A DNA stretch of 59,215 nt from Desulfomonile tiedjei (GTDB taxonomy: Bacteria; Desulfobacterota; Desulfomonilia; Desulfomonilales; Desulfomonilaceae), in the NCBI GenBank assembly GCA_016218715.1, contig JACRDG010000103.1, positions 1 through 59,215 on the forward strand, in the 5' to 3' direction. Under the pieces are notes generated by a model that saw only the letters and a program-made list of their open reading frames with translations, was not told the DNA's origin and searched no databases. The position numbers were made by a program, and so were the translations under genes. This document shows positions 1 to 59,215 of this stretch, one piece after another (the stretch's first letter is position 1; the number at the start of each line of letters is the position of its first letter).

Positions 1-409
1 GATCTATGATGGCCGAGGCAACCCCGACCGCATCGCAGAAGTGGGCAAGAAGGGTCTGCAAATCCTCAACATTCAATAAGTCCGCTGCCTCCAATTCTTC
101 AGGTTCCCCCCCTGAGACGGCGTCTCGATCCTTCATGGTCCGGACCAGATTGTCCAATGCCTCATCTTTTTCGATCCGGTCCAAGGAGCCGTATGGCGCG
201 GGTTTGCCGGCAGCCTGGGCCAACTCGTTAGCTTCTTTTTTCAGGTCAAGAATCCGCTGTTCCCGGGCCATGACCAGGCGATTGAATCGTTCGAATTCCA
301 GGATTCTTTCCTGCAATTCAGACTGAGTAGGACCGTCCTTTTGCTGCGCTACCTCCGTGTCGATGGCCGAAGTTTCTTCTTCAAAGGGCCAGCGGTTCTG
401 GTCAGTCAT
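1..409 (-). CDS. PocR-domain sensor/signalling protein, N-terminal part (runs off left edge)
   Basis: Open reading frame read from the minus strand; it starts at the ATG at 409-407 and is still open at base 1, so only the first 136 residues are visible. The ATG is preceded by a GGAG ribosome-binding site (GGAGTCCACC). Residues about 30-65 are charged and heptad-like, a likely coiled coil. From about residue 109 the sequence (AADLLNVEDLQTLLAHF, then a Gly-Val-Ala-Ser-Ala-Ile-Ile-Asp ending) matches the start of a PocR ligand-binding sensory domain, which in known families binds small organic ligands and is fused to histidine kinases, GGDEF or chemoreceptor outputs. The output domain lies outside the window, so the signalling type is unknown. 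No N-terminal membrane segment is seen, so a cytoplasmic sensor is likely. Confidence 0.6.
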   Translation of the reverse strand, partial: MTDQNRWPFEEETSAIDTEVAQQKDGPTQSELQERILEFERFNRLVMAREQRILDLKKEANELAQAAGKPAPYGSLDRIEKDEALDNLVRTMKDRDAVSGGEPEELEAADLLNVEDLQTLLAHFCDAVGVASAIID

Positions 410-884
410 GGTGGACTCCGAAAATTGTTCAACGAATTTAACTAAATATACATCGGTAGAATCGAGTTACCTCATGAATCTTATCACGGCTGTCTCCGAT
501 TGTAACGCCATATCTTGTCAGAAACGGTCGTTCAGGATGGAGTTGGTCCTGGAAGCAAAAGAGTGCGAAACTCTCTGTTTTCAGGCTGGGGACCGAGTTT
601 ACTGGCGAATGCAGAGACAGGAACGGCTGTTACGGGAACGACGTGGCGGGTTTTCCACCGTCTTTTTCCCTTTCCCCCGCTTTCCCTGTTTTGCCTGGTG
701 TGCTGTCCCAGAAATAGCTTTCAGAAGTTCTCGGCCGAGTGACTGCTCCGGTGATAACGGTTGTCACTCCATTCTGAAAGTCATTTACGAGACTCCATAC
801 TCGTGCACAGATCCATCTCTAACGATATATAGCCACCGTGGATAGATAGGGGTTTCCCTGACCCGTCCGACGGCCCTGTCCGAA

Positions 885-912
885 TTACTCTCCCGATGCG
901 CCGGGAGAGTAA
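885..912. repeat. Perfect 11-bp inverted repeat
   Basis: TTACTCTCCCG (885-895) and CGGGAGAGTAA (902-912) are exact reverse complements around a 6-base loop (ATGCGC). No T-run follows on either strand, so it is a poor fit for an intrinsic terminator. It lies 36 bp upstream of the -35 box of the promoter at 949-977, a position that fits an activator or repressor site for the methyltransferase gene; this role is inferred. Confidence 0.6.
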
Positions 913-948
913 AGTTGGGTTCGGTCACCCTCTTTTCCGACCAACCCG

Positions 949-977
949 TTGACCGCGAAACGACCCTGAGGTATGCT
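949..977 (+). promoter_or_regulatory. Sigma70-type promoter for the methyltransferase gene
   Basis: TTGACC (949-954), a 17-bp spacer and TATGCT (972-977). The spacer ends in TGAGG directly before the -10, the same context as in the leader-element promoters at 7621 and 53449. The rest of the leader element is not recognisable here. The start codon at 1092 would give a leader of about 105 nt. Confidence 0.6.
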
Positions 978-1091
978 TTGAGCCTTATAGGTTCGGCCGA
1001 AGACTTCCATGTATCGGTGTGATCTCCGTGCTCACGGTGCTCATGGGAGGGGGGCCAGACCGGAGCTTTCGAAAATGAAGGAGTGTTGACC

Positions 1092-1826
1092 GTGCCAACG
1101 GATAGTTGGAGCAGTTACGAGGACTTCAAGACCGCGCGGCCTCTGGCAACGACCTATTACGGGCTCGTACGGGGAGCGTTCGAGGCAGGGGTCCGACGAA
1201 TCTGCAATGGAAAAAGGGTTGGCAAAGCCGTTGACTTGGGTTGCGGCAATGGTGACTTTGCCCGTGGCCTCCGGGCCGTGGCAGAGAACGTCGTTGGCTT
1301 CGACCAATCCCATGGTCTCATCAAGGAGGCCCTCAGCCATCCTGATCAGGACGGGGTTGCATTTATTCAAGGAAATGTCCTCGATGAAGCTGCCATGGCA
1401 GTGCTGCGTTCCGGTGACTTCGACCTGGTAACGGCAGCGTGGCTCCACAACTACATGCACTCAGAAAAGGATCAGCATCAGTTACTCCGAGAGATTCTGC
1501 GTATGCTAGGTGCCGGAGGTTGCATCGTGTTCCTGATTCCGGGTGATGCGTACACGTCGGTCAGGACTCAACGGTTTGCAGCAGAGCTGCACTGGCGCCA
1601 GGCATGGCTTAAAGAAACCCCAGAATACACCAGGGGCGTGTTCAGTTTTGAGGGATCGCCGTGGGACGAGATGACGGTTTGGCAGCCCCTGTGGTTGGCC
1701 CAGTTGTATCGACGACATTTCTCGGTAGAGTTCCTGGATGTGAAATCACTGTGGCTGGACCAGGGAGGACTTGACGGCACTGTCCTTGAACCGCCGTACG
1801 ACGTTATGATAGGCCACCGGCGGTGA
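1092..1826 (+). CDS. Class I SAM-dependent methyltransferase
   Basis: Likely transfers a methyl group from S-adenosylmethionine to an unidentified small molecule or protein in the cytoplasm. Residues 47-54 (VDLGCGNG) are the glycine-rich SAM-binding motif I, followed by an acidic residue in VVGFDQSHG that fits the ribose-binding position, and a motif around DFDLVTAAWLHNY that fits motif IV/post-I of Methyltransf_11/25 families. The protein has about 244 residues, normal for a single-domain enzyme. The frame opens at a GTG at 1083, but the AAGGAG at 1078-1083 overlaps it; the GTG at 1092 has that ribosome-binding site at a proper 8-base spacing and was chosen. It is monocistronic, behind the promoter at 949-977. 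The substrate cannot be told from the sequence. Confidence 0.85.
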   Translation: MPTDSWSSYEDFKTARPLATTYYGLVRGAFEAGVRRICNGKRVGKAVDLGCGNGDFARGLRAVAENVVGFDQSHGLIKEALSHPDQDGVAFIQGNVLDEAAMAVLRSGDFDLVTAAWLHNYMHSEKDQHQLLREILRMLGAGGCIVFLIPGDAYTSVRTQRFAAELHWRQAWLKETPEYTRGVFSFEGSPWDEMTVWQPLWLAQLYRRHFSVEFLDVKSLWLDQGGLDGTVLEPPYDVMIGHRR

Positions 1827-2230
1827 CGGGTGATCAATAGCTGCACGATCACCGAGCGCTCGACATGGAAATGTGGTCTCACGGTAAGTCCTTGTGCAGG
1901 ATATGTCCCGATATTCACCAGCACAAATGCCATCAGCGGTGAAAGATGGCGTTTGATGACAAGGTTAGCTAGTTGATTCAACAAGTTGAGTTAGCTGCTC
2001 CGGGAGGAATTGTCTTCTCAGCATAACCAGTGCGGGAATCTTGCGGGACTTCTCTTCACCGTATGTCGTCAGGCAAAGTCTTGCTCGTGCGCCGGCGCCT
2101 CCTTTCACTTTTCATCAGGTCTGTCCCGCTGGAGAAAGACCCATTGACCGATAAATCTATCCGCGATATAGACCGCGGGCCGCCGGGACACTGCAACCCG
2201 CGCTATGACGGAAAGGAAACGATCGAATAG
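1827..2230. other. Intergenic region with promoter
   Basis: I see no gene in this 400-bp gap. Its only clear content is the promoter at 2144-2172 for the MFS gene. Around 1968-1996 there are short overlapping repeats (GTTAGCTAGTTGA and GTTGAGTTAGC) of unknown meaning. Confidence 0.4.
2144..2172 (+). promoter_or_regulatory. Promoter for the MFS transporter gene
   Basis: TTGACC (2144-2149), 17-bp spacer, TATAGA (2167-2172); one of the best sigma70-like matches in the window, 58 bp before the start codon at 2231. Confidence 0.65.
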
Positions 2231-3538
2231 ATGACGCCAAGAACAACCCCGCCGCTCCGTGCTGCCTGGCTGGTCTGGGGACTGGGAGCCCTGTTATACC
2301 TCATGGGATTCTTCCAGCGGGTGGCCCCGGCCGTTATGACGGATGAACTGATGGGAGACTTCGGGATAAATGCCGCGGGCCTGGGCAACCTTTCGGCCTT
2401 TTATTTCTATAGTTACGTTGCCATGCAGGTTCCGACCGGAGTACTCGCGGACCGGTGGGGTCCGCGGCGTCTGCTGGCCGCTGGCGCCTTTGTCGCGGGT
2501 CTGGGCACCCTGCTGTTTGCCGTGGCTGACGGCATTCTCTGGGCCGGTATGGGCCGGCTGTTGATCGGTGGGAGTGTCGCCGTGGCCTTTGTGGGCCTGC
2601 TGAAAGTTGCCAGCAACTGGTTTCCGGTCCGGCAATTCGCCCTGGTATCAGGCCTGGCGCTATTCACCGGAATCGTTGGTGCTGTCTTGGCCGGTCCCCC
2701 ATTGAGACTGCTGATGAGCTGTTACAGCTGGCGTACTATCATGGCCGGGTCGGCTGTCTTCACCTTCCTTATTTGCGCTGGGATCTGGTTTTTTGTCCGG
2801 GACACTCCGAGCGAGAAAGGTTATGCGGATTTTCTGCAGCCCGGAACTCCGGCAGCCGGAAATACGCGACCCTCTATTATCGGAGGTATTGTAGAAGTGT
2901 TCCGGTATCCCAACACGAGGCTTTTGTGTGTTATTCCCGCTGGGACCGTCGGCTGTGTACTGACATTTTCCGGCCTCTGGGGAGTGCCGTACCTGGCCAC
3001 GCACCATCAGCTGACCACCACCGGGGCTTCCGTCTTGTCAACGGCCCTCATGGTGGCCTGGGCGGTTGGCGGGCCGGCCTTCGGCTGGTTTTCAGACCGT
3101 CTTGGGAGGCGAAAACCGCTGTATCTTCTGGGATGTGGCCTTTCGCTGGTGGGATGGGGCGGCATACTTTTTTTGAACAACCTGCCGGTGCCTCTGCTCG
3201 CGGGTCTGCTGGTACTCACCGGTTTTTGTTCCGGCTGTATGATTATCAGTTTTGCCTTTGCCAAGGAATCGGTTCCCCTGAACCTCGCGGGCACGGTCTC
3301 CGGTGTCGTGAACATGGGAGTTATGATGGGACCGATGATCCTGCAGCCGGCCGTGGGCTGGATACTGGATCAGAATTGGCAGGGGCAAGCGGTTGCCGGC
3401 GTCCGGGTCTATCCCCTTACGGCCTACCAGGCAGGATTCTCCCTAATGCTGGCATGGTTGGCTCTGGGGTTTGTGCTGCTGTTTTTCACGCGTGAGACCC
3501 GTTGCAAACAGGTCATGTGCGAAGATAAGAAGAAATGA
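2231..3538 (+). CDS. Major facilitator superfamily (MFS) transporter
   Basis: A 435-residue inner-membrane carrier with about 12 hydrophobic segments, the usual MFS length. The loop after the second segment carries DRWGPRR and the loop in the second half carries DRLGRRK. These are the two copies of the MFS D-R-x-G-R/x-R motif that gates transport and mark the 6+6 repeat. The long linker around residues 205-225 fits the central cytoplasmic loop. Substrate is not clear; the family moves sugars, organic acids, drugs and peptides. The start ATG at 2231 follows a GGAAAGGAAA purine stretch and its own promoter at 2144-2172. Neighbours give no functional hint, as the next gene is convergent. Confidence 0.9.
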   Translation: MTPRTTPPLRAAWLVWGLGALLYLMGFFQRVAPAVMTDELMGDFGINAAGLGNLSAFYFYSYVAMQVPTGVLADRWGPRRLLAAGAFVAGLGTLLFAVADGILWAGMGRLLIGGSVAVAFVGLLKVASNWFPVRQFALVSGLALFTGIVGAVLAGPPLRLLMSCYSWRTIMAGSAVFTFLICAGIWFFVRDTPSEKGYADFLQPGTPAAGNTRPSIIGGIVEVFRYPNTRLLCVIPAGTVGCVLTFSGLWGVPYLATHHQLTTTGASVLSTALMVAWAVGGPAFGWFSDRLGRRKPLYLLGCGLSLVGWGGILFLNNLPVPLLAGLLVLTGFCSGCMIISFAFAKESVPLNLAGTVSGVVNMGVMMGPMILQPAVGWILDQNWQGQAVAGVRVYPLTAYQAGFSLMLAWLALGFVLLFFTRETRCKQVMCEDKKK

Positions 3539-3751
3539 TGGTGCTGATTGGTATTGCATGTCGAGCGAGAATTATTCCTCCTTCTCCTCGATACGGTTTG
3601 TTTTGGATCATTGAGCGGTCATCCCCTGGCTTTCGAACCCTGAAATGCCACTGACGACTGCCAGAAAGCCGCCCAAGAACACCTCTGGAATAGGCTACTG
3701 GGACGCAAGGATAGGAGCCTGTTGGGGCGGGGTCAATCACGTCAGATGAGT

Positions 3752-4546
3752 CTAACAACTATCGTCCCTGCGGCGCGAATCCGCAACCGGTGCACTCTCA
3801 TTGCGGGCATGTACGTGATCCAAGCTACCCACCAGTTGGTTGAAATATGCGGGCACTCTCGTTTCGAAGGTGATCTGGTTGCCGTTAAAGGGGTGTCTGA
3901 AGGAAATCGATTTGGCATGAAGTGCCAGGCGCTTGTGGGCCTTAGTCCCTTTTCCATACTTCCGGTCACCCACAACCGGGTGTCCGATATCGGCAAGATG
4001 TACCCGTATCTGGTGCTTCCTGCCCGTTAAGAGATCGACCTCCAGCAGAGCAAGGTCTTTCGTCTCTTTGAGCACTCGGTAAGCAGTATGGGACAGTTTT
4101 CCTTTAGTAGTGCCGGATGCAGAGTACACGCGGTGGCCTTTGTTCTCCACCAGGTATGTGGTAATAGTCTCCGACCTTTTTTCGCACTTGCCATGAACGA
4201 CGGCGAGATACTTCTTCTTCGTTTCGTTCCAATGGCCCTGCAAAAAGACCTTTGCCTCTTCACTTTTCGCGAAGATCAGTATTCCTGAAGTTTCCCTATC
4301 CAGTCGGTGAACGATGAAAATGCGATTCTTGGACTTGGAGCATCCCCTGCGGACATAATCTGTTAGGATGAAGTAAGCTGTCCGTTCTTTTTCTCTATCC
4401 GTACCCATGGTCAAGAGACCCGGCGGTTTATCCACTACAAGAATATCCCTGTCTTCGTGAACGATCACGAGGCCTTTCGGCAGAACTCTGGTGCTCGGTC
4501 TGGGACATCCTCTCATAGCGAACGCTCTGTCTGCTCTCGTCAGCAT
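3752..4546 (-). CDS. RluA-family pseudouridine synthase
   Basis: Isomerises specific uridines in rRNA or tRNA to pseudouridine in the cytoplasm. The signature HRLDRETSG occurs at residues 80-88, with Asp83 the catalytic aspartate of the RluA/RsuA superfamily. The later GRKHQIRVHLADIGHPVVGD stretch matches the conserved RluA motif around the RNA-binding arginine and the phosphate-contacting loop. There is no S4 RNA-binding domain, since the catalytic domain starts near residue 20, so it resembles the short RluA/RluC-like members rather than RluD. Length is 264 residues. The start ATG is at 4546; an in-frame ATG ten codons later is an alternative. It is followed in reverse order by the yaiI-like gene 46 bp upstream on the same strand, so the two may be co-transcribed. 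The target uridine is unknown. Confidence 0.9.
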   Translation of the reverse strand: MLTRADRAFAMRGCPRPSTRVLPKGLVIVHEDRDILVVDKPPGLLTMGTDREKERTAYFILTDYVRRGCSKSKNRIFIVHRLDRETSGILIFAKSEEAKVFLQGHWNETKKKYLAVVHGKCEKRSETITTYLVENKGHRVYSASGTTKGKLSHTAYRVLKETKDLALLEVDLLTGRKHQIRVHLADIGHPVVGDRKYGKGTKAHKRLALHAKSISFRHPFNGNQITFETRVPAYFNQLVGSLDHVHARNESAPVADSRRRDDSC

Positions 4547-4592
4547 CCCAACACCCGGAGTTCATCTGCCGGGAATGAGAGGCCCTACCCTG

Positions 4593-5090
4593 TCAAGCGT
4601 AAGGCGACCGTGACCCACAGCGACCCTGTGCGTTGCATCGCATTGCTTTGAGCGCGGCCTGGATCACGTCGTCGAGACGCTGCAGGAAACGCGACCGGTC
4701 TCGCTTTTCAAAAGGAGCCGGCCCTCCCGTGATATTCCCCATATCCCGTAGATAGGCCAAGAAATCTCTACTGGCAAGGGCAGCGCCAATGGAGTCTTCA
4801 GTGAAAACACGACCTTTGGGGTCCAGCATCCGAGCGCCTTTTTCAAGACACCGCGCAGCAAGGGGAATATCGGCTGATACAGCGACATCGTTTGCATTAA
4901 CGTGCTCCGCGATCCAATCATCTGCCGCGTCAGATTGTTCGTTAACGATCACGAGCTCAAAGAGTTCTTCTTGAGGAATTCTCAGCATGGAGTTGGCAAC
5001 CACATAGACTTTCAGGCCATATCGGAGGGCTACTCGGAAGACTTCATTCTTTACCGGACACGCGTCTGCATCAACGTAGATCTTGATCAA
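4593..5090 (-). CDS. YaiI/YqxD family (UPF0178, DUF188) protein
   Basis: A 165-residue cytoplasmic protein of the UPF0178 family. The family marks are all present: IYVDADACPVKNEV at the N-terminus, a middle VNEQSDAADDWI with the invariant Asp-Ala-Ala-Asp, VSADIPLAARCLEKGA, and the DSIGAAL stretch. The fold is PIN-like with several conserved aspartates that could bind metal, but no enzyme activity has been established for the family as far as I know. The C-terminal tail beyond about residue 150 (CGSRSPYA) is not part of the conserved domain. It lies 46 bp upstream of the pseudouridine synthase gene on the same strand. Confidence 0.92.
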   Translation of the reverse strand: MIKIYVDADACPVKNEVFRVALRYGLKVYVVANSMLRIPQEELFELVIVNEQSDAADDWIAEHVNANDVAVSADIPLAARCLEKGARMLDPKGRVFTEDSIGAALASRDFLAYLRDMGNITGGPAPFEKRDRSRFLQRLDDVIQAALKAMRCNAQGRCGSRSPYA

Positions 5091-5584
5091 GTACTATCCC
5101 TTCTGCTTGCGAAAATAGACACCGGGCCCGTCAAAGGTCCCTGCATGGAGCGCCCGCAAGTAGCGGCAGGGACGGTTGAAAAGTGCGGCGCCATGTGCAT
5201 TGTTAGCTTGCCGGGATGGTGTTTGTCAAGCTCCCTCCCGCCTTGCGGAGGCATCAGGTATTGCTGGACACCTGTGACCGGGACGTTCGCAGTCTCTCAA
5301 CGGGTTGTCCGCGTCCATCATTCGAGTCTACAATAGAATTCTCGTAGAAAGCCCTGAGAACGACTCTGTGCAATTTTCCACCTCGGGGGATCCTGTTATT
5401 CAGAAAATGGGGCGGGCAATGCCGCTGCTCCGGGAACCGTCGTACCATAGGTCCCTCAAGCGCTAAGACCAATGCCGGTCGCTATCATGCCATCCAATAG
5501 GGCTCTGATCCGGTCCCGTTTCCAAATCATTGCAGGGCGTTCCCTGTAGGCGAGGGAGGTTAGCCCGAGTTAACGCTATCCGAC
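5091..5584. other. Intergenic region, no gene recognised
   Basis: About 490 bp between two leftward genes. A rightward promoter-like pair is visible (TTGTCC near 5305, 18-bp spacer, TACAAT), but no rightward gene follows, so it may be fortuitous or drive an unrecognised RNA. CCCTGC and GCAGGG near 5139-5171 could form a weak hairpin. Nothing else is supported. Confidence 0.35.
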
Positions 5585-7006
5585 TCAGGATGCCGCGTAC
5601 TCCTCGTCAACGTGACGGAGCGGGTCTTGCAGATCCTTCCATGCCTGGTATCGGGCCATTGCAGCCAGTACCCGGATTCCCCTCTCGAGGCTGGGCACCG
5701 CCAGAGCCCGACCGTGCTCTTCCAATCTCGTGGAAGCCTCGTGGGCCTGAGCGCCGTAGCACCAGACCACTATCGGTTTTTCGAACTTCTCGGACAAGTC
5801 CTGGATCACCGCTTCTGCGCCCAAGTGCCGCTGCTCAGCCTCCTTCAGTCCCAGTGTGACACAGAGAACCGCATCGACATGGCGGTCCGCCAGGGCACCT
5901 TTCAGCGCGGCTGCATACGCTTTGTGCATCCCGTTCTTCATCACCGCCGGCCAGATGTCAACAGGATTGACGAGAGGCATCCAATCTGGTGACAGGCTCT
6001 GGATATGGCTCAGGGAATGCTCGGACAGGGCGGCCGTTTTCAGACCGTGTCTCTCCATGGCATCCAGAAGGATGATACCTCCGGCTCCCGTGAGCGTTAC
6101 CACAGCGACGCGGCGTCCTTTCATTGCCGGAAGCCTGACGAATCCCCGAACCAGATCCATCTGATCCTGAGTCTCGTCGACGCGGATTACTCCGGCTTTT
6201 CTCAGGGCCGCACCCACAATTCGATCTTCTCCCGCCATGGAGCCGCTGTGAGACGCGGCAGCCCGCGCTCCTTCATGAGATCGGCCTGTCTTGAGAGCTA
6301 TGACTGGAATTCGCCGAGAGACTTTTTCGGCCACTTCCAGGAAATCACAACCTCTCCGAATCTCCTCAGCGTGGAGAGCGATCACGCGCAACCGCTCATC
6401 CTCACCCAGCCATTCCAGCGCGTGGATCGTGTCGACGTCACAGCCGTTCCCGACGTCCACACCTATTCCCATACCTCCGATGAGCTGGTCAGCGCCCACA
6501 AAGAATACGCCAGACTGGCAAACGACCCCTACGGGAACTTCGTGTCGATCCAGGGGCATGAATGAGGAATTGAATCGAGAGAACGCATTCGAGACGCCGA
6601 GGGTATTGGGTCCAAGAATCCTCACCCCTGCAGGAATTGCCTCGGCAAGCATCTGCTCTTGAAGCTCTTTGCCCCTCGAGTCGGCTTCGGAGAATCCCTG
6701 AACGACCACCACTGCAGCCCCTATGCCCACTTCTGCGCATTCCTTGATAATGCCGGGAACAGTCTCTCGGGGGGTAGAAATGACCGCCAGGTCAACAGGG
6801 CTGTTCAAGTCCGAGACGGATTGCGTGACGGGTAAACCGGCCACTTCTCTGACATGGGGGTGCACTACCTCAACTCGTCCCGGGTACCCCCAATTCCTGA
6901 GGTTGTCTATGGGATTGAGGGACCCTGGACCGCTTTTGCGCGGGATACCGATAAATACGACGGACCGAGGAGAAAGAAAGAGCGATTTCACGCTACGATA
7001 GCCCAT
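5585..7006 (-). CDS. Acyl-CoA synthetase (ADP/NDP-forming), alpha subunit-type CoA-binding protein
   Basis: Catalyses, with an ATP-grasp beta partner, acyl-CoA + ADP + Pi to acid + CoA + ATP (acetate--CoA ligase, ADP-forming family). The 473 residues cover an N-terminal CoA-binding Rossmann domain (about 10-135, with SPRSVVFIG and PNTLGVSN), then the two succinyl-CoA-ligase-like domains. ASHSGSMAG at 251-259 contains the expected phospho-histidine (His253). The beta ATP-grasp domain, fused in the long ~700-residue forms, is absent and no beta subunit lies nearby, so it must act with a distant partner or in another role. The ATG at 7006 has a GGAGG ribosome-binding site. Its upstream region carries one of the four leader elements (7303 to 7111, minus strand), giving a 5' leader of about 268 nt. 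Confidence 0.88.
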   Translation of the reverse strand: MGYRSVKSLFLSPRSVVFIGIPRKSGPGSLNPIDNLRNWGYPGRVEVVHPHVREVAGLPVTQSVSDLNSPVDLAVISTPRETVPGIIKECAEVGIGAAVVVVQGFSEADSRGKELQEQMLAEAIPAGVRILGPNTLGVSNAFSRFNSSFMPLDRHEVPVGVVCQSGVFFVGADQLIGGMGIGVDVGNGCDVDTIHALEWLGEDERLRVIALHAEEIRRGCDFLEVAEKVSRRIPVIALKTGRSHEGARAAASHSGSMAGEDRIVGAALRKAGVIRVDETQDQMDLVRGFVRLPAMKGRRVAVVTLTGAGGIILLDAMERHGLKTAALSEHSLSHIQSLSPDWMPLVNPVDIWPAVMKNGMHKAYAAALKGALADRHVDAVLCVTLGLKEAEQRHLGAEAVIQDLSEKFEKPIVVWCYGAQAHEASTRLEEHGRALAVPSLERGIRVLAAMARYQAWKDLQDPLRHVDEEYAAS

Positions 7007-7110
7007 GAAAGCCTCCGGACCGCAAATGTGCTTGGAATCGCACGGGATGAGTCTGAGATCCTCTCGTTTCGAGGCCCAGTTTCACCATGATACGCCAACT
7101 ACCCCGAAAA

Positions 7111-7303
7111 CCGGAATTATGCGGCGGTCTTGCCTTTCCGGGGGTCCGGGCGCGACAACCACGCGAGAAGTGGTTGTCCTGGCCCCGCGAGCTTTCCCGT
7201 GTGGTACTGGGCAAGGCAAGACAGAGGCATAACCGGCGTATAGTTGTCAAGAAGCCTCAGAGATATTGTTTCTGAGCGTACCGCACCAACAGAAGTCGAT
7301 CAA
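7111..7303 (-). promoter_or_regulatory. Leader element copy E (promoter plus conserved 5' leader), upstream of acyl-CoA synthetase gene
   Basis: On the minus strand it starts with TTGATC (7303-7298), a 17-bp spacer and TACGCT (7280-7275), followed by CAGAAACA. It ends in GGCAAGACCGC plus CGCATAATTCCGG (7134-7111). The -35-to-block distance is 169 bp, against 170, 172 and 168 bp in the copies at 7621, 53449 and 57235. The middle GGTTATGCCTCTGTC (about 7213-7199) matches copy C (GGTTTTGCCTCTGTC). It also contains a 9-bp hairpin (7154-7178) not seen in the others. By family comparison it is a promoter with a structured leader; function is unknown. Confidence 0.6.
7154..7178. repeat. 9-bp perfect inverted repeat inside leader E
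   Basis: GACAACCAC (7154-7162) and GTGGTTGTC (7170-7178) around the loop GCGAGAA. In the transcript of leader E this would be a stable hairpin. No T-run follows, so it is not a classical terminator. Confidence 0.6.
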
Positions 7304-7620
7304 GCAAAATGATGCCCGTGATCCCCTGCCCGTGGCTTCTGGCACTTTGGGCCGAGGCAGCCAAAGATGAGGGCGTGGCCGGACAAAATTGCGAGGCAGG
7401 CAGAACGCTCGCTGAGAAGGTATCGCGCGTGCTCGAGATGGCGCCAGTGCTTCAGCGCCTGAGGATCGAGGCTTCCTTTTACATCCGGGGGGTTTTCTCC
7501 TTTCTCGGACCGTAGAACTCTCCACATAGAACGGAAGCGGCAAGATCATGGAGCTTCAGCATTCCTGTTGGCTCGACACTGCCGGGCTGTGTTCGGCTGA
7601 GGTCCACCGAGAACTCGTAC
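7304..7620. other. Region between two back-to-back leader elements
   Basis: This 317-bp stretch lies between the -35 boxes of the leftward leader E and the rightward leader A. I recognise no gene. A leftward frame reading through DPQALKHWRHLEHARYLL could be a relic but matches nothing I know. It may hold sites shared by the two divergent promoters. Confidence 0.35.
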
Positions 7621-7812
7621 TTGACCGGGAGCGTTCGGTGAGGTACGCTCAGGAACAGGATAACACAGGCTTTTTCAGCAATGTGACGAAGGTTGTGCCT
7701 GCGTCGGTGCATGTGGGAGACATACGGGGGCCTTTTCGGACTCAAAGCAACCATGCCGCAACCGGGCACCGGGTTCAGAACTCCAGAAATGGCAAGATCA
7801 CGGAATACTTCC
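7621..7812 (+). promoter_or_regulatory. Leader element copy A, upstream of universal stress protein gene
   Basis: TTGACC (7621-7626), 17-bp spacer ending GTGAGG, TACGCT (7644-7649), then CAGGAACAGGATAA, GGCTTTTTCAGCAATGTG (7669-7686) and ATACGGGGGCCTTTTCGGAC. It ends in the block GGCAAGATC..GGAATACTTCC (7791-7812), 170 bp after the -35. GACGAAGG (7685-7692) can pair with CCTGCGTC (7698-7705) with one mismatch. The stretch AGGCTTTTTCAGCAATGTG is nearly identical to copy F (AGGCTGTTTCGGCAATGTG). The usp start codon at 7905 gives a leader of about 255 nt. Confidence 0.6.
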
Positions 7813-7904
7813 ATGTTTGATTCTCCGTCAACGGCGACCTCGCGACGCGCAGCATTGCCGATAATCGGGATACGTCGCGGCTTCTGGGCAGGAGGGAACG
7901 AGCC

Positions 7905-8357
7905 ATGTACAAGAGCATACTAGTCCCTTTGGACGGCTCCAAGAATGACGAGGTTGTGCTGGCGCACGTCAAGACGTTAGCAAAACAATGGGGGGCCGGT
8001 GTGAAACTGATCCTGTTGCATCGGCTTGCGCCGGCGGACGACCCCTTCGAGAAGAACGTGCAGATGGAAGACGGCTCATCCGGGTGGAGAGCCAAACGAA
8101 AAGCCGAGACCTACTTGCCACATCTGGAGCACATGGTGGCGCAGGAGGGGATCAAGGTACTCGCGGAATTTCTTGTGGTGGAAGAACCAGAGGCAGACGC
8201 CATCGTGCGGTACGCTGAAGACAACAACTGCGATCTCATCGTTCTCGCCAATCGAGAGCGATCGCCGATCGGCAGGTTCTTCTTCGGGAACATTGAAGAG
8301 AAAGTGCGGCGAAGGTCTACCCTGCCGGTGCTGTTCGTCTCCGTGCGTCAATCATAA
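7905..8357 (+). CDS. Universal stress protein (UspA family)
   Basis: A 150-residue single-domain Usp protein of the cytoplasm. It begins MYKSILVPLDGS, the family's first strand with the ATP-contacting Asp, and ends with the C-terminal VLFVSVRQS strand. The nucleotide loop reads NRERSPIGRFFFGNIEEKV. ATP-binding members usually have G-x2-G-x9-G-S/T here, and two of those glycines are replaced (Arg-Glu-Arg-Ser), so ATP binding is uncertain. The ATG at 7905 follows an AGGAGGGAACGAGCC ribosome-binding site. It is followed 12 bp later by a ferritin-like gene, likely the same transcript, which suggests a stress or iron/oxygen-related unit. Expression probably starts in the leader element at 7621. 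Confidence 0.93.
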   Translation: MYKSILVPLDGSKNDEVVLAHVKTLAKQWGAGVKLILLHRLAPADDPFEKNVQMEDGSSGWRAKRKAETYLPHLEHMVAQEGIKVLAEFLVVEEPEADAIVRYAEDNNCDLIVLANRERSPIGRFFFGNIEEKVRRRSTLPVLFVSVRQS

Positions 8358-8369
8358 GGAGGATAGCCG

Positions 8370-8813
8370 ATGAACTCCGAAGGCTTGATCGAACTGCTCA
8401 ACAGGCTCCTGGAAGCTGAGCTCATGGCAGTGGAATATTACCGTATCCACGCAGATGCCATCGTGGAGCCCGAAATCGCCGAAGGCGTGAGAGCCATCCT
8501 TCCCGCGGAACAAGCTCATGCGGCCAGTCTCGCGGCCAGAATCAAGAAGCTCGGTGGAGTGCCGGTCTCTCCCGGTGGAACAGCGTCTGCGCAGGGCAAG
8601 GAAATGGGGGAAACCAGCAGGCGTGAAGGGACCATGGCCATGCTCACGCTCGAACTGGCACAGGAACAGCAGGCCATCAAAGACTATGCGGCGTGCGTAG
8701 CGGACATAGAGGAGGACATGCTGACACTGGAGATGCTCGAAGAGCAGCTTTTCGATGAAATGCGGCACGCTAAATGGCTGAAACAGAGGATAATCGATCT
8801 GACAAGAACGTAA
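8370..8813 (+). CDS. Ferritin-like diiron protein
   Basis: A 147-residue all-helical protein with a full carboxylate diiron set arranged over four helices: Glu17, the pair Glu47-x2-His50, Glu95 (or Glu99), and the pair Glu130-x2-His133. This is the pattern of bacterioferritin/rubrerythrin-type ferritin-like domains, so it may store iron or reduce peroxide. It is shorter than true bacterioferritin and lacks a clear haem-axial Met site or rubredoxin domain. The ATG at 8370 has an AAGGAGGATAGCCG ribosome-binding site, and the gene sits 12 bp after usp. The pairing suggests a role in oxidative or metal stress of an anaerobe; this is inferred. Confidence 0.82.
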   Translation: MNSEGLIELLNRLLEAELMAVEYYRIHADAIVEPEIAEGVRAILPAEQAHAASLAARIKKLGGVPVSPGGTASAQGKEMGETSRREGTMAMLTLELAQEQQAIKDYAACVADIEEDMLTLEMLEEQLFDEMRHAKWLKQRIIDLTRT

Positions 8814-8978
8814 TCGTTCACCGGAAGTTGCCTGACGAACCACGGAGAAAAACGAAGAGATCCACCACCAGGACACCATGACCACCGTAGCGGCTGTCAT
8901 GTCGATTGAAGAAGCCGCCCTCATGAGGCCGAGCGGCGAGAAGTAGCCCCGGATTTATTTCCCACGGAGGAGTAATAG

Positions 8979-9326
8979 ATGGAAGAGGTCAAGATCGTCC
9001 AAAAAGAAGGCGTAAAATGGGAACCCCATCCTCAACTCGCCACTGCCAAGGTGGCCTACTTATTGTCCCATCGCGACGAAAAAATGGACCTCACGTGCCT
9101 GTTAGTGCATCTACCGGCCGGCACTCAGGTAGAGAAACACACACATGAGTGCGACGACATCATCTACGTCCTCAGGGGAAAAGCCAAGCTTTGGATCGAA
9201 GGGACCGGGGACATCCCGGTGGTCGAGGGTACTTTCGTGAGAATTCCCAAAGGGGTGGCTCATCAACCGCACAGTATAGAAGAAGATTTCGTGGCTTATG
9301 ATGTGTTCTACCCTTTCTTGGCCTGA
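8979..9326 (+). CDS. Small cupin-domain protein
   Basis: A 115-residue single cupin barrel. The first cupin motif is visible at PAGTQVEKHTHECDDIIYVL (residues 47-65), with His54, His56 and an acidic residue as metal ligands. The second is at RIPKGVAHQPHS, with His95. Such stand-alone cupins bind a metal and act as isomerases, dioxygenases or sensors; the substrate is unknown. The ATG at 8979 follows a CACGGAGGAGTAATAG ribosome-binding site. It lies 165 bp after the ferritin-like gene, and the gap contains only a 22-codon frame (8878-8946) of doubtful reality. Confidence 0.9.
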   Translation: MEEVKIVQKEGVKWEPHPQLATAKVAYLLSHRDEKMDLTCLLVHLPAGTQVEKHTHECDDIIYVLRGKAKLWIEGTGDIPVVEGTFVRIPKGVAHQPHSIEEDFVAYDVFYPFLA

Positions 9327-9461
9327 TCCGAGAAAAGCCGGTCCAAGACCGATTGGATGCAGCCGGTGAGATCGAGGTTGCTGCATGACGGAGAGGATGC
9401 ACAGGATTTCTTGACGACCCGGAGACGTTGGGCATTGGTGCTGACCGAATCGAGACCCGTC

Positions 9462-10337
9462 ATGGGGTATGTGCTTGTGTTGACGGCCACCGCTATTTGG
9501 TCGGGCAATTTTATTGTAGCTCGGGTACTTTCCAATTCGGTACCTCCCGTCACACTGGCCTTTTTGCGATGGGCGATTGCAGTCGTCGTGCTCTTACCCT
9601 TTGCAATAAGGCCTCTCTGCCGTGACATTCAGGTCATACGGGCTCATCTGGGATATCTTTCCCTCACAGCGTTCCTCGTGGTGACCGTTTTTAACACGCT
9701 CATTTACATGGCCGCTCACACGTCGAAAGCCCTAAACCTCTCGCTGATCGCCGTCTCGTCTCCTATCTTTATCGTGTTATTTGCGCGCTTGTTCCTCAAA
9801 GATCGTTTCACCTTTCGCATAATTCTCGGCCTTGTTTCGGCGACGATCGGGGTCATCCTCCTAATCACGGAAGGGGACCTTTCCCGACTCATGAGCCTCA
9901 CCTTTTCTGAGGGCGATGCGTGGATGCTTTTGGCAGCTGGAATTTTCGGAGCTTACACTATTCTCGTTCGTGTCAAGCCGGTTGCTCTGAGTCCAGTCGC
10001 TTTCCTCTGCTCCACCTCAATCCTTGGGCTTTTATTCTTGTTGCCCTGGGTCATCTGGGAACTGAGAGACGTGCAGAGCGTTAATTTCTCGTCAACCGTA
10101 ATTGCAGCCATAGTATACGTGGGTATTGGCCCGTCACTGCTGGCTTTCCTGTGTTGGAATGAAGCAATCACGTTGATAGGGCCTGTACGTTCTGCGTTCG
10201 TGTATTATTCTCTTCCAGTTTTCAGCGGTGCTGAGGCCCTTGTGTTGCTGGGGGAGCCGGTTCATTTCGTACATGTCCTCAGCGGCATCCTCATCCTACT
10301 GGGGGTCATTGTTGCGACCCGAGAGACGAACCGTTAA
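9462..10337 (+). CDS. EamA/DMT-family transporter
   Basis: A drug/metabolite transporter superfamily protein of the inner membrane with about ten hydrophobic segments in two EamA repeats. The first holds ATAIWSGNFIVARVL and PVTLAFLRWAIA; the second starts near GDAWMLLAAGIFGAYTI and includes WNEAI and the typical final LGEPVHFVHVLSGILILLGV. Such carriers export or import amino acids and other metabolites; the substrate is unknown. The frame is open from an ATG at 9357, but residues between 9357 and 9462 are hydrophilic and the first membrane segment begins right after the ATG at 9462. A TTG at 9435 with GGAGA upstream is a third possible start. I prefer 9462, with moderate certainty. Confidence 0.85.
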   Translation: MGYVLVLTATAIWSGNFIVARVLSNSVPPVTLAFLRWAIAVVVLLPFAIRPLCRDIQVIRAHLGYLSLTAFLVVTVFNTLIYMAAHTSKALNLSLIAVSSPIFIVLFARLFLKDRFTFRIILGLVSATIGVILLITEGDLSRLMSLTFSEGDAWMLLAAGIFGAYTILVRVKPVALSPVAFLCSTSILGLLFLLPWVIWELRDVQSVNFSSTVIAAIVYVGIGPSLLAFLCWNEAITLIGPVRSAFVYYSLPVFSGAEALVLLGEPVHFVHVLSGILILLGVIVATRETNR

Positions 10338-10424
10338 ACTTAACATCGTACGAATGTTGAGGTTTGCATCGTAGCATGTTCGCACTTGTGGACCTCCTGG
10401 TCTAACAAAACCACTATTGCTGGT

Positions 10425-10577
10425 ACCAATGTGCGATTCAATAAGTAATATTGCTGAAGGGCGCTCCTGGGGGGTCTCCGGAGCGCAGTCAGGCTGTGCC
10501 GTTCGTAGCGGAGGAGACCTCCCAGGAAAAGCCCAGAGTAGAGTCCTCGGATGCTACAAATTGAACTGCACATTGGT
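10425..10577. mobile_element. MITE-like element, copy R1
   Basis: Terminal inverted repeats ACCAATGTGC (10425-10434) and GCACATTGGT (10568-10577), with weaker pairing continuing inward (TTCAAT). The inside is GGGCGCTCCTGGGGGG through GGAGACCTCCCAGG, almost identical to copy R2 at 41799 read on the opposite strand. The inner arms CCTGGGGGGTCTCC and GGAGACCTCCCAGG form a 14-bp stem with one G-T wobble. There is no transposase frame, as expected for a miniature element. It fills most of the gap between the EamA gene and the LssY_C gene. Confidence 0.7.
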
Positions 10578-10680
10578 GTGGGACTCCATCACAGCTCCCT
10601 ACATGCTCTACCACTTTGTCGTCGACTTCCTGGCGTTCAAATGCCGGTCGATAATCGCGGCTCCCCCGGCATACTGGGGG

Positions 10681-11967
10681 TCAATTCCAATTGAGGAAGG
10701 TCGGATTGGTCCTGGTTTCGGAAATGACTGCGACTGCTCTCAGGCCGTCGGTGAAGTAAGGGTCACCCGTGAGATTCTTTCTCGGAGAGTTTCGATCGGC
10801 AGCTTCCACTCCTGCTACGTAGGTCACTTGCGAGACTCGGCCAGCCTCCATGAGGTCTCCCAGGACATAATCCCTCGCGTCGTCGACGTCGGGATCGATC
10901 TTGTGTGTAGTAAGATTCCAGGTTTTTGGCGTAAACCGTACGCCGATGTCTCGGCTTATCTGACCAACCCACACCGGTTTTCCCATAAACCGCAATGGCG
11001 TAATCCAAAGCCTCAGGTGGAGCCTTTCGTTGATCTGCTGACGCGTTCTCTGTAGAGCAAAGTCCTGGCTACGTCCCTGAAAGTAAAGGGAACTCACCGG
11101 GCAGTATCGATACCTCGTACCAAGCAAGAACGATTGAATGGTCAGCCAGCATGACCTGAGACCAATCTTCTCCGTCTCATCCCACCTGGCGCCAAAGGCG
11201 TTGAGTATCGTGGCGAAATTTCCGATCACGACCAAATTGAGAGGGTCTCCTTCGACTTTTCCGCGCTTGTTTGTCGTGCTCCGCGGAAGCGCCTCAAGTT
11301 GCGAACGCAGCACGGTTTCGTCACATTCGAGTGTCTCCTCGGAGCGATAGTACTCGTCGAATCGTTGGTTCCCATGGTCCACCCTCAAACCGGGGACCGG
11401 TATGGAGAAGAAAAATCGCTTAGCGCTGCCAGAACCCAAGAGCTTGACAGGGAATTCCTTCATTCCCTGGTCCAGCGATGTGAAAGCAAACCCCGAGACT
11501 TCGCTACCGGGTCTTATCAGCCCCCATCCAATACCATGTTCCTGGAAGAAAGCGTTCATCCGCCGGTTGGCGGCACGGGCCGCGAGGTATTTCAACGGAA
11601 CGAAGATGAGCAACGGAAAAAAGAACCAAGCGAGAAGACCAAATCCGGCAAGCCGCTTCCCTGTGGCGAAATGGCTCACAAACGCTGCTTCCAAAGGTGA
11701 ATAATAGTTGGGATCGAGACTGCCAAGATGGAGACGGCAGGATTGCTCCCCGTTGTTTCTGATCCGGAGCCAGATGGGTTGAATACCTCTACGAGCCAAC
11801 GGAACCCCGAAAAACCGTTCGCTTTCCTGGTCATCTAAGACTGATGCACTGACCGCAACCTCTTCGTCCTCCTGGACCTGTGTCCTCTCCATGAACGAAC
11901 GCTCTTCGGGTTGCGGTTTGTACCGAACACCCAGCCAGCGAGATTCGGAAAGGATGTGGACTGGCAT
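10681..11967 (-). CDS. LssY_C-domain membrane protein
   Basis: About 428 residues. A hydrophobic hairpin (GLLAWFFFPLLIFVPL) lies near residues 125-145. The C-terminal half matches the LssY_C domain: PLNLVVIGNF, then RQQINERLHLRLWITP, GKPVWVGQISRDIG and the diagnostic HKIDPDVDDARDYV. LssY was named as a type I secretion-associated protein in Legionella and the domain is often fused to PAP2 phosphatases; its activity is unknown. No PAP2 or DedA part is present here. The frame is open to 12207, but the ATG at 11967 has AAGGAGAG eight bases upstream and the upstream 80 residues look non-coding, so 11967 was chosen. It stands alone between a MITE and the efflux operon. Confidence 0.75.
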   Translation of the reverse strand: MPVHILSESRWLGVRYKPQPEERSFMERTQVQEDEEVAVSASVLDDQESERFFGVPLARRGIQPIWLRIRNNGEQSCRLHLGSLDPNYYSPLEAAFVSHFATGKRLAGFGLLAWFFFPLLIFVPLKYLAARAANRRMNAFFQEHGIGWGLIRPGSEVSGFAFTSLDQGMKEFPVKLLGSGSAKRFFFSIPVPGLRVDHGNQRFDEYYRSEETLECDETVLRSQLEALPRSTTNKRGKVEGDPLNLVVIGNFATILNAFGARWDETEKIGLRSCWLTIQSFLLGTRYRYCPVSSLYFQGRSQDFALQRTRQQINERLHLRLWITPLRFMGKPVWVGQISRDIGVRFTPKTWNLTTHKIDPDVDDARDYVLGDLMEAGRVSQVTYVAGVEAADRNSPRKNLTGDPYFTDGLRAVAVISETRTNPTFLNWN

Positions 11968-12310
11968 GTTGGATGCTCTCCTTGGTCGTTCCAGCGAAGG
12001 AGGTGTGTACGTCGGTCGGGAAGTACGGCTTGTCACAAGACTAAGTACACCCTGTCGCAAGTTCGGTCGCGCATTACCGGGATCGCAGTGGGACAATGAA
12101 TGACTTTGCGAGTTAACCTGATTCAAATCCCGTCGCCCGCACTGGAGAAAGCGATGAAACGTTGAGGCGGCTCTTTCGCACCGGCAGCTTTTCTTTTCGG
12201 GTAGCATCTCCAGGGAACGTGGTCAATCTCCGGTAGTTTTCCCACTTCCGGCAGTGAAAAGTCTGGGCAAATAACCGTCCTCTTCCCAGGTTCAACTTGA
12301 ATCGTGCGCA
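11968..12310. other. Gap between LssY_C gene and efflux pump gene
   Basis: 343 bp with no recognisable gene, promoter or strong terminator. It must contain the 3' end of the efflux transcript and the promoter of the LssY_C gene (both leftward), but I cannot point to either with confidence. Confidence 0.35.
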
Positions 12311-15300
12311 TCACTGAGCCTTTGAAAGATTCAGCCCCGCCGACTCGGGCACTTCGCTCCGGCCGCGTCTTCTTCTTTCAAATACCCGGCAAATCACGAC
12401 ATAGAAAAGCGGAATGAAAGGAGTCGCCAGGAAGGTGGCGGCAATCATCCCTCCCAGGACTCCGGTTCCGATGGCTGTTTGCGCCCCGGCGCCGGCCCCG
12501 TTGGCCAATGTCAGGGGAAGAACCCCGAAGCCGAATGCAAGAGACGTCATGACGATCGGACGAAACCTCAATTTCGCCCCTTCCAGCGTGGCCTCGATTA
12601 ACCCTGCCCCCTCCTCCACTTTGGCCTTGGCAAACTGGACGATCAAGATCGCGTTCTTGGTCGTCAATCCCAATACGGTGAGGAGTCCGATTTGAAAATA
12701 GACATCGTTAGGGAATCCCCGAAGCGATGAAGCCACCACCCCCCCGATGACCCCCAGCGGTAACGTCAACATGACCGAAATGGGAACGGTCCAGCTCTCG
12801 TAAAGGGCAGCCAGGCAGAGAAATATAACGATTACGGAAAAGGCGTAGAGAATCGGCCCCTGGGACGTTGCCATACGCTCTTGATAGGAGATTCCGGTCC
12901 AGTCAAAACCGATGCCCCTGGGCAGCTTTGACGCGATCTCCTCCATTGCCTGCATCGCCTCCCCCGAGCTCTTCCCCCGCACCGGTTCGCCCCAGATGTT
13001 TAACGATGGAAAGCTGTTGAAACGCTCCAGCAGCGGAGGCCCGTGAATCCAGTGGCCGGTGGCGAAGGAGGCGAACGGCGTCATCGTCCCGGACTTGTTT
13101 CGAACGTAGAGCCGTTCCAGGTCTCTTGGAAGCATGCGGTGCGCGGCGTCGGCCTGGACGTAGACTCGCTTGACTCGTCCCCCCTGAATGAAGTCGTTCA
13201 CGTAGGCGCCGCCAAACGCCGCGGAGATGGTCGTGTGGATGGAGTCGATGGAAACCCCGAGGGTCCCCGCCTTTTCCCAGTCCACATCGACTCGGTATTG
13301 CGGCACGTCTTCCAGTCCAGCCGGGCGGACACGGATCAGCCTCGAGTCCCGTTCGGCCATATCGAGGAGGCGGTTACGGGCCGCCATCAGCGCTTCGTGG
13401 CCCAAGCCGCTCCGATCCTGCAATTGGAAATCGAAGCCGCCCGCGCGTCCAAGCTCCATGACCGCCGGAGGTGGAAACGCGAATACTTTTGCGTTGCGGA
13501 TCTTCGAGAACTTCTTCATTGCGCGCCTGACCACGGCATCTGCTTTCAGGTCCGCGCGGGTTCGCAGGTCCCAGTCCTTGAGGTGGATGAACCCCAGCCC
13601 CACGTTCTGCCCGGTTCCGGAAAACCCCCTGCCCGCAATCGTGAAGCAGGACGCCACCGCTTCCTTTTCATCCACAAGGAAATGGGTTCGGACTTGAGTC
13701 ATGATCTGGTCGGTCTGCTCCAGGGTCGATCCCGAAGCCAGCGTCACCTGGACGAACATTACCCCCTGATCTTCATTCGGGAGATAGGCTGTGGGCATTC
13801 GGTGGAAAAGAAATCCCAGGGCAGCTACAATCAGAACGTAGATGACAAGGTAGCGGAGCTTCCTGGAAATAATGCGGCCGACCATGGCCTGGTACATATC
13901 CCTGGTGCTGCGAAACTTTTTGTCAAACCAGCGAAAAAAAAGTCGTAATAGCGGAAAGCCGGTTTCAGTGGCCTCATGGCCCTTTGGCACGGGCTTGAGA
14001 AGCGACGCGCACAGAACCGGGGTCAAGATCAAGGCCACCACCACTGAGAGGAGCATGGCTGCGATCACGGTCACGGAGAACTGCCGGTAGATAACGCCGG
14101 TAGAGCCGCCGAAGAATGCCATGGGACCAAAGACCGCCGAGAGAACAAGGCCTATTCCGATCAATGCGCTGGTAATTTCTCCCATAGACTTGCGGGTGGC
14201 TTCCTTGGGCCCGATGCCCTCCTCGGACATGACCCGTTCTACGTTCTCCACCACCACGATAGCGTCGTCCACAAGAAGACCGATGGCCAACACCATCGCG
14301 AACATAGTCAGCATGTTGATGGAGAATCCGAAAAGCCCCAGAATCGCGAAGGTCCCCAGGAGCACCACCGGCACGGCGATGGTCGGGATAAGGGTGGCCC
14401 GTATGTTTCCGAGGAAAAGATACATGACGAGGAAGACCAGCAGAATAGCCTCAAATAAGGTCTTGACCACCTCCTTGATGGCCACCTTCACGAAAGGTGT
14501 TGTGTCTAATGGGTAAACGACCTTCATGCCGGTCGGAAAGTACCGGGAGAGCTCACTCATCTTGGCCTTGACTGCGTCCGCGGTGGCCAGTGCATTGGCG
14601 CCGGGCGCCAGCCGGACGGCCAAGCCCGTAGCAGGGCGGCCGTTATACAGTGCATGGATCCCGTATTTCTCTGTACCCAGCTCGGTCCGGCCCACGTCGC
14701 GCACGCGTACGATGGAGCCGTCAGGATTGGTGCGTAGCGGGATGGCGGCGAATTCCTCCGGCGTCTTGAGCAGGTTCTGGACGATGATCGAGGCGTTCAT
14801 CCGTTGGCCCCCGGCCGCCGGCGCCCCGCCGAATTGGCCGGCCGAAACTTCCACGTTGTAGGCCTGAAGCGCCCGAGTGACATCTTCCACGGTCAGGCGG
14901 TAATCGGTCAGTCGTTCCGGATTTAGCCAGACCCGCATGGCATACTGGAAACTGAAGGTTTCCACTTCCCCTACCCCCGGTACCCGCGCCAGCACCTGCT
15001 GGAGGCTGGATTGAGCGTAATCCGCGAGGTCATTTTCGTCCATGCTGTCGTCTTGCGAGGTAAGGCCGATAACGATTAGCCAGTTTCTGGTTGATTTGCT
15101 GACCTTGACACCTTGGCGTTGGACCACATCGGGCAGGCTGGCCATGGCGAGTTGGAGCTTATTCTGCACCTGGGCCCAGGCAAGGTCGGGATCGGTCCCA
15201 GGAGCAAAGGTGAGCTCGATTCTCCCGCCGCCGGAGGCATCGCTGGTTGCCGACATGTACAACAGTTTGTCGAATCCGGTCATCTTCTGCTCGATGATCT

Positions 15301-15493
15301 GGATCACGCTGTCTTCCACTGTCTGAGCGGACGCCCCAGGGTAAAAGGCGTCAATGGCGATAGACGGGGGGGCAATGGGCGGATACTGGGAGATGGGCAA
15401 ATTATGAATCGCAAGCCCGCCTGCCAGCATCATGATGATGGCTATGACCCACGCGAAGACCGGGCGGTCAAGAAAGAAGTTCGATAACAACAC
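12311..15493 (-). CDS. RND multidrug efflux pump, inner-membrane transporter (AcrB/MexB, HAE1 type)
   Basis: Proton-driven exporter of drugs and other hydrophobic compounds; trimeric, inner membrane plus periplasmic headpiece. The 1060-residue length and order are full HAE1: the N-terminal segment MLLSNFFLDRPVFAWVIAI, the periplasmic porter domain, and the TM4 proton-relay pair in GLLVDDAIVVVENVER (two adjacent Asp near residue 405). The second half follows, with GLTTKNAILIVQFAK. It is transcribed after the adaptor gene, only 9 bp downstream, in the tetR-adaptor-pump order. No outer-membrane channel gene follows, so a TolC-like channel must be encoded elsewhere. The substrate range cannot be read from the sequence. 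Confidence 0.97.
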   Translation of the reverse strand: MLLSNFFLDRPVFAWVIAIIMMLAGGLAIHNLPISQYPPIAPPSIAIDAFYPGASAQTVEDSVIQIIEQKMTGFDKLLYMSATSDASGGGRIELTFAPGTDPDLAWAQVQNKLQLAMASLPDVVQRQGVKVSKSTRNWLIVIGLTSQDDSMDENDLADYAQSSLQQVLARVPGVGEVETFSFQYAMRVWLNPERLTDYRLTVEDVTRALQAYNVEVSAGQFGGAPAAGGQRMNASIIVQNLLKTPEEFAAIPLRTNPDGSIVRVRDVGRTELGTEKYGIHALYNGRPATGLAVRLAPGANALATADAVKAKMSELSRYFPTGMKVVYPLDTTPFVKVAIKEVVKTLFEAILLVFLVMYLFLGNIRATLIPTIAVPVVLLGTFAILGLFGFSINMLTMFAMVLAIGLLVDDAIVVVENVERVMSEEGIGPKEATRKSMGEITSALIGIGLVLSAVFGPMAFFGGSTGVIYRQFSVTVIAAMLLSVVVALILTPVLCASLLKPVPKGHEATETGFPLLRLFFRWFDKKFRSTRDMYQAMVGRIISRKLRYLVIYVLIVAALGFLFHRMPTAYLPNEDQGVMFVQVTLASGSTLEQTDQIMTQVRTHFLVDEKEAVASCFTIAGRGFSGTGQNVGLGFIHLKDWDLRTRADLKADAVVRRAMKKFSKIRNAKVFAFPPPAVMELGRAGGFDFQLQDRSGLGHEALMAARNRLLDMAERDSRLIRVRPAGLEDVPQYRVDVDWEKAGTLGVSIDSIHTTISAAFGGAYVNDFIQGGRVKRVYVQADAAHRMLPRDLERLYVRNKSGTMTPFASFATGHWIHGPPLLERFNSFPSLNIWGEPVRGKSSGEAMQAMEEIASKLPRGIGFDWTGISYQERMATSQGPILYAFSVIVIFLCLAALYESWTVPISVMLTLPLGVIGGVVASSLRGFPNDVYFQIGLLTVLGLTTKNAILIVQFAKAKVEEGAGLIEATLEGAKLRFRPIVMTSLAFGFGVLPLTLANGAGAGAQTAIGTGVLGGMIAATFLATPFIPLFYVVICRVFERRRRGRSEVPESAGLNLSKAQ

Positions 15494-15502
15494 GGTCCTC
15501 CG

Positions 15503-16714
15503 TCAATTCGATTGTACAGGCGGGCGCTTCTCATTCGTGACTTCCACGCAGGCCTTTGAGCTACTCGAAATCAAGGAAACGGCCTTCACGGTTGAGCCTG
15601 GCCGCGCGTTCAGGGTTCCTTCGACTATCACTCGGTCACCGGCGGAGAGGCCGGAAGAGACGAGCCACTTGTCGCCGATGGCGCGACCGAGCCTAAGCAT
15701 CCGTCGCTCGACCGTCCCGCCATTACTCACGACAAGAGCGAAGGGATCTCCCTTTGGAGTGCGGCTCACGCCTTGTTGGGGAACGAGGATGGCCTGTTCG
15801 GAAACACCTTCCTCAACGACGGCCCGTACGAACATGCCCGGCAACAGAAGTCCTTCGGGATTTGGAACGACGACCCGCAGGATCACGGACCCGGTTGCCG
15901 GGTCCACCGTGACGTCACGGAACTGAAGCGTCCCTTCCTGGGGATACGCTGCACCGTCGGCCAGGATGAGCTTAACTTTATTTTGGTTTGTCCCGTTTTG
16001 ATTGAGGCGACCGTCAGCCAGCCGGCGTCTTAATCGTAGAAGTTCGGTCGTGGATTGGGGCACATCCACGTAAATGGGGTCCAGTTGCTGAATGGTTGCC
16101 AAGGGCAGGGCCTGATAGGCCGTTACGAGAGCTCCATCCGTCACGTTGGACTTGCCGATGCGCCCGGAGATGGGGCCGTTAACACGGGTGTAAGCCAAAT
16201 TGATGCGGGCCGTTTCAACCGCCGCCTTGCAATACTCAATATCGGCCTCGGCCTGTTTCAGAGCGGCCTCTTTGTCGTCATAGTCCTGTTGGCTGACCGC
16301 CTTCTCGGCAAGCAATCCCTTGTATCGGTCGGATTTCAACCGAGTCACTGTCAGATTGGCCTCTGATTTCGCAAGGGCAGCCCTCGCACTGTCGAGCGCT
16401 GCCTGAAAGGGAGCGGGATCGATCTGATACAACACCTGACCGACCGTGACATCGGAACCCTCCGTGAACAGGCGTTTCTGAATAATGCCATTGACCTGAG
16501 GTCGGATTTCCGCGACAAGGTGCGGGCACGTGCGGCCCGGCAATTCGGTCGTCAGCACGAGTTGCTCTGGCCGGATCGTCACCGTAGCCACTTCCGGAAC
16601 AGGAGACGGTGCAGACTGCTGCCGTCGGTCGCAGCCACCCAGCAAAAGGCCGCCTACAACCAGTAAGAGCACACACCATTCAAGTGGTTTATCACCGGAT
16701 TCCTTCGATCGCAT
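15503..16714 (-). CDS. RND efflux periplasmic adaptor (membrane fusion) lipoprotein
   Basis: AcrA/MexA-type subunit that links the inner-membrane pump to an outer-membrane channel. The N-terminus is a lipoprotein signal with lipobox LLGGC (Cys28). Then come the biotinyl-lipoyl-like half (PQVNGIIQKRLFTEGSDV), an alpha-helical hairpin (about residues 110-165), the second half (LAYTRVNGPISGRIG), and the beta-barrel with the LPGMFVRA motif. Length is 403 residues, normal for the family. It lies 67 bp after tetR and 9 bp before the pump gene, so all three form one leftward operon controlled from the promoter at 17474-17502. Confidence 0.96.
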   Translation of the reverse strand: MRSKESGDKPLEWCVLLLVVGGLLLGGCDRRQQSAPSPVPEVATVTIRPEQLVLTTELPGRTCPHLVAEIRPQVNGIIQKRLFTEGSDVTVGQVLYQIDPAPFQAALDSARAALAKSEANLTVTRLKSDRYKGLLAEKAVSQQDYDDKEAALKQAEADIEYCKAAVETARINLAYTRVNGPISGRIGKSNVTDGALVTAYQALPLATIQQLDPIYVDVPQSTTELLRLRRRLADGRLNQNGTNQNKVKLILADGAAYPQEGTLQFRDVTVDPATGSVILRVVVPNPEGLLLPGMFVRAVVEEGVSEQAILVPQQGVSRTPKGDPFALVVSNGGTVERRMLRLGRAIGDKWLVSSGLSAGDRVIVEGTLNARPGSTVKAVSLISSSSKACVEVTNEKRPPVQSN

Positions 16715-16781
16715 CAGATACCTCGCAAAGGTCGATGATGAGCGGGTTGCGGATGACCGGATTCGTCGTAAATACCCCTTG

Positions 16782-17432
16782 TCATTTGTTCATGATCCCT
16801 CCGAGAAAAATCCCCGCGGCATCTGACAGCTCATCCCGCTTCCGGAATCGCGCAGGATCTTCCATCATCCGGAAAAGAAAAGCGTCGATGATTCCGTGGA
16901 GCGCCAGGGCCATGTGATATGGATCCAGATCTCGGAAGACACTCTCCTTAATGCCAGTCTCAAAGACTGACATCAATTTCTCGATGCGTTCGTCGCGGAG
17001 CTTGAGAAGGTCTTGGTCGAACCCGGCTTCTATGTTGAAGCACGCTCCTCTGGTTTCGGAATAGTACAGGCGCACGACGGGTAGATTGTCAAAAAACAGT
17101 TCCCGTTGGACGGTGATGTATCTTGTTATGGCTCGACAAGGATTCCGTTCCTGTTCGAGCACCTGAATTACAGCACGTTGCCATCTTTCGGCCGTGTCCA
17201 TGATAAGGATTTTGTACAAGTCCTGCTTATTGGAGAAGAATTTATATATAGTTCCGACACCGAACTCCGCTTCTTTTGCGATCTGCTGCATGGAGACGTT
17301 GTGATAGCCCTTTTCGGAGAAGAGCTTCAGCGCTGTTTCAAGTATCTCTCCGCGCTGCCGCAGGTTTTCTCGCTCTCGACGAGGAAGCCTTTCGAGGTTC
17401 GCGTTGCCCACGCGCAGCGGTTGAGGACTCAT
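16782..17432 (-). CDS. TetR/AcrR-family transcriptional repressor
   Basis: A 216-residue regulator. Residues about 28-75 form the TetR helix-turn-helix (ILETALKLFSEKGYHNVSMQ then GVGTIYKFFSNKQDLY), followed by a helical ligand-binding domain. As first gene of the efflux operon it very probably represses its own operon and is released by pump substrates. A 15-bp palindrome (17455-17469) lies between the -10 box and the start codon, an ideal repressor position. The ATG at 17432 has AAAGGAGAGACGA before it. Confidence 0.95.
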   Translation of the reverse strand: MSPQPLRVGNANLERLPRRERENLRQRGEILETALKLFSEKGYHNVSMQQIAKEAEFGVGTIYKFFSNKQDLYKILIMDTAERWQRAVIQVLEQERNPCRAITRYITVQRELFFDNLPVVRLYYSETRGACFNIEAGFDQDLLKLRDERIEKLMSVFETGIKESVFRDLDPYHMALALHGIIDAFLFRMMEDPARFRKRDELSDAAGIFLGGIMNK

Positions 17433-17454
17433 TCGTCTCTCCTTTTGACGATGT

Positions 17455-17469
17455 CTTCAGAATCTGAAG
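17455..17469. promoter_or_regulatory. Probable TetR operator (palindrome)
   Basis: CTTCAGA-A-TCTGAAG is a perfect 7-bp inverted repeat around a single central A. It starts 4 bp downstream of the -10 box (17474-17479) and ends 22 bp before the tetR start codon, so a bound dimer would block transcription start. Its identity as the TetR site is inferred from position and symmetry. Confidence 0.65.
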
Positions 17470-17473
17470 CCTA

Positions 17474-17502
17474 ATTCTCTGCCGTCCGAAGGTTTCAGTC
17501 AA
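17474..17502 (-). promoter_or_regulatory. Promoter of the tetR-adaptor-RND operon
   Basis: Read on the minus strand: TTGACT (17502-17497), 17-bp spacer, GAGAAT (17479-17474), followed by the palindromic operator and the tetR start at 17432. Confidence 0.65.
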
Positions 17503-17756
17503 GCCGGAATTCATGATTTACCAAAGAAATCCGACGCCGGTTCGGGAGGCTGATCGGGCCGTTATTTTCGGGTGAATTCATGGGGATTCGACCGGGGCCT
17601 GGCCGGCTTTGCGGGCTCGGTCTGATTCTGCCGGCGCGAAACGAAAACAGTCGAATGGAAGCAGGTATGGTGACGCTGTCGACATACTCGGTTCCAAGGT
17701 TTCTGAAAACCCTGGGAGCTTAGTCGTCATGGAGCCGGTGGGTGTTCCAGGCGCGT

Positions 17757-17935
17757 CTAGCCGTTTTCAAGGGTGGCAGCGATGTCGAGCATGGCAAACT
17801 CGTCAGCCCCCCTCTCTCGTATAGAGAATCACTCTCGACAGGATCGCCCGCATCTCTGAGATCCACGAAGTGGATTCCCTTGACGACACGTCCATCTTTC
17901 ATGTCAAGGCACTACATGATCTTCACAACCTTCAT
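17757..17935 (-). pseudogene. hisF: Decayed N-terminal fragment of hisF (imidazole glycerol phosphate synthase cyclase subunit)
   Basis: On the minus strand an ATG at 17935 with a good AAAGGAG site begins MKVVKIM, then an in-frame TAG, then [20 protein letters not shown] and AGDPVE, which is the unmistakable start of HisF (first two beta strands with the catalytic Asp in CLDMKDG). After YERG a frameshift in a run of six Gs moves the frame to [16 protein letters not shown], again HisF. A second TAG follows at 17757-17759, and the homology stops a few residues later (TRLE). HisF normally has about 250 residues; only about 58 are left. It lies 81 bp downstream of carB on the same strand. It is a relic, not a working gene, unless the contig has errors. 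Confidence 0.75.
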
Positions 17936-18016
17936 GGCTGCTCCTTTCATTTTCGCCGCAATATCGTGACAAACGAGAGAGACCTTCACTCCTGGGACCC
18001 GGCATGGTTGGTTGGC

Positions 18017-21000
18017 CTACAACTCCTTGATATCGGCATGGTAACTCTGGAGAGACCTCACGATGCCGGGATTCCGGCGATGAGCCCGAATACCTCTTGC
18101 TGCAGCCACAGCGGCTGCCACTGTGGTGATATAGGGGATTTTGTACTTTATTGCGGCCTGGCGGATGTAAGCATCATCATGCTTTCCCGTTTGACTGTGA
18201 GGAACGTTGACCACAAGATGGATTTCTCCGTTCTTGATGGCATCGACCACGTTGGGACGTCCTTCACTCATCTTCATTATGTGTTGAGATTCGATGCCGT
18301 GAACGGTCAGGTAATTGTGGGTACCCTCCGTAGCCATGATAGTGAAGCCAAGGGCTATGAACTGAGATGCTGCTTCGAGAACTCCAGACCTGTCTGCGTC
18401 TCCGACGGTTATGAGCACCGTGCCGGATGAAGGCAATTGGAGTTGGGTGGCCTCCTGGGCCTTGTAGAAGGCAAGTCCGAAGGAATTGGCCAGACCGAGG
18501 ACCTCACCGGTCGAACGCATCTCTGGGCCGAGCACGGGATCGACCTCCGGGAACATGTTGAACGGGAAAACGGCTTCCTTTACTCCGAAATGGGGGATGG
18601 CTCTGGGTCTGAGGTTGAGATCCTCCAGCGCTTTGCCCAGCATCAGTTGCGTCGCTATGTGCGCCATGGAAATGTTGCAGACTTTTGACACCAGGGGAAC
18701 GGTACGGGAAGCTCGAGGATTTGCCTCAAGGATGTAAACGGTATCATTGGCGATGGCATACTGGATATTCATCAAGCCTACCACATTCAGTTCAATGGCT
18801 ATCCTCTTCGTGTAGTCGTGAATGGTTTCCAGATGGCGGTGGGGAATGCTCACCGGAGGAATTACACAAGCCGAGTCGCCAGAGTGTACCCCTGCAAGTT
18901 CTATGTGCTCCATCACCGCAGGAACGTACGCATCTTTGCCGTCTGCGATTGCGTCCGCCTCTGCTTCGATAGCGTTTTCGAGAAATTTGTCGATAAGGAG
19001 AGGCCTGTCGGGGCTGACCTCAACCGCAGCGGAGACATAACGCCTCAGCATGTCCTCGTTGTAGATCACCTCCATCGCTCGCCCTCCAAGAACGTATGAA
19101 GGACGTACCATCAACGGATAGCCGATTTCCTGGGCAACCTGGAGCGCGTCATCCAGATTGGCCGCCATCCCGGATTCCGGTTGAGGTATGCCAAGCTTCC
19201 GTATCAACTGCCGGAAGCGATCCCTGTCCTCGGCCAAGTCTATAGTGTCAGGAGAGGTGCCGATGATGTTGACGCCGGCACGGGCAATTTCATTGGCGAT
19301 GTTCAGAGGAGTCTGACCGCCGAACTGGACGATGACCCCCTCGGGTTTTTCCTTGTGATAAATGCTGAGTACGTCTTCGACGGTCAGTGCCTCGAAATAG
19401 AGCTTATCCGAAGTGTCAAAATCGGTGGATACCGTCTCGGGGTTGCAGTTGACCATGATCGATTCATACCCCTCGGCACGAAGGGCCAGCGCACAGTGCA
19501 CGCAGCAATAATCAAACTCAATGCCCTGTCCTATGCGGTTCGGCCCACCGCCAAGGACCATGATCTTGCGTCGCGTGCTCGACTGCACTTTGTCCGGCCC
19601 ATTATACGTGGAATAGTAATAGGCGGCGTTTTCTACCCCACTTACGGGGACTGGTTCCCACGCTTGAATCACCCCTATAGATTCTCGTCGATCCCTGATT
19701 GCAGTTTCGCCTGTGTTGAGCAATTCCCCGAGGTATCGATCGGAAAATCCATCTTTCTTCGCGCGAGTGAGCAGCTCGTCCGGAATAGTTTTGCCTCGAT
19801 GTTTCAGTATCTCCTCCTCCAGGTCCACGAGTTCCTTCATCTGCTCGATGAACCAGGGCTTGAGGTAAGTCTTTTCATGGAGGGCCTGAACGTCGGCTCC
19901 CTTTCGCAAAGCCTCGTACATGATGAACTGGCGCTCACTGGATGGTTCGGAGAGCAATTTCATGAGGTCCTCGAGAGGCTTTTCTCTAAAATCCTTCGCA
20001 AAACCAAGTCCATAACGACCGTTCTCCAGCGACCGAATAGCCTTTTGTAGCGCCTCCTTGTAGTTTTTGCCGATACTCATGACTTCGCCGACTGCGCGCA
20101 TTTGGGTGCCAAGCTTGTCTTGGACGCCGTAGAATTTCTCAAAGGCCCAACGGGCGAACTTGACCACCACGTAATCTCCCCACGGAGTGTACTTGTCCAG
20201 CGTGCCTTCCCGCCAGTAAGGGATTTCGTCTAGGTTCAAGCCACCGGCCAACATTGCGGAGATAAGGGCTATGGGGAACCCGGTCGCCTTGGACGCGAGG
20301 GCCGAAGACCGGGAAGTTCTGGGATTGATCTCGATCACCACGACGCGGCCGGTGTTGGGATCGTGCGCAAATTGAATGTTGGTGCCTCCGATGACCTGTA
20401 TGGCTTCAACAATGTCGTACGAGTACTTCTGAAGTCTTTTCTGAAGATCCGGATCTATGGTAAGCATGGGCGCCGTGCAAAAGGAATCGCCCGTGTGTAC
20501 GCCCATAGCATCGACATTCTCGATGAAGCATACTGTTATCATTTGATTCTTGGCATCCCGCACCACTTCCAGTTCCAGTTCCTCCCAGCCCAGGACCGAC
20601 TCCTCGACCAGAATTTGCCCCACGATACTTGCTGAGATGCCACGGGCTGCAATTACTCGCAATTCCTCAACGTTATAGACAAACCCGCCGCCTGTGCCCC
20701 CGAGCGTGTACGCGGGACGGATAACTACCGGGTAACCCAGTTCGTCCGCAATCTTCTCCGCTTCCTCTACACTATAAGTGGCTCGGCTTCGGGGCATGGC
20801 AATCCCGAGCTTGTCCATGGTGTTCTTGAAGGCCGTGCGATCTTCCCCTCGTTCAATCGCATCTGCCTTGACGCCGATGATTTTAACCCCGTACTGGTCG
20901 AGTGCTCCTGATCTGTGCAACTCCGCAGAGAGATTCAACCCGGACTGACCACCGAGGTTGGGCAGCAACGCGTCAGGTCGCTCTGCTTTAATGATCTCGA

Positions 21001-21223
21001 TCATGGTGCGCAAGTTGAGGGGCTCGATGTAGGTGTAATCGGCCATCCCGGGGTCCGTCATAATCGTTGCAGGATTAGAATTCACGAGAATGATTTCATA
21101 ACCTAGTTTCCTGAGGGCCTTGCAGGCCTGAGTCCCAGAGTAATCAAACTCGCACGCTTGACCGATGATGATAGGACCGGATCCGATAATCATCACCTTT
21201 TTGACATCATCTCGACGCGGCAT
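18017..21223 (-). CDS. carB: Carbamoyl-phosphate synthase large chain
   Basis: Makes carbamoyl phosphate from bicarbonate, ammonia (delivered by CarA from glutamine) and two ATP, for arginine and pyrimidine synthesis. Full length at 1068 residues. It has two homologous ATP-grasp halves: the first begins KVMIIGSGPIIIGQACEFDY, the second KIMVLGGGPNRIGQGIEFDY. Both have INPRTSRSS- or ANPRASRTV-type ATP-grasp ends. The C-terminal MGS-like allosteric domain (about 930-1068) is intact. The ATG at 21223 follows an AGAGGTCG site. carA is not adjacent, unlike many bacteria where carAB form an operon. Confidence 0.98.
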   Translation of the reverse strand: MPRRDDVKKVMIIGSGPIIIGQACEFDYSGTQACKALRKLGYEIILVNSNPATIMTDPGMADYTYIEPLNLRTMIEIIKAERPDALLPNLGGQSGLNLSAELHRSGALDQYGVKIIGVKADAIERGEDRTAFKNTMDKLGIAMPRSRATYSVEEAEKIADELGYPVVIRPAYTLGGTGGGFVYNVEELRVIAARGISASIVGQILVEESVLGWEELELEVVRDAKNQMITVCFIENVDAMGVHTGDSFCTAPMLTIDPDLQKRLQKYSYDIVEAIQVIGGTNIQFAHDPNTGRVVVIEINPRTSRSSALASKATGFPIALISAMLAGGLNLDEIPYWREGTLDKYTPWGDYVVVKFARWAFEKFYGVQDKLGTQMRAVGEVMSIGKNYKEALQKAIRSLENGRYGLGFAKDFREKPLEDLMKLLSEPSSERQFIMYEALRKGADVQALHEKTYLKPWFIEQMKELVDLEEEILKHRGKTIPDELLTRAKKDGFSDRYLGELLNTGETAIRDRRESIGVIQAWEPVPVSGVENAAYYYSTYNGPDKVQSSTRRKIMVLGGGPNRIGQGIEFDYCCVHCALALRAEGYESIMVNCNPETVSTDFDTSDKLYFEALTVEDVLSIYHKEKPEGVIVQFGGQTPLNIANEIARAGVNIIGTSPDTIDLAEDRDRFRQLIRKLGIPQPESGMAANLDDALQVAQEIGYPLMVRPSYVLGGRAMEVIYNEDMLRRYVSAAVEVSPDRPLLIDKFLENAIEAEADAIADGKDAYVPAVMEHIELAGVHSGDSACVIPPVSIPHRHLETIHDYTKRIAIELNVVGLMNIQYAIANDTVYILEANPRASRTVPLVSKVCNISMAHIATQLMLGKALEDLNLRPRAIPHFGVKEAVFPFNMFPEVDPVLGPEMRSTGEVLGLANSFGLAFYKAQEATQLQLPSSGTVLITVGDADRSGVLEAASQFIALGFTIMATEGTHNYLTVHGIESQHIMKMSEGRPNVVDAIKNGEIHLVVNVPHSQTGKHDDAYIRQAAIKYKIPYITTVAAAVAAARGIRAHRRNPGIVRSLQSYHADIKEL

Positions 21224-21606
21224 AAGACGACCTCTGATAAGTTTTGCTTATCCATAGCTTGATAGGATAAGTGGTACTGAATTGCTCAGGGTAATATTCC
21301 GAAACCCTCCTTGTGAGTCAAGAAAAAAGGAGCCGGGTCTCCGTGTTCTTGCAGGAACCCGCTCGGCCTGGACCTGTCGGCCTGGCGACAAAGCCTCCAT
21401 CCTCAGGTGGCCGTGCTGGACACACTGTTTCGGACGCGTCGGCTTGGGGTCATTTCATGAGCGGTTAAAGAAGGGGATTGTTCCGGTACCTAATCCTGGC
21501 GATGCAGGAAAGGTCCAAGGTCCTGAATAAGGGGGCGCAAAAACCGACGAGACCCAGTGCTTCACGCGGTGTTCGGTCCGATGAGGACCACTCTCGCTGC
21601 TCTCGT
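21224..21606. other. Intergenic region upstream of carB
   Basis: 380 bp between the carB start and the asnA end, both leftward. It has the inverted repeat at 21247-21271. No clear -35/-10 pair for carB could be fixed, and no gene or strong terminator is seen. Confidence 0.4.
21247..21271. repeat. Inverted repeat in the carB 5' region
   Basis: CTTATCC (21247-21253) and GGATAAG (21265-21271) pair exactly around an 11-base loop, 24 bp before the carB start codon. It could be an operator or a leader hairpin; no known regulator site is recognised. Confidence 0.4.
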
Positions 21607-22737
21607 TCAGCCCAGGACGTGAATGTTCTTCTGGTCGCAGATTTCTTTCAATATTCTCGGCCAGACCGATACGCTGACTTCTCCCAGATGTGCCTTCCTG
21701 AGGAGCAGCATATGTGTCCGAGACTGCCCTATGCCCCCTCCTATGCTCAGCGGTATCTGGTTCTTCAGGATGGCTTGGTGGTACGGAAGCTGGAGCAGGT
21801 CGCTTTGACCGGCCATCTCCATTTGTAGCTTCAAGCTCACAGGTGTAACGCGAATCCCGCCGGACATGAGCTCGTGACGACGTCTCGTTACATGGTTCCA
21901 TACGAGGATATCCCCGTTGAGCCCGTGCATCGGTCGTCCATCGTCGGCCACCGTGTCGGTTGACCAATCATCATAGTCTGCTGCTCTCATCTCATGAGGG
22001 TATCCGTCCTTAAGGGGCCAACCGATCCCGCAAATGAAAACGGCCTGATATTCCTGGAGGATTTGGGTCTCACGCCCTTTCCTCGGCAAATCCGGATACC
22101 GGTCAAGAAGGTCTTCCGCATGGATAAAGGTGAGCTCGTCGGGGAGATCTGGATGATCGCCTGACCGGAGTTGCGGGAAAACCCCCTGGATGTGAACCTC
22201 TGCGCCTTTGATCACGTTCCAGATCTTCTCGATTACGGCTTTCAAGAATCCGAGGGTACGTTGTGCTTCGGTGACGGCAAGCTCCCAATCCCACTGATCC
22301 ACGTAAGCGCTATGGTCATGGTCCAGGAAGTAGTCCTTTCGCACGGCACGCATATCTGTGATGAGCCCCTCGCCAGGATTCATGTCAAATTGCTTCAGCG
22401 CCATTCGTTTCCACTTCGTCGCGGCCTGGACAATTTGGGCGTCCACGGGGTTCTTCTCGTTATCATTGGGGATGAGAAACTGAACGGGAGTCCGGGATCC
22501 GTCACGGTCGAGCAAGTCGTTTACGCCGCTCTCTGTGTCCACGATGAGCGGCACTGTGACCCGCATAAGGTTCAAGGCTCTACAGAGATTCTCTTCGATG
22601 TAGTCTTTGATAGCGAACACGGCTATCTGGGTCTCTCTAGGAGTGAGGACAGACCCGTAGCCGTCTGGAAGAGTCTGCGCCAGGTCCTCATAGTTACCAA
22701 TTCCCGGTCCCGCCAAATCCGCTTTCTTGTCCAACAT
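21607..22737 (-). CDS. asnA: Aspartate--ammonia ligase (asparagine synthetase A)
   Basis: Makes asparagine from aspartate, ammonia and ATP in the cytoplasm. The protein matches AsnA throughout: VTVPLIVDTESGVNDLLDRDG, the RAVRKDYFLDHDHSAYVDQW region, and the class II aaRS-like motif near the end (SIGGGIGQSRTHMLLLRKAH), whose Gly-Gly-Gly-x-Gly-x-Ser-Arg stretch forms part of the ATP site. At 376 residues it is longer than the E. coli enzyme (about 330). The ATG at 22737 has AGGAGGACCC upstream and a likely promoter at 22801-22772. It appears to be transcribed alone. Confidence 0.95.
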   Translation of the reverse strand: MLDKKADLAGPGIGNYEDLAQTLPDGYGSVLTPRETQIAVFAIKDYIEENLCRALNLMRVTVPLIVDTESGVNDLLDRDGSRTPVQFLIPNDNEKNPVDAQIVQAATKWKRMALKQFDMNPGEGLITDMRAVRKDYFLDHDHSAYVDQWDWELAVTEAQRTLGFLKAVIEKIWNVIKGAEVHIQGVFPQLRSGDHPDLPDELTFIHAEDLLDRYPDLPRKGRETQILQEYQAVFICGIGWPLKDGYPHEMRAADYDDWSTDTVADDGRPMHGLNGDILVWNHVTRRRHELMSGGIRVTPVSLKLQMEMAGQSDLLQLPYHQAILKNQIPLSIGGGIGQSRTHMLLLRKAHLGEVSVSVWPRILKEICDQKNIHVLG

Positions 22738-22771
22738 GGGTCCTCCTGCAACCGCCTCGATTGCACTTCGG

Positions 22772-22801
22772 AAGTTATCAACTTACCGCCATGGTAGTCA
22801 A
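22772..22801 (-). promoter_or_regulatory. Probable asnA promoter
   Basis: Minus strand TTGACT (22801-22796), 18-bp spacer, TAACTT (22777-22772); 34 bp before the asnA start codon. The -10 is weak. Confidence 0.45.
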
Positions 22802-23023
22802 CGATCAAGAAGAGGCATCAGGAAGGATGGTCACGCGAGATACACAGTGGAGTCCTTCTTCTCGAGTTTGGTCACATTTTGAACGCGCATTGCGGGATCG
22901 ATAGAGAGCGACGAGTACTCTCGGACATCGACGGGAGCCAGCGTCGGTGCGTGGGCTCGACACGCGCGGCGATTGCCGTGACCTCATGGCAGGCTGGCAA
23001 AGAGTGCTGTTGAGTGACGATGG

Positions 23024-23200
23024 CGGCCGTGAAAAACGATGGAGGGAGTCGACCGGGGCGAGGTACGCTCAAGGGCAGGGAACCTCTGGTTTTATCGGAC
23101 GGTATCAGGTCTTTCTGGAGGAGATATGCGCTCCTGCGGAATGCCGGGAGCTATGTCAGGAAAGATCCTTGATCCCGCGACGCTCGAATTGGGAGACCGC
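23024..23200 (+). repeat. Degenerate leader-element copy B
   Basis: GCGAGGTACGCTCAAGGGCAGG (23058-23079) matches the -10 region of leader copies A and C, and GGTTTTATCGGA follows where those have GGCTTTTTCAGC. The -35-like TCGACC is only 9 bp before TACGCT, so the promoter is probably dead. The end GGGAGACCGCAGTTAA (23191-23206) weakly resembles the family's 3' block. The flank GTGAAAAACGATGGAGG (23024-23040) closely matches the flank of copy C at 53705-53721. Unlike the other copies it does not face a gene; the next gene is convergent. The rest of the gap from 22802 to 23023 shows nothing else. Confidence 0.45.
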
Positions 23201-23202
23201 AG

Positions 23203-24657
23203 TTAAGAGGAACAGTCTTGATTTCCTATCAAGGGATCACGACTGTCGAGACGGTCGGCAGAAAAGACCAGACCGATCTCTTGCAGCCTCTGCCTCATCA
23301 AATGCCCGGTTTTGGATGCCGAAAGATCGCTCTTGATTTTTTCCCTTCCGCGTTTGCCAATTGAATCCGCGATCCCCGGACAGTCCATGACACGGCGCAT
23401 GAGTTTGGCAGCGTGATCCACATCCGGTTCTGCCCAGAAGTATCCTTTTCTATAGGGTCCGATGTTATGCTTTAGCTCCACCAACTCGTACCGGACGGGC
23501 AACGAGTTCTCTTCGTTCATGAAATCCATGTTGCCCGACCACCCCGTCGCAATCACTGGCTTGCCCAGACACATCGCTTCGGCGATGGTAAGCCCAAACC
23601 CCTCGCAACGATGGAGCGAGACAAAGCAGTCGCAAGCTTGCATCAGTCCGCTGACTGCCCTCCTGGAGAGATACTTGTCGATAACGAGGATGCGAGGGCA
23701 GCGTGCCTGATATCTCTGGACGCTCAACAGAAGCTCTTTTCCTGCGTGCGAGTTCAGCACTTTGAGCACGAAGTACGATTCCCGCGAACTCTCGCTGCTC
23801 GCGCGCACATACGCTTCCAAACTGGCCAAAGGATTCTTTCGTTCCGGAGTGCTGTAGCAGTCGAGCATTCCGAGGAACAGAAAGGCTTCCTTCGGAAGAC
23901 CTAATGCCTCGCGATCGAGGTTCGCGGCAGCCACCGGCTCAACGTTGTGAGGAATCGGAATCACCGGCTTGTCAATTCTATGGCCGATCACCTCGGCACA
24001 GAAGGTCGAGGGAGTCCAGACTTCGTCAACGAGTTCGAACGCCGGGATCCAGTCGTCGGGAAATTCGCTTTGTTCCCACACGCAGTAAATGATGTTGAAG
24101 TGCTTGTCAAAAAAACCCTTTCCGAGCATGACGTACGCAACCAAAAGTTGGTCGGGATTGAGGTGGAAAAGATTGACAGCATAACTCCTGTCTGAGGAGT
24201 TCTCGCAGTCAATGCGTTCTAAGAATCTCGCGGAGCATCCAGACTTGAAATCGAAGCACGAAACTTTTATGCCTGCACGCTTGGCTGCCCGCAGTGAAGA
24301 GCGCGCGCCCTCGCCGAGACCGATTTCTGCGGAAAGGTAACCAACAAGATTAATTCCGGAGAAATCTAAACCATCCACGCGTCCGCCATTGATTTTGTCA
24401 CTCATGGCCAAGGGTACACGAGGACCGGATAACTTGACGGCAAACCAGCGCAACCGATTCCGCGTTGCCGGACTGACAATCGTTCTGCCGAACCGTAATA
24501 GAAGCCCCCCTCCCCTGCGAACGGCTCTGAGAATGGCGTTCTGTGCAGTCTCGTCCGACGGTGAGTCTGGCGGCATTCGGAAATGATCGGCCAAGCCTTG
24601 CAGCATCCTGAGCAATAAGAGAACGACCTTCAAGAGACCTGCGCGCACCATTAACAA
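23203..24657 (-). CDS. Glycosyltransferase, family 4 (GT-B)
   Basis: About 484 residues; presumably adds a sugar to the growing surface glycan at the inner face of the membrane. The C-terminal GT4 half has LGMLDCYSTPERKNPLASLE (donor site start), then the E-x7-E-like motif CEGFGLTIAEAMCLGKPVIA. The N-terminal acceptor half has GINLVGYLSAEIGLGEGAR. It is a clear paralogue of the GT4 at 33510 (shared GINxxGYxxAExGLGE, PERKNPL, NMDFM and SLPVRY stretches). It is the left-most gene of the polysaccharide locus and points away from it. The true start may be later than the ATG at 24657. Confidence 0.9.
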   Translation of the reverse strand: MLMVRAGLLKVVLLLLRMLQGLADHFRMPPDSPSDETAQNAILRAVRRGGGLLLRFGRTIVSPATRNRLRWFAVKLSGPRVPLAMSDKINGGRVDGLDFSGINLVGYLSAEIGLGEGARSSLRAAKRAGIKVSCFDFKSGCSARFLERIDCENSSDRSYAVNLFHLNPDQLLVAYVMLGKGFFDKHFNIIYCVWEQSEFPDDWIPAFELVDEVWTPSTFCAEVIGHRIDKPVIPIPHNVEPVAAANLDREALGLPKEAFLFLGMLDCYSTPERKNPLASLEAYVRASSESSRESYFVLKVLNSHAGKELLLSVQRYQARCPRILVIDKYLSRRAVSGLMQACDCFVSLHRCEGFGLTIAEAMCLGKPVIATGWSGNMDFMNEENSLPVRYELVELKHNIGPYRKGYFWAEPDVDHAAKLMRRVMDCPGIADSIGKRGREKIKSDLSASKTGHLMRQRLQEIGLVFSADRLDSRDPLIGNQDCSS

Positions 24658-25083
24658 CCACCGATCTCAGACAGGGGCCTCTGGAGCCAGTTTGAAGCAC
24701 CACCGGAGACGCTCGGGCATACCGGGTTCGGGCTCCGCACCAATTTCAAGACGATATGCGTACTATCCTGTTTCAGGCAGGTCAAGAGAAAAGGCGTTGG
24801 CTGGGAGATTGCTGGGGTCAAAGATGTTTTAGTAGATGACATTTGCTGTGATTTCTCCTCGGCTTGCGCTATTTCTTCATGATCTGTCGCGACCCCGCGT
24901 GCCGGGGATTCTCTTGACAGAGCAACCGGAACAAGAGTAATGGTCCGCGTGTGTCGCACTTTCCGACCTCCCCCGGCCACACATGGACGGCCGGGTATAC
25001 CGATGCTTCGCATCGTATCGTTTCCCGTACCGTCGGCCGGTAAGAGGACACAGCAAGAAGGCGGATAGTGGGGAAGGAGCGAG
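24658..25083. other. Divergent intergenic region at the left end of the glycan locus
   Basis: 425 bp with no convincing gene. It contains the promoter at 24914-24943 and two small hairpins in the following leader: CCGGCC/GGCCGG around a 10-base loop (about 24976-24997), and CGATGC-TTC-GCATCG (about 25001-25015). These might attenuate or stabilise the GT2 transcript. Confidence 0.4.
24914..24943 (+). promoter_or_regulatory. Promoter for the GT2 gene at 25084
   Basis: TTGACA (24914-24919), a consensus -35, then an 18-bp spacer and TAATGG (24938-24943). It leaves a leader of about 135 nt with two short hairpins. Confidence 0.5.
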
Positions 25084-25956
25084 GTGTCCGCGTTAAGCAA
25101 CAGTCCTGCAGGTTGCTGTCAGAATGCAGTCGGACCGACCATATCGGTCGTGGTTGCGTCGTGCAACAACGTTGCAACGGTGGAGCGGTGCATCGGCAGC
25201 GTCTTCAGTCAGACCTATCCCTTCAAGGAGCTTGTGGTCATCGATGGAGGTTCCACTGACGGAACCGTCGAAATCCTCAGGTCCAACGACAAAGGCATCA
25301 CCTACTGGGAATCGGAACCCGACCGCGGGATCTACCATGCCTGGAATAAGGGACTGGACCGCGCAAAGGGGGACTGGATCTACTTTCTTGGCGCAGACGA
25401 CCGATTCGCCGGACCGGATGTATTGGGGCGGGTTGCGGAAGCCCTCAGGCAATGCCCGCCAAGCATTCGTTTGGCTTACGGCATGGTAGCCCTGGCTGCT
25501 CGAACCGGTGAAGTTGTCGAAATACTTGGGCAGCCCTGGTCCAAGGCTCGAGTAAGCCTCAAGAACGAGCTGTCCATACCGCCTCTCGGGGTTTTTCTTC
25601 ACCGCAGTCTCTTCCGAATCCATGGAAAATTCGACGAGTCCTTTCGAATTGCCGGCGACTATGAGTTCCTGTTGAGAGAATTGACGAAGAACCCTCCCCA
25701 GTTCATGTTCGACGTGGTGGTTTCCATCTGGAGCCTGGGCGGAGCCAGCTCCAGACCGGAAAACGGCCCCCTGCTCAGGCTGGAGGACGCGAGGGCCAGA
25801 AAACTCAACGGGTTGCCGGCATACTCCGCGAAATGGCTGTGGGAACTGTTCAAGTCATCCGTTTATCGAATCCTTTATCGCATCGTTGGACCCGGACTCG
25901 CTCGCCACGTTCGGAATATGTACCGACGGTATTCGGGCAAACAACCCTTGCCCTGA
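25084..25956 (+). CDS. Glycosyltransferase, family 2 (GT-A)
   Basis: A 290-residue single-domain GT2 enzyme of the cytoplasmic face. It shows TISVVVASCNNVATVERCIGSV, the nucleotide-sugar-binding VIDGGSTDGT, and a GADDRF motif in place of the usual D-x-D metal site (Asp-Asp present). The later DESFRIAGDYEFLLR is the conserved region that holds the catalytic base in WcaA-like enzymes. The start is a GTG at 25084 with AAGGAG 5 bases upstream. It lies in the surface-glycan locus and has its own promoter at 24914. Confidence 0.92.
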   Translation: MSALSNSPAGCCQNAVGPTISVVVASCNNVATVERCIGSVFSQTYPFKELVVIDGGSTDGTVEILRSNDKGITYWESEPDRGIYHAWNKGLDRAKGDWIYFLGADDRFAGPDVLGRVAEALRQCPPSIRLAYGMVALAARTGEVVEILGQPWSKARVSLKNELSIPPLGVFLHRSLFRIHGKFDESFRIAGDYEFLLRELTKNPPQFMFDVVVSIWSLGGASSRPENGPLLRLEDARARKLNGLPAYSAKWLWELFKSSVYRILYRIVGPGLARHVRNMYRRYSGKQPLP

Positions 25957-26097
25957 TGCCGGATCGACGTAAAGCGGTGCATTACCCAGCCCGCAAAGCC
26001 CCTGATTCTGAGAAAGGGGGCTACAGACGGCCCCCCGCCTGAACGAAGAGAGTCATTATAAGGAAGGCGGATTCCACTTTTGGATCGCCAAGTCGTG

Positions 26098-27204
26098 TCA
26101 AAGACCGCCGATGGATCCCGAGGACGGCACCACGACCCTTCGCATTATCCGGAGGGCATGTCGTACGGCCTTTGTCGTGCCCACCCGTTGGATAAGTCTC
26201 TCGGCAAAGGGTCGCGAGTGGATCCTGGCTTGGTAACTCCGACAAACCTTCGCGGGAAACTGTAATTCAGGTCGACTGTGCAGGGTACTGAACCCCAGTA
26301 CCAGACGAATGCCGCGCCTGGCACACTCTTCCATCATCACGGCCGCGGCCTGAACGCTTTCGGCCGGTAATTCTGCGTCGCGAGAATTCGGGTCGACAAC
26401 TATGCGCTGAGCACCGGCCCTCTCGGCACAGTCAACAAACTGACGTACCTCACCAAGATTCTCTTTCAGGAGAATCATCTTCGGCAAGACCCGCCCGCCT
26501 CCCGCTCTGACGTACCGGGCGATATTCAGCCAGACCCGATCGAACGCATCTTTGCCTTTGATTCTCCGGTAGGTCTCCCGCGTCCCGGCGTCTACGCTGA
26601 CGTACATTCTCTCCAGACTCCCGGGAATCCATTCCAGAGCGGCAGTGGACAGTATCAGGGCATTGGTAAAGACTGATTGCCGCAAACCGATCTCTGTCAA
26701 GAACGAGGACATCTCTTCGAACTCATGGAGCAGAGTCGGCTCTCCTCCGCTCCACTCGATGAGAGCGTTCGGGTCCAGCAGCCCGTCCCGGACCATTCCC
26801 TTCACCAGAGGGAAAAGCCGAGGGACACTCTCGGGGATGTTCAGAGGACCAAGCTGGTTGTTGCAATACGTGCATTCCAGGTTGCAGCGCAGGTTATGTG
26901 CGAAATTAATGTAGTCGACGAGGTGCTTGTTTTTGTTCGGGGCTCTCCATTCAAGCAGTGGGCAGCCTTGACATCGGGGATACCCACCCGATTCCTGGAG
27001 TCTGGCGGTAAGCTCCTGCCGCGCTCTGACGATTTCTGCTCCCGGCAAGCTGTCCTTGTCGTAACGCTCCAGGAGTAAGACATGACCGAGGTTGCCGTGG
27101 TGCCGCACGCAACAGGCTTGAAGCTGATTACCGAAAAAGGCGAGCCCCCCTTCCAGACGCCTGCATGTCCAGTGCTGCCCGTGCTTGTTAAGCGGTGGAG
27201 CCAT
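26098..27204 (-). CDS. Radical SAM protein with Cys-rich N-terminus
   Basis: About 368 residues. The [4Fe-4S]-SAM motif is C107-x3-C111-x2-C114 (CNLECTYC), followed by WSGGEPTLL, the SAM-contacting GGEP motif. The N-terminal region has additional cysteines (WTC, a CC pair, and CQGCP just before the core), which could bind an auxiliary cluster in a SPASM-like module placed before the barrel. The reaction is unknown; radical SAM enzymes in glycan loci may dehydrate, epimerise or otherwise modify sugars. The frame opens at 27330, but the ATG at 27204 is the one with a GGGAGG site at 6-base spacing. It is leftward, between two rightward glycosyltransferase genes, and is the first of four radical SAM genes in the locus. 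Confidence 0.87.
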   Translation of the reverse strand: MAPPLNKHGQHWTCRRLEGGLAFFGNQLQACCVRHHGNLGHVLLLERYDKDSLPGAEIVRARQELTARLQESGGYPRCQGCPLLEWRAPNKNKHLVDYINFAHNLRCNLECTYCNNQLGPLNIPESVPRLFPLVKGMVRDGLLDPNALIEWSGGEPTLLHEFEEMSSFLTEIGLRQSVFTNALILSTAALEWIPGSLERMYVSVDAGTRETYRRIKGKDAFDRVWLNIARYVRAGGGRVLPKMILLKENLGEVRQFVDCAERAGAQRIVVDPNSRDAELPAESVQAAAVMMEECARRGIRLVLGFSTLHSRPELQFPAKVCRSYQARIHSRPFAERLIQRVGTTKAVRHALRIMRRVVVPSSGSIGGL

Positions 27205-27472
27205 GTGCATCCTCCCGGAACGGATCGCATTCTCTTGAGAATTAGCAGAGACTCCCCAAAAAGGCAACGGCGTTACACGAAGCTTCCCCAGGAGCGCTTG
27301 TTCCACGATCCGGCGAGCGCCTTGACACACGTGCTCATTTTACGTTTAATGCATTCCGGCAATGCAGGGACTGTGTTTTGGTCGTGATTGGAGCATGACA
27401 CTCGAGCTTCAATCCGAGAAGTGGCGTTCGGTCAAGTTCTCTCTCTGAAATCGTCATCGCGCTGGGAGCACC

Positions 27473-28735
27473 GTGAAGATACTGCACTTGAGCACCTGGG
27501 ATACGCATGGCGGCGCGGCACGTGCGGCGTCCCGGTTACACCAGGGGCTGCAAAATCTGGGTGCGGATTCCCGTATGCTGGTTCAACGGAAGAAGGGTTC
27601 GGCCGGGTCGGTGGAGGTCGCTGCTTGCAGGCTTGACGAGAAGATCTTTGCCAAATTCGCGCCGGCCCTGGACCGCCTTCCGTGGAAACTCTATCCCCGT
27701 CGCGGAACGGCTACGTGGACCACAGGTTGGTTCCCGAATACCGTGGCCTCTCGGGCCTGCAGCGAAGATCCGAGCATCATCCACATCCACTGGATCGGTG
27801 AGGGTTTTCTGCCGCTTTCCGCACTGACTCGGTTCCGCAGACCTGTAGTCTGGTCTTTTCACGATGCGTGGCCTCTGACGGGCGGCTGTCATTATCCCGG
27901 TTCGTGCTTGAGGTATCAGGATTCTTGCGGACACTGCCCGCTACTCGGTTCCACCAGACAATGGGACCTCAGCCGCTGGATTTGGAGCAAAAAGAAGTCT
28001 GTTCTAGAGTCCGTCGATCTGATGCCTGTCACGCAGAGTCGATGGCTCCACAGTTGTGCACGGGCGAGTTCTCTCTTTCGCGGTCGAGAAGCTAGGATGA
28101 TCCCTTATGGCCTGGATGTGGATCTTTACAAACCGGTGAGCCGTGAATTTGCACGCCACGTGCTGAACCTACCGCAGAACAAGAAAATCGCACTCATGGG
28201 CGCAATGAATAGCACCACGGACCCGAGAAAAGGGGCCTCGTATCTTGCCGAAGCAGCGCGATGGCTCTCCACTCAAGGGTCGCAGAGAGATACTCAGCTC
28301 GTCCTCTTTGGGGTATCCGACACTTCGGTCGTCTCGGACTGGGGGTTGGAGACGCGCGTGGTAGGTCTGTTGCATGACGATTACAGTCTGGTGCTCCTGT
28401 ATAGCGCTGCGGACGTTTTTGTTGCTCCCTCGACCGAGGAAGCGTTTGGCCAGACACTCATCGAAGCCATGGCCTGCGGAACTCCTTGTGTGGCCTTCGA
28501 CGTAGGCGGAATTCCAGACATAATCGAAGATCGCAGGACCGGGTATCTGGCTCGGCCCATGGCCGGTGAAGACCTGGCAAAAGGCATCTCCTGGGTTCTG
28601 GAGGATGACGAGCGACGTCAGGACTTATCTGCGGAAGCACGACGAAGAGTCCAATCCGAGTATTCCATGCAGGTCTACGCTCGGCGCTACCTCGCCCTGT
28701 ACGAGGAAATCCTGCGAAAAAAGAGACACTCATGA
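27473..28735 (+). CDS. Glycosyltransferase, family 4 (WcaC-like)
   Basis: A 420-residue GT-B enzyme. The N-terminus MKILHLSTWDTHGGAARAA is the usual GT4 start. The stretch HDAWPLTGGCHYP with following cysteines (SCLRYQDSCGHCP) is a four-Cys cluster typical of the colanic-acid WcaC-like subgroup and may bind zinc. The donor half has STEEAFGQTLIEAMACGTPC with the GT4 E-x7-E pair. The GTG start at 27473 has GGGAG four bases before it. Its stop overlaps the next gene's ATG (ATGA at 28732-28735), so it is translationally coupled to a radical SAM gene. Confidence 0.93.
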   Translation: MKILHLSTWDTHGGAARAASRLHQGLQNLGADSRMLVQRKKGSAGSVEVAACRLDEKIFAKFAPALDRLPWKLYPRRGTATWTTGWFPNTVASRACSEDPSIIHIHWIGEGFLPLSALTRFRRPVVWSFHDAWPLTGGCHYPGSCLRYQDSCGHCPLLGSTRQWDLSRWIWSKKKSVLESVDLMPVTQSRWLHSCARASSLFRGREARMIPYGLDVDLYKPVSREFARHVLNLPQNKKIALMGAMNSTTDPRKGASYLAEAARWLSTQGSQRDTQLVLFGVSDTSVVSDWGLETRVVGLLHDDYSLVLLYSAADVFVAPSTEEAFGQTLIEAMACGTPCVAFDVGGIPDIIEDRRTGYLARPMAGEDLAKGISWVLEDDERRQDLSAEARRRVQSEYSMQVYARRYLALYEEILRKKRHS

Positions 28736-29544
28736 AGCTCGAAGATTTGCAGTGGAAGAAACTTTACGCTTGGCGCTACCTGAGCAAACTCTTGATTTAC
28801 CGGAACAGGTTGAATCATGACCGAATTTGTATTGATATAACGTTCAACTGCAATCTGAAATGCTTCAACTGCAATCGGTCGTGCAGGCAGGCACCGTCGG
28901 CCGATCACATGTCACCGAGTCAGGTCGAGCACTTTCTCCGAGAAAGCATGGCACGGGGCAGGCGATGGACGCACATAATGATCGAAGGGGGCGAACCCAC
29001 CTCGCATTTACAGTTCCCAGAGATCATGGACATGGTCCTCGAATACAAGAGAAACTTTTCACCCGCAACTCAGGTAATACTCAGCACCAACGGATATGGA
29101 CAAGAGGTGAACCGGAGGCTGGAAAAGCTTTCCCAGGACGTCGTCATCTATAATTCACGGAAGACGTCACCGGTGCGAACGGAATTTGACGCATTCAACG
29201 TAGCGCCGGTCGATAACGATAGATACCGAAATACGGATTTCTCCCGCGCATGTCATATTGCCACTTTCTGGGGAACCGGCCTCACGAGATACGGGTACTA
29301 CCCCTGTTCCGTGGGAGGAGGAATCGACAGGGTCTTCGGTTTCGACGTTGGCAGAAAAGAATTGCCTTCTCCAGGAGATCCCATGACGCCGGAACTCGAA
29401 AGGCTGTGCCGGGTTTGCGGACATTTCATTCGCTTCAACAGGGTCCGGCGCCCGGATCAGATCTCTGCAAGCTGGATCGAGGCGTACCGGGCATATGAGG
29501 AAAATCCGCCGGTCTTGAAGCTATACGCCGAGAACGGTCAATGA
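28732..29544 (+). CDS. Radical SAM protein with SPASM-like C-terminus
   Basis: 270 residues. C40-x3-C44-x2-C47 (CNLKCFNC) binds the catalytic cluster, and IEGGEPTSH is the GGEP motif. The C-terminal part has further cysteines (ACHIATFWG, YYPCSVGGG, LCRVCGHF) spaced like the short SPASM/twitch domain that holds an auxiliary [4Fe-4S] cluster. Its start overlaps the stop of the GT4 gene by four bases, tying it to glycan synthesis. The substrate is unknown; a sugar or a glycan-linked group is the simplest guess from context. Confidence 0.88.
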   Translation: MKLEDLQWKKLYAWRYLSKLLIYRNRLNHDRICIDITFNCNLKCFNCNRSCRQAPSADHMSPSQVEHFLRESMARGRRWTHIMIEGGEPTSHLQFPEIMDMVLEYKRNFSPATQVILSTNGYGQEVNRRLEKLSQDVVIYNSRKTSPVRTEFDAFNVAPVDNDRYRNTDFSRACHIATFWGTGLTRYGYYPCSVGGGIDRVFGFDVGRKELPSPGDPMTPELERLCRVCGHFIRFNRVRRPDQISASWIEAYRAYEENPPVLKLYAENGQ

Positions 29545-29644
29545 TTACTGATGCATTTCTTAGGGCAAAGGCCGGGAGGTCTCGGCACGTGGGTGTGAAT
29601 GGACATGGTTCAGACGAGCTATGTACTCGCCAAAGGTGGAATGA

Positions 29645-31336
29645 ATGGGACATCGTGTAGTTGCAATAGGCTTGGATGCGGGCGACTCATTGCTCGTGCA
29701 GAAGTGGATGGCGCACGGGCATCTCACCAACATGCGTGCGCTTCAGGACCGCGGAGCACAGTGCGAACTGGGAAACGTGAAATTCTGTTCCGATGACGTC
29801 TCGTGGACGGCCTTTTACACCGGTTGCCTTCCCGAGCAGACGGGTTTTTGGACCGTCTTGAAGTTGATCCCAGGGACCTACGAACTCGATGTCCCGCGAT
29901 ACTACGATTTCACACGGCATCAACCATTTTACGCCCAAGCTCCGTCGTGCCAGGTGGCTGTGTTCGACCTGCCGAACCTTCACGTGCTGTTCCCCGAAGT
30001 CCAGGGTGTGCAGGTCACCGGATGGGGGGCGCATTCGCACTGGGACCAGGGTTCCTCCTTGCCTGAGACCCTCTTTTCGGACTTGGTGCACCAATTTGGA
30101 GTGAATCCAGCAGCTCGCATCCAGTATCACGGGCTGAACTGGTGGAATCTCCCCTTTCTGAAGACCATGAGAGCTTCCCTTATCGAAGGGGCATTGCGCC
30201 GTGGACATATCGGGCGGGACATCATGCGGAGAGGGCCGTGGGACCTGTTCATGACCGTGTTTCCGGAGCCCCACAACGCAGCTCACAATTTCTGGCACCT
30301 CAGTCGAGCGGATCATCCGCTGCACCCGCGTGAATCTCCCTTCGCCGAGGATCCGCTTCTGGAGTGTTACCAGGCGGTGGATACCGCACTGGGCGAGATA
30401 CTCGAGGTCGCGGGAGAAGACACCTATGTGGTCGTTTTTTCGTTGCACGGGGCCGCGGCGAACAACAGCGATCTGTGGGCCTTGCTGATGTTGCCGGAGT
30501 TCCTCTACCGCTTGAACTTTCCGGGCAACGGGCTGTTTCCGGTGGGAGATATCGGGGAAGCGTGTCCGCCGATCGTCGATCGGCTGCATCACAAGCTGTG
30601 GCCTTCGGATATATGGTCCAGGAGGGTTGATGGTCGTTCTGTGGCTGGTCTTTTGAGGCCGTTCTCGGACAACACCGAATTCGACCCCGACGAACGGGGA
30701 TCGAGGTCAGCTCTCGTCAAGGGCGCCCGATTCTGCCTGAAGACCATCGAAGGCCTGCGGCGTCGGATCGCCAAGCGATTAGTCGACTTTGACTCGGGCC
30801 CGGGCGGATGGTGTCCGGCTATGTGGTACAAATTCGCGTGGCCGCGCATGAAGGCCTTCGCGTTGCCATCGTTTTCCGACGGCTTCATTCGCATCAATCT
30901 CAAGGGGCGTGAGCCAAACGGAGTGGTGGATCCTGTCGACTACCGGAGCGTGTGTGATTGGCTGACAACCGAACTCCGCCTTTTGAGAAACTCCCGAACC
31001 GGAGAACCGGTCGTGAGCGACGTGTGGAGGACCAGGAGTTCCCCGGAGCAAGAGGACCCATGTCTACCCGATGCAGACCTGGTGGTGGTATTCGCCAGCA
31101 CTCCCGCGGACGTTGCGGAAAGCCCATCAGTGGGTCGCATGGGCCCATTCCCTTACCCGCGGGTGGGTGGACACAGAAACACGGGGTTCTTACTCGCACG
31201 CGGGCCGGGGATCGGGCCTGGTACAAACCTCCCGAAAGCACATATCGTCGATTTGGCGCCTACTATCTTGACATTGATGAATGCCCCCGTGCCCCAACAC
31301 ATGGCCGGCAATCCGTTGTTCAGTCCCATTCGTTAG
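29645..31336 (+). CDS. Alkaline-phosphatase-superfamily (type I phosphodiesterase/nucleotide pyrophosphatase-like) protein, divergent active site
   Basis: 563 residues. The fold marks are the N-terminal VVAIGLDAGD (Asp11, a metal ligand), SWTAFYTG, PEPHNAAHNFW (His210, His214), FSLHG (His268) and the late GGHRNTGFLLARGPG. In typical members the third and fourth motifs read D-x3-H and S-D-H-G; here Asp is replaced by His210 and by Leu267, and the usual Thr/Ser nucleophile before the Trp of SWT is not at its expected place. The enzyme may therefore use metals differently or act as a transferase, for example of phospho- or sulfo-groups on the glycan; this is inference. No signal peptide is seen. 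It follows the radical SAM gene by 100 bp, and its end overlaps the convergent GT2 gene by 17 bp. Confidence 0.82.
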   Translation: MGHRVVAIGLDAGDSLLVQKWMAHGHLTNMRALQDRGAQCELGNVKFCSDDVSWTAFYTGCLPEQTGFWTVLKLIPGTYELDVPRYYDFTRHQPFYAQAPSCQVAVFDLPNLHVLFPEVQGVQVTGWGAHSHWDQGSSLPETLFSDLVHQFGVNPAARIQYHGLNWWNLPFLKTMRASLIEGALRRGHIGRDIMRRGPWDLFMTVFPEPHNAAHNFWHLSRADHPLHPRESPFAEDPLLECYQAVDTALGEILEVAGEDTYVVVFSLHGAAANNSDLWALLMLPEFLYRLNFPGNGLFPVGDIGEACPPIVDRLHHKLWPSDIWSRRVDGRSVAGLLRPFSDNTEFDPDERGSRSALVKGARFCLKTIEGLRRRIAKRLVDFDSGPGGWCPAMWYKFAWPRMKAFALPSFSDGFIRINLKGREPNGVVDPVDYRSVCDWLTTELRLLRNSRTGEPVVSDVWRTRSSPEQEDPCLPDADLVVVFASTPADVAESPSVGRMGPFPYPRVGGHRNTGFLLARGPGIGPGTNLPKAHIVDLAPTILTLMNAPVPQHMAGNPLFSPIR

Positions 31337-32318
31337 AAGCAAGCAATCGGTGCGTTCCGCTCAGAAACCTGACTGCCCCGTACACCCTGCCCAATGAGAC
31401 TGCGGCCCAGCCGGCCTCCAGCATTGCATCTCTCGCACGATCAGTCTCTTCACGCAGGGGTATTCCCATGACGATCCGAAGCACGGAGCGAATCGACCTC
31501 AGCAGGTCTTTCCCGGAGGAACGAGCCACACAGCCTCTCAAAGGCCGATCGAGGACATATTCCCACAGAGCTGCGGAATAACCCTGAATAAAGAGCCTCT
31601 TGAAGTAGAATTGTAGGGTAAGCCTCTCCTTTTCGTTGACATGAAGGGCTCCGGCCGAAGGTTCAAAGTACAGCGGATAACCGAGGCGAGCTATCCTCAG
31701 GCCCGTGAGGCTATCCTCTCCTACCAGGGGAATCCGCGACGTGAGATCCCCTCCCATACCAAATCTCTCGTCGAATCCTCCAACCGCTCTCAGAATATCG
31801 ACGGGAAAACCAAAATTCGCTCCAAGGGGGAGCATGCCAGGTGGATATTCCTGCCGGACAGATCCCACGTTCAGTTCGCAAAGGCAATACGCGAACTCAT
31901 CCGGCCACCACGCCGGTCGGGGAGCCAGGTCCACGGCCCGAAGAGGACCGCTCATGACGCCGGGTGTGATACCGCGCTTTCTGAGTGCAGTGTAGCAGTC
32001 CACATACGCTTGTATCCATCCCGGGGAGACCCTGACATCATCGTCCGTAAACAAGATCAGGCTTCCCGAGGCCTCGTTCAGCGCGACATTCCTGGCATAG
32101 CTCACTCCCACCCTATCGACATGAATGTAACGGAGTTCGGGTTGGCGGTGAACATGGTCGGCTACGACTCTCCCCGTGGCATCTGACGAGGATTGATCCA
32201 CAACGATCAGCTCGAAATTATCGTACGCGTTCTGCCCAATGGCCCTGAGGCACGGTCCGATATGTCTTTCCCTGTTGTACGTGGGGACTGCCACCGTGAC
32301 ACGGATCGATGCACTCAT
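31320..32318 (-). CDS. Glycosyltransferase, family 2
   Basis: About 332 residues, GT-A fold. It shows RVTVAVPTYNRERHIGPCL, VVDQSSSDATG, SYARNVALNEASGSLILFTD followed by DDD (metal-binding D-x-D), and GGFDERFGMGGDLTSRIPLV with the acidic catalytic region. The C-terminal 90 residues include a basic, amphipathic stretch that may touch the membrane. The frame opens at 32369, but the ATG at 32318 has AGAGAGG seven bases upstream and begins right at the domain, so it was chosen. It faces the phosphatase-like gene and overlaps it by 17 bp at the 3' ends. Confidence 0.92.
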   Translation of the reverse strand: MSASIRVTVAVPTYNRERHIGPCLRAIGQNAYDNFELIVVDQSSSDATGRVVADHVHRQPELRYIHVDRVGVSYARNVALNEASGSLILFTDDDVRVSPGWIQAYVDCYTALRKRGITPGVMSGPLRAVDLAPRPAWWPDEFAYCLCELNVGSVRQEYPPGMLPLGANFGFPVDILRAVGGFDERFGMGGDLTSRIPLVGEDSLTGLRIARLGYPLYFEPSAGALHVNEKERLTLQFYFKRLFIQGYSAALWEYVLDRPLRGCVARSSGKDLLRSIRSVLRIVMGIPLREETDRARDAMLEAGWAAVSLGRVYGAVRFLSGTHRLLASNEWD

Positions 32319-32709
32319 AGGTTGACCTCTCTCACAGGATTCCGGGGACGATGCTGAGCGTGGCGGCATCTCTGCCCTTATAGCTCATCCCTTACGGTCT
32401 GGGAACCCTGAAGCAGCCCGTACCACCGCAAAGCAAAGGACTACCCCAAAAGGACCCTCTGATAACAGCCGGAAGGTATTTGCGGCCCTTTGTCGGGCTC
32501 GAAAACGCCATCGATCAAGGAAGGAGCAGAGGAACTCCCGGTAGGCAGCGTATCTGTTCGAGAAGGGCAAATTGTGGTAGAATGTTTCGTCGTACCGCTC
32601 GCCTTCCGACAAGACAGATTCGGCCGGACCTGAAAGAGAGGCGGCCAATTCTGCGGCGAGTGATCTTACGAGCGGCGGGAGATGGAGCGGAGAATCGGGA
32701 GTAAGAGGA
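32319..32709. other. Divergent intergenic region before the DUF3786 gene
   Basis: About 390 bp. A rightward -10-like TAGAAT is present near 32578-32583, but the -35 is unclear. A leftward open frame (32385 to about 32741; reads for example ETFYHNLPFSNRYAAYREFL) has a protein-like composition, yet it overlaps the start of the next gene and matches nothing I know; I do not call it a gene. Confidence 0.35.
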
Positions 32710-33513
32710 ATGATCCAACTGACCAACGCCATGGAAATTTTCAAGGTGTTGCCAAGGACCAATTGCAGGGACTGTCGAGTTCCAACATGCTTGGCCTTTG
32801 CTGCTGCCGTATTCAAGGGCGATCATAACCTGGGAGACTGCCCTCACGTGGATAGAGAGGCCCTGGAGGCGTTCAGCGTCCAGAATTCCGATTCCAGGAC
32901 GTTGGAACGTGAGGAGGAGCAAGCATTGGTGCAATTGCGGCGGAAAATCGGCGGCGTGGATCTCGCCTCGTCCGCCGAGAGGTTGGGGGCTTCATTCTCG
33001 GGCGACAAACTGGCAATCAAGTTGCTGGGAAAGGACTTCCATGTAGATTCCATCGGGAATATTACCTCTGACTGCCACGTGCACGGATGGGTGACGGTAC
33101 CACTGCTCAACTATGTAATATCTTGCTCTGGGAAGCCCCTTTCGGGAAACTGGGCTCCCATGCGCGAGCTGAAGACGGGGGCCACATGGGCTCCCCTTTT
33201 CGGACAGCGGTGTGAAAAGCCATTGAGGCGGGTAGCCGACGTTCACACGGATCTGTTTGAGCAAATGGTCCATATCTTCAGCGCAAAGCGTGCGCCCAAT
33301 GCCTTTAATTCAGACATTGCGGTAATATTGCATCCTCTGCCCAGAATACCGATGCTCATCTGTTACTGGAAGCCGGATGGAGGCATGGAATCGTCGCTGA
33401 ATGTTTTCTTCGACGACACAGCCGAAGAAAATCTTGTGATTGATTCCCTCTACAGGCTGGCTGCCGGTCTCGTGATCATGTTCGAGAAAATCGCGATCAC
33501 ACACGGCAGATGA
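32710..33513 (+). CDS. Fe-S domain plus DUF3786 protein
   Basis: 267 residues. Residues 8-46 form a small [4Fe-4S] domain (LPRTNCRDCRVPTCLAFA with Cys19, Cys22, Cys27, then GDCP with Cys44), like the putative Fe-S module at the start of the corrinoid iron-sulfur protein and related reductases. The rest is a DUF3786 domain (about 75-260), found in anaerobic bacteria and methanogens, with no known activity. Its stop overlaps the ATG of the following GT4 gene (ATGA at 33510-33513), so the two are translationally coupled, an odd partner for a glycosyltransferase. It may feed electrons to the nearby radical SAM or B12-type enzyme; this is speculation from context. Confidence 0.85.
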   Translation: MIQLTNAMEIFKVLPRTNCRDCRVPTCLAFAAAVFKGDHNLGDCPHVDREALEAFSVQNSDSRTLEREEEQALVQLRRKIGGVDLASSAERLGASFSGDKLAIKLLGKDFHVDSIGNITSDCHVHGWVTVPLLNYVISCSGKPLSGNWAPMRELKTGATWAPLFGQRCEKPLRRVADVHTDLFEQMVHIFSAKRAPNAFNSDIAVILHPLPRIPMLICYWKPDGGMESSLNVFFDDTAEENLVIDSLYRLAAGLVIMFEKIAITHGR

Positions 33514-34994
33514 GTCGTGACGTTACGGGATCCGACCAGCACTCTATTGCTGGAGGCCGCATGGATTGGTCCCCTCAACGATTGTCTTTGATCTCGCGAG
33601 CCTTCCGACCGAGAAGGCTACTGCTTCGACTCCAGAGGTTCTCGGTCTTTGCACGCAGGCACGCGGATCACACGGATTCATCGGGAAACTCGTTTCTTTC
33701 GCGACTCGAGGCCCAGGTGGTCGGAAGCATCTGGAAGGCTTTGCGCCACGCGATACCTCCGGGGCTCAGGGGCAAGATTAAGGATTGGCTGCTCAAGGCC
33801 GCCGCTCCAGAGCCCATCAGGAAGCCCCACGCCGAGCCGCGATCCAAGGAACTCCTTAATAGAGAATTCGGCATCAACGTCATCGGGTACATAACCGCTG
33901 AGATGGGACTGGGCGAGGCTGCACGAGGTTCGGCTCGGGCCGCGGCGGTGTCGGGAATCCCCACGGCAGTCATCGATTTCCGCGATGGTGTTGCGGGCCG
34001 CATGCGAGAAGAAGTTCCCGGCGTCCTGAGCTCTCGCCCGAGCTATGGAGTCAGCCTGTTTCACATCCGTGCTCCGGAACTGTTCGAGCATTCCATGCGT
34101 TTCTCGGATCTCGAACCATCCCGGACGTACAACATTGGATTCTGGTTCTGGGAAACGAGCGAACTCCCCGATTCATGGATGCCGGCTTTCAATTACCTTG
34201 ACGAAATCTGGGCCGCGTCGACCTTTTGCCTGGACGTCTTCAGCCGGAAATCCCCGGTTCCTGTGGTCCGGATTCCCGTGTGCGTGGAGCCGGTTCCGGC
34301 GGCTGCGTTGTCCCGAGAAGACCTGGGGCTCCCACGAAGCGGGTTCCTGTTTCTGTCCATGGCCGACTTCTTCAGCGGCCCCGAACGGAAGAATCCGCTC
34401 GGTGTCTTGGAGGCATTTCAACGGGCGTTCCCATCGAGTTCCGAGGAAGCGTATCTCGTACTCAAGATGACCAATTCAGAGCATCGTCCCGAGATCTTGG
34501 AAACAGTGCGGGAGCGGCTCAAGGCCGATTCACGAATCATCTTGATCGATGGGTACTTGGATCGACCCGAGTTGAACGCCCTCATCAATAACTGCGATTG
34601 CCTGGTCTCGCTCCACCGTGCCGAGGGGTTCGGTCTGCCTATTGCCGAGGCGATGTACATGGGGAAACCCACGATCGCGACTGGGTGGTCGGCTAACATG
34701 GATTTCATGACGATTGACAATTCTCTACCTGTGCGGTACCAACTGATTCCGGTAAACCAGACCTCGGGACCATACAGGGACTGCAAAGGTTTTTGGGCAG
34801 ATCCGGAATTAGACCACGCTTCCCAGCAGATGCGACGGGTGGCATTCGATGCGTCGCTCGCAGAGGGTCTCGGCGGCGCTGCTCGCAAAACCATGCGAGA
34901 AGAGTACTCCGCCGAGGCTGTGGGACAGCTCATGCGCCAGAGGCTGCAGATCATTTACGACCATCTTCGGCACCGGCTTTCCGAGAGAGACTAG
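33510..34994 (+). CDS. Glycosyltransferase, family 4 (paralogue of the gene at 23203)
   Basis: 494 residues. After a basic N-terminal extension of about 110 residues come the acceptor half (GINVIGYITAEMGLGEAARG, WFWETSELPDSW) and the donor half (FFSGPERKNPLGVLEAF, then AEGFGLPIAEAMYMGKPTIA with the E-x7-E pair). It aligns along its length with the enzyme at 23203. The ATG at 33510 overlaps the stop of the DUF3786 gene; a later start such as the Met at about residue 18 (MDWSPQ) is possible. It is followed by gmd after 3 bp, so DUF3786-GT4-gmd-methyltransferase form one transcription unit. Confidence 0.92.
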   Translation: MSRDVTGSDQHSIAGGRMDWSPQRLSLISRAFRPRRLLLRLQRFSVFARRHADHTDSSGNSFLSRLEAQVVGSIWKALRHAIPPGLRGKIKDWLLKAAAPEPIRKPHAEPRSKELLNREFGINVIGYITAEMGLGEAARGSARAAAVSGIPTAVIDFRDGVAGRMREEVPGVLSSRPSYGVSLFHIRAPELFEHSMRFSDLEPSRTYNIGFWFWETSELPDSWMPAFNYLDEIWAASTFCLDVFSRKSPVPVVRIPVCVEPVPAAALSREDLGLPRSGFLFLSMADFFSGPERKNPLGVLEAFQRAFPSSSEEAYLVLKMTNSEHRPEILETVRERLKADSRIILIDGYLDRPELNALINNCDCLVSLHRAEGFGLPIAEAMYMGKPTIATGWSANMDFMTIDNSLPVRYQLIPVNQTSGPYRDCKGFWADPELDHASQQMRRVAFDASLAEGLGGAARKTMREEYSAEAVGQLMRQRLQIIYDHLRHRLSERD

Positions 34995-34997
34995 GGC

Positions 34998-36017
34998 ATG
35001 AAACCAAAGGCTGTCATTACCGGGCTTGCCGGGCAAGACGGATCCTACCTGGCCGAGTTTCTGCTCGAAAAAGGGTACGAAGTCCACGGGCTCGTCCGCC
35101 GGGATGCCCTTGAAAGCCCGGAGGACAAGCTGTGGAGGCTGCAACCGTTTCTCTCAGATCTGATCCTTCATGCCAGTTCATTGGACAACCCCGGCGGCAT
35201 CTCGAGCATACTGGCCAAGGTGAAGCCTCGTGAATGTTACCATCTTGCAGCCCACAGTTTTGTAAACTATTCCTTCGAAGACGACTTTGCCGTGATGGCA
35301 GCCAATCTCAACACCACGCTTTTCGTGTTGGCAGCCGTCAGGGAGGTGGTTCCCGAATGCAGGTTCTATTTCGCCGGTTCAAGCGAAATGTTCGGGAATG
35401 CGCCCGTAAGTCCGCAGAACGAATCCACTCCCTTCAATCCCCGCACTCCGTATGGGATTTCGAAGCTGGCCGGTTTCCATGTGACGAAGACGTACCGGGA
35501 TGCCCACAGGCTGTTCGCTTGCACGGGGATTCTTTTCAACCACGAAAGCCCTCGGAGGGGTCTGGAATACGTCACACGCAAAATCAGCCACGCGGCGGCA
35601 CGGATTTCTCTGGGAAGGCAGAGCCAGCTCAGGCTCGGGAATCTGGACGCGCTGCGCGACTGGGGGCATTCGGCAGACTACGTGCGAGCCATGTGGCTGA
35701 TGCTGCAGCAGGACCGCCCGGATGATTATGTTGTGGCATCGGGCGTAGCTCACACGGTGAGGGAATTTGCGGAGACCGCCTTTCGCGAGGTAGGCCTGGA
35801 CTGGAAGAAGTTCGTGTGTGTGGACCCCCAGCTATACAGGTCTCCCGAAACACGCCCACTGACCGGCGACAGCTCCAAGAGTCGGACCAAGCTGGGATGG
35901 GCCCCGAGCGTGTCGTTTGAGGAGCTGGTGTCGATAATGGTTCAGGCGGATCTTAAAGAAATCAATCGGAGGTCAGCAGCCTGCTCGAACGGGATCCACG
36001 GATTCGCAAGAGATTGA
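34998..36017 (+). CDS. gmd: GDP-mannose 4,6-dehydratase
   Basis: Converts GDP-D-mannose to GDP-4-keto-6-deoxy-D-mannose, the precursor of GDP-rhamnose, GDP-fucose, perosamine and colitose. An extended short-chain dehydrogenase: TGLAGQDGSYL (8-18) is the NADP-binding G-x2-G-x2-G loop in the form specific for GMD, FAGSSEMFG holds Ser128, and TPYGISKLAG holds the catalytic Tyr152 and Lys156. NHESPRRGLEYVTRKI is another GMD hallmark. It has 339 residues, a little short of the usual 345-370, with a diverged C-terminal tail. No rmd, fcl, per or colitose gene is nearby, so the next step is encoded elsewhere or done by one of the unusual enzymes here. Confidence 0.93.
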   Translation: MKPKAVITGLAGQDGSYLAEFLLEKGYEVHGLVRRDALESPEDKLWRLQPFLSDLILHASSLDNPGGISSILAKVKPRECYHLAAHSFVNYSFEDDFAVMAANLNTTLFVLAAVREVVPECRFYFAGSSEMFGNAPVSPQNESTPFNPRTPYGISKLAGFHVTKTYRDAHRLFACTGILFNHESPRRGLEYVTRKISHAAARISLGRQSQLRLGNLDALRDWGHSADYVRAMWLMLQQDRPDDYVVASGVAHTVREFAETAFREVGLDWKKFVCVDPQLYRSPETRPLTGDSSKSRTKLGWAPSVSFEELVSIMVQADLKEINRRSAACSNGIHGFARD

Positions 36018-36043
36018 ATCCGCGCGTCGAGGTGTCCGAAACC

Positions 36044-37012
36044 ATGCTGAAAGCCTTTGTGAAAAAACTGTTGCGCAAAGCTGCCGATGCAGCTGGTCTG
36101 AACGCGTCGTCCACGCTGCGCGAGCTCGAAGCGTCCAGGCGCAATCTCGAGGCAATCGCCATCGGCATTGCGAATATTGAAATGAAGCTGCAGCAACTTG
36201 GTATCGATCAGCCACAGACACCCCGGTCAGTCCTGTCATCGAGCCTGTGCAAGCAGAGCGATTTCTTCAGCGAGGAATTCCGCTCCTGGATGAAACGAAT
36301 CGCAGAACCGATCGAATGGAACCGGAAGCTGTGGGAATATTATTTCATTGCGCAAGCGCTGTACGAACGCGGGTTCTTGTCTCCCGGCAGGAGAGGACTA
36401 GGATTCGGAGTGGGAGACGAGCCCCTCGCGAGTCTGTTCGCTACTTTTGAATGCAGAATCGTTGCGACAGACTTGGCGCCCAGCGATCCTGGAGCGGCCC
36501 ATTGGATCGCCACGGGACAACACGCAACGGGTCTGCCACAGCTCTGGAAAGCCTTCTGCCCCCAGGATAAGTTCAACGAGTTGGTCACGTTTCATTTTTC
36601 TGACATGAGGAACGTGCCGGAGGACCTTCGCGGATTCGATTTTCTCTGGTCTTGCTGTTCGTTGGAGCATCTGGGTTCCATAGAGCACGGAAAGCAGTTC
36701 GTTTTGGACGCGATGAAATGTCTGAAACCTGGCGGCGTCGCTCTCCACACGACAGAGTTTTGCCTCAACTCGGACGATGCGACTGTGGAGCAGGACGATC
36801 TGGTCTTTTACCGGAAGCGGGATATTCTCGACCTACAAGAGAGACTCTTGGCTGAGGGGAACTCGGTCGCACCTATCATCTTCGATCGGGGCAACGGAGT
36901 ACTGGACCATTTCGTGGGCCATCCTCCTTCCGGTGCTCGTGCCCATCTCCGCTTCGAGCTGCTGGGATTCACAGCGACCGCTATCGGACTCATCATTACG
37001 CGAAACGGATGA
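36044..37012 (+). CDS. Putative SAM-dependent methyltransferase of the glycan locus
   Basis: About 322 residues. A basic, partly coiled-coil N-terminus (residues 1-60) is followed by a Rossmann-like domain with RRGLGFGVGDEPLASLF as a modified motif I, CRIVATDLAPSD (acidic residue after strand 2), FDFLWSCCSLEHLGSIEHG (the usual SLEH motif) and MKCLKPGGVALHTTEF. Such proteins are common in O-antigen clusters and may cap or decorate the chain. The frame opens at a TTG overlapping the gmd stop (36014), but the ATG at 36044 has a GAGGTG site nine bases upstream and is preferred. Confidence 0.78.
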   Translation: MLKAFVKKLLRKAADAAGLNASSTLRELEASRRNLEAIAIGIANIEMKLQQLGIDQPQTPRSVLSSSLCKQSDFFSEEFRSWMKRIAEPIEWNRKLWEYYFIAQALYERGFLSPGRRGLGFGVGDEPLASLFATFECRIVATDLAPSDPGAAHWIATGQHATGLPQLWKAFCPQDKFNELVTFHFSDMRNVPEDLRGFDFLWSCCSLEHLGSIEHGKQFVLDAMKCLKPGGVALHTTEFCLNSDDATVEQDDLVFYRKRDILDLQERLLAEGNSVAPIIFDRGNGVLDHFVGHPPSGARAHLRFELLGFTATAIGLIITRNG

Positions 37013-37247
37013 GCGTTCGAGGAGAGGATTTTAGCTCTCAACGGGAAGGACTGGGAATGATGCTCGGCGGTATGAACTCGCTCCCTGCTGGTGGGGGATT
37101 CGCAGTGTCCCTCGTCCCTTGCCGGGGGAGCCGGATTGCCATCCCGTCGGGGCTATATTTTTGAAAACGGCTATGAATTGCAGCTCCGACCACTACTGTC
37201 TCGGGAAGAGGCCGCAGAGACTAATTTATGAGGAGGACACGATACGG

Positions 37248-38612
37248 ATGGATCCATTGAAAACGGTCAATCTTACGGGGCTGGAGAAGTTGATCTGGGA
37301 CCTGAGAATATCGATTCGCACCTTGTGGATGGTGCTCAACTCGGAAAATCGGGCCAAGCGGACGGAAAACGGTGTGACTGCAGGAGATGTTCTTTTCAAT
37401 TTCAGAAAGCTTGTGTCGCTTCAGCGTACCCTCTTGTGGCGTCGTTACATGGTCCGGTTCGGCGATCGAGTTGTTATGGACAGTACCTTTCCCCCCTTTC
37501 CATCACGGGCCTTTGACAGGAGGGTGTCGAACTATCTCAACACCCTGGATCTGGTCGACACGCCTTCGGGGATCGTCTCCATTTCGACGACCAATTGCTG
37601 CCCTTACTCTTGCGCTTTCTGTTCCACCAATGCTCGTCACAACCTTGACACCGACCTGGATGAGGATCTGCTCAAGAAGACGATCAGGCAAGTGGAAGCT
37701 CTCGGGGTGCCATCGATTATCTTGCATGGCGGCGAACCCATGTATCGTTACGATCGATTCCTGAGGCTCGTTAAACATGTGAACGACGATACCTGCCTCT
37801 GGATGTTTACCACAGGTTACGGCGTGACTCCGGAACGGGCCGCGGAACTTCACGACAACGGGTTGTTCGGTGTGTGGGTAAGCCTGGATCACTACAACCC
37901 ACAGGTTCACGACAGACTGAGAGGTCATCCCGGCGCCTTCGAGAACGCTCGCGCTGCGGTGGAAAGCTTCAGGAAAGCAGGTGTGTACACCTGCCTGTCT
38001 CTCGTTCCGCCACAGGATTTGCTCGACGTTGAGAACTTCAAGAAATACTATGACCTGGCCAAGGAGCTGGGAGTGGCCGAGATCCGCGTCCTGGAAGTGA
38101 AGCCTACCGGTCGCCAGGCCTGCCAGGGAGTGACGCCGCACAGCCCGGTTCTCGAGCAGGCGCAAAAAGACCTCTTCCACGACCCTGCATACAAAGATTA
38201 CCCTCCGTTGAGCGGCCTGTCCACATGGCTGGAGAAAGACCGGGCCCTCGGATGTCAGTGCCGGTTCGAATATCTTTTCATTACCTCCACCGGTGAGGTG
38301 CAGCCGTGTGAAGCCGCTGAGATCTCCTTTGGGAACATCTGTGACGAGGACTTCGTGGATATTTACCGACGGGCTTGCGCCGCGTGTCGTCAGCCGGCCA
38401 CCGGTTGCATTCCCATGGTGATGTATCCCGAGGTGCGCAACTACCAGAAGGTGAGGGATCAGATGACTTCTGCGGAGAAGGGGGAACTTGCTACCCAGAT
38501 TATGTGCGGCTTTCAGGAAAAAGGTGACATTCCTGGAGCGTACGTGCCGATCTGGTCGGCGTATCGACGGAGGCTCGAAATGTACCGCAAGCGCAAAAAG
38601 CTAGGGAATTAG
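37248..38612 (+). CDS. Radical SAM protein with SPASM-type C-terminal domain
   Basis: About 454 residues. C118-x3-C122-x2-C125 (CPYSCAFC) binds the catalytic cluster and LHGGEPMYR is the GGEP motif. The C-terminus has the SPASM pattern: GCQCRFEYLFITSTGEVQPC, then GNICDEDFVDIYRRACAACR and TGCIP, enough cysteines for one or two auxiliary clusters. The first 110 residues are a helical extension not typical of peptide-modifying members. The frame is open from 37119, but the ATG at 37248 has GAGGAGG upstream and was chosen. It is last in the rightward gmd unit. A sugar dehydrogenase/dehydratase-type role like that of AprD4 or BtrN is possible but not shown. Confidence 0.87.
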   Translation: MDPLKTVNLTGLEKLIWDLRISIRTLWMVLNSENRAKRTENGVTAGDVLFNFRKLVSLQRTLLWRRYMVRFGDRVVMDSTFPPFPSRAFDRRVSNYLNTLDLVDTPSGIVSISTTNCCPYSCAFCSTNARHNLDTDLDEDLLKKTIRQVEALGVPSIILHGGEPMYRYDRFLRLVKHVNDDTCLWMFTTGYGVTPERAAELHDNGLFGVWVSLDHYNPQVHDRLRGHPGAFENARAAVESFRKAGVYTCLSLVPPQDLLDVENFKKYYDLAKELGVAEIRVLEVKPTGRQACQGVTPHSPVLEQAQKDLFHDPAYKDYPPLSGLSTWLEKDRALGCQCRFEYLFITSTGEVQPCEAAEISFGNICDEDFVDIYRRACAACRQPATGCIPMVMYPEVRNYQKVRDQMTSAEKGELATQIMCGFQEKGDIPGAYVPIWSAYRRRLEMYRKRKKLGN

Positions 38613-38665
38613 TCCCCCACATGACACACGAGCGTAGCCTAGAACGGTAGGTGAGGAAACTGGTA

Positions 38666-40192
38666 TCAGGTTGAGTTTTTCAACAGTGGACCGCTGTATC
38701 CTTGCTGTTTTAGTTGTTCTCTGATGGTGTAGGCCACTTTATTCGCCCGGAATGCGAAACGTAGGCGGGACTTGATCAAGAGGCGGTTGAGGCCCCAGAG
38801 ATGCCGCCAATAAGGTTTCGGAAGCCGGTACAGATGGCCAAGGATGCTCGCCATCCTGGCTACGGAAAGATACCCTTCATCGAACCCCAGATACAGTTCC
38901 GGACATATGGCCGCAGTCCTGATCATTTGCTCCACAGCGAGATCGATGTCCAGCGCTTCGGACGAATACCAGCAAGGCTGCATGGGATCGGTTTCGCGGT
39001 TTACCATGCCTTCCTTCATTGCTATAGTCCAAAGCCTGGTTCCCGGATAGACCCTTACGCCCATGAACATGTTGACGTTGTGATACGGGGGATGGGTCTC
39101 ATGCTTCAGGTATTTCAAAATGAAATCCAGGGTCTCCTGAAGGGTCTCATTGGTTTCTCCAGGGCCTCCGATGAGAAAGAACCAGAACGGAGTCAACCGC
39201 GTCTTGTTTATGGCCTCTGCGGCTCGAATCAGGTCCTCCCGTACAAAGCCTTTCCCCCATTTTCCGATCACGGAGTCGGACGCGGATTCGGGGCTCAACG
39301 TGAACGACCGAACTCCTGCCCTCCACATCAGGTCCAGACAGCCGCCATCAAGGCTCCGAGGATCCATGCCATTGACCGTAAAGCTTGCCTTCCAAGGCCT
39401 TCTGCAAATCTCTTCCAAGATTTCCGTGGCATGGTCTTTAGGCCTACTAAACACCGAGTCGACGATTTCAAAAAGGTCGGGGTTAAACCGGTAGTGAGCG
39501 TCTTCAATCTCATCCACAACATCCCGAGGAGGCCGCAGCCGGATCCCGTGTCCTTCGATAATCTGATACGTGCAGTATATGCATCGTTCCGCACATCCTC
39601 GTTTGGTCTGGATCGGGTAACTGCTTCCTATTCTCGCGTACGCCCCGGTATCGGTCCACTTGCCCACATCAGCTCGACCAGATGGGAAATCATTCAAGAC
39701 GTGCGGCAGACAGTGGAATTTGCCCTGAATGATCATTCCCACTCCAGGAATCGTTTCCGGCGTTTCTCCGCGCTCAAAGGCGCCGAGCAATTTCACAAAA
39801 GGCACTTCACCGTCGGACACGACGACGTAATCCGCTTTCATGAATTCCAGGATACCCTGCGGGTTGAGGGTCACCGCGGATCCTCCCAGGACGATGGGCA
39901 CGTCGGTGAGAGTGCGGATGAAGCTGATTATGTCCCGAGCCTCAGGCAAGTAAAAAACCGGGTGCAGCATGTTCACATTGTCGATATTGCGAATGGACAC
40001 CCCGATCACTTCAGGGCGAAATTTTGCAATACTCTTCCTGATCGCCCGAAAAATATTCCACCGAAGACAGAGATCCAGAAAGCAGACTTCATGGCCGGCC
40101 CCGTCGGCTGCGCTTGCCACATACGAAAGTCCTATGGGAGCTGCTGCCAGGGGATCGTCCTTGGTGTTGGTATTGATCAGAAGTACTCGCAC
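38666..40192 (-). CDS. B12-binding-domain radical SAM protein
   Basis: 508 residues in the usual class B order: an N-terminal Rossmann-like cobalamin-binding domain (about 1-140, RVLLINTNTKDD, APIGLSYVASAADGAGHEV), a radical SAM barrel with C200-x3-C204-x2-C207 (CAERCIYC), and a helical C-terminal part. The cobalamin lower-ligand motif D-x-H-x2-G is absent (FLDLCLRWN), as in many members that bind B12 without His. Known relatives methylate unactivated carbons or perform ring rearrangements (Mg-protoporphyrin cyclase, hopanoid methylase). In this locus a C- or P-methylation of a sugar or lipid is possible. It converges on the previous radical SAM gene with 53 bp between. The start is the GTG at 40192. 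Confidence 0.9.
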   Translation of the reverse strand: MRVLLINTNTKDDPLAAAPIGLSYVASAADGAGHEVCFLDLCLRWNIFRAIRKSIAKFRPEVIGVSIRNIDNVNMLHPVFYLPEARDIISFIRTLTDVPIVLGGSAVTLNPQGILEFMKADYVVVSDGEVPFVKLLGAFERGETPETIPGVGMIIQGKFHCLPHVLNDFPSGRADVGKWTDTGAYARIGSSYPIQTKRGCAERCIYCTYQIIEGHGIRLRPPRDVVDEIEDAHYRFNPDLFEIVDSVFSRPKDHATEILEEICRRPWKASFTVNGMDPRSLDGGCLDLMWRAGVRSFTLSPESASDSVIGKWGKGFVREDLIRAAEAINKTRLTPFWFFLIGGPGETNETLQETLDFILKYLKHETHPPYHNVNMFMGVRVYPGTRLWTIAMKEGMVNRETDPMQPCWYSSEALDIDLAVEQMIRTAAICPELYLGFDEGYLSVARMASILGHLYRLPKPYWRHLWGLNRLLIKSRLRFAFRANKVAYTIREQLKQQGYSGPLLKNST

Positions 40193-40708
40193 GAATAAAC
40201 CTCGTCCTTTACCTCAAACCCGGCCCAATGAAAATGGGCATGTCCATTTGCCCTTCCCAGACCTCATGTCCGATCGGCCAAACGGTCTTCTCCGTCTCGA
40301 TCCGGACCATCCGTCGCAGTTTGGGCATCGAGGCTAAACCCTTCGTTCGTGTGAGAACCAAGAGGTTCCAAACACTGCTCCAGAGAGGGGCCACGCAACA
40401 AACTGTCTTTGTCTCGGCGACCGAGCATATCTCACGGCCAACTCATAGTCAAGGCCCTGACGACAGGGAGTGGCCGCCCGAAACGGACGGCGTTGCTCCA
40501 ATTCAGAGCGAAGGCGCTTTGCTTGAAGGGATTGTGGGAATAGACCCCGCGCTTGACGGGCGCTGAGCAGGGTCGTAACACGTTGGTGACAGGATACGGG
40601 CATGCTGCAAAGAGTTGGGCAACACACTGAATGACTTGACCGGAAACCGTGAAGTGTGAAAGAATTGGCCCGATATCAGACGGCTAACGGCAATCTGGGA
40701 GACCTCGA
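40193..40708. other. Intergenic region before the GT2 gene
   Basis: 515 bp. A short leftward frame (about 40209-40333; reads KTVWPIGHEVWEGQMDMPIF near its end) stops 16 bp upstream of the B12-radical SAM start and has a protein-like look, perhaps the tail of a lost gene, but I cannot name it. The promoter at 40636-40665 serves the GT2 gene. Nothing else is supported. Confidence 0.35.
40636..40665 (+). promoter_or_regulatory. Promoter for the GT2 gene at 40709
   Basis: TTGACC (40636-40641), 18-bp spacer, AAGAAT (40660-40665), 43 bp before the start codon. Confidence 0.5.
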
Positions 40709-41662
40709 ATGAATCGCGATCGGCCGAGCGTGGCCATCTTGATGGCAACGTACAACGGACAGCGTTACATGACTGCTCAGATAAGATCCATATTGGATCA
40801 GTCGTGGCCGTACTGGAAGTTATACATTCGAGATGATGGTTCCCGCGATGATACGCCGGCAATTGCCTCCCAATTTGCCAGAGAATTTCCCGATAGGATC
40901 TTTGTGTTTCCGTCGGACCGAACCCGCCTGGGGGTGAATAGCAACTTCTCGTACCTCATGGAGCACGTCGAGTCGGATTACGTTATGTTTGGCGACCAGG
41001 ACGATGTGTGGCTGCCTCAGAAGGTTGAGAAGTCACTGCAATGCATGCAAGCTTTGGAGGCGCAGCACGGGGCGGAGATTCCGCTGTTGGTCCACACCGA
41101 TCTCCGGGTGGTGGACACCGATCTTGAAGAATTGGACCCGTCGGTATGGCATTATGGTTATCATAATCCGGCGTTCAGTCAGGAGTTGAATCGCCTTCTG
41201 GTCCAAAATATGGTCTTCGGATGCTCTATTTTGATAAATGCCCGTCTCAAGGAACTCGCCATGCCTATCCCGGATGAGGTCGTCCAGTACGACTGGTGGC
41301 TCGCTCTGGTGTCGGTATGCTTGGGCCGTGTGGGCTACATTGCGGACCCCACTGCCCTGTATCGCCAACATGGAGAGAACTCGGTGGGCGCACAGAGTTG
41401 GGGGCTCAGTTACGTTCTCCGGAAGTGCTTGCGTTTTTATGACCGAGAAGCGCTGGTCAAGTCATTGGCCGCGAGCAGACGCCAGGCAGCGATTCTCCTC
41501 GATCGGTACGGCGAGGACATGGAAAGCGAACATCGTGAAATGATTTCCGCTTATGCGGGTTTAGACCAATTGGGTTTCCTCGCAAGGCGTAAGACATTGT
41601 TGAAGTACGGGTTTCTCAAGACCGGGTTGGTCAGGAACATAGGCCTGTTTCTTCGAATCTAA
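40709..41662 (+). CDS. Glycosyltransferase, family 2 (rhamnosyltransferase-like)
   Basis: 317 residues, GT-A fold. SVAILMATYNGQRYMTAQIR, IRDDGSRDDTPAIA, MFGDQDDVWLP (D-x-D metal site) and VQYDWWLALVS (catalytic region) match the RfbF/WchA-type branch that often transfers rhamnose or related 6-deoxysugars, in keeping with gmd nearby. The ATG at 40709 has GGGAGACC upstream. A weak terminator follows at 41670. The gene is flanked on its right by a MITE. Confidence 0.92.
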   Translation: MNRDRPSVAILMATYNGQRYMTAQIRSILDQSWPYWKLYIRDDGSRDDTPAIASQFAREFPDRIFVFPSDRTRLGVNSNFSYLMEHVESDYVMFGDQDDVWLPQKVEKSLQCMQALEAQHGAEIPLLVHTDLRVVDTDLEELDPSVWHYGYHNPAFSQELNRLLVQNMVFGCSILINARLKELAMPIPDEVVQYDWWLALVSVCLGRVGYIADPTALYRQHGENSVGAQSWGLSYVLRKCLRFYDREALVKSLAASRRQAAILLDRYGEDMESEHREMISAYAGLDQLGFLARRKTLLKYGFLKTGLVRNIGLFLRI

Positions 41663-41669
41663 GAGGCTG

Positions 41670-41690
41670 TTGCGTGACGCAATGCTTTTC
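41670..41690 (+). terminator. Weak candidate terminator after the GT2 gene
   Basis: TTGCG-TGA-CGCAA (41670-41682) forms a 5-bp stem followed by TGCTTTTC. The stem is short and the T-run brief, so this is only a possibility. Confidence 0.3.
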
Positions 41691-41798
41691 AGAAATCGTA
41701 GCCTGATGAAGTCGATTGCGACAGAGCTTGGTCGATGCCACCACCTGAAAAGTATAGTATGTCAGCCTCATATAGCCTTTCGAACGAAGCCGGATATT

Positions 41799-41954
41799 AT
41801 ACCAATTCGCTTTTAAACAAGTAATGTTCGAGAGAGCGCCAAGGGCTTTTCCTGGGAGGTCTCCTCCGCTACGAACGGCACTGCCTGACTGCGCTCCGGA
41901 GACCTCCCAGGAGCGCCCATCGGCAGTACCATTTTTTGAATCGCGAATTGGTAT
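41799..41954. mobile_element. MITE-like element, copy R2 (best preserved)
   Basis: Perfect 12-bp terminal inverted repeats: ATACCAATTCGC (41799-41810) and GCGAATTGGTAT (41943-41954); the TA at each outer edge could be the duplicated target. Inside, CCTGGGAGGTCTCC (41851-41864) and GGAGACCTCCCAGG (41898-41911) form a perfect 14-bp stem around a 33-base middle. The interior is almost the same as copy R1 (reverse orientation) and the right part of R3. No coding frame is present. TA-flanked ends suggest mobilisation by an IS630/Tc1-like transposase, which is not in this window. Confidence 0.8.
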
Positions 41955-42056
41955 TAGCTATGCGGCGACGTGCCGTCAGTTCTCGGATGTGTGAGATTAC
42001 GCGACCGGCTCCTAGACTATGTATCGAGAGCAGGTGCCGGTGATCGAGAAGGGACG

Positions 42057-44399
42057 CTATCGACCTATGCGAAACAGCACCGAACCGCCGCAGTCGTCCA
42101 AAACCGTGATCTCCCGTCGATTGACAGGATCGGGAAGTATTCGGGCAGGATCAAACGAGAAGGTCAGCTCGCCCACTTCCGACTTTCTGGACATCAATGT
42201 CAGGCGTGCCTTCTGGTCCCACGGCCAATGAAGGGGCGAATCGTCAAAACTGAGGCCGGCGAGCTGAGCGGTGGGCTTCCATCCCGAGAAGACGAGCCGC
42301 AGTCGTCGTGCGCGACCGGCGAATGGCTGTAGGTCCAGCTCGATCGTGACTCCGTCATGGGGTGCCCCGAACTTCATGCCCGACCGGCCAAGTGTTCGCT
42401 CGTATTCGTCCGTCGTTCGATCCGGGACGCCGCGAGTGATGGTCCTGGTGACTTCGAGATCGGTAATCGGATGATCCAACTCGTTTATTGGGATAAGCTG
42501 GAGACTGCATGGGGTGTCGACGCGGTTGAGGGTCAATTTGAGGCGACGGGGAAAAGGCCCGGCCGTCGGTTCAACTTCTATCCATTTGAAGTCTTCCAGC
42601 GGGATCGAATCTTCCTGGAGGACAGGGCCGAAGGTTCTCGGCTGATTCCACTCGGAAAACCGAAAGTTGGGCGCAGAGATGCCCCACCGGCGTTCGTGCA
42701 GCTTCTCGAACGAGGGGTGATAGACCAGCGGGTTGTACGCCACCGCAAATCGGATATCAGGCCTTGAAAGCCATGTCTTGACCACATCCGTTTCTTTTAT
42801 GGCTTCGTGGTAGTAGACCGCTCCGGCTTTCATCGCACCATTGACGAAGTAGTACGGCATGACGAGCATGCTGAGATAGAGTACCCGGTCATCGGGCTTC
42901 GCAGAAGACATGAGCAACTGCGGCTGTGAATCGCATATGTGGAGAGGTTGGCGCTTGCGGAAGTAGTCAGCGGTCATGACAATCTGTTCTCCCCCGGCAA
43001 GCACCATCTGGAGCCCCCACCCACCGAGCAGCGCTACCAGCAATACCGGCCAACACTCCTCCAGCCGCCGCTGTCCTGGCTGAACCTGAGCTCTGTCTCT
43101 CCCGTCCGACGACCCAATCGACTTGATCGCGTACCACAAGCCGTACCCGATGGCACCGAAAAAGATCGCAACATGAGGAATCCAGATGCGAAAAAACGTA
43201 TCCCCAGGTTCCCGCGGAGGATAGCACAGCACCAGGACTAAGAAGACAGAATACACTCCGAGCGTTTTCTTCACGGCGCTCCGCCGCTCTGAGCTGAGTG
43301 TCATGAAACCCCATGCAGCCCCCGCACATAGAAAAGGAATGGAGCCGCACAGCCCGTCCTTCAGGTTGTTCACTTCCGCGGTTATGACCGAGAATGAGGC
43401 ACTGGCTTGCGACAGAAGAGCGCCCGGGGAAACAAGTTCGAGATACCTCGGCAGCTCGTACACTCTCGACGGCAGAAACATACCGATCACGAGCATTGCC
43501 AGCACTACCGCCAAGGCTATCAACAAGCTCTTCTGTTGCATGGAGAAGCCGGCCAACGACAATGCGATGGTCGCTGCGATAATCGAGTATAACAGCCCGA
43601 TGGGATGGATGCCTGCCATGACGAGGGTTCCCAGCACCAAAGACCACGGCGCCCTCCCGCGGCAGGAGATGACACGGCCAAAGACGAACAGCGCCACCGC
43701 CATTGCCAGGTTTGACGGAACCACGAAATTCAGACCGGTGTCGGGAAATACCTTCAGCCCGAGAAACACCATAGCGATCCCCGCTCCGGGAAGCCCATAC
43801 AAAACTGCCAGCAGGTAGGCAAAACCAAGGGCGAAGACAAGGACCGCCGCTGCGCACACCACTTTGTACGCGGTGATGAGATCCGTTCCAAACTGTTTGA
43901 TCCCGAGAAGAAGGAGTGAAAAGAGTGGATTTTGCGACCCGAATACGCTGCCGGCCCAGGAACGGTATGCGGCCTCCTCCTGCCTGGCAGAAGGGGTATG
44001 CAGTTGCTCTCGCAAATCCGTCAGGGCAAGGCAATCCGCAGAGAAGCACTGCTCCATCCGTGCGGCTCTGACGACGTACGGAAGCGTGTCGTCCGTTTCC
44101 GGGAGCATAGTCCGCGTGCAGACCGGCGTCAGAATAAGGTAACCCTGGGCACAGCACCAGACCAAGACTCCGACGATGAGTACGGCCCAGGACAGGCGGC
44201 CCTCCCTCTCGCGTTCGCCGGGGTGCCCTCCGTTCGGATCGGCCGGGAGATCGGGGAAATCCTTCAACGGGGTTTGCACGTGCAAGTCTCCCATTCGCGC
44301 CGATGTGCGGCTTTGCGGGAAAGGCAGACTGCGGTCCTCCCGGAAGAAGTCATTCCCACAAGCCGCGGGATTGTAGTTCCTGGCGGGCGGGGCATGCAA
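42057..44399 (-). CDS. Large polytopic membrane protein of the glycan locus (GT-C-like)
   Basis: 780 residues with no domain I can name. After a hydrophilic N-terminus, residues about 70-480 contain some ten or more hydrophobic segments (for example LSWAVLIVGVLVWCC, AAVLVFALGFAYLLAVLYG, LLIALAVVLAMLVIGMFL). An early loop carries an acidic pair (LPETDDTLPY), reminiscent of the D/E-D motif in the first loop of GT-C glycosyltransferases. The C-terminal 300 residues are soluble, probably periplasmic, and beta-rich. This fits a polyprenyl-phosphate-sugar-using transferase that decorates the glycan outside, but it is inference. The frame starts at a TTG (44399) with GGGAAAGA before it; the ATG 35 codons later is an alternative. 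It is leftward, followed upstream by two GT4 genes and the sugar transferase. Confidence 0.75.
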   Translation of the reverse strand: MHAPPARNYNPAACGNDFFREDRSLPFPQSRTSARMGDLHVQTPLKDFPDLPADPNGGHPGEREREGRLSWAVLIVGVLVWCCAQGYLILTPVCTRTMLPETDDTLPYVVRAARMEQCFSADCLALTDLREQLHTPSARQEEAAYRSWAGSVFGSQNPLFSLLLLGIKQFGTDLITAYKVVCAAAVLVFALGFAYLLAVLYGLPGAGIAMVFLGLKVFPDTGLNFVVPSNLAMAVALFVFGRVISCRGRAPWSLVLGTLVMAGIHPIGLLYSIIAATIALSLAGFSMQQKSLLIALAVVLAMLVIGMFLPSRVYELPRYLELVSPGALLSQASASFSVITAEVNNLKDGLCGSIPFLCAGAAWGFMTLSSERRSAVKKTLGVYSVFLVLVLCYPPREPGDTFFRIWIPHVAIFFGAIGYGLWYAIKSIGSSDGRDRAQVQPGQRRLEECWPVLLVALLGGWGLQMVLAGGEQIVMTADYFRKRQPLHICDSQPQLLMSSAKPDDRVLYLSMLVMPYYFVNGAMKAGAVYYHEAIKETDVVKTWLSRPDIRFAVAYNPLVYHPSFEKLHERRWGISAPNFRFSEWNQPRTFGPVLQEDSIPLEDFKWIEVEPTAGPFPRRLKLTLNRVDTPCSLQLIPINELDHPITDLEVTRTITRGVPDRTTDEYERTLGRSGMKFGAPHDGVTIELDLQPFAGRARRLRLVFSGWKPTAQLAGLSFDDSPLHWPWDQKARLTLMSRKSEVGELTFSFDPARILPDPVNRREITVLDDCGGSVLFRIGR

Positions 44400-44494
44400 T
44401 CTTTCCCATCGCGTTCCCTGGTCACCTGCATACCGGTAGTAATGTTCGGATGGCTACATAGCCTCACAAAGGCCAGAGAATTACCTCGTTTCTT

Positions 44495-45646
44495 CTATTG
44501 TGTCAACCCGACGGATCGTCCGGACTCCCGTCGTCTGATCTCACGATCATCGAGACAAGAACTCAGAAACTGCTCGAATTGAGCCCGGAAGCGATTCGCC
44601 CCGAACTGTTCGGCATGTTGTCGGATCACCATGGGATCGAACGAATCCTGGGCCGCCTCGAATGCCTGGACAGCGGCGTCGAGGGATTCGGCGGTCGGTT
44701 CGTGAAAGAGAACTCCCGTCCTGCCCGGCAAGACGGTTTCGCTGGCACCTCCCCTCCCATAGGCAATGACCGGACGGCCAGCGGCCTGGGCTTCCACGGG
44801 AACGATCCCGAAGTCCTCCTCCCCGGGAAACACAACCGCCTTGCAGCGTGAATAAAGTTGCGCAAGCTCCTCATCGCCGACCCGACCGAGGAACTCCACT
44901 TTCTTTGTCGCTGTCCTTTTGAGGGCCTTCTCTTCCGGCCCTTCTCCCACCACCAACAGCCGCTTCCCGTTCTCTCCGAAGACTTGGATGGCCAGATCGG
45001 CCCGCTTGTACCGGACAAGCCGACCGACGAACAGGTAATAATCCTCCTGGCGGGCACCAACCTCGAACCGTTCAAGATCGCACGGAGGATAAATGACCGT
45101 CGCCTCCCTCCCGTAGAATTTCCTGATGCGCTCCCTCACTGTCTGAGAATTGGCAGCGAAATAATCCACCCGCTGCGCTGCGCCGTGGTCCCATATGCGA
45201 AGATAGTGCATGACTACTGAAAACAGTGAGCGAGGGAGAAATCCCCAGACCGCGCGGTACTCGTGAAACATATGCCATGCATATCGCATCGGAGAATGGC
45301 AGTAGCAGATGTGGACGGCCTGCGGCGCGGTGACGATTCCCTTCATCGTGGCAGCATCGCTACTGACCACAAGGTCGTAACCGCGCAGGTCAAGGAGTTC
45401 TACAGCAAGCGGAAAGAGCGCAACGAAGTGGCGGTACCATCGCTGCGACCCAGGGATATGCTGAATAAAGCTCGTGGTAAACGAGCAATTCTGCATCGAC
45501 AAAGGGAGCTTGGCCCTATTTCCGGCAATGCAAAAGACATCGGGATTTCCCAGAATGGCAAAAATGGCCTCGCACACCCGTTCCCCACCTGAGACGGAGA
45601 AGAACCAGTGATGAGCGAGAGCAGTTTTGTACGCCGTCAGGTCCAT
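44495..45646 (-). CDS. Glycosyltransferase, family 4 (mannosyltransferase-like)
   Basis: 383 residues, GT-B. The acceptor half has HHWFFSVSGGERVCEAI and CYCHSPMRYAWHMFHEYR, a stretch common in WbdA/WbaZ-type mannosyltransferases. The donor half has FVGRLVRYKRADLAI and the catalytic-site stretch EEDFGIVPVEAQAAGRPVIA with the E-x7-E pair. A GDP-mannose donor fits the presence of gmd. It sits 95 bp upstream of the polytopic membrane protein and 123 bp downstream of the next GT4 gene in a leftward series. Confidence 0.93.
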   Translation of the reverse strand: MDLTAYKTALAHHWFFSVSGGERVCEAIFAILGNPDVFCIAGNRAKLPLSMQNCSFTTSFIQHIPGSQRWYRHFVALFPLAVELLDLRGYDLVVSSDAATMKGIVTAPQAVHICYCHSPMRYAWHMFHEYRAVWGFLPRSLFSVVMHYLRIWDHGAAQRVDYFAANSQTVRERIRKFYGREATVIYPPCDLERFEVGARQEDYYLFVGRLVRYKRADLAIQVFGENGKRLLVVGEGPEEKALKRTATKKVEFLGRVGDEELAQLYSRCKAVVFPGEEDFGIVPVEAQAAGRPVIAYGRGGASETVLPGRTGVLFHEPTAESLDAAVQAFEAAQDSFDPMVIRQHAEQFGANRFRAQFEQFLSSCLDDREIRRRESGRSVGLTQ

Positions 45647-45769
45647 TTTACCGCAGCTTTGAACGGGAGTGCTGTTCTCCGTCTTGAAATCGTTGACAAA
45701 CCTCCGCGGTCATCACCGGCAACCTCATGATTCCACGGAACCCAGAAATTATGCTGCTGCAGGAGCTAT

Positions 45770-46879
45770 CTATGAACATGGGCGAGCCCCAACGTCTTCC
45801 AGCACCTCAAGGTACTTCTGCGCCGTGACATGCCACGAGAAACGGTCGATGCGTTTCCTCTGTGCAGCAATTTTCGTGGCACGAAGATCCGGATCGTCCA
45901 GAAACAACGCCATCTTCTCGGCCATGGCTTCAGCATCAACAGGATCGAAGCGGAGTTCCGGGTCATCGAGCACCTCGGGGAGAGAGGCCGCATTTGCCAC
46001 GAGCGGAAGGGTTCCGAAGCGAAGGGCCTCCAGCGGAGTCAGTCCGAAACCCTCGTATACAGAAGGGAGCAGGAGGAGGCTGGCGTCGTGATAAAGCGCG
46101 GGCATGTCCTCATCGCGAACAAAGCCCGGGAGCGTGACCCCCTTCTGACGAAGTTCGCCTCGGGAAAGACCGAGCAGTTCCTCGCACCTTCCGGTGTCCG
46201 AGAAGGCTTGCCCCGCGATCACGAGGCCGAGCGGGCTGTGCCTTCGTTGCTTGAGTATGACAAAGGCTTCCACGAGCTTTCTCAGGTTCTTGTGAGGCTT
46301 CAGGTTTCCGACCGACAGGACGTATGGGGCGGCGATCCCGTAACGGCCCAGCGCCTCTGGAGTGACATCCGCCTCACTGGAGAACGTGCGGCCCGGCCCA
46401 AGGTGAATGACCCGGACCGATGCCGGATCCGCGGCGAGGCGCTCCACGATTTCCTGCTTTGTGAAATGAGAATCCGCGATGACTCTCGCCGAGCCCCTCA
46501 CCGCGAGACGGAAGAACATGTGGGCGTAGAGTCGCTTCGCCGGTCCGGAGAAAAGGTCCGGCAAGGCCAGTGGAGCGAGGTCGTGAATGACGACCACCAC
46601 GGGAACCGAAGGCCGGACCGGAACGTTGTAGTGCGGGTGCAGGAGCACGTCAACTCCTCTCAGCGCGCGCCGCGGATACCGCATTTGCTCCGATATTGAG
46701 TAAATAGGCTCTCGAAACGGCCAGATCTCCGCGTCGAGGTTCGCGTAGGCGCGAAGGTGCGTCGAATCTCCCAGGAGAACAAACCGGTGATTCGATCGAA
46801 GCAACAGAGGGAGCAATTCCCGGAGCACTGTACCAATGCCACCATGCTGGATCATCCTACAGTCGACGGCAATCTTCAT
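45770..46879 (-). CDS. Glycosyltransferase, family 4
   Basis: 369 residues, GT-B. MKIAVDCRMIQHGGIGTVLRE is the N-terminal acceptor loop. The donor half shows VLSVGNLKPHKNLRKLVEAF and PSVYEGFGLTPLEALRFGTL with both glutamates of the E-x7-E motif. Related enzymes transfer mannose or rhamnose from GDP or dTDP sugars. It lies 49 bp downstream of the sugar transferase gene in the same leftward unit, so it may act on the second or third sugar of the repeat. Confidence 0.94.
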   Translation of the reverse strand: MKIAVDCRMIQHGGIGTVLRELLPLLLRSNHRFVLLGDSTHLRAYANLDAEIWPFREPIYSISEQMRYPRRALRGVDVLLHPHYNVPVRPSVPVVVVIHDLAPLALPDLFSGPAKRLYAHMFFRLAVRGSARVIADSHFTKQEIVERLAADPASVRVIHLGPGRTFSSEADVTPEALGRYGIAAPYVLSVGNLKPHKNLRKLVEAFVILKQRRHSPLGLVIAGQAFSDTGRCEELLGLSRGELRQKGVTLPGFVRDEDMPALYHDASLLLLPSVYEGFGLTPLEALRFGTLPLVANAASLPEVLDDPELRFDPVDAEAMAEKMALFLDDPDLRATKIAAQRKRIDRFSWHVTAQKYLEVLEDVGARPCS

Positions 46880-46928
46880 AGCTTGCGGTCAAGCGTCAGG
46901 GAAAACCGGTAAGGGTCTGGAAAGAGGC

Positions 46929-48461
46929 TCATGTGATCCCGTCACCCCGGATGACCACGAGGACGGTCTTCCAGATGATATGAAGGTCCAGGAGAACGCT
47001 TTGATGCTTGAGGTAGTAGAGGTCATAGTGAATCCGTCGCGCCAAGCTCGGGTCTCCTCGGCTCATTACCTGCTGGTAACCGGTGATGCCTGGTCGTGCC
47101 TTGAGCCTACGTCGCTGCCAGTCGTCGTACCGCTCGACCAGCTCTACCTGCTCCGGTCTGGGCCCAACGAGACTCATGTCTCCCATGAGAATATTAAACA
47201 GTTGCGGCACCTCGTCCAAACCGGTTCGCCGAAGGAACCGACCGATCCGCGTGACACGCGGATCGTTTCTGATCTTGAACACCGGCTCGGCCAGCGAACC
47301 AAAATCGACCAGGTCCTTCAACTGCGAGGCTGCATCCTGAACCATGGTCCGAAACTTGAGCATTCGGAAAACCCGTCCATTGCGACCGACGCGCTCCTGC
47401 ACGTACAAGACTGGTCCCTTGCTCTCCAGCTTAATTGCCGCCGCGATCCCCAACCAGACTGGCAACCCGACCGCCAATCCCACGATTGCTATTGACACGT
47501 CGATCAAGCGCTTCGCAACGCCGTACAATGGGTGCACAGACGCATCGCGCAGTTCGATGACTGGAAATCCGCAGCAACACCCGACTTCGTTCCTACGCAC
47601 GGCTACATTCAGTGCATCGGGAATCATATAAAAAGGCATCCGCTGTGTTTCGCAGCAGTTGACCGTTCGGACGAGCGCTTCCTTCAATTCAGGATTGGCC
47701 TCATAGTCATAACCGTTGGAAGCAAAGATCAACCCTGTAATCTGTTGGTCCTTGATTATTCGCTCAAGTTGATTCGTGTCTCCCAGGATTGGGAGTCCAC
47801 CGAACCGATCGTTGTGCGAGGGCACCGCTGGAGCGAGGTTGATGAACCCCGTAATTTTCGCCAATGGGTTCACCCCTCCGAGGCGTTGAAGAATCTCAAG
47901 CGAAGGCTGGCTCGTCCCCAAAAGTGCAAAGCGTTCGAACAAGACGTTTCTCGATTGCAGCCACCTTTGCAGGTCCCCAACGAGGATCCGGAGCCAGAGG
48001 AGCATGACCAGAGCCAATCCAAAGCCCATAACGAGAAAGATCCGGGAAATCAGTAGCTTCCGAAATAGAAAGGAGGACACCATCACCACGGCAAGCGCTC
48101 GAACACCAGCCCAGAGGACTACCCGCAGCTCATCGCTAAAAAGCCTCATCGAACGAAGGGAATTTCGGTACATGCCTTCCTGCCACATCAGGAAGGTCCA
48201 CGCCAGCGTCATTATCAGGGATATGATTGCGTATGCCTCGGGATCTGGGATTGCCTCCTTAAAAGGAAGCAATTCAGCGACCAGCGGTGAGTGAAATCGC
48301 AAGAGATAGGCCACAAAGCAGGCCCCGCTTATCAGTAGCGTATCGGCAACGCCGACGAACGGTGCTCGATAACGCCGCAGCAATCCGCCTGCGACACCTG
48401 CCGGAATCGTTGACGCCATTGCTACAGACGGTTCGCGTGAGGCCGCCTCCTGCAGTGCCAA
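46929..48461 (-). CDS. Polyprenyl-phosphate sugar-1-phosphate transferase (WbaP/WcaJ type), initiating enzyme
   Basis: Starts glycan assembly by moving a sugar-phosphate from a nucleotide sugar to undecaprenyl phosphate at the inner membrane. About 510 residues: several N-terminal membrane segments, a CoA-binding-like middle domain (FALLGTSQPSLEIL, GGLPILGDTNQLERII) and the conserved C-terminal catalytic domain (KRLIDVSIAIVG, KFRTM, RRTGLDEVPQLFNILMGDMS and LVGPRP). The frame opens at 48488, but the TTG at 48461 has an AAGGAGGG site six bases before it and is preferred. A strong promoter lies at 48547-48519. It heads the leftward transcript with two GT4 genes and the polytopic protein. Confidence 0.95.
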   Translation of the reverse strand: MALQEAASREPSVAMASTIPAGVAGGLLRRYRAPFVGVADTLLISGACFVAYLLRFHSPLVAELLPFKEAIPDPEAYAIISLIMTLAWTFLMWQEGMYRNSLRSMRLFSDELRVVLWAGVRALAVVMVSSFLFRKLLISRIFLVMGFGLALVMLLWLRILVGDLQRWLQSRNVLFERFALLGTSQPSLEILQRLGGVNPLAKITGFINLAPAVPSHNDRFGGLPILGDTNQLERIIKDQQITGLIFASNGYDYEANPELKEALVRTVNCCETQRMPFYMIPDALNVAVRRNEVGCCCGFPVIELRDASVHPLYGVAKRLIDVSIAIVGLAVGLPVWLGIAAAIKLESKGPVLYVQERVGRNGRVFRMLKFRTMVQDAASQLKDLVDFGSLAEPVFKIRNDPRVTRIGRFLRRTGLDEVPQLFNILMGDMSLVGPRPEQVELVERYDDWQRRRLKARPGITGYQQVMSRGDPSLARRIHYDLYYLKHQSVLLDLHIIWKTVLVVIRGDGIT

Positions 48462-48518
48462 CTTGAGCCCTCCTTGCCGCAACCCCAAAACAAATTACGC
48501 ATAACCGGTGCGGTTCGA

Positions 48519-48547
48519 GTATTACCAACGTTTGGTGGTGCTGTCAA
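48519..48547 (-). promoter_or_regulatory. Strong promoter for the sugar transferase operon
   Basis: Minus strand TTGACA (48547-48542), 17-bp spacer, TAATAC (48524-48519): a near-consensus sigma70 promoter 58 bp upstream of the TTG start at 48461. Confidence 0.7.
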
Positions 48548-48600
48548 GGCCAACCTGGGCCACAGCGATTCGAATGCGCCTTCACCCGGGTATTCAAGGC

Positions 48601-48629
48601 TTGCCAGACCTGGTGAAATTTGCTACCGT
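48601..48629 (+). promoter_or_regulatory. Probable promoter for the ABC exporter genes
   Basis: TTGCCA (48601-48606), 17-bp spacer, TACCGT (48624-48629), diverging from the sugar transferase promoter and 42 bp before the permease start. The -10 is moderate. Confidence 0.4.
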
Positions 48630-48670
48630 CCTCATCTGCGAAGAACGATCGTGTGGTCTCTGTTTGGACA

Positions 48671-49456
48671 ATGAATCAACTCGCTGGTATGATGAACCGC
48701 CTATCTTATTATTGGGACCTGACGGTCGTCCTCACCAAGAAGGAGATCAAGATCCGCTACAAGAGTAGCGTTCTCGGCTACTTGTGGTCGGTCGTGAACC
48801 CCTTGTCCTTCGCCCTTGTCTGCTACTTGGCCTTTCAGATAGTGTTCAGAATCGGAATCGCGAACTATCCTCTCTTTCTCATCTGCGGCCTCTTTCCATG
48901 GCAATGGTTCTCTAATTCTGTGAACACGTCGACCGAGATCTTTCTCAGGAACTCCTCTCTCATCAAGAAAACGATCTTTCCCAAAAGTGTCATTGTGCTG
49001 GCTCTCGTCCTACAGGACATGATTCATTATGTCCTGTCACTCCCCGTCATCGCGGTTGTTGCGTTGCACTACCAGGTCTTTCCAACGCTCACATGGCTGT
49101 ATGGAATTCCTTTGCTGCTACTGATTCAACTTGCCATGACCTATGGTGCCGCACTCTTTCTTGCGTCGATCAACCTGTTCTTCCGGGACATGGCCCGTCT
49201 GGTGAGCACCCTGACGATCCTGGTGTTCTATTGCACGCCGATTTTGTACTCGGAAAGCATGATTCCACCGCAATACCAGTGGCTGCTCTATGTCAACCCG
49301 CTGGCGCCCCTGATGGCCAACTGGCGGTCCGTGTTGCTCGATGGGTGTTTGCTCCCTGACTATTTGCTGCTGAGCGCCGTCTATGCGCTTCTCATCCTCT
49401 ACACGGGACATCAGGTTTACGAGCGGTTCCGCTGGAGATTCGCCGAGGTGTTGTGA
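48671..49456 (+). CDS. Polysaccharide ABC exporter permease (Wzm/KpsM type)
   Basis: ABC-2 type membrane subunit that moves the finished lipid-linked glycan across the inner membrane. About 261 residues with six hydrophobic segments. RYKSSVLGYLWSVVNPL and the GLFPWQWFSNSV region are typical of Wzm/TagG/KpsM permeases, as is LFLASINLFFRDMARL. The frame is open from a TTG at 48620, but the ATG at 48671 begins just before the conserved LTKKEIKIRYK and is preferred. Its stop overlaps the next start (TGATG), so it is coupled to the ATPase gene. Confidence 0.94.
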   Translation: MNQLAGMMNRLSYYWDLTVVLTKKEIKIRYKSSVLGYLWSVVNPLSFALVCYLAFQIVFRIGIANYPLFLICGLFPWQWFSNSVNTSTEIFLRNSSLIKKTIFPKSVIVLALVLQDMIHYVLSLPVIAVVALHYQVFPTLTWLYGIPLLLLIQLAMTYGAALFLASINLFFRDMARLVSTLTILVFYCTPILYSESMIPPQYQWLLYVNPLAPLMANWRSVLLDGCLLPDYLLLSAVYALLILYTGHQVYERFRWRFAEVL

Positions 49457-50211
49457 TGGAACCTGTCATTGTGTTCGATCGGGTGAGCAAGGAATATCCC
49501 CTCTACCATCGGGTAACTGCCGGGTTAAAGCATTTCCTCCTCGATCTTCCTGGGGCAATCCGCTCGCTGCGGTCCACTCGGCTAGAAGTTCTCCGAGATG
49601 TCTCGTTCACCGTGCAGCGAGGGGAATCGGTGGGAATCATAGGACGAAACGGGGCCGGAAAGAGCACGTTATTATTGATGATTGCCGGTGTGATCAAGCC
49701 ATGTGGCGGCACGGTAACCGTTCGCGAACGAGTTTCACCCCTCCTGGAGCTTGGGTCCGGCTTTCATCCGGACCTGTCCGGACGGGAGAATATTGAGCTC
49801 AACGGAGTTTTGCTCGGCTTGTCTCGGCGACAGGTGTTGACGAAGCAAGATTCGATAATCGAGTTTTCCGAGATCGGCGATTACATCGACCAGCCAATCC
49901 GGACCTATTCATCGGGCATGGTGGCTCGACTGGCGTTTTCCGTCCTGGTGCATTTAGATCCTATGATCCTCCTGATCGATGAGGTACTTGCTGTCGGGGA
50001 TTTCGCCTTCGAAAAGAAGTGTCTCGACATGATGCTCTCGTTCAAAGGCAGCGGTGTCACCACCGTTCTGGTTTCCCATGCGCTGCCGCAGGTCGAGCAG
50101 ATGTGTGACCGGGTCATCTGGATCGAGGATCGGAGCATTCGGTGCTGCGGAGCACCATCCGAAGTTATTGCCGCTTACATCGAGCACTCGAAGCCCACCG
50201 ATAAGCCCTGA
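49456..50211 (+). CDS. Polysaccharide ABC exporter ATPase (Wzt/KpsT type)
   Basis: ATPase partner of the permease. About 251 residues: Walker A GRNGAGKST, signature YSSGMVARL (a short form of LSGGQ usual in this family), Walker B ILLIDEVLAVGD and the H-loop in VLVSHALPQ. It lacks the C-terminal carbohydrate-binding domain (another ~150-200 residues) of Wzt proteins that recognise a capped O-antigen end, so export here is probably not end-cap dependent. The ATG at 49456 overlaps the permease stop. It closes the glycan locus on the right. Confidence 0.95.
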   Translation: MEPVIVFDRVSKEYPLYHRVTAGLKHFLLDLPGAIRSLRSTRLEVLRDVSFTVQRGESVGIIGRNGAGKSTLLLMIAGVIKPCGGTVTVRERVSPLLELGSGFHPDLSGRENIELNGVLLGLSRRQVLTKQDSIIEFSEIGDYIDQPIRTYSSGMVARLAFSVLVHLDPMILLIDEVLAVGDFAFEKKCLDMMLSFKGSGVTTVLVSHALPQVEQMCDRVIWIEDRSIRCCGAPSEVIAAYIEHSKPTDKP

Positions 50212-50640
50212 ACGGTAAATGCCTTCTCGGTCGAGCCACTTATTCCTCAGCCTCCGCCACGACCACGAGAGGGTTGCCCCGAGCAGATGATCGCCTCGGG
50301 GGTCGCTGCAGGAAGCGATATATCGTTGGTCGCACGTTCAGATGGTTTGGACACTATGGACCTCTGGCAATCACCTAAGAGCATCAGCTGTGCAGGTACC
50401 AGGCCTTCCTCCAGACGGTTTGTATCATAATCGTTTTTGAACGTTTATGAGGTTTTCCAGCCGGCTCCATGGAAAGCGTTCATTCCGGCCCGCTGTTGGG
50501 GTTGGCATTCCGCTGCTTTTCTTGTAACCTGTGCCGAACGCGTCACGACTGCCTGCCTCGGTCGGGCTGAACTCTGTGTGTGAGAGTCCGGGACCGGCCC
50601 ACTGCGGGGCAAGTCGAGCAAAGATGCCTGGGGATTGGCA
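50212..50640. other. Intergenic region between glycan locus and MoxR gene
   Basis: About 430 bp without a convincing gene. Near 50408-50432 TTCCTC, a 17-18-bp spacer and TATCAT/CATAAT could be a rightward promoter for the MoxR gene, with a leader of about 200 nt. Short palindromes are present (CGTTTTTGAACG near 50431). No repeat-family copy was found here. Confidence 0.4.
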
Positions 50641-51591
50641 ATGAACCATGAAGTGAAGTCGACCGCGAGACCTACTGAGCCTGCTCGTATCAAAGCGGCC
50701 TTCGCGGATCATAAGTACCTGCTGCCGGATCACGCAGCGACCGTGCTCTTTCTTGCCGGTGAACTGAACAAACCTGTCCTGGTGGAAGGTCCGGCAGGCG
50801 TGGGCAAGACAGACCTGGCTCGGGTGCTGGCTGCGGTTCTCGGACGGAGAATCGTCCGACTTCAGTGCTATGAGGGTCTGGACGAAGCCAAGGCCCTTTA
50901 TGAGTGGCAATACGGGAAGCAACTCCTCTACAGCCAGATTCTCAGGGATAAAGTTTCAGAGCTGACTGCCAGTGATCTCAGCCTTTCGGAAGCCGTCGAA
51001 AGGGTCTTCTCGTTCGAGGATGCGTTCTTCTCGGAACGTTTTCTTCAGCCGAGACCGCTTTTGGAGGCAATTACCTCTCCCGACCCGGTGGTTCTGCTCG
51101 TGGACGAGGTGGACAAGTCGGACCCGGAATTCGAGGCGTTTCTCTTGGAAGTGCTTTCCGATTTCTCGGTGAGTATCCCGGAGATCGGGACTATCTCGGC
51201 CCGGAGCATTCCGCGGGTGATCCTCACGAGCAACAACAGCAGGGAGATGAGCGACGCGCTGAAGCGAAGATGTCTCCACCTGTTCATTGATTTCCCCACC
51301 CGCGAGGCCGAGCTGGAAATCGTCCGGCTCAAAGTCCCTGGGCTCGATGCACGTATCGCCGGGCAAGTGGTCGAGGTGGTAAGACGCCTCAGAGAGATGT
51401 CGCTCAAGAAGACCCCCAGCATCAGCGAGACCTTGGACTGGGCCGCCGCGTTGGTGGCCCTCTGCGTGGACAGCCTGTCCGACGACGTGCTCAACGAGAC
51501 ACTCAACGTCCTCCTGAAATACGAACGGGACATCCAGCGCGCCAAGGAGCGGTTCGCTCAGATAGGCGAAGCCCTTCTCCAAGCGAGGTAA
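50641..51591 (+). CDS. MoxR-family AAA+ ATPase
   Basis: About 316 residues. Walker A GPAGVGKT, Walker B VVLLVDEVDKSD, sensor 1 LTSNNSRE, and the C-terminal lid with sensor-2-like SISETLDWAAAL. MoxR ATPases work with VWA-domain proteins as chaperones that insert cofactors or activate metalloenzymes. Here the VWA partner follows after 52 bp. In CO dehydrogenase systems the pair is CoxD/CoxE, but no CO dehydrogenase gene is near, so the client is unknown. The ATG at 50641 (GGGGA upstream) is preferred over the TTG two codons earlier. Confidence 0.93.
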   Translation: MNHEVKSTARPTEPARIKAAFADHKYLLPDHAATVLFLAGELNKPVLVEGPAGVGKTDLARVLAAVLGRRIVRLQCYEGLDEAKALYEWQYGKQLLYSQILRDKVSELTASDLSLSEAVERVFSFEDAFFSERFLQPRPLLEAITSPDPVVLLVDEVDKSDPEFEAFLLEVLSDFSVSIPEIGTISARSIPRVILTSNNSREMSDALKRRCLHLFIDFPTREAELEIVRLKVPGLDARIAGQVVEVVRRLREMSLKKTPSISETLDWAAALVALCVDSLSDDVLNETLNVLLKYERDIQRAKERFAQIGEALLQAR

Positions 51592-51643
51592 GGCCCGCGC
51601 ATGCGTCGTTGTGGCTTCAGACCCGTAAGAACTGGTGCCGGCC

Positions 51644-53083
51644 ATGAAAAACGCGCTCATTGATTTTGTCGGCAAGCTGAGGCAGGCCGGGATTTCGGTT
51701 TCTCAGGCTGAAACAATGGACGCGGCCTCATGCCTCCAGCGCTTGAACCTTGACGACCGGAGCCAGTTCAAGGACGCTCTGCGTTCAAGCCTTGTGAAAC
51801 GCAGTCGCGACATTCCCGTCTTCGAGGTGTTGTTCGACCTGTATTTTTCCGGCGGCCCCCTTGTGGGGACACCGGCTGATGGAACGGTCGGAGAGCACAT
51901 TGGCCAGGTGCACCGGATGCTCGCTGAGATAGAAGAACGACATAACGGGGAGCTCTCACCGGTCACCCGGATGGTGATGACGGGGAGCTTCGGTGAACTG
52001 ATGCGGCACCTGTTGGCAGCAAGCGGAGGCCTGGCCCTGAGACGAATGGACCTGGCACCGGTGCGCGGGCGGTTTTTCGTCAATGAGCTGCGGAGAATGA
52101 TAGATCCCGAGCGAGTCCGAACAGAGGCAGAGGCGGTGCTGTCCGAAATGGCGTACCGCGGAATGGACCGGGATGCGGTCCTGGAGTTCAGAGAATACGT
52201 CGCCCGGAATTTGGAACGCCTTGAAGAAGAGTTGGAAGAGCTGGTCCTCGAAGAAGTGGAAAAGAGCCGCTTCATGGCCCTGCGCCGTATCGAAGACGAG
52301 GAGATAGCAGAGCGGAATCTCTACCAGTTGACGGAACGAGACTTATCAGCCATGCGCCCTGCAGTGGAACGGTTGGCCCGTCGGTTGAAGGATCGGCTCA
52401 GTTTGCGGCTCAGGAGGGCAGACAGGGGACACATCGACATCAAGCGCACCTTGCGCGGCAATGTGGGATACGGCGGACCGTTGCCGGACCTACGTTTCAG
52501 GAACAAGCGGGCCGCGCGGCCTCAGGTTGCGGCCCTGTGCGATGTTTCTCGATCCGTCCGGGATTTCTCGCGGTTCATGCTGTTGTTCCTTTACACGTTG
52601 AAGGAAGTGATTTCCCGCATCCGGAGCTTCATCTTCGTAGGGGACCTGACGGAGGTGACATCAATATTCCGAGAGCACGATCTCAATGAGGCGGTATCAA
52701 AGGCCGCTGCCGGTCAGGGCTTGAGATACCCTTTCGGCACAGACTACGGCTCGTCGCTCGGTCAATTTGTAGAGGAGCACCTGGGGGAGGTCAATTCCAA
52801 AACAACGGTCATCATACTGGGAGATGCCCGCAACAACAACCTGCCTCCCCGAATTGAAGCGCTGGAGGCCGTGGCCGAACGTGCCCGCAAAGTGATCTGG
52901 ATCAATCCCGAACCGGTCGCCTTCTGGGGAACCGGGGACAGCGTCATGCCGCTCTATGAGCCTTACTGCACAACACTTGCCCAATGCAGCAACCTGGCCC
53001 AACTGTCGGACGCCATTGAAGAGAACCTGATCCCCTTACAATTTCACGATAAGAAACGTAGTACTCGTGGAGGGCGCTTCTGA
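51644..53083 (+). CDS. VWA-domain protein (CoxE-like), 3' end formed by a MITE
   Basis: About 479 residues. A charged helical N-terminal half (residues 90-260; long EELEELVLEEVEKSRF stretch) is followed by a CoxE-type VWA domain starting near ALCDVSRSVRDFSRF, whose D-x-S-x-S (DVSRS) is the metal-ion-dependent adhesion site; GDARNNN is a further conserved turn. It partners the MoxR ATPase. The last 14 codons (from Gln after IPL, ending STRGGRF) and the stop fall inside MITE copy R3, so the original C-terminus was replaced. The start is given as the ATG at 51644; an in-frame GTG three codons earlier is possible. Confidence 0.9.
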   Translation: MKNALIDFVGKLRQAGISVSQAETMDAASCLQRLNLDDRSQFKDALRSSLVKRSRDIPVFEVLFDLYFSGGPLVGTPADGTVGEHIGQVHRMLAEIEERHNGELSPVTRMVMTGSFGELMRHLLAASGGLALRRMDLAPVRGRFFVNELRRMIDPERVRTEAEAVLSEMAYRGMDRDAVLEFREYVARNLERLEEELEELVLEEVEKSRFMALRRIEDEEIAERNLYQLTERDLSAMRPAVERLARRLKDRLSLRLRRADRGHIDIKRTLRGNVGYGGPLPDLRFRNKRAARPQVAALCDVSRSVRDFSRFMLLFLYTLKEVISRIRSFIFVGDLTEVTSIFREHDLNEAVSKAAAGQGLRYPFGTDYGSSLGQFVEEHLGEVNSKTTVIILGDARNNNLPPRIEALEAVAERARKVIWINPEPVAFWGTGDSVMPLYEPYCTTLAQCSNLAQLSDAIEENLIPLQFHDKKRSTRGGRF

Positions 53084-53346
53084 GAGGTCTCCGGAGCTCA
53101 GTCAGGCAATAGTGGAGCGCTGCCGCTCCACTATCCTAGCGGCCGAAAGCCTGAAGCAAGCGTCATGATTCATAATCCTGCAAGGCCGGTCTCAGCGAGG
53201 CGATTATCGAAGGCTCATCGGCATTCAGCTTGCCTGGTGCCACGATTTTCAAAGAGCGGCACTATCTCCGTCCCTAGCGGAGGAGAGCTCTCAGGAAAAG
53301 CGCTTGGCAGGCTTTTCGAATGTTACCTCTTCAAAAGCGAAATGGC
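53037..53346. mobile_element. MITE-like element, copy R3 (enlarged, overlaps 3' end of VWA gene)
   Basis: The left end (TACAATTTCACGATAAG, 53037-53053) matches the TACCAATTCGCGATTCA end of R2. GGGCGCTTCTGAGAGGTCTCC matches its inner left arm. The right part (CTAGCGGAGGAGAGCTCTCAGG, 53274-53295, then TTCAAAAGCGAAATGG to 53345) matches the right half. About 150 bp are inserted in the middle, including an 11-bp hairpin ATAGTGGAGCG/CGCTCCACTAT (53109-53134). The stem keeps pairing by paired changes (GGGAG to GAGAG on one side, CTCCC to CTCTC on the other). It provides the stop codon of the VWA gene. Confidence 0.65.
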
Positions 53347-53448
53347 CTGAGTCAAGCCCGCGGCCCGGGACGATTCAAGGACGCTGTTTGCCGGGATCCA
53401 GCGATTTACCGGGTTGTCTTCGGGTAAAGGGTGCAGTGGAACAAACGG

Positions 53449-53644
53449 TTGACGGAGGGGTGGACGGTGAGGTATGCTCAAGTACAGGATAAGAGGAGTC
53501 TTTTCAGCAAAATGGAGGCGGTTTTGCCTCTGTCAGGTCTTGTGGGGGCCCCTTCTGGGGCTTCATCTGTCTCAGGGGGACACTGCCGAGACCGGATTCC
53601 GGGGCAAACGTCACCGAAATCGCAAGACCGCTGCATAATTCCGG
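53449..53644 (+). promoter_or_regulatory. Leader element copy C, upstream of nucleotide cyclase gene
   Basis: TTGACG (53449-53454), 18-bp spacer ending GTGAGG, TATGCT (53473-53478), then CAAGTACAGGATAA, GTCTTTTCAGCAAAATGG and GGTTTTGCCTCTGTC. It ends in the block GCAAGACCGC..GCATAATTCCGG (53622-53644), 172 bp after the -35. GAGGC-GGTTTT-GCCTC and GCCCC-TTCT-GGGGC can form hairpins in the transcript. The cyclase ATG at 53741 gives a leader of about 262 nt, close to that of copies A (255) and E (268). Confidence 0.6.
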
Positions 53645-53646
53645 TC

Positions 53647-53709
53647 GATAAGTCATTTGATGCGAAAGAGCTGCTACAGGGAGTACGGGGAGTCTTCGAC
53701 CGGTTGTGA
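53647..53709 (+). pseudogene. Possible relic of a response-regulator receiver C-terminus
   Basis: Between leader C and the cyclase gene a frame reads DKSFDAKELLQGVRGVFDRL then stop, which resembles the last helix of CheY-like receiver domains (KPFDAKELLxxVRxVLDR). No upstream receiver sequence remains. Short length makes this uncertain. Confidence 0.3.
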
Positions 53710-53740
53710 AAAACGACGGAAGCAGCAAGAGGCCCAATCA

Positions 53741-55342
53741 ATGATCGATCAGAAGCATTTCACCACCAAGACTCTTGTGAGGTCAGTGGCTGCCATCAAT
53801 GTGCTCGGGAACTTGTTGGGAGTGGGACTGACCTTTATCTACTTTGGGGTACTCATGCCAAGGCTGCACCACGGGTCCCCAATGGGGCCTCTCGGAAGCA
53901 CGCTGGGTTTCCTTCTCGCAGTCGTGGTGTTTGTAATGGCTTTCAACACCAGGATTATTTGGCCGCTCATGCGCGAAGTGAAGCAAAGACTCGGTCAGGA
54001 ACACCAGGGCACTTTTCAGCATGAAGAGGTGGAGGACCTGAGACGGCTCGTTGGAAAGCTGATGAAGCTTCCTGTCAAGCTGGCAGGGACAACTTTGGCG
54101 GCCTGGGTCCTCGCAGCCATTGCCTGGCTAGCTTGGGCGCAGGTTGCCCCGAATCTGTATCCGTGGTCTCCGGAATTCTCTCACAGGTGTTCAGCGTGGA
54201 TGATTCTGGTCGCTGCTCCAATCACCATGCTCTGGATTCACTTTGCCCAGGAAAGGTGGCTTCGCTTGAAGATTCCCGAGCTGTTTCCTGCGGAGGCTTT
54301 GGACTCGGTTCCGCCGACGTTCAGGATCAATGTGTTGCCTCGCTTGCTCGTGGTATCTCTCGTGATAGGCTGCGTGCCCTTTGTGCTGGTGAGCCACCTG
54401 GCCTTGAGGCAGATCCACGATATCAGAGCAGGACAGCAATCGCTGGACAATTTCCTCATGTACATGCCTGACGTGATCTGGTTTCTGCTTGGGGTATTTG
54501 GCATCTTGGCAGCCGGCTTGGCCGTATTCTTGGCCAAAAGCGTATCGGAGCCGTTGCAGAGCTTCGAATCAGTCATGACCGTGGTCCGTAGGGGCAATCT
54601 GGATACTCAAGTCCCGGTGGTATCCAATGACGAGATCGGCCATATGGGAGAAGGATTCAATCGCATGGTCCGCGACCTGAAAGAAGCCGAGTCGATAAAA
54701 GACACTTTCGGGCGTTACCTCAGCAGGGAGATTGTTGATGAGATACTCAAGTCTCCTGGCGGCGTGGAGTTGAAGGGCGAATTGCGGGATATTTCAGTTC
54801 TGGTTGCTGACCTTCGAGATTTCACGCAAATGACTGAAGCCCTGGGGCCGCGCCAGGTCCTGCAGATTATCAACCGCTATCTGGAGACAATGACGGATAT
54901 CATAGTGGGCCATAGGGGCACCATCGACGAATTCACCGGAGACGGGATATTGGTCTTTTTCGGTGCGCCCCAGGCCCTCCCTGATCACTGCAAACGCTCA
55001 GTGCGTTGCGCCCTCGATATGCAACAAGCCATGGCAGGGCTCAACCTGCAGTTGAGCGAGCGTTCCCTCCCGGAACTCCGGATGGGTATCGGTATCAATT
55101 GCGGTCGATTGATTGTCGGAAATATCGGTTCGGAAAAGCGGAAGAAATATGGAGCACTGGGTAGCCCCATCAATCTCGCGTTTCGGGTCGAGGCTCAGAC
55201 TGCAGGCGGAGAAGTGCTCGTGTCACCGGAGGTCCATTCGCACCTCAATGGCCAACTTCTGGTGGATCAGGCAAGAGAGTCATACCTCAAGGGACTTGAC
55301 GACCCGATCACTCTGTACCGGGTGGTAGGATTGACCGGTTGA
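53741..55342 (+). CDS. Membrane class III adenylate/guanylate cyclase with HAMP domain
   Basis: About 533 residues. Several membrane segments (residues about 15-270), a HAMP linker (SVSEPLQSFESVMTVVRRGN, then DEIGHMGEGFNRM), and a class III cyclase domain from about residue 345. Metal-binding Asp357 (VADLRDFT) and Asp401 (FTGDG), and the transition-state Asn478 and Arg482 (INLAFR) are present, so it should be active. The two base-selecting positions, Lys and Asp in adenylyl cyclases, are Glu397 and Ser475, closer to the Glu/Cys pair of guanylyl cyclases, so the product may not be cAMP. The frame is open from 53657, but the ATG at 53741 with an AGAGG site starts the conserved part. It lies behind leader element C. 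Confidence 0.9.
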   Translation: MIDQKHFTTKTLVRSVAAINVLGNLLGVGLTFIYFGVLMPRLHHGSPMGPLGSTLGFLLAVVVFVMAFNTRIIWPLMREVKQRLGQEHQGTFQHEEVEDLRRLVGKLMKLPVKLAGTTLAAWVLAAIAWLAWAQVAPNLYPWSPEFSHRCSAWMILVAAPITMLWIHFAQERWLRLKIPELFPAEALDSVPPTFRINVLPRLLVVSLVIGCVPFVLVSHLALRQIHDIRAGQQSLDNFLMYMPDVIWFLLGVFGILAAGLAVFLAKSVSEPLQSFESVMTVVRRGNLDTQVPVVSNDEIGHMGEGFNRMVRDLKEAESIKDTFGRYLSREIVDEILKSPGGVELKGELRDISVLVADLRDFTQMTEALGPRQVLQIINRYLETMTDIIVGHRGTIDEFTGDGILVFFGAPQALPDHCKRSVRCALDMQQAMAGLNLQLSERSLPELRMGIGINCGRLIVGNIGSEKRKKYGALGSPINLAFRVEAQTAGGEVLVSPEVHSHLNGQLLVDQARESYLKGLDDPITLYRVVGLTG

Positions 55343-55477
55343 GGAAAGCTGAAGAGGAGCGACCAGGAATGCGCCGGCCTGACGCGGCATGAGTCAATTT
55401 CATAAGGCTCATCATAAAGGCGTAGAGGAGATTCAGCCTTATTCTCAGGCCGCGGAGAAGAACCGGCGCGAGCCCCT

Positions 55478-55690
55478 CTAAACGCGGTACTGATCGACCA
55501 GTTCGTTGACACTGTTGCCGAGATCCTCGAGTCCGGCCACGGATTCCTTGAGTTGATTGGAATGGCTGACGATCTGTTTGACGGCATGGCCGATGGACGC
55601 AACAGACACCTGATCCAATCCCGTGGCATGCTGGGGGCAGGTGGACTGAATCACGTTTGCCGTTTGGGATGATTCAACCACGCTGCCCAC
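55478..55690 (-). pseudogene. Chemoreceptor (methyl-accepting protein) C-terminal remnant
   Basis: Read on the minus strand from about 55690 to the stop at 55478: SVVESSQTANVIQ, HATGLDQVSVASIGHAVKQI, SHSNQLKESVAGLEDLGN, SVNELVDQYRV-stop. This is the typical tail of a chemoreceptor signalling domain (ATGLDQ, then a final amphipathic helix ending in ELVxQYxV). The rest of the receptor, several hundred residues, is missing and an in-frame stop lies just upstream (about 55705). A start codon with a ribosome-binding site is not apparent, so it is a truncated relic. Confidence 0.6.
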
Positions 55691-55763
55691 TTGTGTCTCC
55701 GGCGGTTCACCGGCTCACATTGAGTGCCCAATTCCTGCATGAACCGCCGTTTCCCGATGTGTG

Positions 55764-56984
55764 TCAGGGGTTCCTGTTCACCTTCTTCAGTTCCTCGGGT
55801 GTACGGCAGATCTGCTCACCCTGTATGGACTGGATGTTCGTGAGCACTGCGAAACCGTATTTCTCGCTCGGCGCCGTCTCACCCCAAACCACGTCTTCCA
55901 CCACCTGATGGTCCTCGGGCCGCATGACCTTCCACCCCTCCGGGGTCAGCCAGGCCAGGGGCTCGCGTTCAACCGCCTTCACGAGCGCGTCGGGATCGGT
56001 CGTCCCCGCACGCACCAGGGCAGCCTTGATGAAGTGAACGCCCGCGTAGGTTTCCTCGGTCATATAGTCCGGATACTCTTTGTACTTCTCGTAGTATTTC
56101 TTTACGAAATCCCGGTTTTCAACAGAGTCGGGCGTGGTGAAAAAATACCGGGATGACATGTAGAGGCCTGAAGGGGTCTCCTTGCCCAGTGGGACGACGG
56201 TTTCCAGAGCTGCACCCACGGGAAACGCGAATTTGATTTCATCGAAGAGCTTGGTTTCCTTGGCCTGCCGGATGAAATTCACGGCGTCCTGGCCCCAAAG
56301 CGGGCACCATACTGCCTCAGGCTTGGCTTTGCGGATCTGCTCTATGTGTTCCGAAAAGTCCTTGGCCATGAGCTTGGGAAACGTCTCGCCGAGAATTTCC
56401 ACGTCCGGCTTCAGCTCTTTCAGTTTCTCTCTGAACAAGCGCCAGGATTCGTGGCCGTAGTTGTAGTCCGGCCCGATGCACATCCATTTCTTGTACGGTT
56501 TTGTGGCCATGTAGTACGCGCCTGACCGGGAGTGCATCATGACGTTACTGAGCGTACTGAAAACATAGGGATTGAACTTGGCTCCCGTCAGGGCATCCGT
56601 GGCCGCCTGAGTCACAATGAGGATTTTCTTGTGCTTTCGAGCGACCTCTGAGAGAGACATGGCGACACCGCTGGAAGTGGGGCCCATGAGAAAATCCACC
56701 TTGTCCTCGCCGATGAATTTTTCGGCAAGCTCAGTTGCGATCTCGGGCTTCAACTTCGTGTCTCCGAAAGACGCGGACAGGTTTCTCCCCAGCACTCCAC
56801 CTGCGGCATTGATTTCTTCCACAGCCATTTCCACAGCCCGCTGACCGTTGATTCCATAGCCTCCCAGAGGGCCGGAACTGATAAACATAACGCCCAGTTT
56901 GATCGGTTTTTCCTCAGCAGACACTGCACTCAAGAATGCAATCGCCAGGAATACGCTCAGGGGAACAAGGAAAAGCCTTTTCAT
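55764..56984 (-). CDS. ABC transporter substrate-binding protein, LivK-like (branched-chain amino acid/amide family)
   Basis: Periplasmic binding protein of about 406 residues with a signal peptide (MKRLFLVPLSVFLAIAFLSA, cleavage near VSAEE). The mature part begins KPIKLGVMFISSGPLGGYG, then VEEINAAGGVLGR, both hallmarks of the Peripla_BP_6/LivJ-K fold, followed by two Rossmann-like lobes. In such anaerobes these proteins may bind amino acids, aromatic acids, amides or other carboxylates; the ligand is unknown. The frame opens at 57395, but the ATG at 56984 has GGGAGG nine bases upstream and starts the signal peptide. It has its own promoter in leader element F. No permease or ATPase genes are adjacent. 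Confidence 0.93.
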   Translation of the reverse strand: MKRLFLVPLSVFLAIAFLSAVSAEEKPIKLGVMFISSGPLGGYGINGQRAVEMAVEEINAAGGVLGRNLSASFGDTKLKPEIATELAEKFIGEDKVDFLMGPTSSGVAMSLSEVARKHKKILIVTQAATDALTGAKFNPYVFSTLSNVMMHSRSGAYYMATKPYKKWMCIGPDYNYGHESWRLFREKLKELKPDVEILGETFPKLMAKDFSEHIEQIRKAKPEAVWCPLWGQDAVNFIRQAKETKLFDEIKFAFPVGAALETVVPLGKETPSGLYMSSRYFFTTPDSVENRDFVKKYYEKYKEYPDYMTEETYAGVHFIKAALVRAGTTDPDALVKAVEREPLAWLTPEGWKVMRPEDHQVVEDVVWGETAPSEKYGFAVLTNIQSIQGEQICRTPEELKKVNRNP

Positions 56985-57041
56985 AATCAGAAACCTCCCA
57001 TTCATGACGTCCAAGAGTTTTGATTTAAGGAGCCCAATTGA

Positions 57042-57235
57042 GACGGGAATCATACCGCGGTCTCGCCATCTCACGGAGCTTCCGGCCGATACCCTGGTGG
57101 GGCACCGGACCTTGTCGTCGAAGAGACCCCCGTATTTCCCCACTTGGCTGCAGAAACGATCAACAACAGCCACATTGCCGAAACAGCCTCTTGCTTTCCG
57201 GTTCCAAGAATGCTGGAGCACCGATTCCAACTCAA
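57042..57235 (-). promoter_or_regulatory. Leader element copy F, upstream of a binding-protein gene
   Basis: Minus strand: TTGAGT (57235-57230), 17-bp spacer, CATTCT (57212-57207) at the -10 place. Then come TGGAACCGGAAAGCAAG, GGCTGTTTCGGCAATGTGG and ATACGGGGGTCTCTTCGAC, which align without gaps to copy A for the first part. The end block GGCGAGACCGCGGTATGATT (57067-57048) matches the family block, 168 bp after the -35. The -10 here is poor, so promoter strength is doubtful, but the homology of the rest is clear. The binding-protein ATG at 56984 lies 57 bp after the block. Confidence 0.6.
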
Positions 57236-57268
57236 GTCGAACGTTCTTGGTAAACGCGACATTCAACG

Positions 57269-58516
57269 TCAAGGCTTCGTTGTGCCCCATTTTCCCTTCA
57301 TGTCGGAATATCTGGGCATGGCCATGAATTCCTTGGGGCTCCAGGTCCAGAACTGGCTGACAGCGGGATAGGATTTGATTATTGCATTTTGCCACCGATC
57401 GCCAACCAGTTGCACTCTGCGAATATCGTAATTCTGGATGGGTGCTCCGTATTCATCGAACCTTATTGTCCCTCGCGGGGCTTGCAGTGCAATCGAACGC
57501 ATGATACTTGTGAAATCCTTGCCCTGGATATGGCCACCAGCCTTCTTGAGGGCTTCGGCTATCACCATACCGGTTACGTACCCCTGCTCCGCATAGAGCG
57601 TGGGAGGGCGCCCGAATTTCTTGGTGAAGGCCGCCTTGAACTTGACGTTCTCGGGGTTATCAGCCAGGAAAGACCAGTGCGACTCACTGACGATTCCTTC
57701 CGCGTTCTTCCCTTGTTCGGACAGCACGTTTTCATCTACCAGAAATCCCTTGGCGACGACTGCAATCTTTCCTTTAAGGCCGGACTCGGCATATTGCTGA
57801 ACGAATCGCCTCGCATCACCGCCGGCAAAGAATACCATTGCGACATCAGCATCGGGCTTGATTTGGGCAAGCAGTGGCTTGAAATCCTGAGTACCGAGAG
57901 GTGTCCACAGCTCTTGAACTACTTGCCCCCCCATCTTCTTGAAGGCTCTGCACATTCCACCGACTTGCTCATAGCCCGCGTGGTTGGCAGGGCCCAGGGC
58001 CACTGCCTTGCGAAAACCCTGCTCGTAGGCCCACGCGCCGAGACAGTGGGAGCCGCTAATGCTGCTGAAGGAGATGCGGACAATGAATGGGTTGGCCCCT
58101 CTTTGCGTCAGGTCGTCCGCCCCAGCGTTCGATATGACGAAGGGGATTTCCCGATCTGTCGCGAAGGTTGCAATACGGTAGGCGCAGCCGGAATCCACTA
58201 CGCCGGCCAAGATTGCGATCTTATCTTTCTCCACGAGTTCCCAGGCCTTATCCAAAGCCAGGCTTACCACATTGCTTTGGATATTCTTCACAATAACCTC
58301 CATGTCATGGTCACCGGCCTTGTAGCCTATCTCTTCCATATAAAGATTCAGGCCGTCCCTCATATCCGTGCCGAGCGACTTATAAACGCCTGACAAAGAA
58401 GTGCAGTAACCGATCTTGAGAGGTTCTGCAGCCGAGATCTTCGCGCAGGAAAAGCTCAAGGCGATTGCAAGGGAGAAGGTGAACAACGCAACGGCGGGAC
58501 GCACCCTGCTCTTCAT
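57269..58516 (-). CDS. ABC transporter substrate-binding protein, LivK-like
   Basis: Periplasmic binding protein of about 415 residues. The N-terminus (MKSRVRPAVALFTFSLAIAL) is a signal peptide, cleavage near ISAAEP. The mature protein begins PLKIGYCTSLSGVYKSLG and has the Peripla_BP_6 pattern (VEKDKIAILAGVVDSG, FVISNAGADDLT, GYVTGMVIAEALKKAGG). It is only distantly like the neighbouring binding protein at 55764, so it probably binds a different carboxylate or amino acid. The frame opens at 58585, but the ATG at 58516 has a GAAAGGAGCGAATGTC site. No permease or ATPase is adjacent. Confidence 0.93.
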   Translation of the reverse strand: MKSRVRPAVALFTFSLAIALSFSCAKISAAEPLKIGYCTSLSGVYKSLGTDMRDGLNLYMEEIGYKAGDHDMEVIVKNIQSNVVSLALDKAWELVEKDKIAILAGVVDSGCAYRIATFATDREIPFVISNAGADDLTQRGANPFIVRISFSSISGSHCLGAWAYEQGFRKAVALGPANHAGYEQVGGMCRAFKKMGGQVVQELWTPLGTQDFKPLLAQIKPDADVAMVFFAGGDARRFVQQYAESGLKGKIAVVAKGFLVDENVLSEQGKNAEGIVSESHWSFLADNPENVKFKAAFTKKFGRPPTLYAEQGYVTGMVIAEALKKAGGHIQGKDFTSIMRSIALQAPRGTIRFDEYGAPIQNYDIRRVQLVGDRWQNAIIKSYPAVSQFWTWSPKEFMAMPRYSDMKGKWGTTKP

Positions 58517-59060
58517 GACATTCGCTCCTTTCTTCAGTCCCGATCGTTCTTTCCAGGGACTGCGTTTGTCGCGGTGAACGATCACCTTTTGGCTTTCGGA
58601 TCTCTTAGGAAATGTGGAGCGACCTAGCCGTTTCGACGAAGTAAGAAGGCCGACTCCTCCTAGGGAACAGACAGGACAAACCGCAGCGGAACGGCACTGG
58701 GACTCTTGACTTGCCCGAACTCATACCCGAGGCGTCCGCGTGCACCACAAACACCCCCAGACCTTTGCCGTTACCGGCCTCCAAAGCTCATATTCTAGGA
58801 TGACTTGATCTCTACAGGCCCCTGGCCCCAGAAATAGCAGGAAGGATAGGCCATGCAAGGCCTGACGAAATGCTTGAGGGATCTCCAGTTCCTCATCCTC
58901 ACCGTCAGGGCCTGTCGCAGGATGAGATGCGCCCTTGTCGAACAAGCCGAGGAAGCGCAGGTGCGGGGCCGGTAACCGGTGGATGCCGCAAACCCGGCAA
59001 TGGCCACCCGCGAGCTATTCCGTCGTCGGTGGCGCGAGGGGTAGCACAAGGTCAGGAAGG
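58517..59060. other. Intergenic region upstream of the binding-protein gene
   Basis: About 540 bp between two leftward genes. I see no convincing gene. A minus-strand TAGAAT (58797-58792) could be a -10, but the -35 is poor. GGCTAGGTCGC..CACATTTCC (58634-58613, minus) matches the leader block at 15 of 22 positions, too weak to call. CCGGTAACCGG (58969-58979) is a short palindrome. Confidence 0.35.
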
Positions 59061-59215
59061 CTAGCTTCCCGTATTCTTTCCCTTTTCCATTCTTCTGCGT
59101 TCTTCTTCGCGGATTTCACGGCGGAGGAGTTTGCCGACCTTGGATTTGGGGAGCATGTCGCGGAATTCGATGTACGACGGGACCTTGTACGGCGCGAGGC
59201 GTTCTCTGCAGAAGC
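59061..59215 (-). CDS. AMP-forming acyl-CoA synthetase (AMP-binding family), C-terminal end (runs off right edge)
   Basis: Only the last 50 or so codons are in the window, read on the minus strand to the TAG at 59063-59061. [20 protein letters not shown] followed by [16 protein letters not shown] is the C-terminal signature of the AMP-binding superfamily. The Lys in [10 protein letters not shown] is the position of the catalytic lysine (often acetylated) of acyl-CoA synthetases such as FadD. The tail [15 protein letters not shown] is very basic. Substrate chain length cannot be judged. Confidence 0.8.

What the first reader, a model, noticed from the sequence alone, without database searches (positions are those of the whole stretch)
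7621..7812. Undescribed ~195-bp leader/promoter element in four gene-oriented copies
Copies A (7621-7812, +), E (7303-7111, -), C (53449-53644, +) and F (57235-57042, -) share three things. First, a TTGA-type -35 and a -10 box, 17, 17, 18 and 17 bp apart. Second, similar early transcribed parts (for example AGGCTTTTTCAGCAATGTG in A, AGGCTGTTTCGGCAATGTG in F; GGTTTTGCCTCTGTC in C, GGTTATGCCTCTGTC in E). Third, a 3' block near GGCAAGACCGC..CATAATTCC placed 170, 169, 172 and 168 bp after the -35. All four point at the next gene (universal stress protein, acyl-CoA synthetase alpha, nucleotide cyclase, binding protein), and three have leaders of 255-268 nt from -10 to start codon. Fixed length with a drifting middle suggests an RNA leader (riboswitch-like or sRNA-controlled) or a mobile intergenic repeat that carries a promoter. 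The alignment was made by eye.
Basis: partly seen in the sequence, partly recalled or inferred. Interest (0 to 1): 0.78.

Follow-up and report, generated by a model that had tools for sequence, protein, structure and literature searches.

The report
Insertion-sequence ends reused as gene promoters
The repeated ~195-bp element is the leftover right-hand end of a bacterial jumping gene (IS1380 family) that carries a promoter; dozens of such leftovers sit in front of ordinary genes in this genome, pointing at them, and probably switch them on.

Summary
The four copies are real and belong to a family with 53 matches at E<1e-3 in this 5.55-Mb genome. Matches occur in 18 of 18 genomes searched of its bacterial family and in 0 of 23 of another family of the class. 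It is not an RNA leader: no base pairs in RNAalifold (28 copies), no covarying helix (101 copies). It is the non-coding tail of an IS1380-family insertion sequence, from transposase stop codon to right inverted repeat, with an outward sigma70-type promoter, TTGAC-N17/18-TAnnnT. One intact IS (1620 bp) remains in this genome; 27 of 105 copies (14 genomes) keep transposase remnants. Of 101 copies with a downstream gene in view, 99 read into its start (chance about 0.6). A model blind to the promoter found 44 copies; 35 keep all key promoter bases, against 0.4% at random places. Without transposase remnants the promoter stays while the IS end decays. One insertion is shared by two genera at the same junction. 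Best reading: IS-borne mobile promoters, many taken over by the host. Promoter activity is untested. Outward promoters on IS1380 elements are known; such a retained family-wide set was not found in my searches.

The parts
7590..7814 (+). Copy A: right end of an IS1380-family IS (promoter, leader, decayed right inverted repeat), 91 bp before the universal stress protein gene 7905-8357
   Evidence: R1 144.8 bits; inverted repeat 19/26; gene PF00582
7532..7597 (+). Remnant of the IS1380 transposase C-terminus (..HGASAFLLARHCRAVFG*) directly upstream of copy A
   Evidence: tblastn residues 424-445, 68% identity, E=0.012 for the window; DNA match of the whole IS from 7530, E=9e-21
7621..7649 (+). 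Copy A promoter: -35 TTGACC 7621-7626, -10 TACGCT 7644-7649, spacer 17
7108..7330 (-). Copy E: right end; -35 TTGATC 7303-7298, -10 TACGCT 7280-7275, inverted repeat 7136-7111 (25/26); 101 bp before the CoA-binding/ligase gene 7006-5585
53417..53646 (+). Copy C: right end; -35 TTGACG 53449-53454, -10 TATGCT 53473-53478, inverted repeat 53619-53644 (24/26); 94 bp before the HAMP-nucleotide cyclase gene 53741-55342
57043..57245 (-). Copy F: right end with decayed promoter, inverted repeat 57069-57044 (21/26); about 58 bp before the periplasmic binding protein gene (ATG at 56984, read from the sequence)
   Evidence: apparent same insertion in genome G001, L168
23011..23202 (+). Degenerate fifth copy, not facing a gene start
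   Evidence: R1 36 bits, E=1.2e-8; inverted repeat 12/26; next gene on the opposite strand

Best explanation
The element is the right end (the ~220-nt tail from transposase stop codon to terminal inverted repeat) of an IS1380-family insertion sequence found in this bacterial family (probably Desulfomonilaceae). The tail holds a complete outward sigma70-type promoter that begins about 20 nt after the transposase stop. Copies transposed next to genes, most lost their left end and transposase, and those that supply a transcript to the gene downstream were kept. Transcription should start near element position 67, run about 160 nt through the old IS tail and across the inverted repeat, and reach the start codon a median 71 nt further on. 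Shown by sequence: the IS origin, the orientation, retention of the promoter boxes, a shared old insertion. Inferred: that the promoter is active and that selection for expression keeps it.
For: Origin: an intact transposase (NF033539 IS1380, 358.8 bits, cut-off 180; PF13701, 413 bits) ends where an element copy begins, G000:C41. 27 of 105 copies keep same-strand transposase remnants; 1 of 105 has one on the other strand. 9 of 105 also have a left inverted repeat (322-1620 bp in all), one of them flanked by TGTAC on both sides. Three IS1380 copies of other deltaproteobacterial records have a homologous right repeat at nearly the same tail length. Promoter role: 99 of 101 copies with a gene in view read into it (p=2e-16 even at a chance rate of 0.65). 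Promoterless model R2: 44 copies at E<1e-3, 35 with all 8 key promoter bases and 38 with at least 7, against 0.4% and 2.3% at 4000 random places. Promoter (at least 4 of TTGAC, all of TA...T) kept in 90% of 78 copies without transposase remnant and in 81% of 27 with one, while the inverted repeat (>=18/26) falls from 96% to 72%. Cytochrome-oxidase subunit gene: same insertion junction in G008 (genus g9) and in G011, G014, G017 (genus g5). More right than left ends from searches with the same IS copy: 16 against 7 hits at E<1e-3.
Against: No transcript data. The -10 box (TACGCT) is a weak match to TATAAT. The leader and inverted repeat also stay fairly conserved, which a bare promoter would not need. 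Copies with transposase remnants are as gene-oriented as the others (24 of 25 against 75 of 76), so part of the bias could be insertion preference. The genome's one intact IS does not face a gene. Only 1 of 9 two-ended copies has a perfect target duplication. The copies were first gathered with a model that includes the promoter, and R2 was trained on them. At least 2 of the 16 right-end hits match only transposase coding sequence.
Confidence: 0.85

Rival explanations
1. Plain IS debris: right ends of a once active IS, conserved only because they are fairly young or because transposition constrained them; orientation reflects where this IS likes to insert.
For: Transposase remnants at all stages of decay; the inverted repeat is still recognisable in most copies; remnant-bearing copies show the same orientation bias.
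Against: An insertion shared by two genera is old; the promoter does not decay while the IS end does; right ends outnumber left ends; the intact IS is not gene-oriented.
Confidence: 0.2
2. Host regulatory DNA (for example sigma54 promoter plus enhancer, or a two-site operator) later captured by the IS.
For: The 3' block TGGCAAGACCGCnGCATAAT fits sigma54 -24/-12 spacing (consensus recalled); GACGACGGTTTTGCC is an inverted copy of GGCAAGACCGC about 100 bp away.
Against: The 3' block is the IS inverted repeat, with homologues in IS1380 copies of other bacteria; the GG and GC bases are not its most conserved ones; target functions are mixed.
Confidence: 0.04
3. Structured RNA leader (riboswitch or sRNA target).
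For: Constant length, position in the 5' leader, one 10-bp complementary pair of conserved blocks.
Against: 0 consensus pairs; no covarying helix in 101 copies; no Rfam match in the window; the length is IS anatomy.
Confidence: 0.03

Closest known systems
ISEcp1 and ISPme1 (IS1380 family) with outward promoters (PMC9330008, passages seen)
   Same: Same IS family by transposase model; outward promoter in the IS serving the adjacent gene; 5-bp target duplication reported for ISEcp1 (PMC2887853, passages) and listed for IS1247 of the same family (PMC3281130, table passage)
   Different: There, IS copies drive genes mobilised next to them; here mostly right ends without detectable transposase, tens per genome, at least one insertion shared between genera
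Mobile promoters / promoter propagation (Matus-Garcia 2012, van Passel 2014; seen only as references in PMC9208149; the papers themselves are not held)
   Same: Dispersed homologous promoter sequences spread by mobile elements
   Different: Here the carrier IS, its ends and its decay series are identified
Internal-deletion derivatives of IS (MITE-like)
   Same: 7 two-ended copies of 322-889 bp have lost part or nearly all of the transposase gene
   Different: No left end was recognised in 96 of 105 copies

Membership tests
IS1380 family insertion sequence | IS1380 DDE transposase | tested here: met
   NF033539 358.8 bits against cut-off 180; PF13701 413 bits; the intact ORF adjoins an element copy
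IS1380 family insertion sequence | Terminal inverted repeats at both ends | tested here: met
   Left CCGGATTATTCGGCGGGT and right (complement) CCGGAATTATGCGGCGGT in 9 of 105 copies, the intact IS among them; no left repeat recognised in the other 96
IS1380 family insertion sequence | Length about 1.7 kb (IS1247: 1672 bp) | tested here: met
   1620 bp in the intact copy, 1618 bp in a second, broken one
IS1380 family insertion sequence | 5-bp target duplication | tested here: inconclusive
   TGTAC/TGTAC in 1 of 9 two-ended copies; the other 8 show no perfect one
IS-borne outward promoter | Complete -35/-10 inside the IS reading outward | tested here: met
   Sequence only: 35 of 44 copies with all key bases; present in the tail of the intact IS
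IS-borne outward promoter | Measured transcription of the neighbour gene | not testable with these tools
   No expression data available
Riboswitch / structured RNA leader | Covarying conserved stems | tested here: not met
   0 pairs; no covarying helix
sigma54 promoter | GG(-24)/GC(-12) as the most conserved bases, TTGC at -12 (recalled) | tested here: not met
   Spacing fits but TT at -15/-14 is absent and GG is not the most conserved position; the block is the IS terminal repeat

The most novel reading that the evidence does not exclude
One IS1380 lineage rewired its host family: it seeded tens of related promoters and ~160-nt leaders (over forty in this genome) in front of unrelated genes (oxidase, globin, stress protein, cyclase, transporters, sensors). 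The conserved leader and inverted repeats let these genes be controlled together, for example by transposase or a host protein that still binds the old IS sites, so that the relics form a regulon.
Probability: 0.15. Interest if true: 0.85.

Novelty: new variant of a known kind. Interest (0 to 1): 0.5.

Why it matters
The IS-borne promoters in the review I saw are ones that activate resistance genes. Here a whole bacterial family seems to have kept tens of IS right ends as chromosomal promoters, with intermediates from intact IS to bare promoter in one genome. That makes promoter birth by transposition, its survival time and which IS parts selection keeps measurable. It also warns that a conserved, gene-oriented, fixed-length leader need not be a riboswitch.

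Tried and rejected
RNA structure: RNAalifold on 28 copies gave 0 pairs; a covariation scan of 101 copies found no helix; Rfam gave 0 matches in the window. Sigma54 promoter: first suggested by TGGCA..GC spacing (note), dropped after the conservation profile and the IS homologues. A DNA-looping operator pair (inverted GGCAARACCG blocks about 105 bp apart) was considered; the blocks are now read as the IS inverted repeat and a subterminal copy, function untested. A conserved element before a cation ATPase in several genomes was my misreading of protein lengths (note); the protein comparison did not support it. A shared insertion before the radical-SAM gene in three genomes was not supported by the alignment. 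The cox copy of the window's own genome (L107) ends about 10 bp away from the other four and is not closest to them, so it may be a separate insertion. Orientation counts depend on the gene-calling threshold: 42 of 44 in the own genome with the looser one, 38 of 41 with the stricter one. Three weak matches outside the family among 297 phylum genomes (20-22 bits) and one of 16 bits in G329 were not followed. Literature: searches for IS1380/promoter/right end, Desulfomonile/insertion sequence, ISEcp1/promoter/IS1380 family, mobile promoters, putative mobile promoters (none), domesticated promoter/exaptation, ISPme1/transposable module and ISEcp1/5-bp/IRR listed nothing that describes this family; I saw listings only, except the passages named elsewhere, and most subscription papers are not held.

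Full report
WHAT WAS CLAIMED AND WHETHER IT IS THERE. The four copies align over about 195 bp from the TTGA box to the 3' block. Searching the window's own genome (G000, 5.55 Mb, 124 contigs; the window is contig C64) with copies C, A and F gave 18, 22 and 3 matches at E<=1, queries included. Iterated profile search over the fetched loci joined all four copies and 25 others. A sequence-only covariance model, R1 (28 copies, 232 positions), found 69 matches at E<=1 in the genome, 53 of them at E<1e-3 and 42 at 50 bits or more (150 of 1075 first-look candidates were scored, so these are lower bounds). All 18 genomes searched of the same family, the own one included, have matches at E<=0.01; none of 23 from the other family searched in the class does. 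In a sample of 297 genomes of the phylum 5 matched at E<=0.001: the own genome, one of its family, and three weak ones of 20-22 bits (only 7 candidates per genome were scored, so this was a coarse look).

NOT AN RNA. RNAalifold predicted no pairs on 28 copies. In 101 copies (mean identity 53.5%) the best covarying column pairs form no helix. The one long complementarity, CGGTTTTGCC with GGCAAGACCG, scores -5 to 11 where the best column pairs reach 36, and its two sides change independently.

WHAT IT IS. Upstream of the -35 box many copies share more sequence, which in the best copies is the end of an open reading frame..YHGRRWQVHVASAFPLARYYRAVFG-stop, about 20 bp before TTGAC. The intact frame (G000:C41:27617-28951, 445 aa) is an IS1380-family transposase: NCBIfam NF033539 358.8 bits against a cut-off of 180, Pfam PF13701 413 bits. 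Fragments of it lie before other copies in G000, G006, G012 and others (9 of 21 genomes with a match at E<=1e-5). Window copy A keeps the last 22 codons (68% identity). Of 105 copies of 40 bits or more (45 own, 60 from 13 relatives), 27 have a same-strand transposase remnant within 1.5 kb upstream at E<0.01 (11 of the 45 own ones); 1 of 105 has one on the opposite strand. Nine of 105 have a left inverted repeat (at least 17 of 23; 2 of 395 random stretches reach that), giving elements of 322 to 1620 bp. One, 411 bp long, has TGTAC on both sides; the other eight show no perfect duplication. IS1247 of the same family is listed with 1672 bp and 5-bp duplications (PMC3281130 passage), ISEcp1 with 5-bp duplications (PMC2887853 passages). 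From the first base of the transposase stop to the IS end it is 219-221 nt in four copies of this IS and 212-223 nt in three IS1380 copies of other deltaproteobacterial records (L233, L234, L236), whose right repeats are homologous. So the constant length is IS anatomy. The TTGA box lies 24-25 nt after the start of the stop codon in L100, L231, L240 and L092, and no TTGA occurs in the first 45 nt of those three others; a fourth, L247, has no promoter-like match there either, but the automatic scan missed its repeat. The four genomes of L233, L234, L236 and L247, whose family is not told, give R1 no match at E<=0.01 in three and one of 16 bits in the fourth. The promoter thus seems special to the IS of this bacterial family.

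THE PROMOTER AND ITS KEEPING. In the profile of 110 aligned copies the best conserved bases are TTGAC and the TA...T of the -10 box, the pattern of a sigma70 promoter, together with the two outer ends of the model, where local alignment inflates conservation. To avoid circularity I built model R2 from the leader and right repeat only (60 of 79 eligible copies). It found 51 matches at E<=1, 44 at E<1e-3, and R1 had found all 44. Of these 44, 35 have all eight key promoter bases and 38 at least seven; random places give 0.4% and 2.3%. Caveat: the R2 training copies came from R1. In the 105 copies, 90% of 78 without transposase remnant and 81% of 27 with one keep the promoter, while the right repeat (>=18/26) falls from 96% to 72% and the subterminal block (>=15/21) from 93% to 67%; random places give 0.8%, 0.3% and 0.2%. 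Thus the IS parts decay and the promoter does not.

ORIENTATION AND TARGETS. Of 105 copies, 99 point at the start of the next gene, 2 do not, 4 have no gene in view; in the own genome 42, 2 and 1. The chance rate from gene arrangement is 0.57-0.61; at 0.65 the probabilities are 2e-6 (own) and 2e-16 (all). Copies are not fully independent, since some are orthologous. With stricter gene calls the own genome gives 38 same, 3 opposite, 1 none; upstream neighbours are 26 same, 14 opposite, 2 none. The intact IS is one of the two exceptions. The median distance from element end to start codon is 71 bp, with 69 of 99 between 0 and 200; nine negative distances probably reflect gene starts called too far upstream, as for copy F. 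Pfam on 38 of 41 downstream proteins of the own genome found a globin, nucleotide cyclase, Usp, radical SAM, ferric reductase-like, ZnuA, cation ATPase, Na+/H+ antiporter, response regulators, a PAS sensor kinase, periplasmic binding proteins, enoyl-CoA hydratase, MaoC, TPP enzyme and others; 12 of 38 had no match. There is no single pathway.

AGE. The copy before a cytochrome-oxidase subunit gene (named by my reading of its sequence; Pfam gave no match for the own-genome fragment) has the same junction in G008 (genus g9) and in G011, G014 and G017 (genus g5), with gene identities of 76-93%. Window copy F has a counterpart at the same distance before the orthologous binding protein in G001 (85% identity), and copy A a weaker one in G008 (Usp, 71%).

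MECHANISM. Shown by sequence: IS origin, promoter-like boxes, orientation, differential decay, a shared old insertion. Inferred: transcription from the boxes through the old IS tail into the gene, and selection for that expression. Left ends are rarer than right ends in searches from the same IS copy (7 against 16 hits at E<1e-3), which fits loss of everything but the promoter end. This is a rough figure: the two queries differ in content, and at least two of the 16 match only transposase coding sequence. Insertion preference remains possible, because copies with transposase remnants are also gene-oriented (24 of 25).

KNOWN AND NEW. Outward promoters on IS1380 elements are established (ISEcp1, ISPme1; PMC9330008 passages), and IS as mobile promoters is an accepted idea (PMC9208149 passages). 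That dozens of right ends are retained in front of chromosomal genes across a bacterial family was not found in the searches made.

Noticed in passing
window 10416-10534 (+), 41843-41961 (-), partial at 53037-53107 and 53268-53308: A second dispersed repeat, about 100-119 bp, with 40 matches at E<1e-26 and 84-100% identity in the own genome (40 of 76 first-look candidates scored); looks like a recently active REP/MITE-type element; parts of it also lie just upstream of copy C.
   Followed up: partly
G000 contigs C12, C15, C93, C41: Several right-end copies lie on the same contig, some within a few kb of each other and mostly before different genes.
   Followed up: no
L114:3308-5176 and L116:3305-5344: Two 46%-identical proteins that seem to start with a signal peptide and have no Pfam match each have their own copy upstream.
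   Followed up: no
L234, L236, L247 (IS1380 copies of other deltaproteobacterial records): Their tails share a TTTGTGCTAT sequence in the middle, possibly a different outward promoter.
   Followed up: no
window 7331-7589: Copies E and A stand back to back, about 260 bp apart, both reading outward into divergent genes.
   Followed up: no
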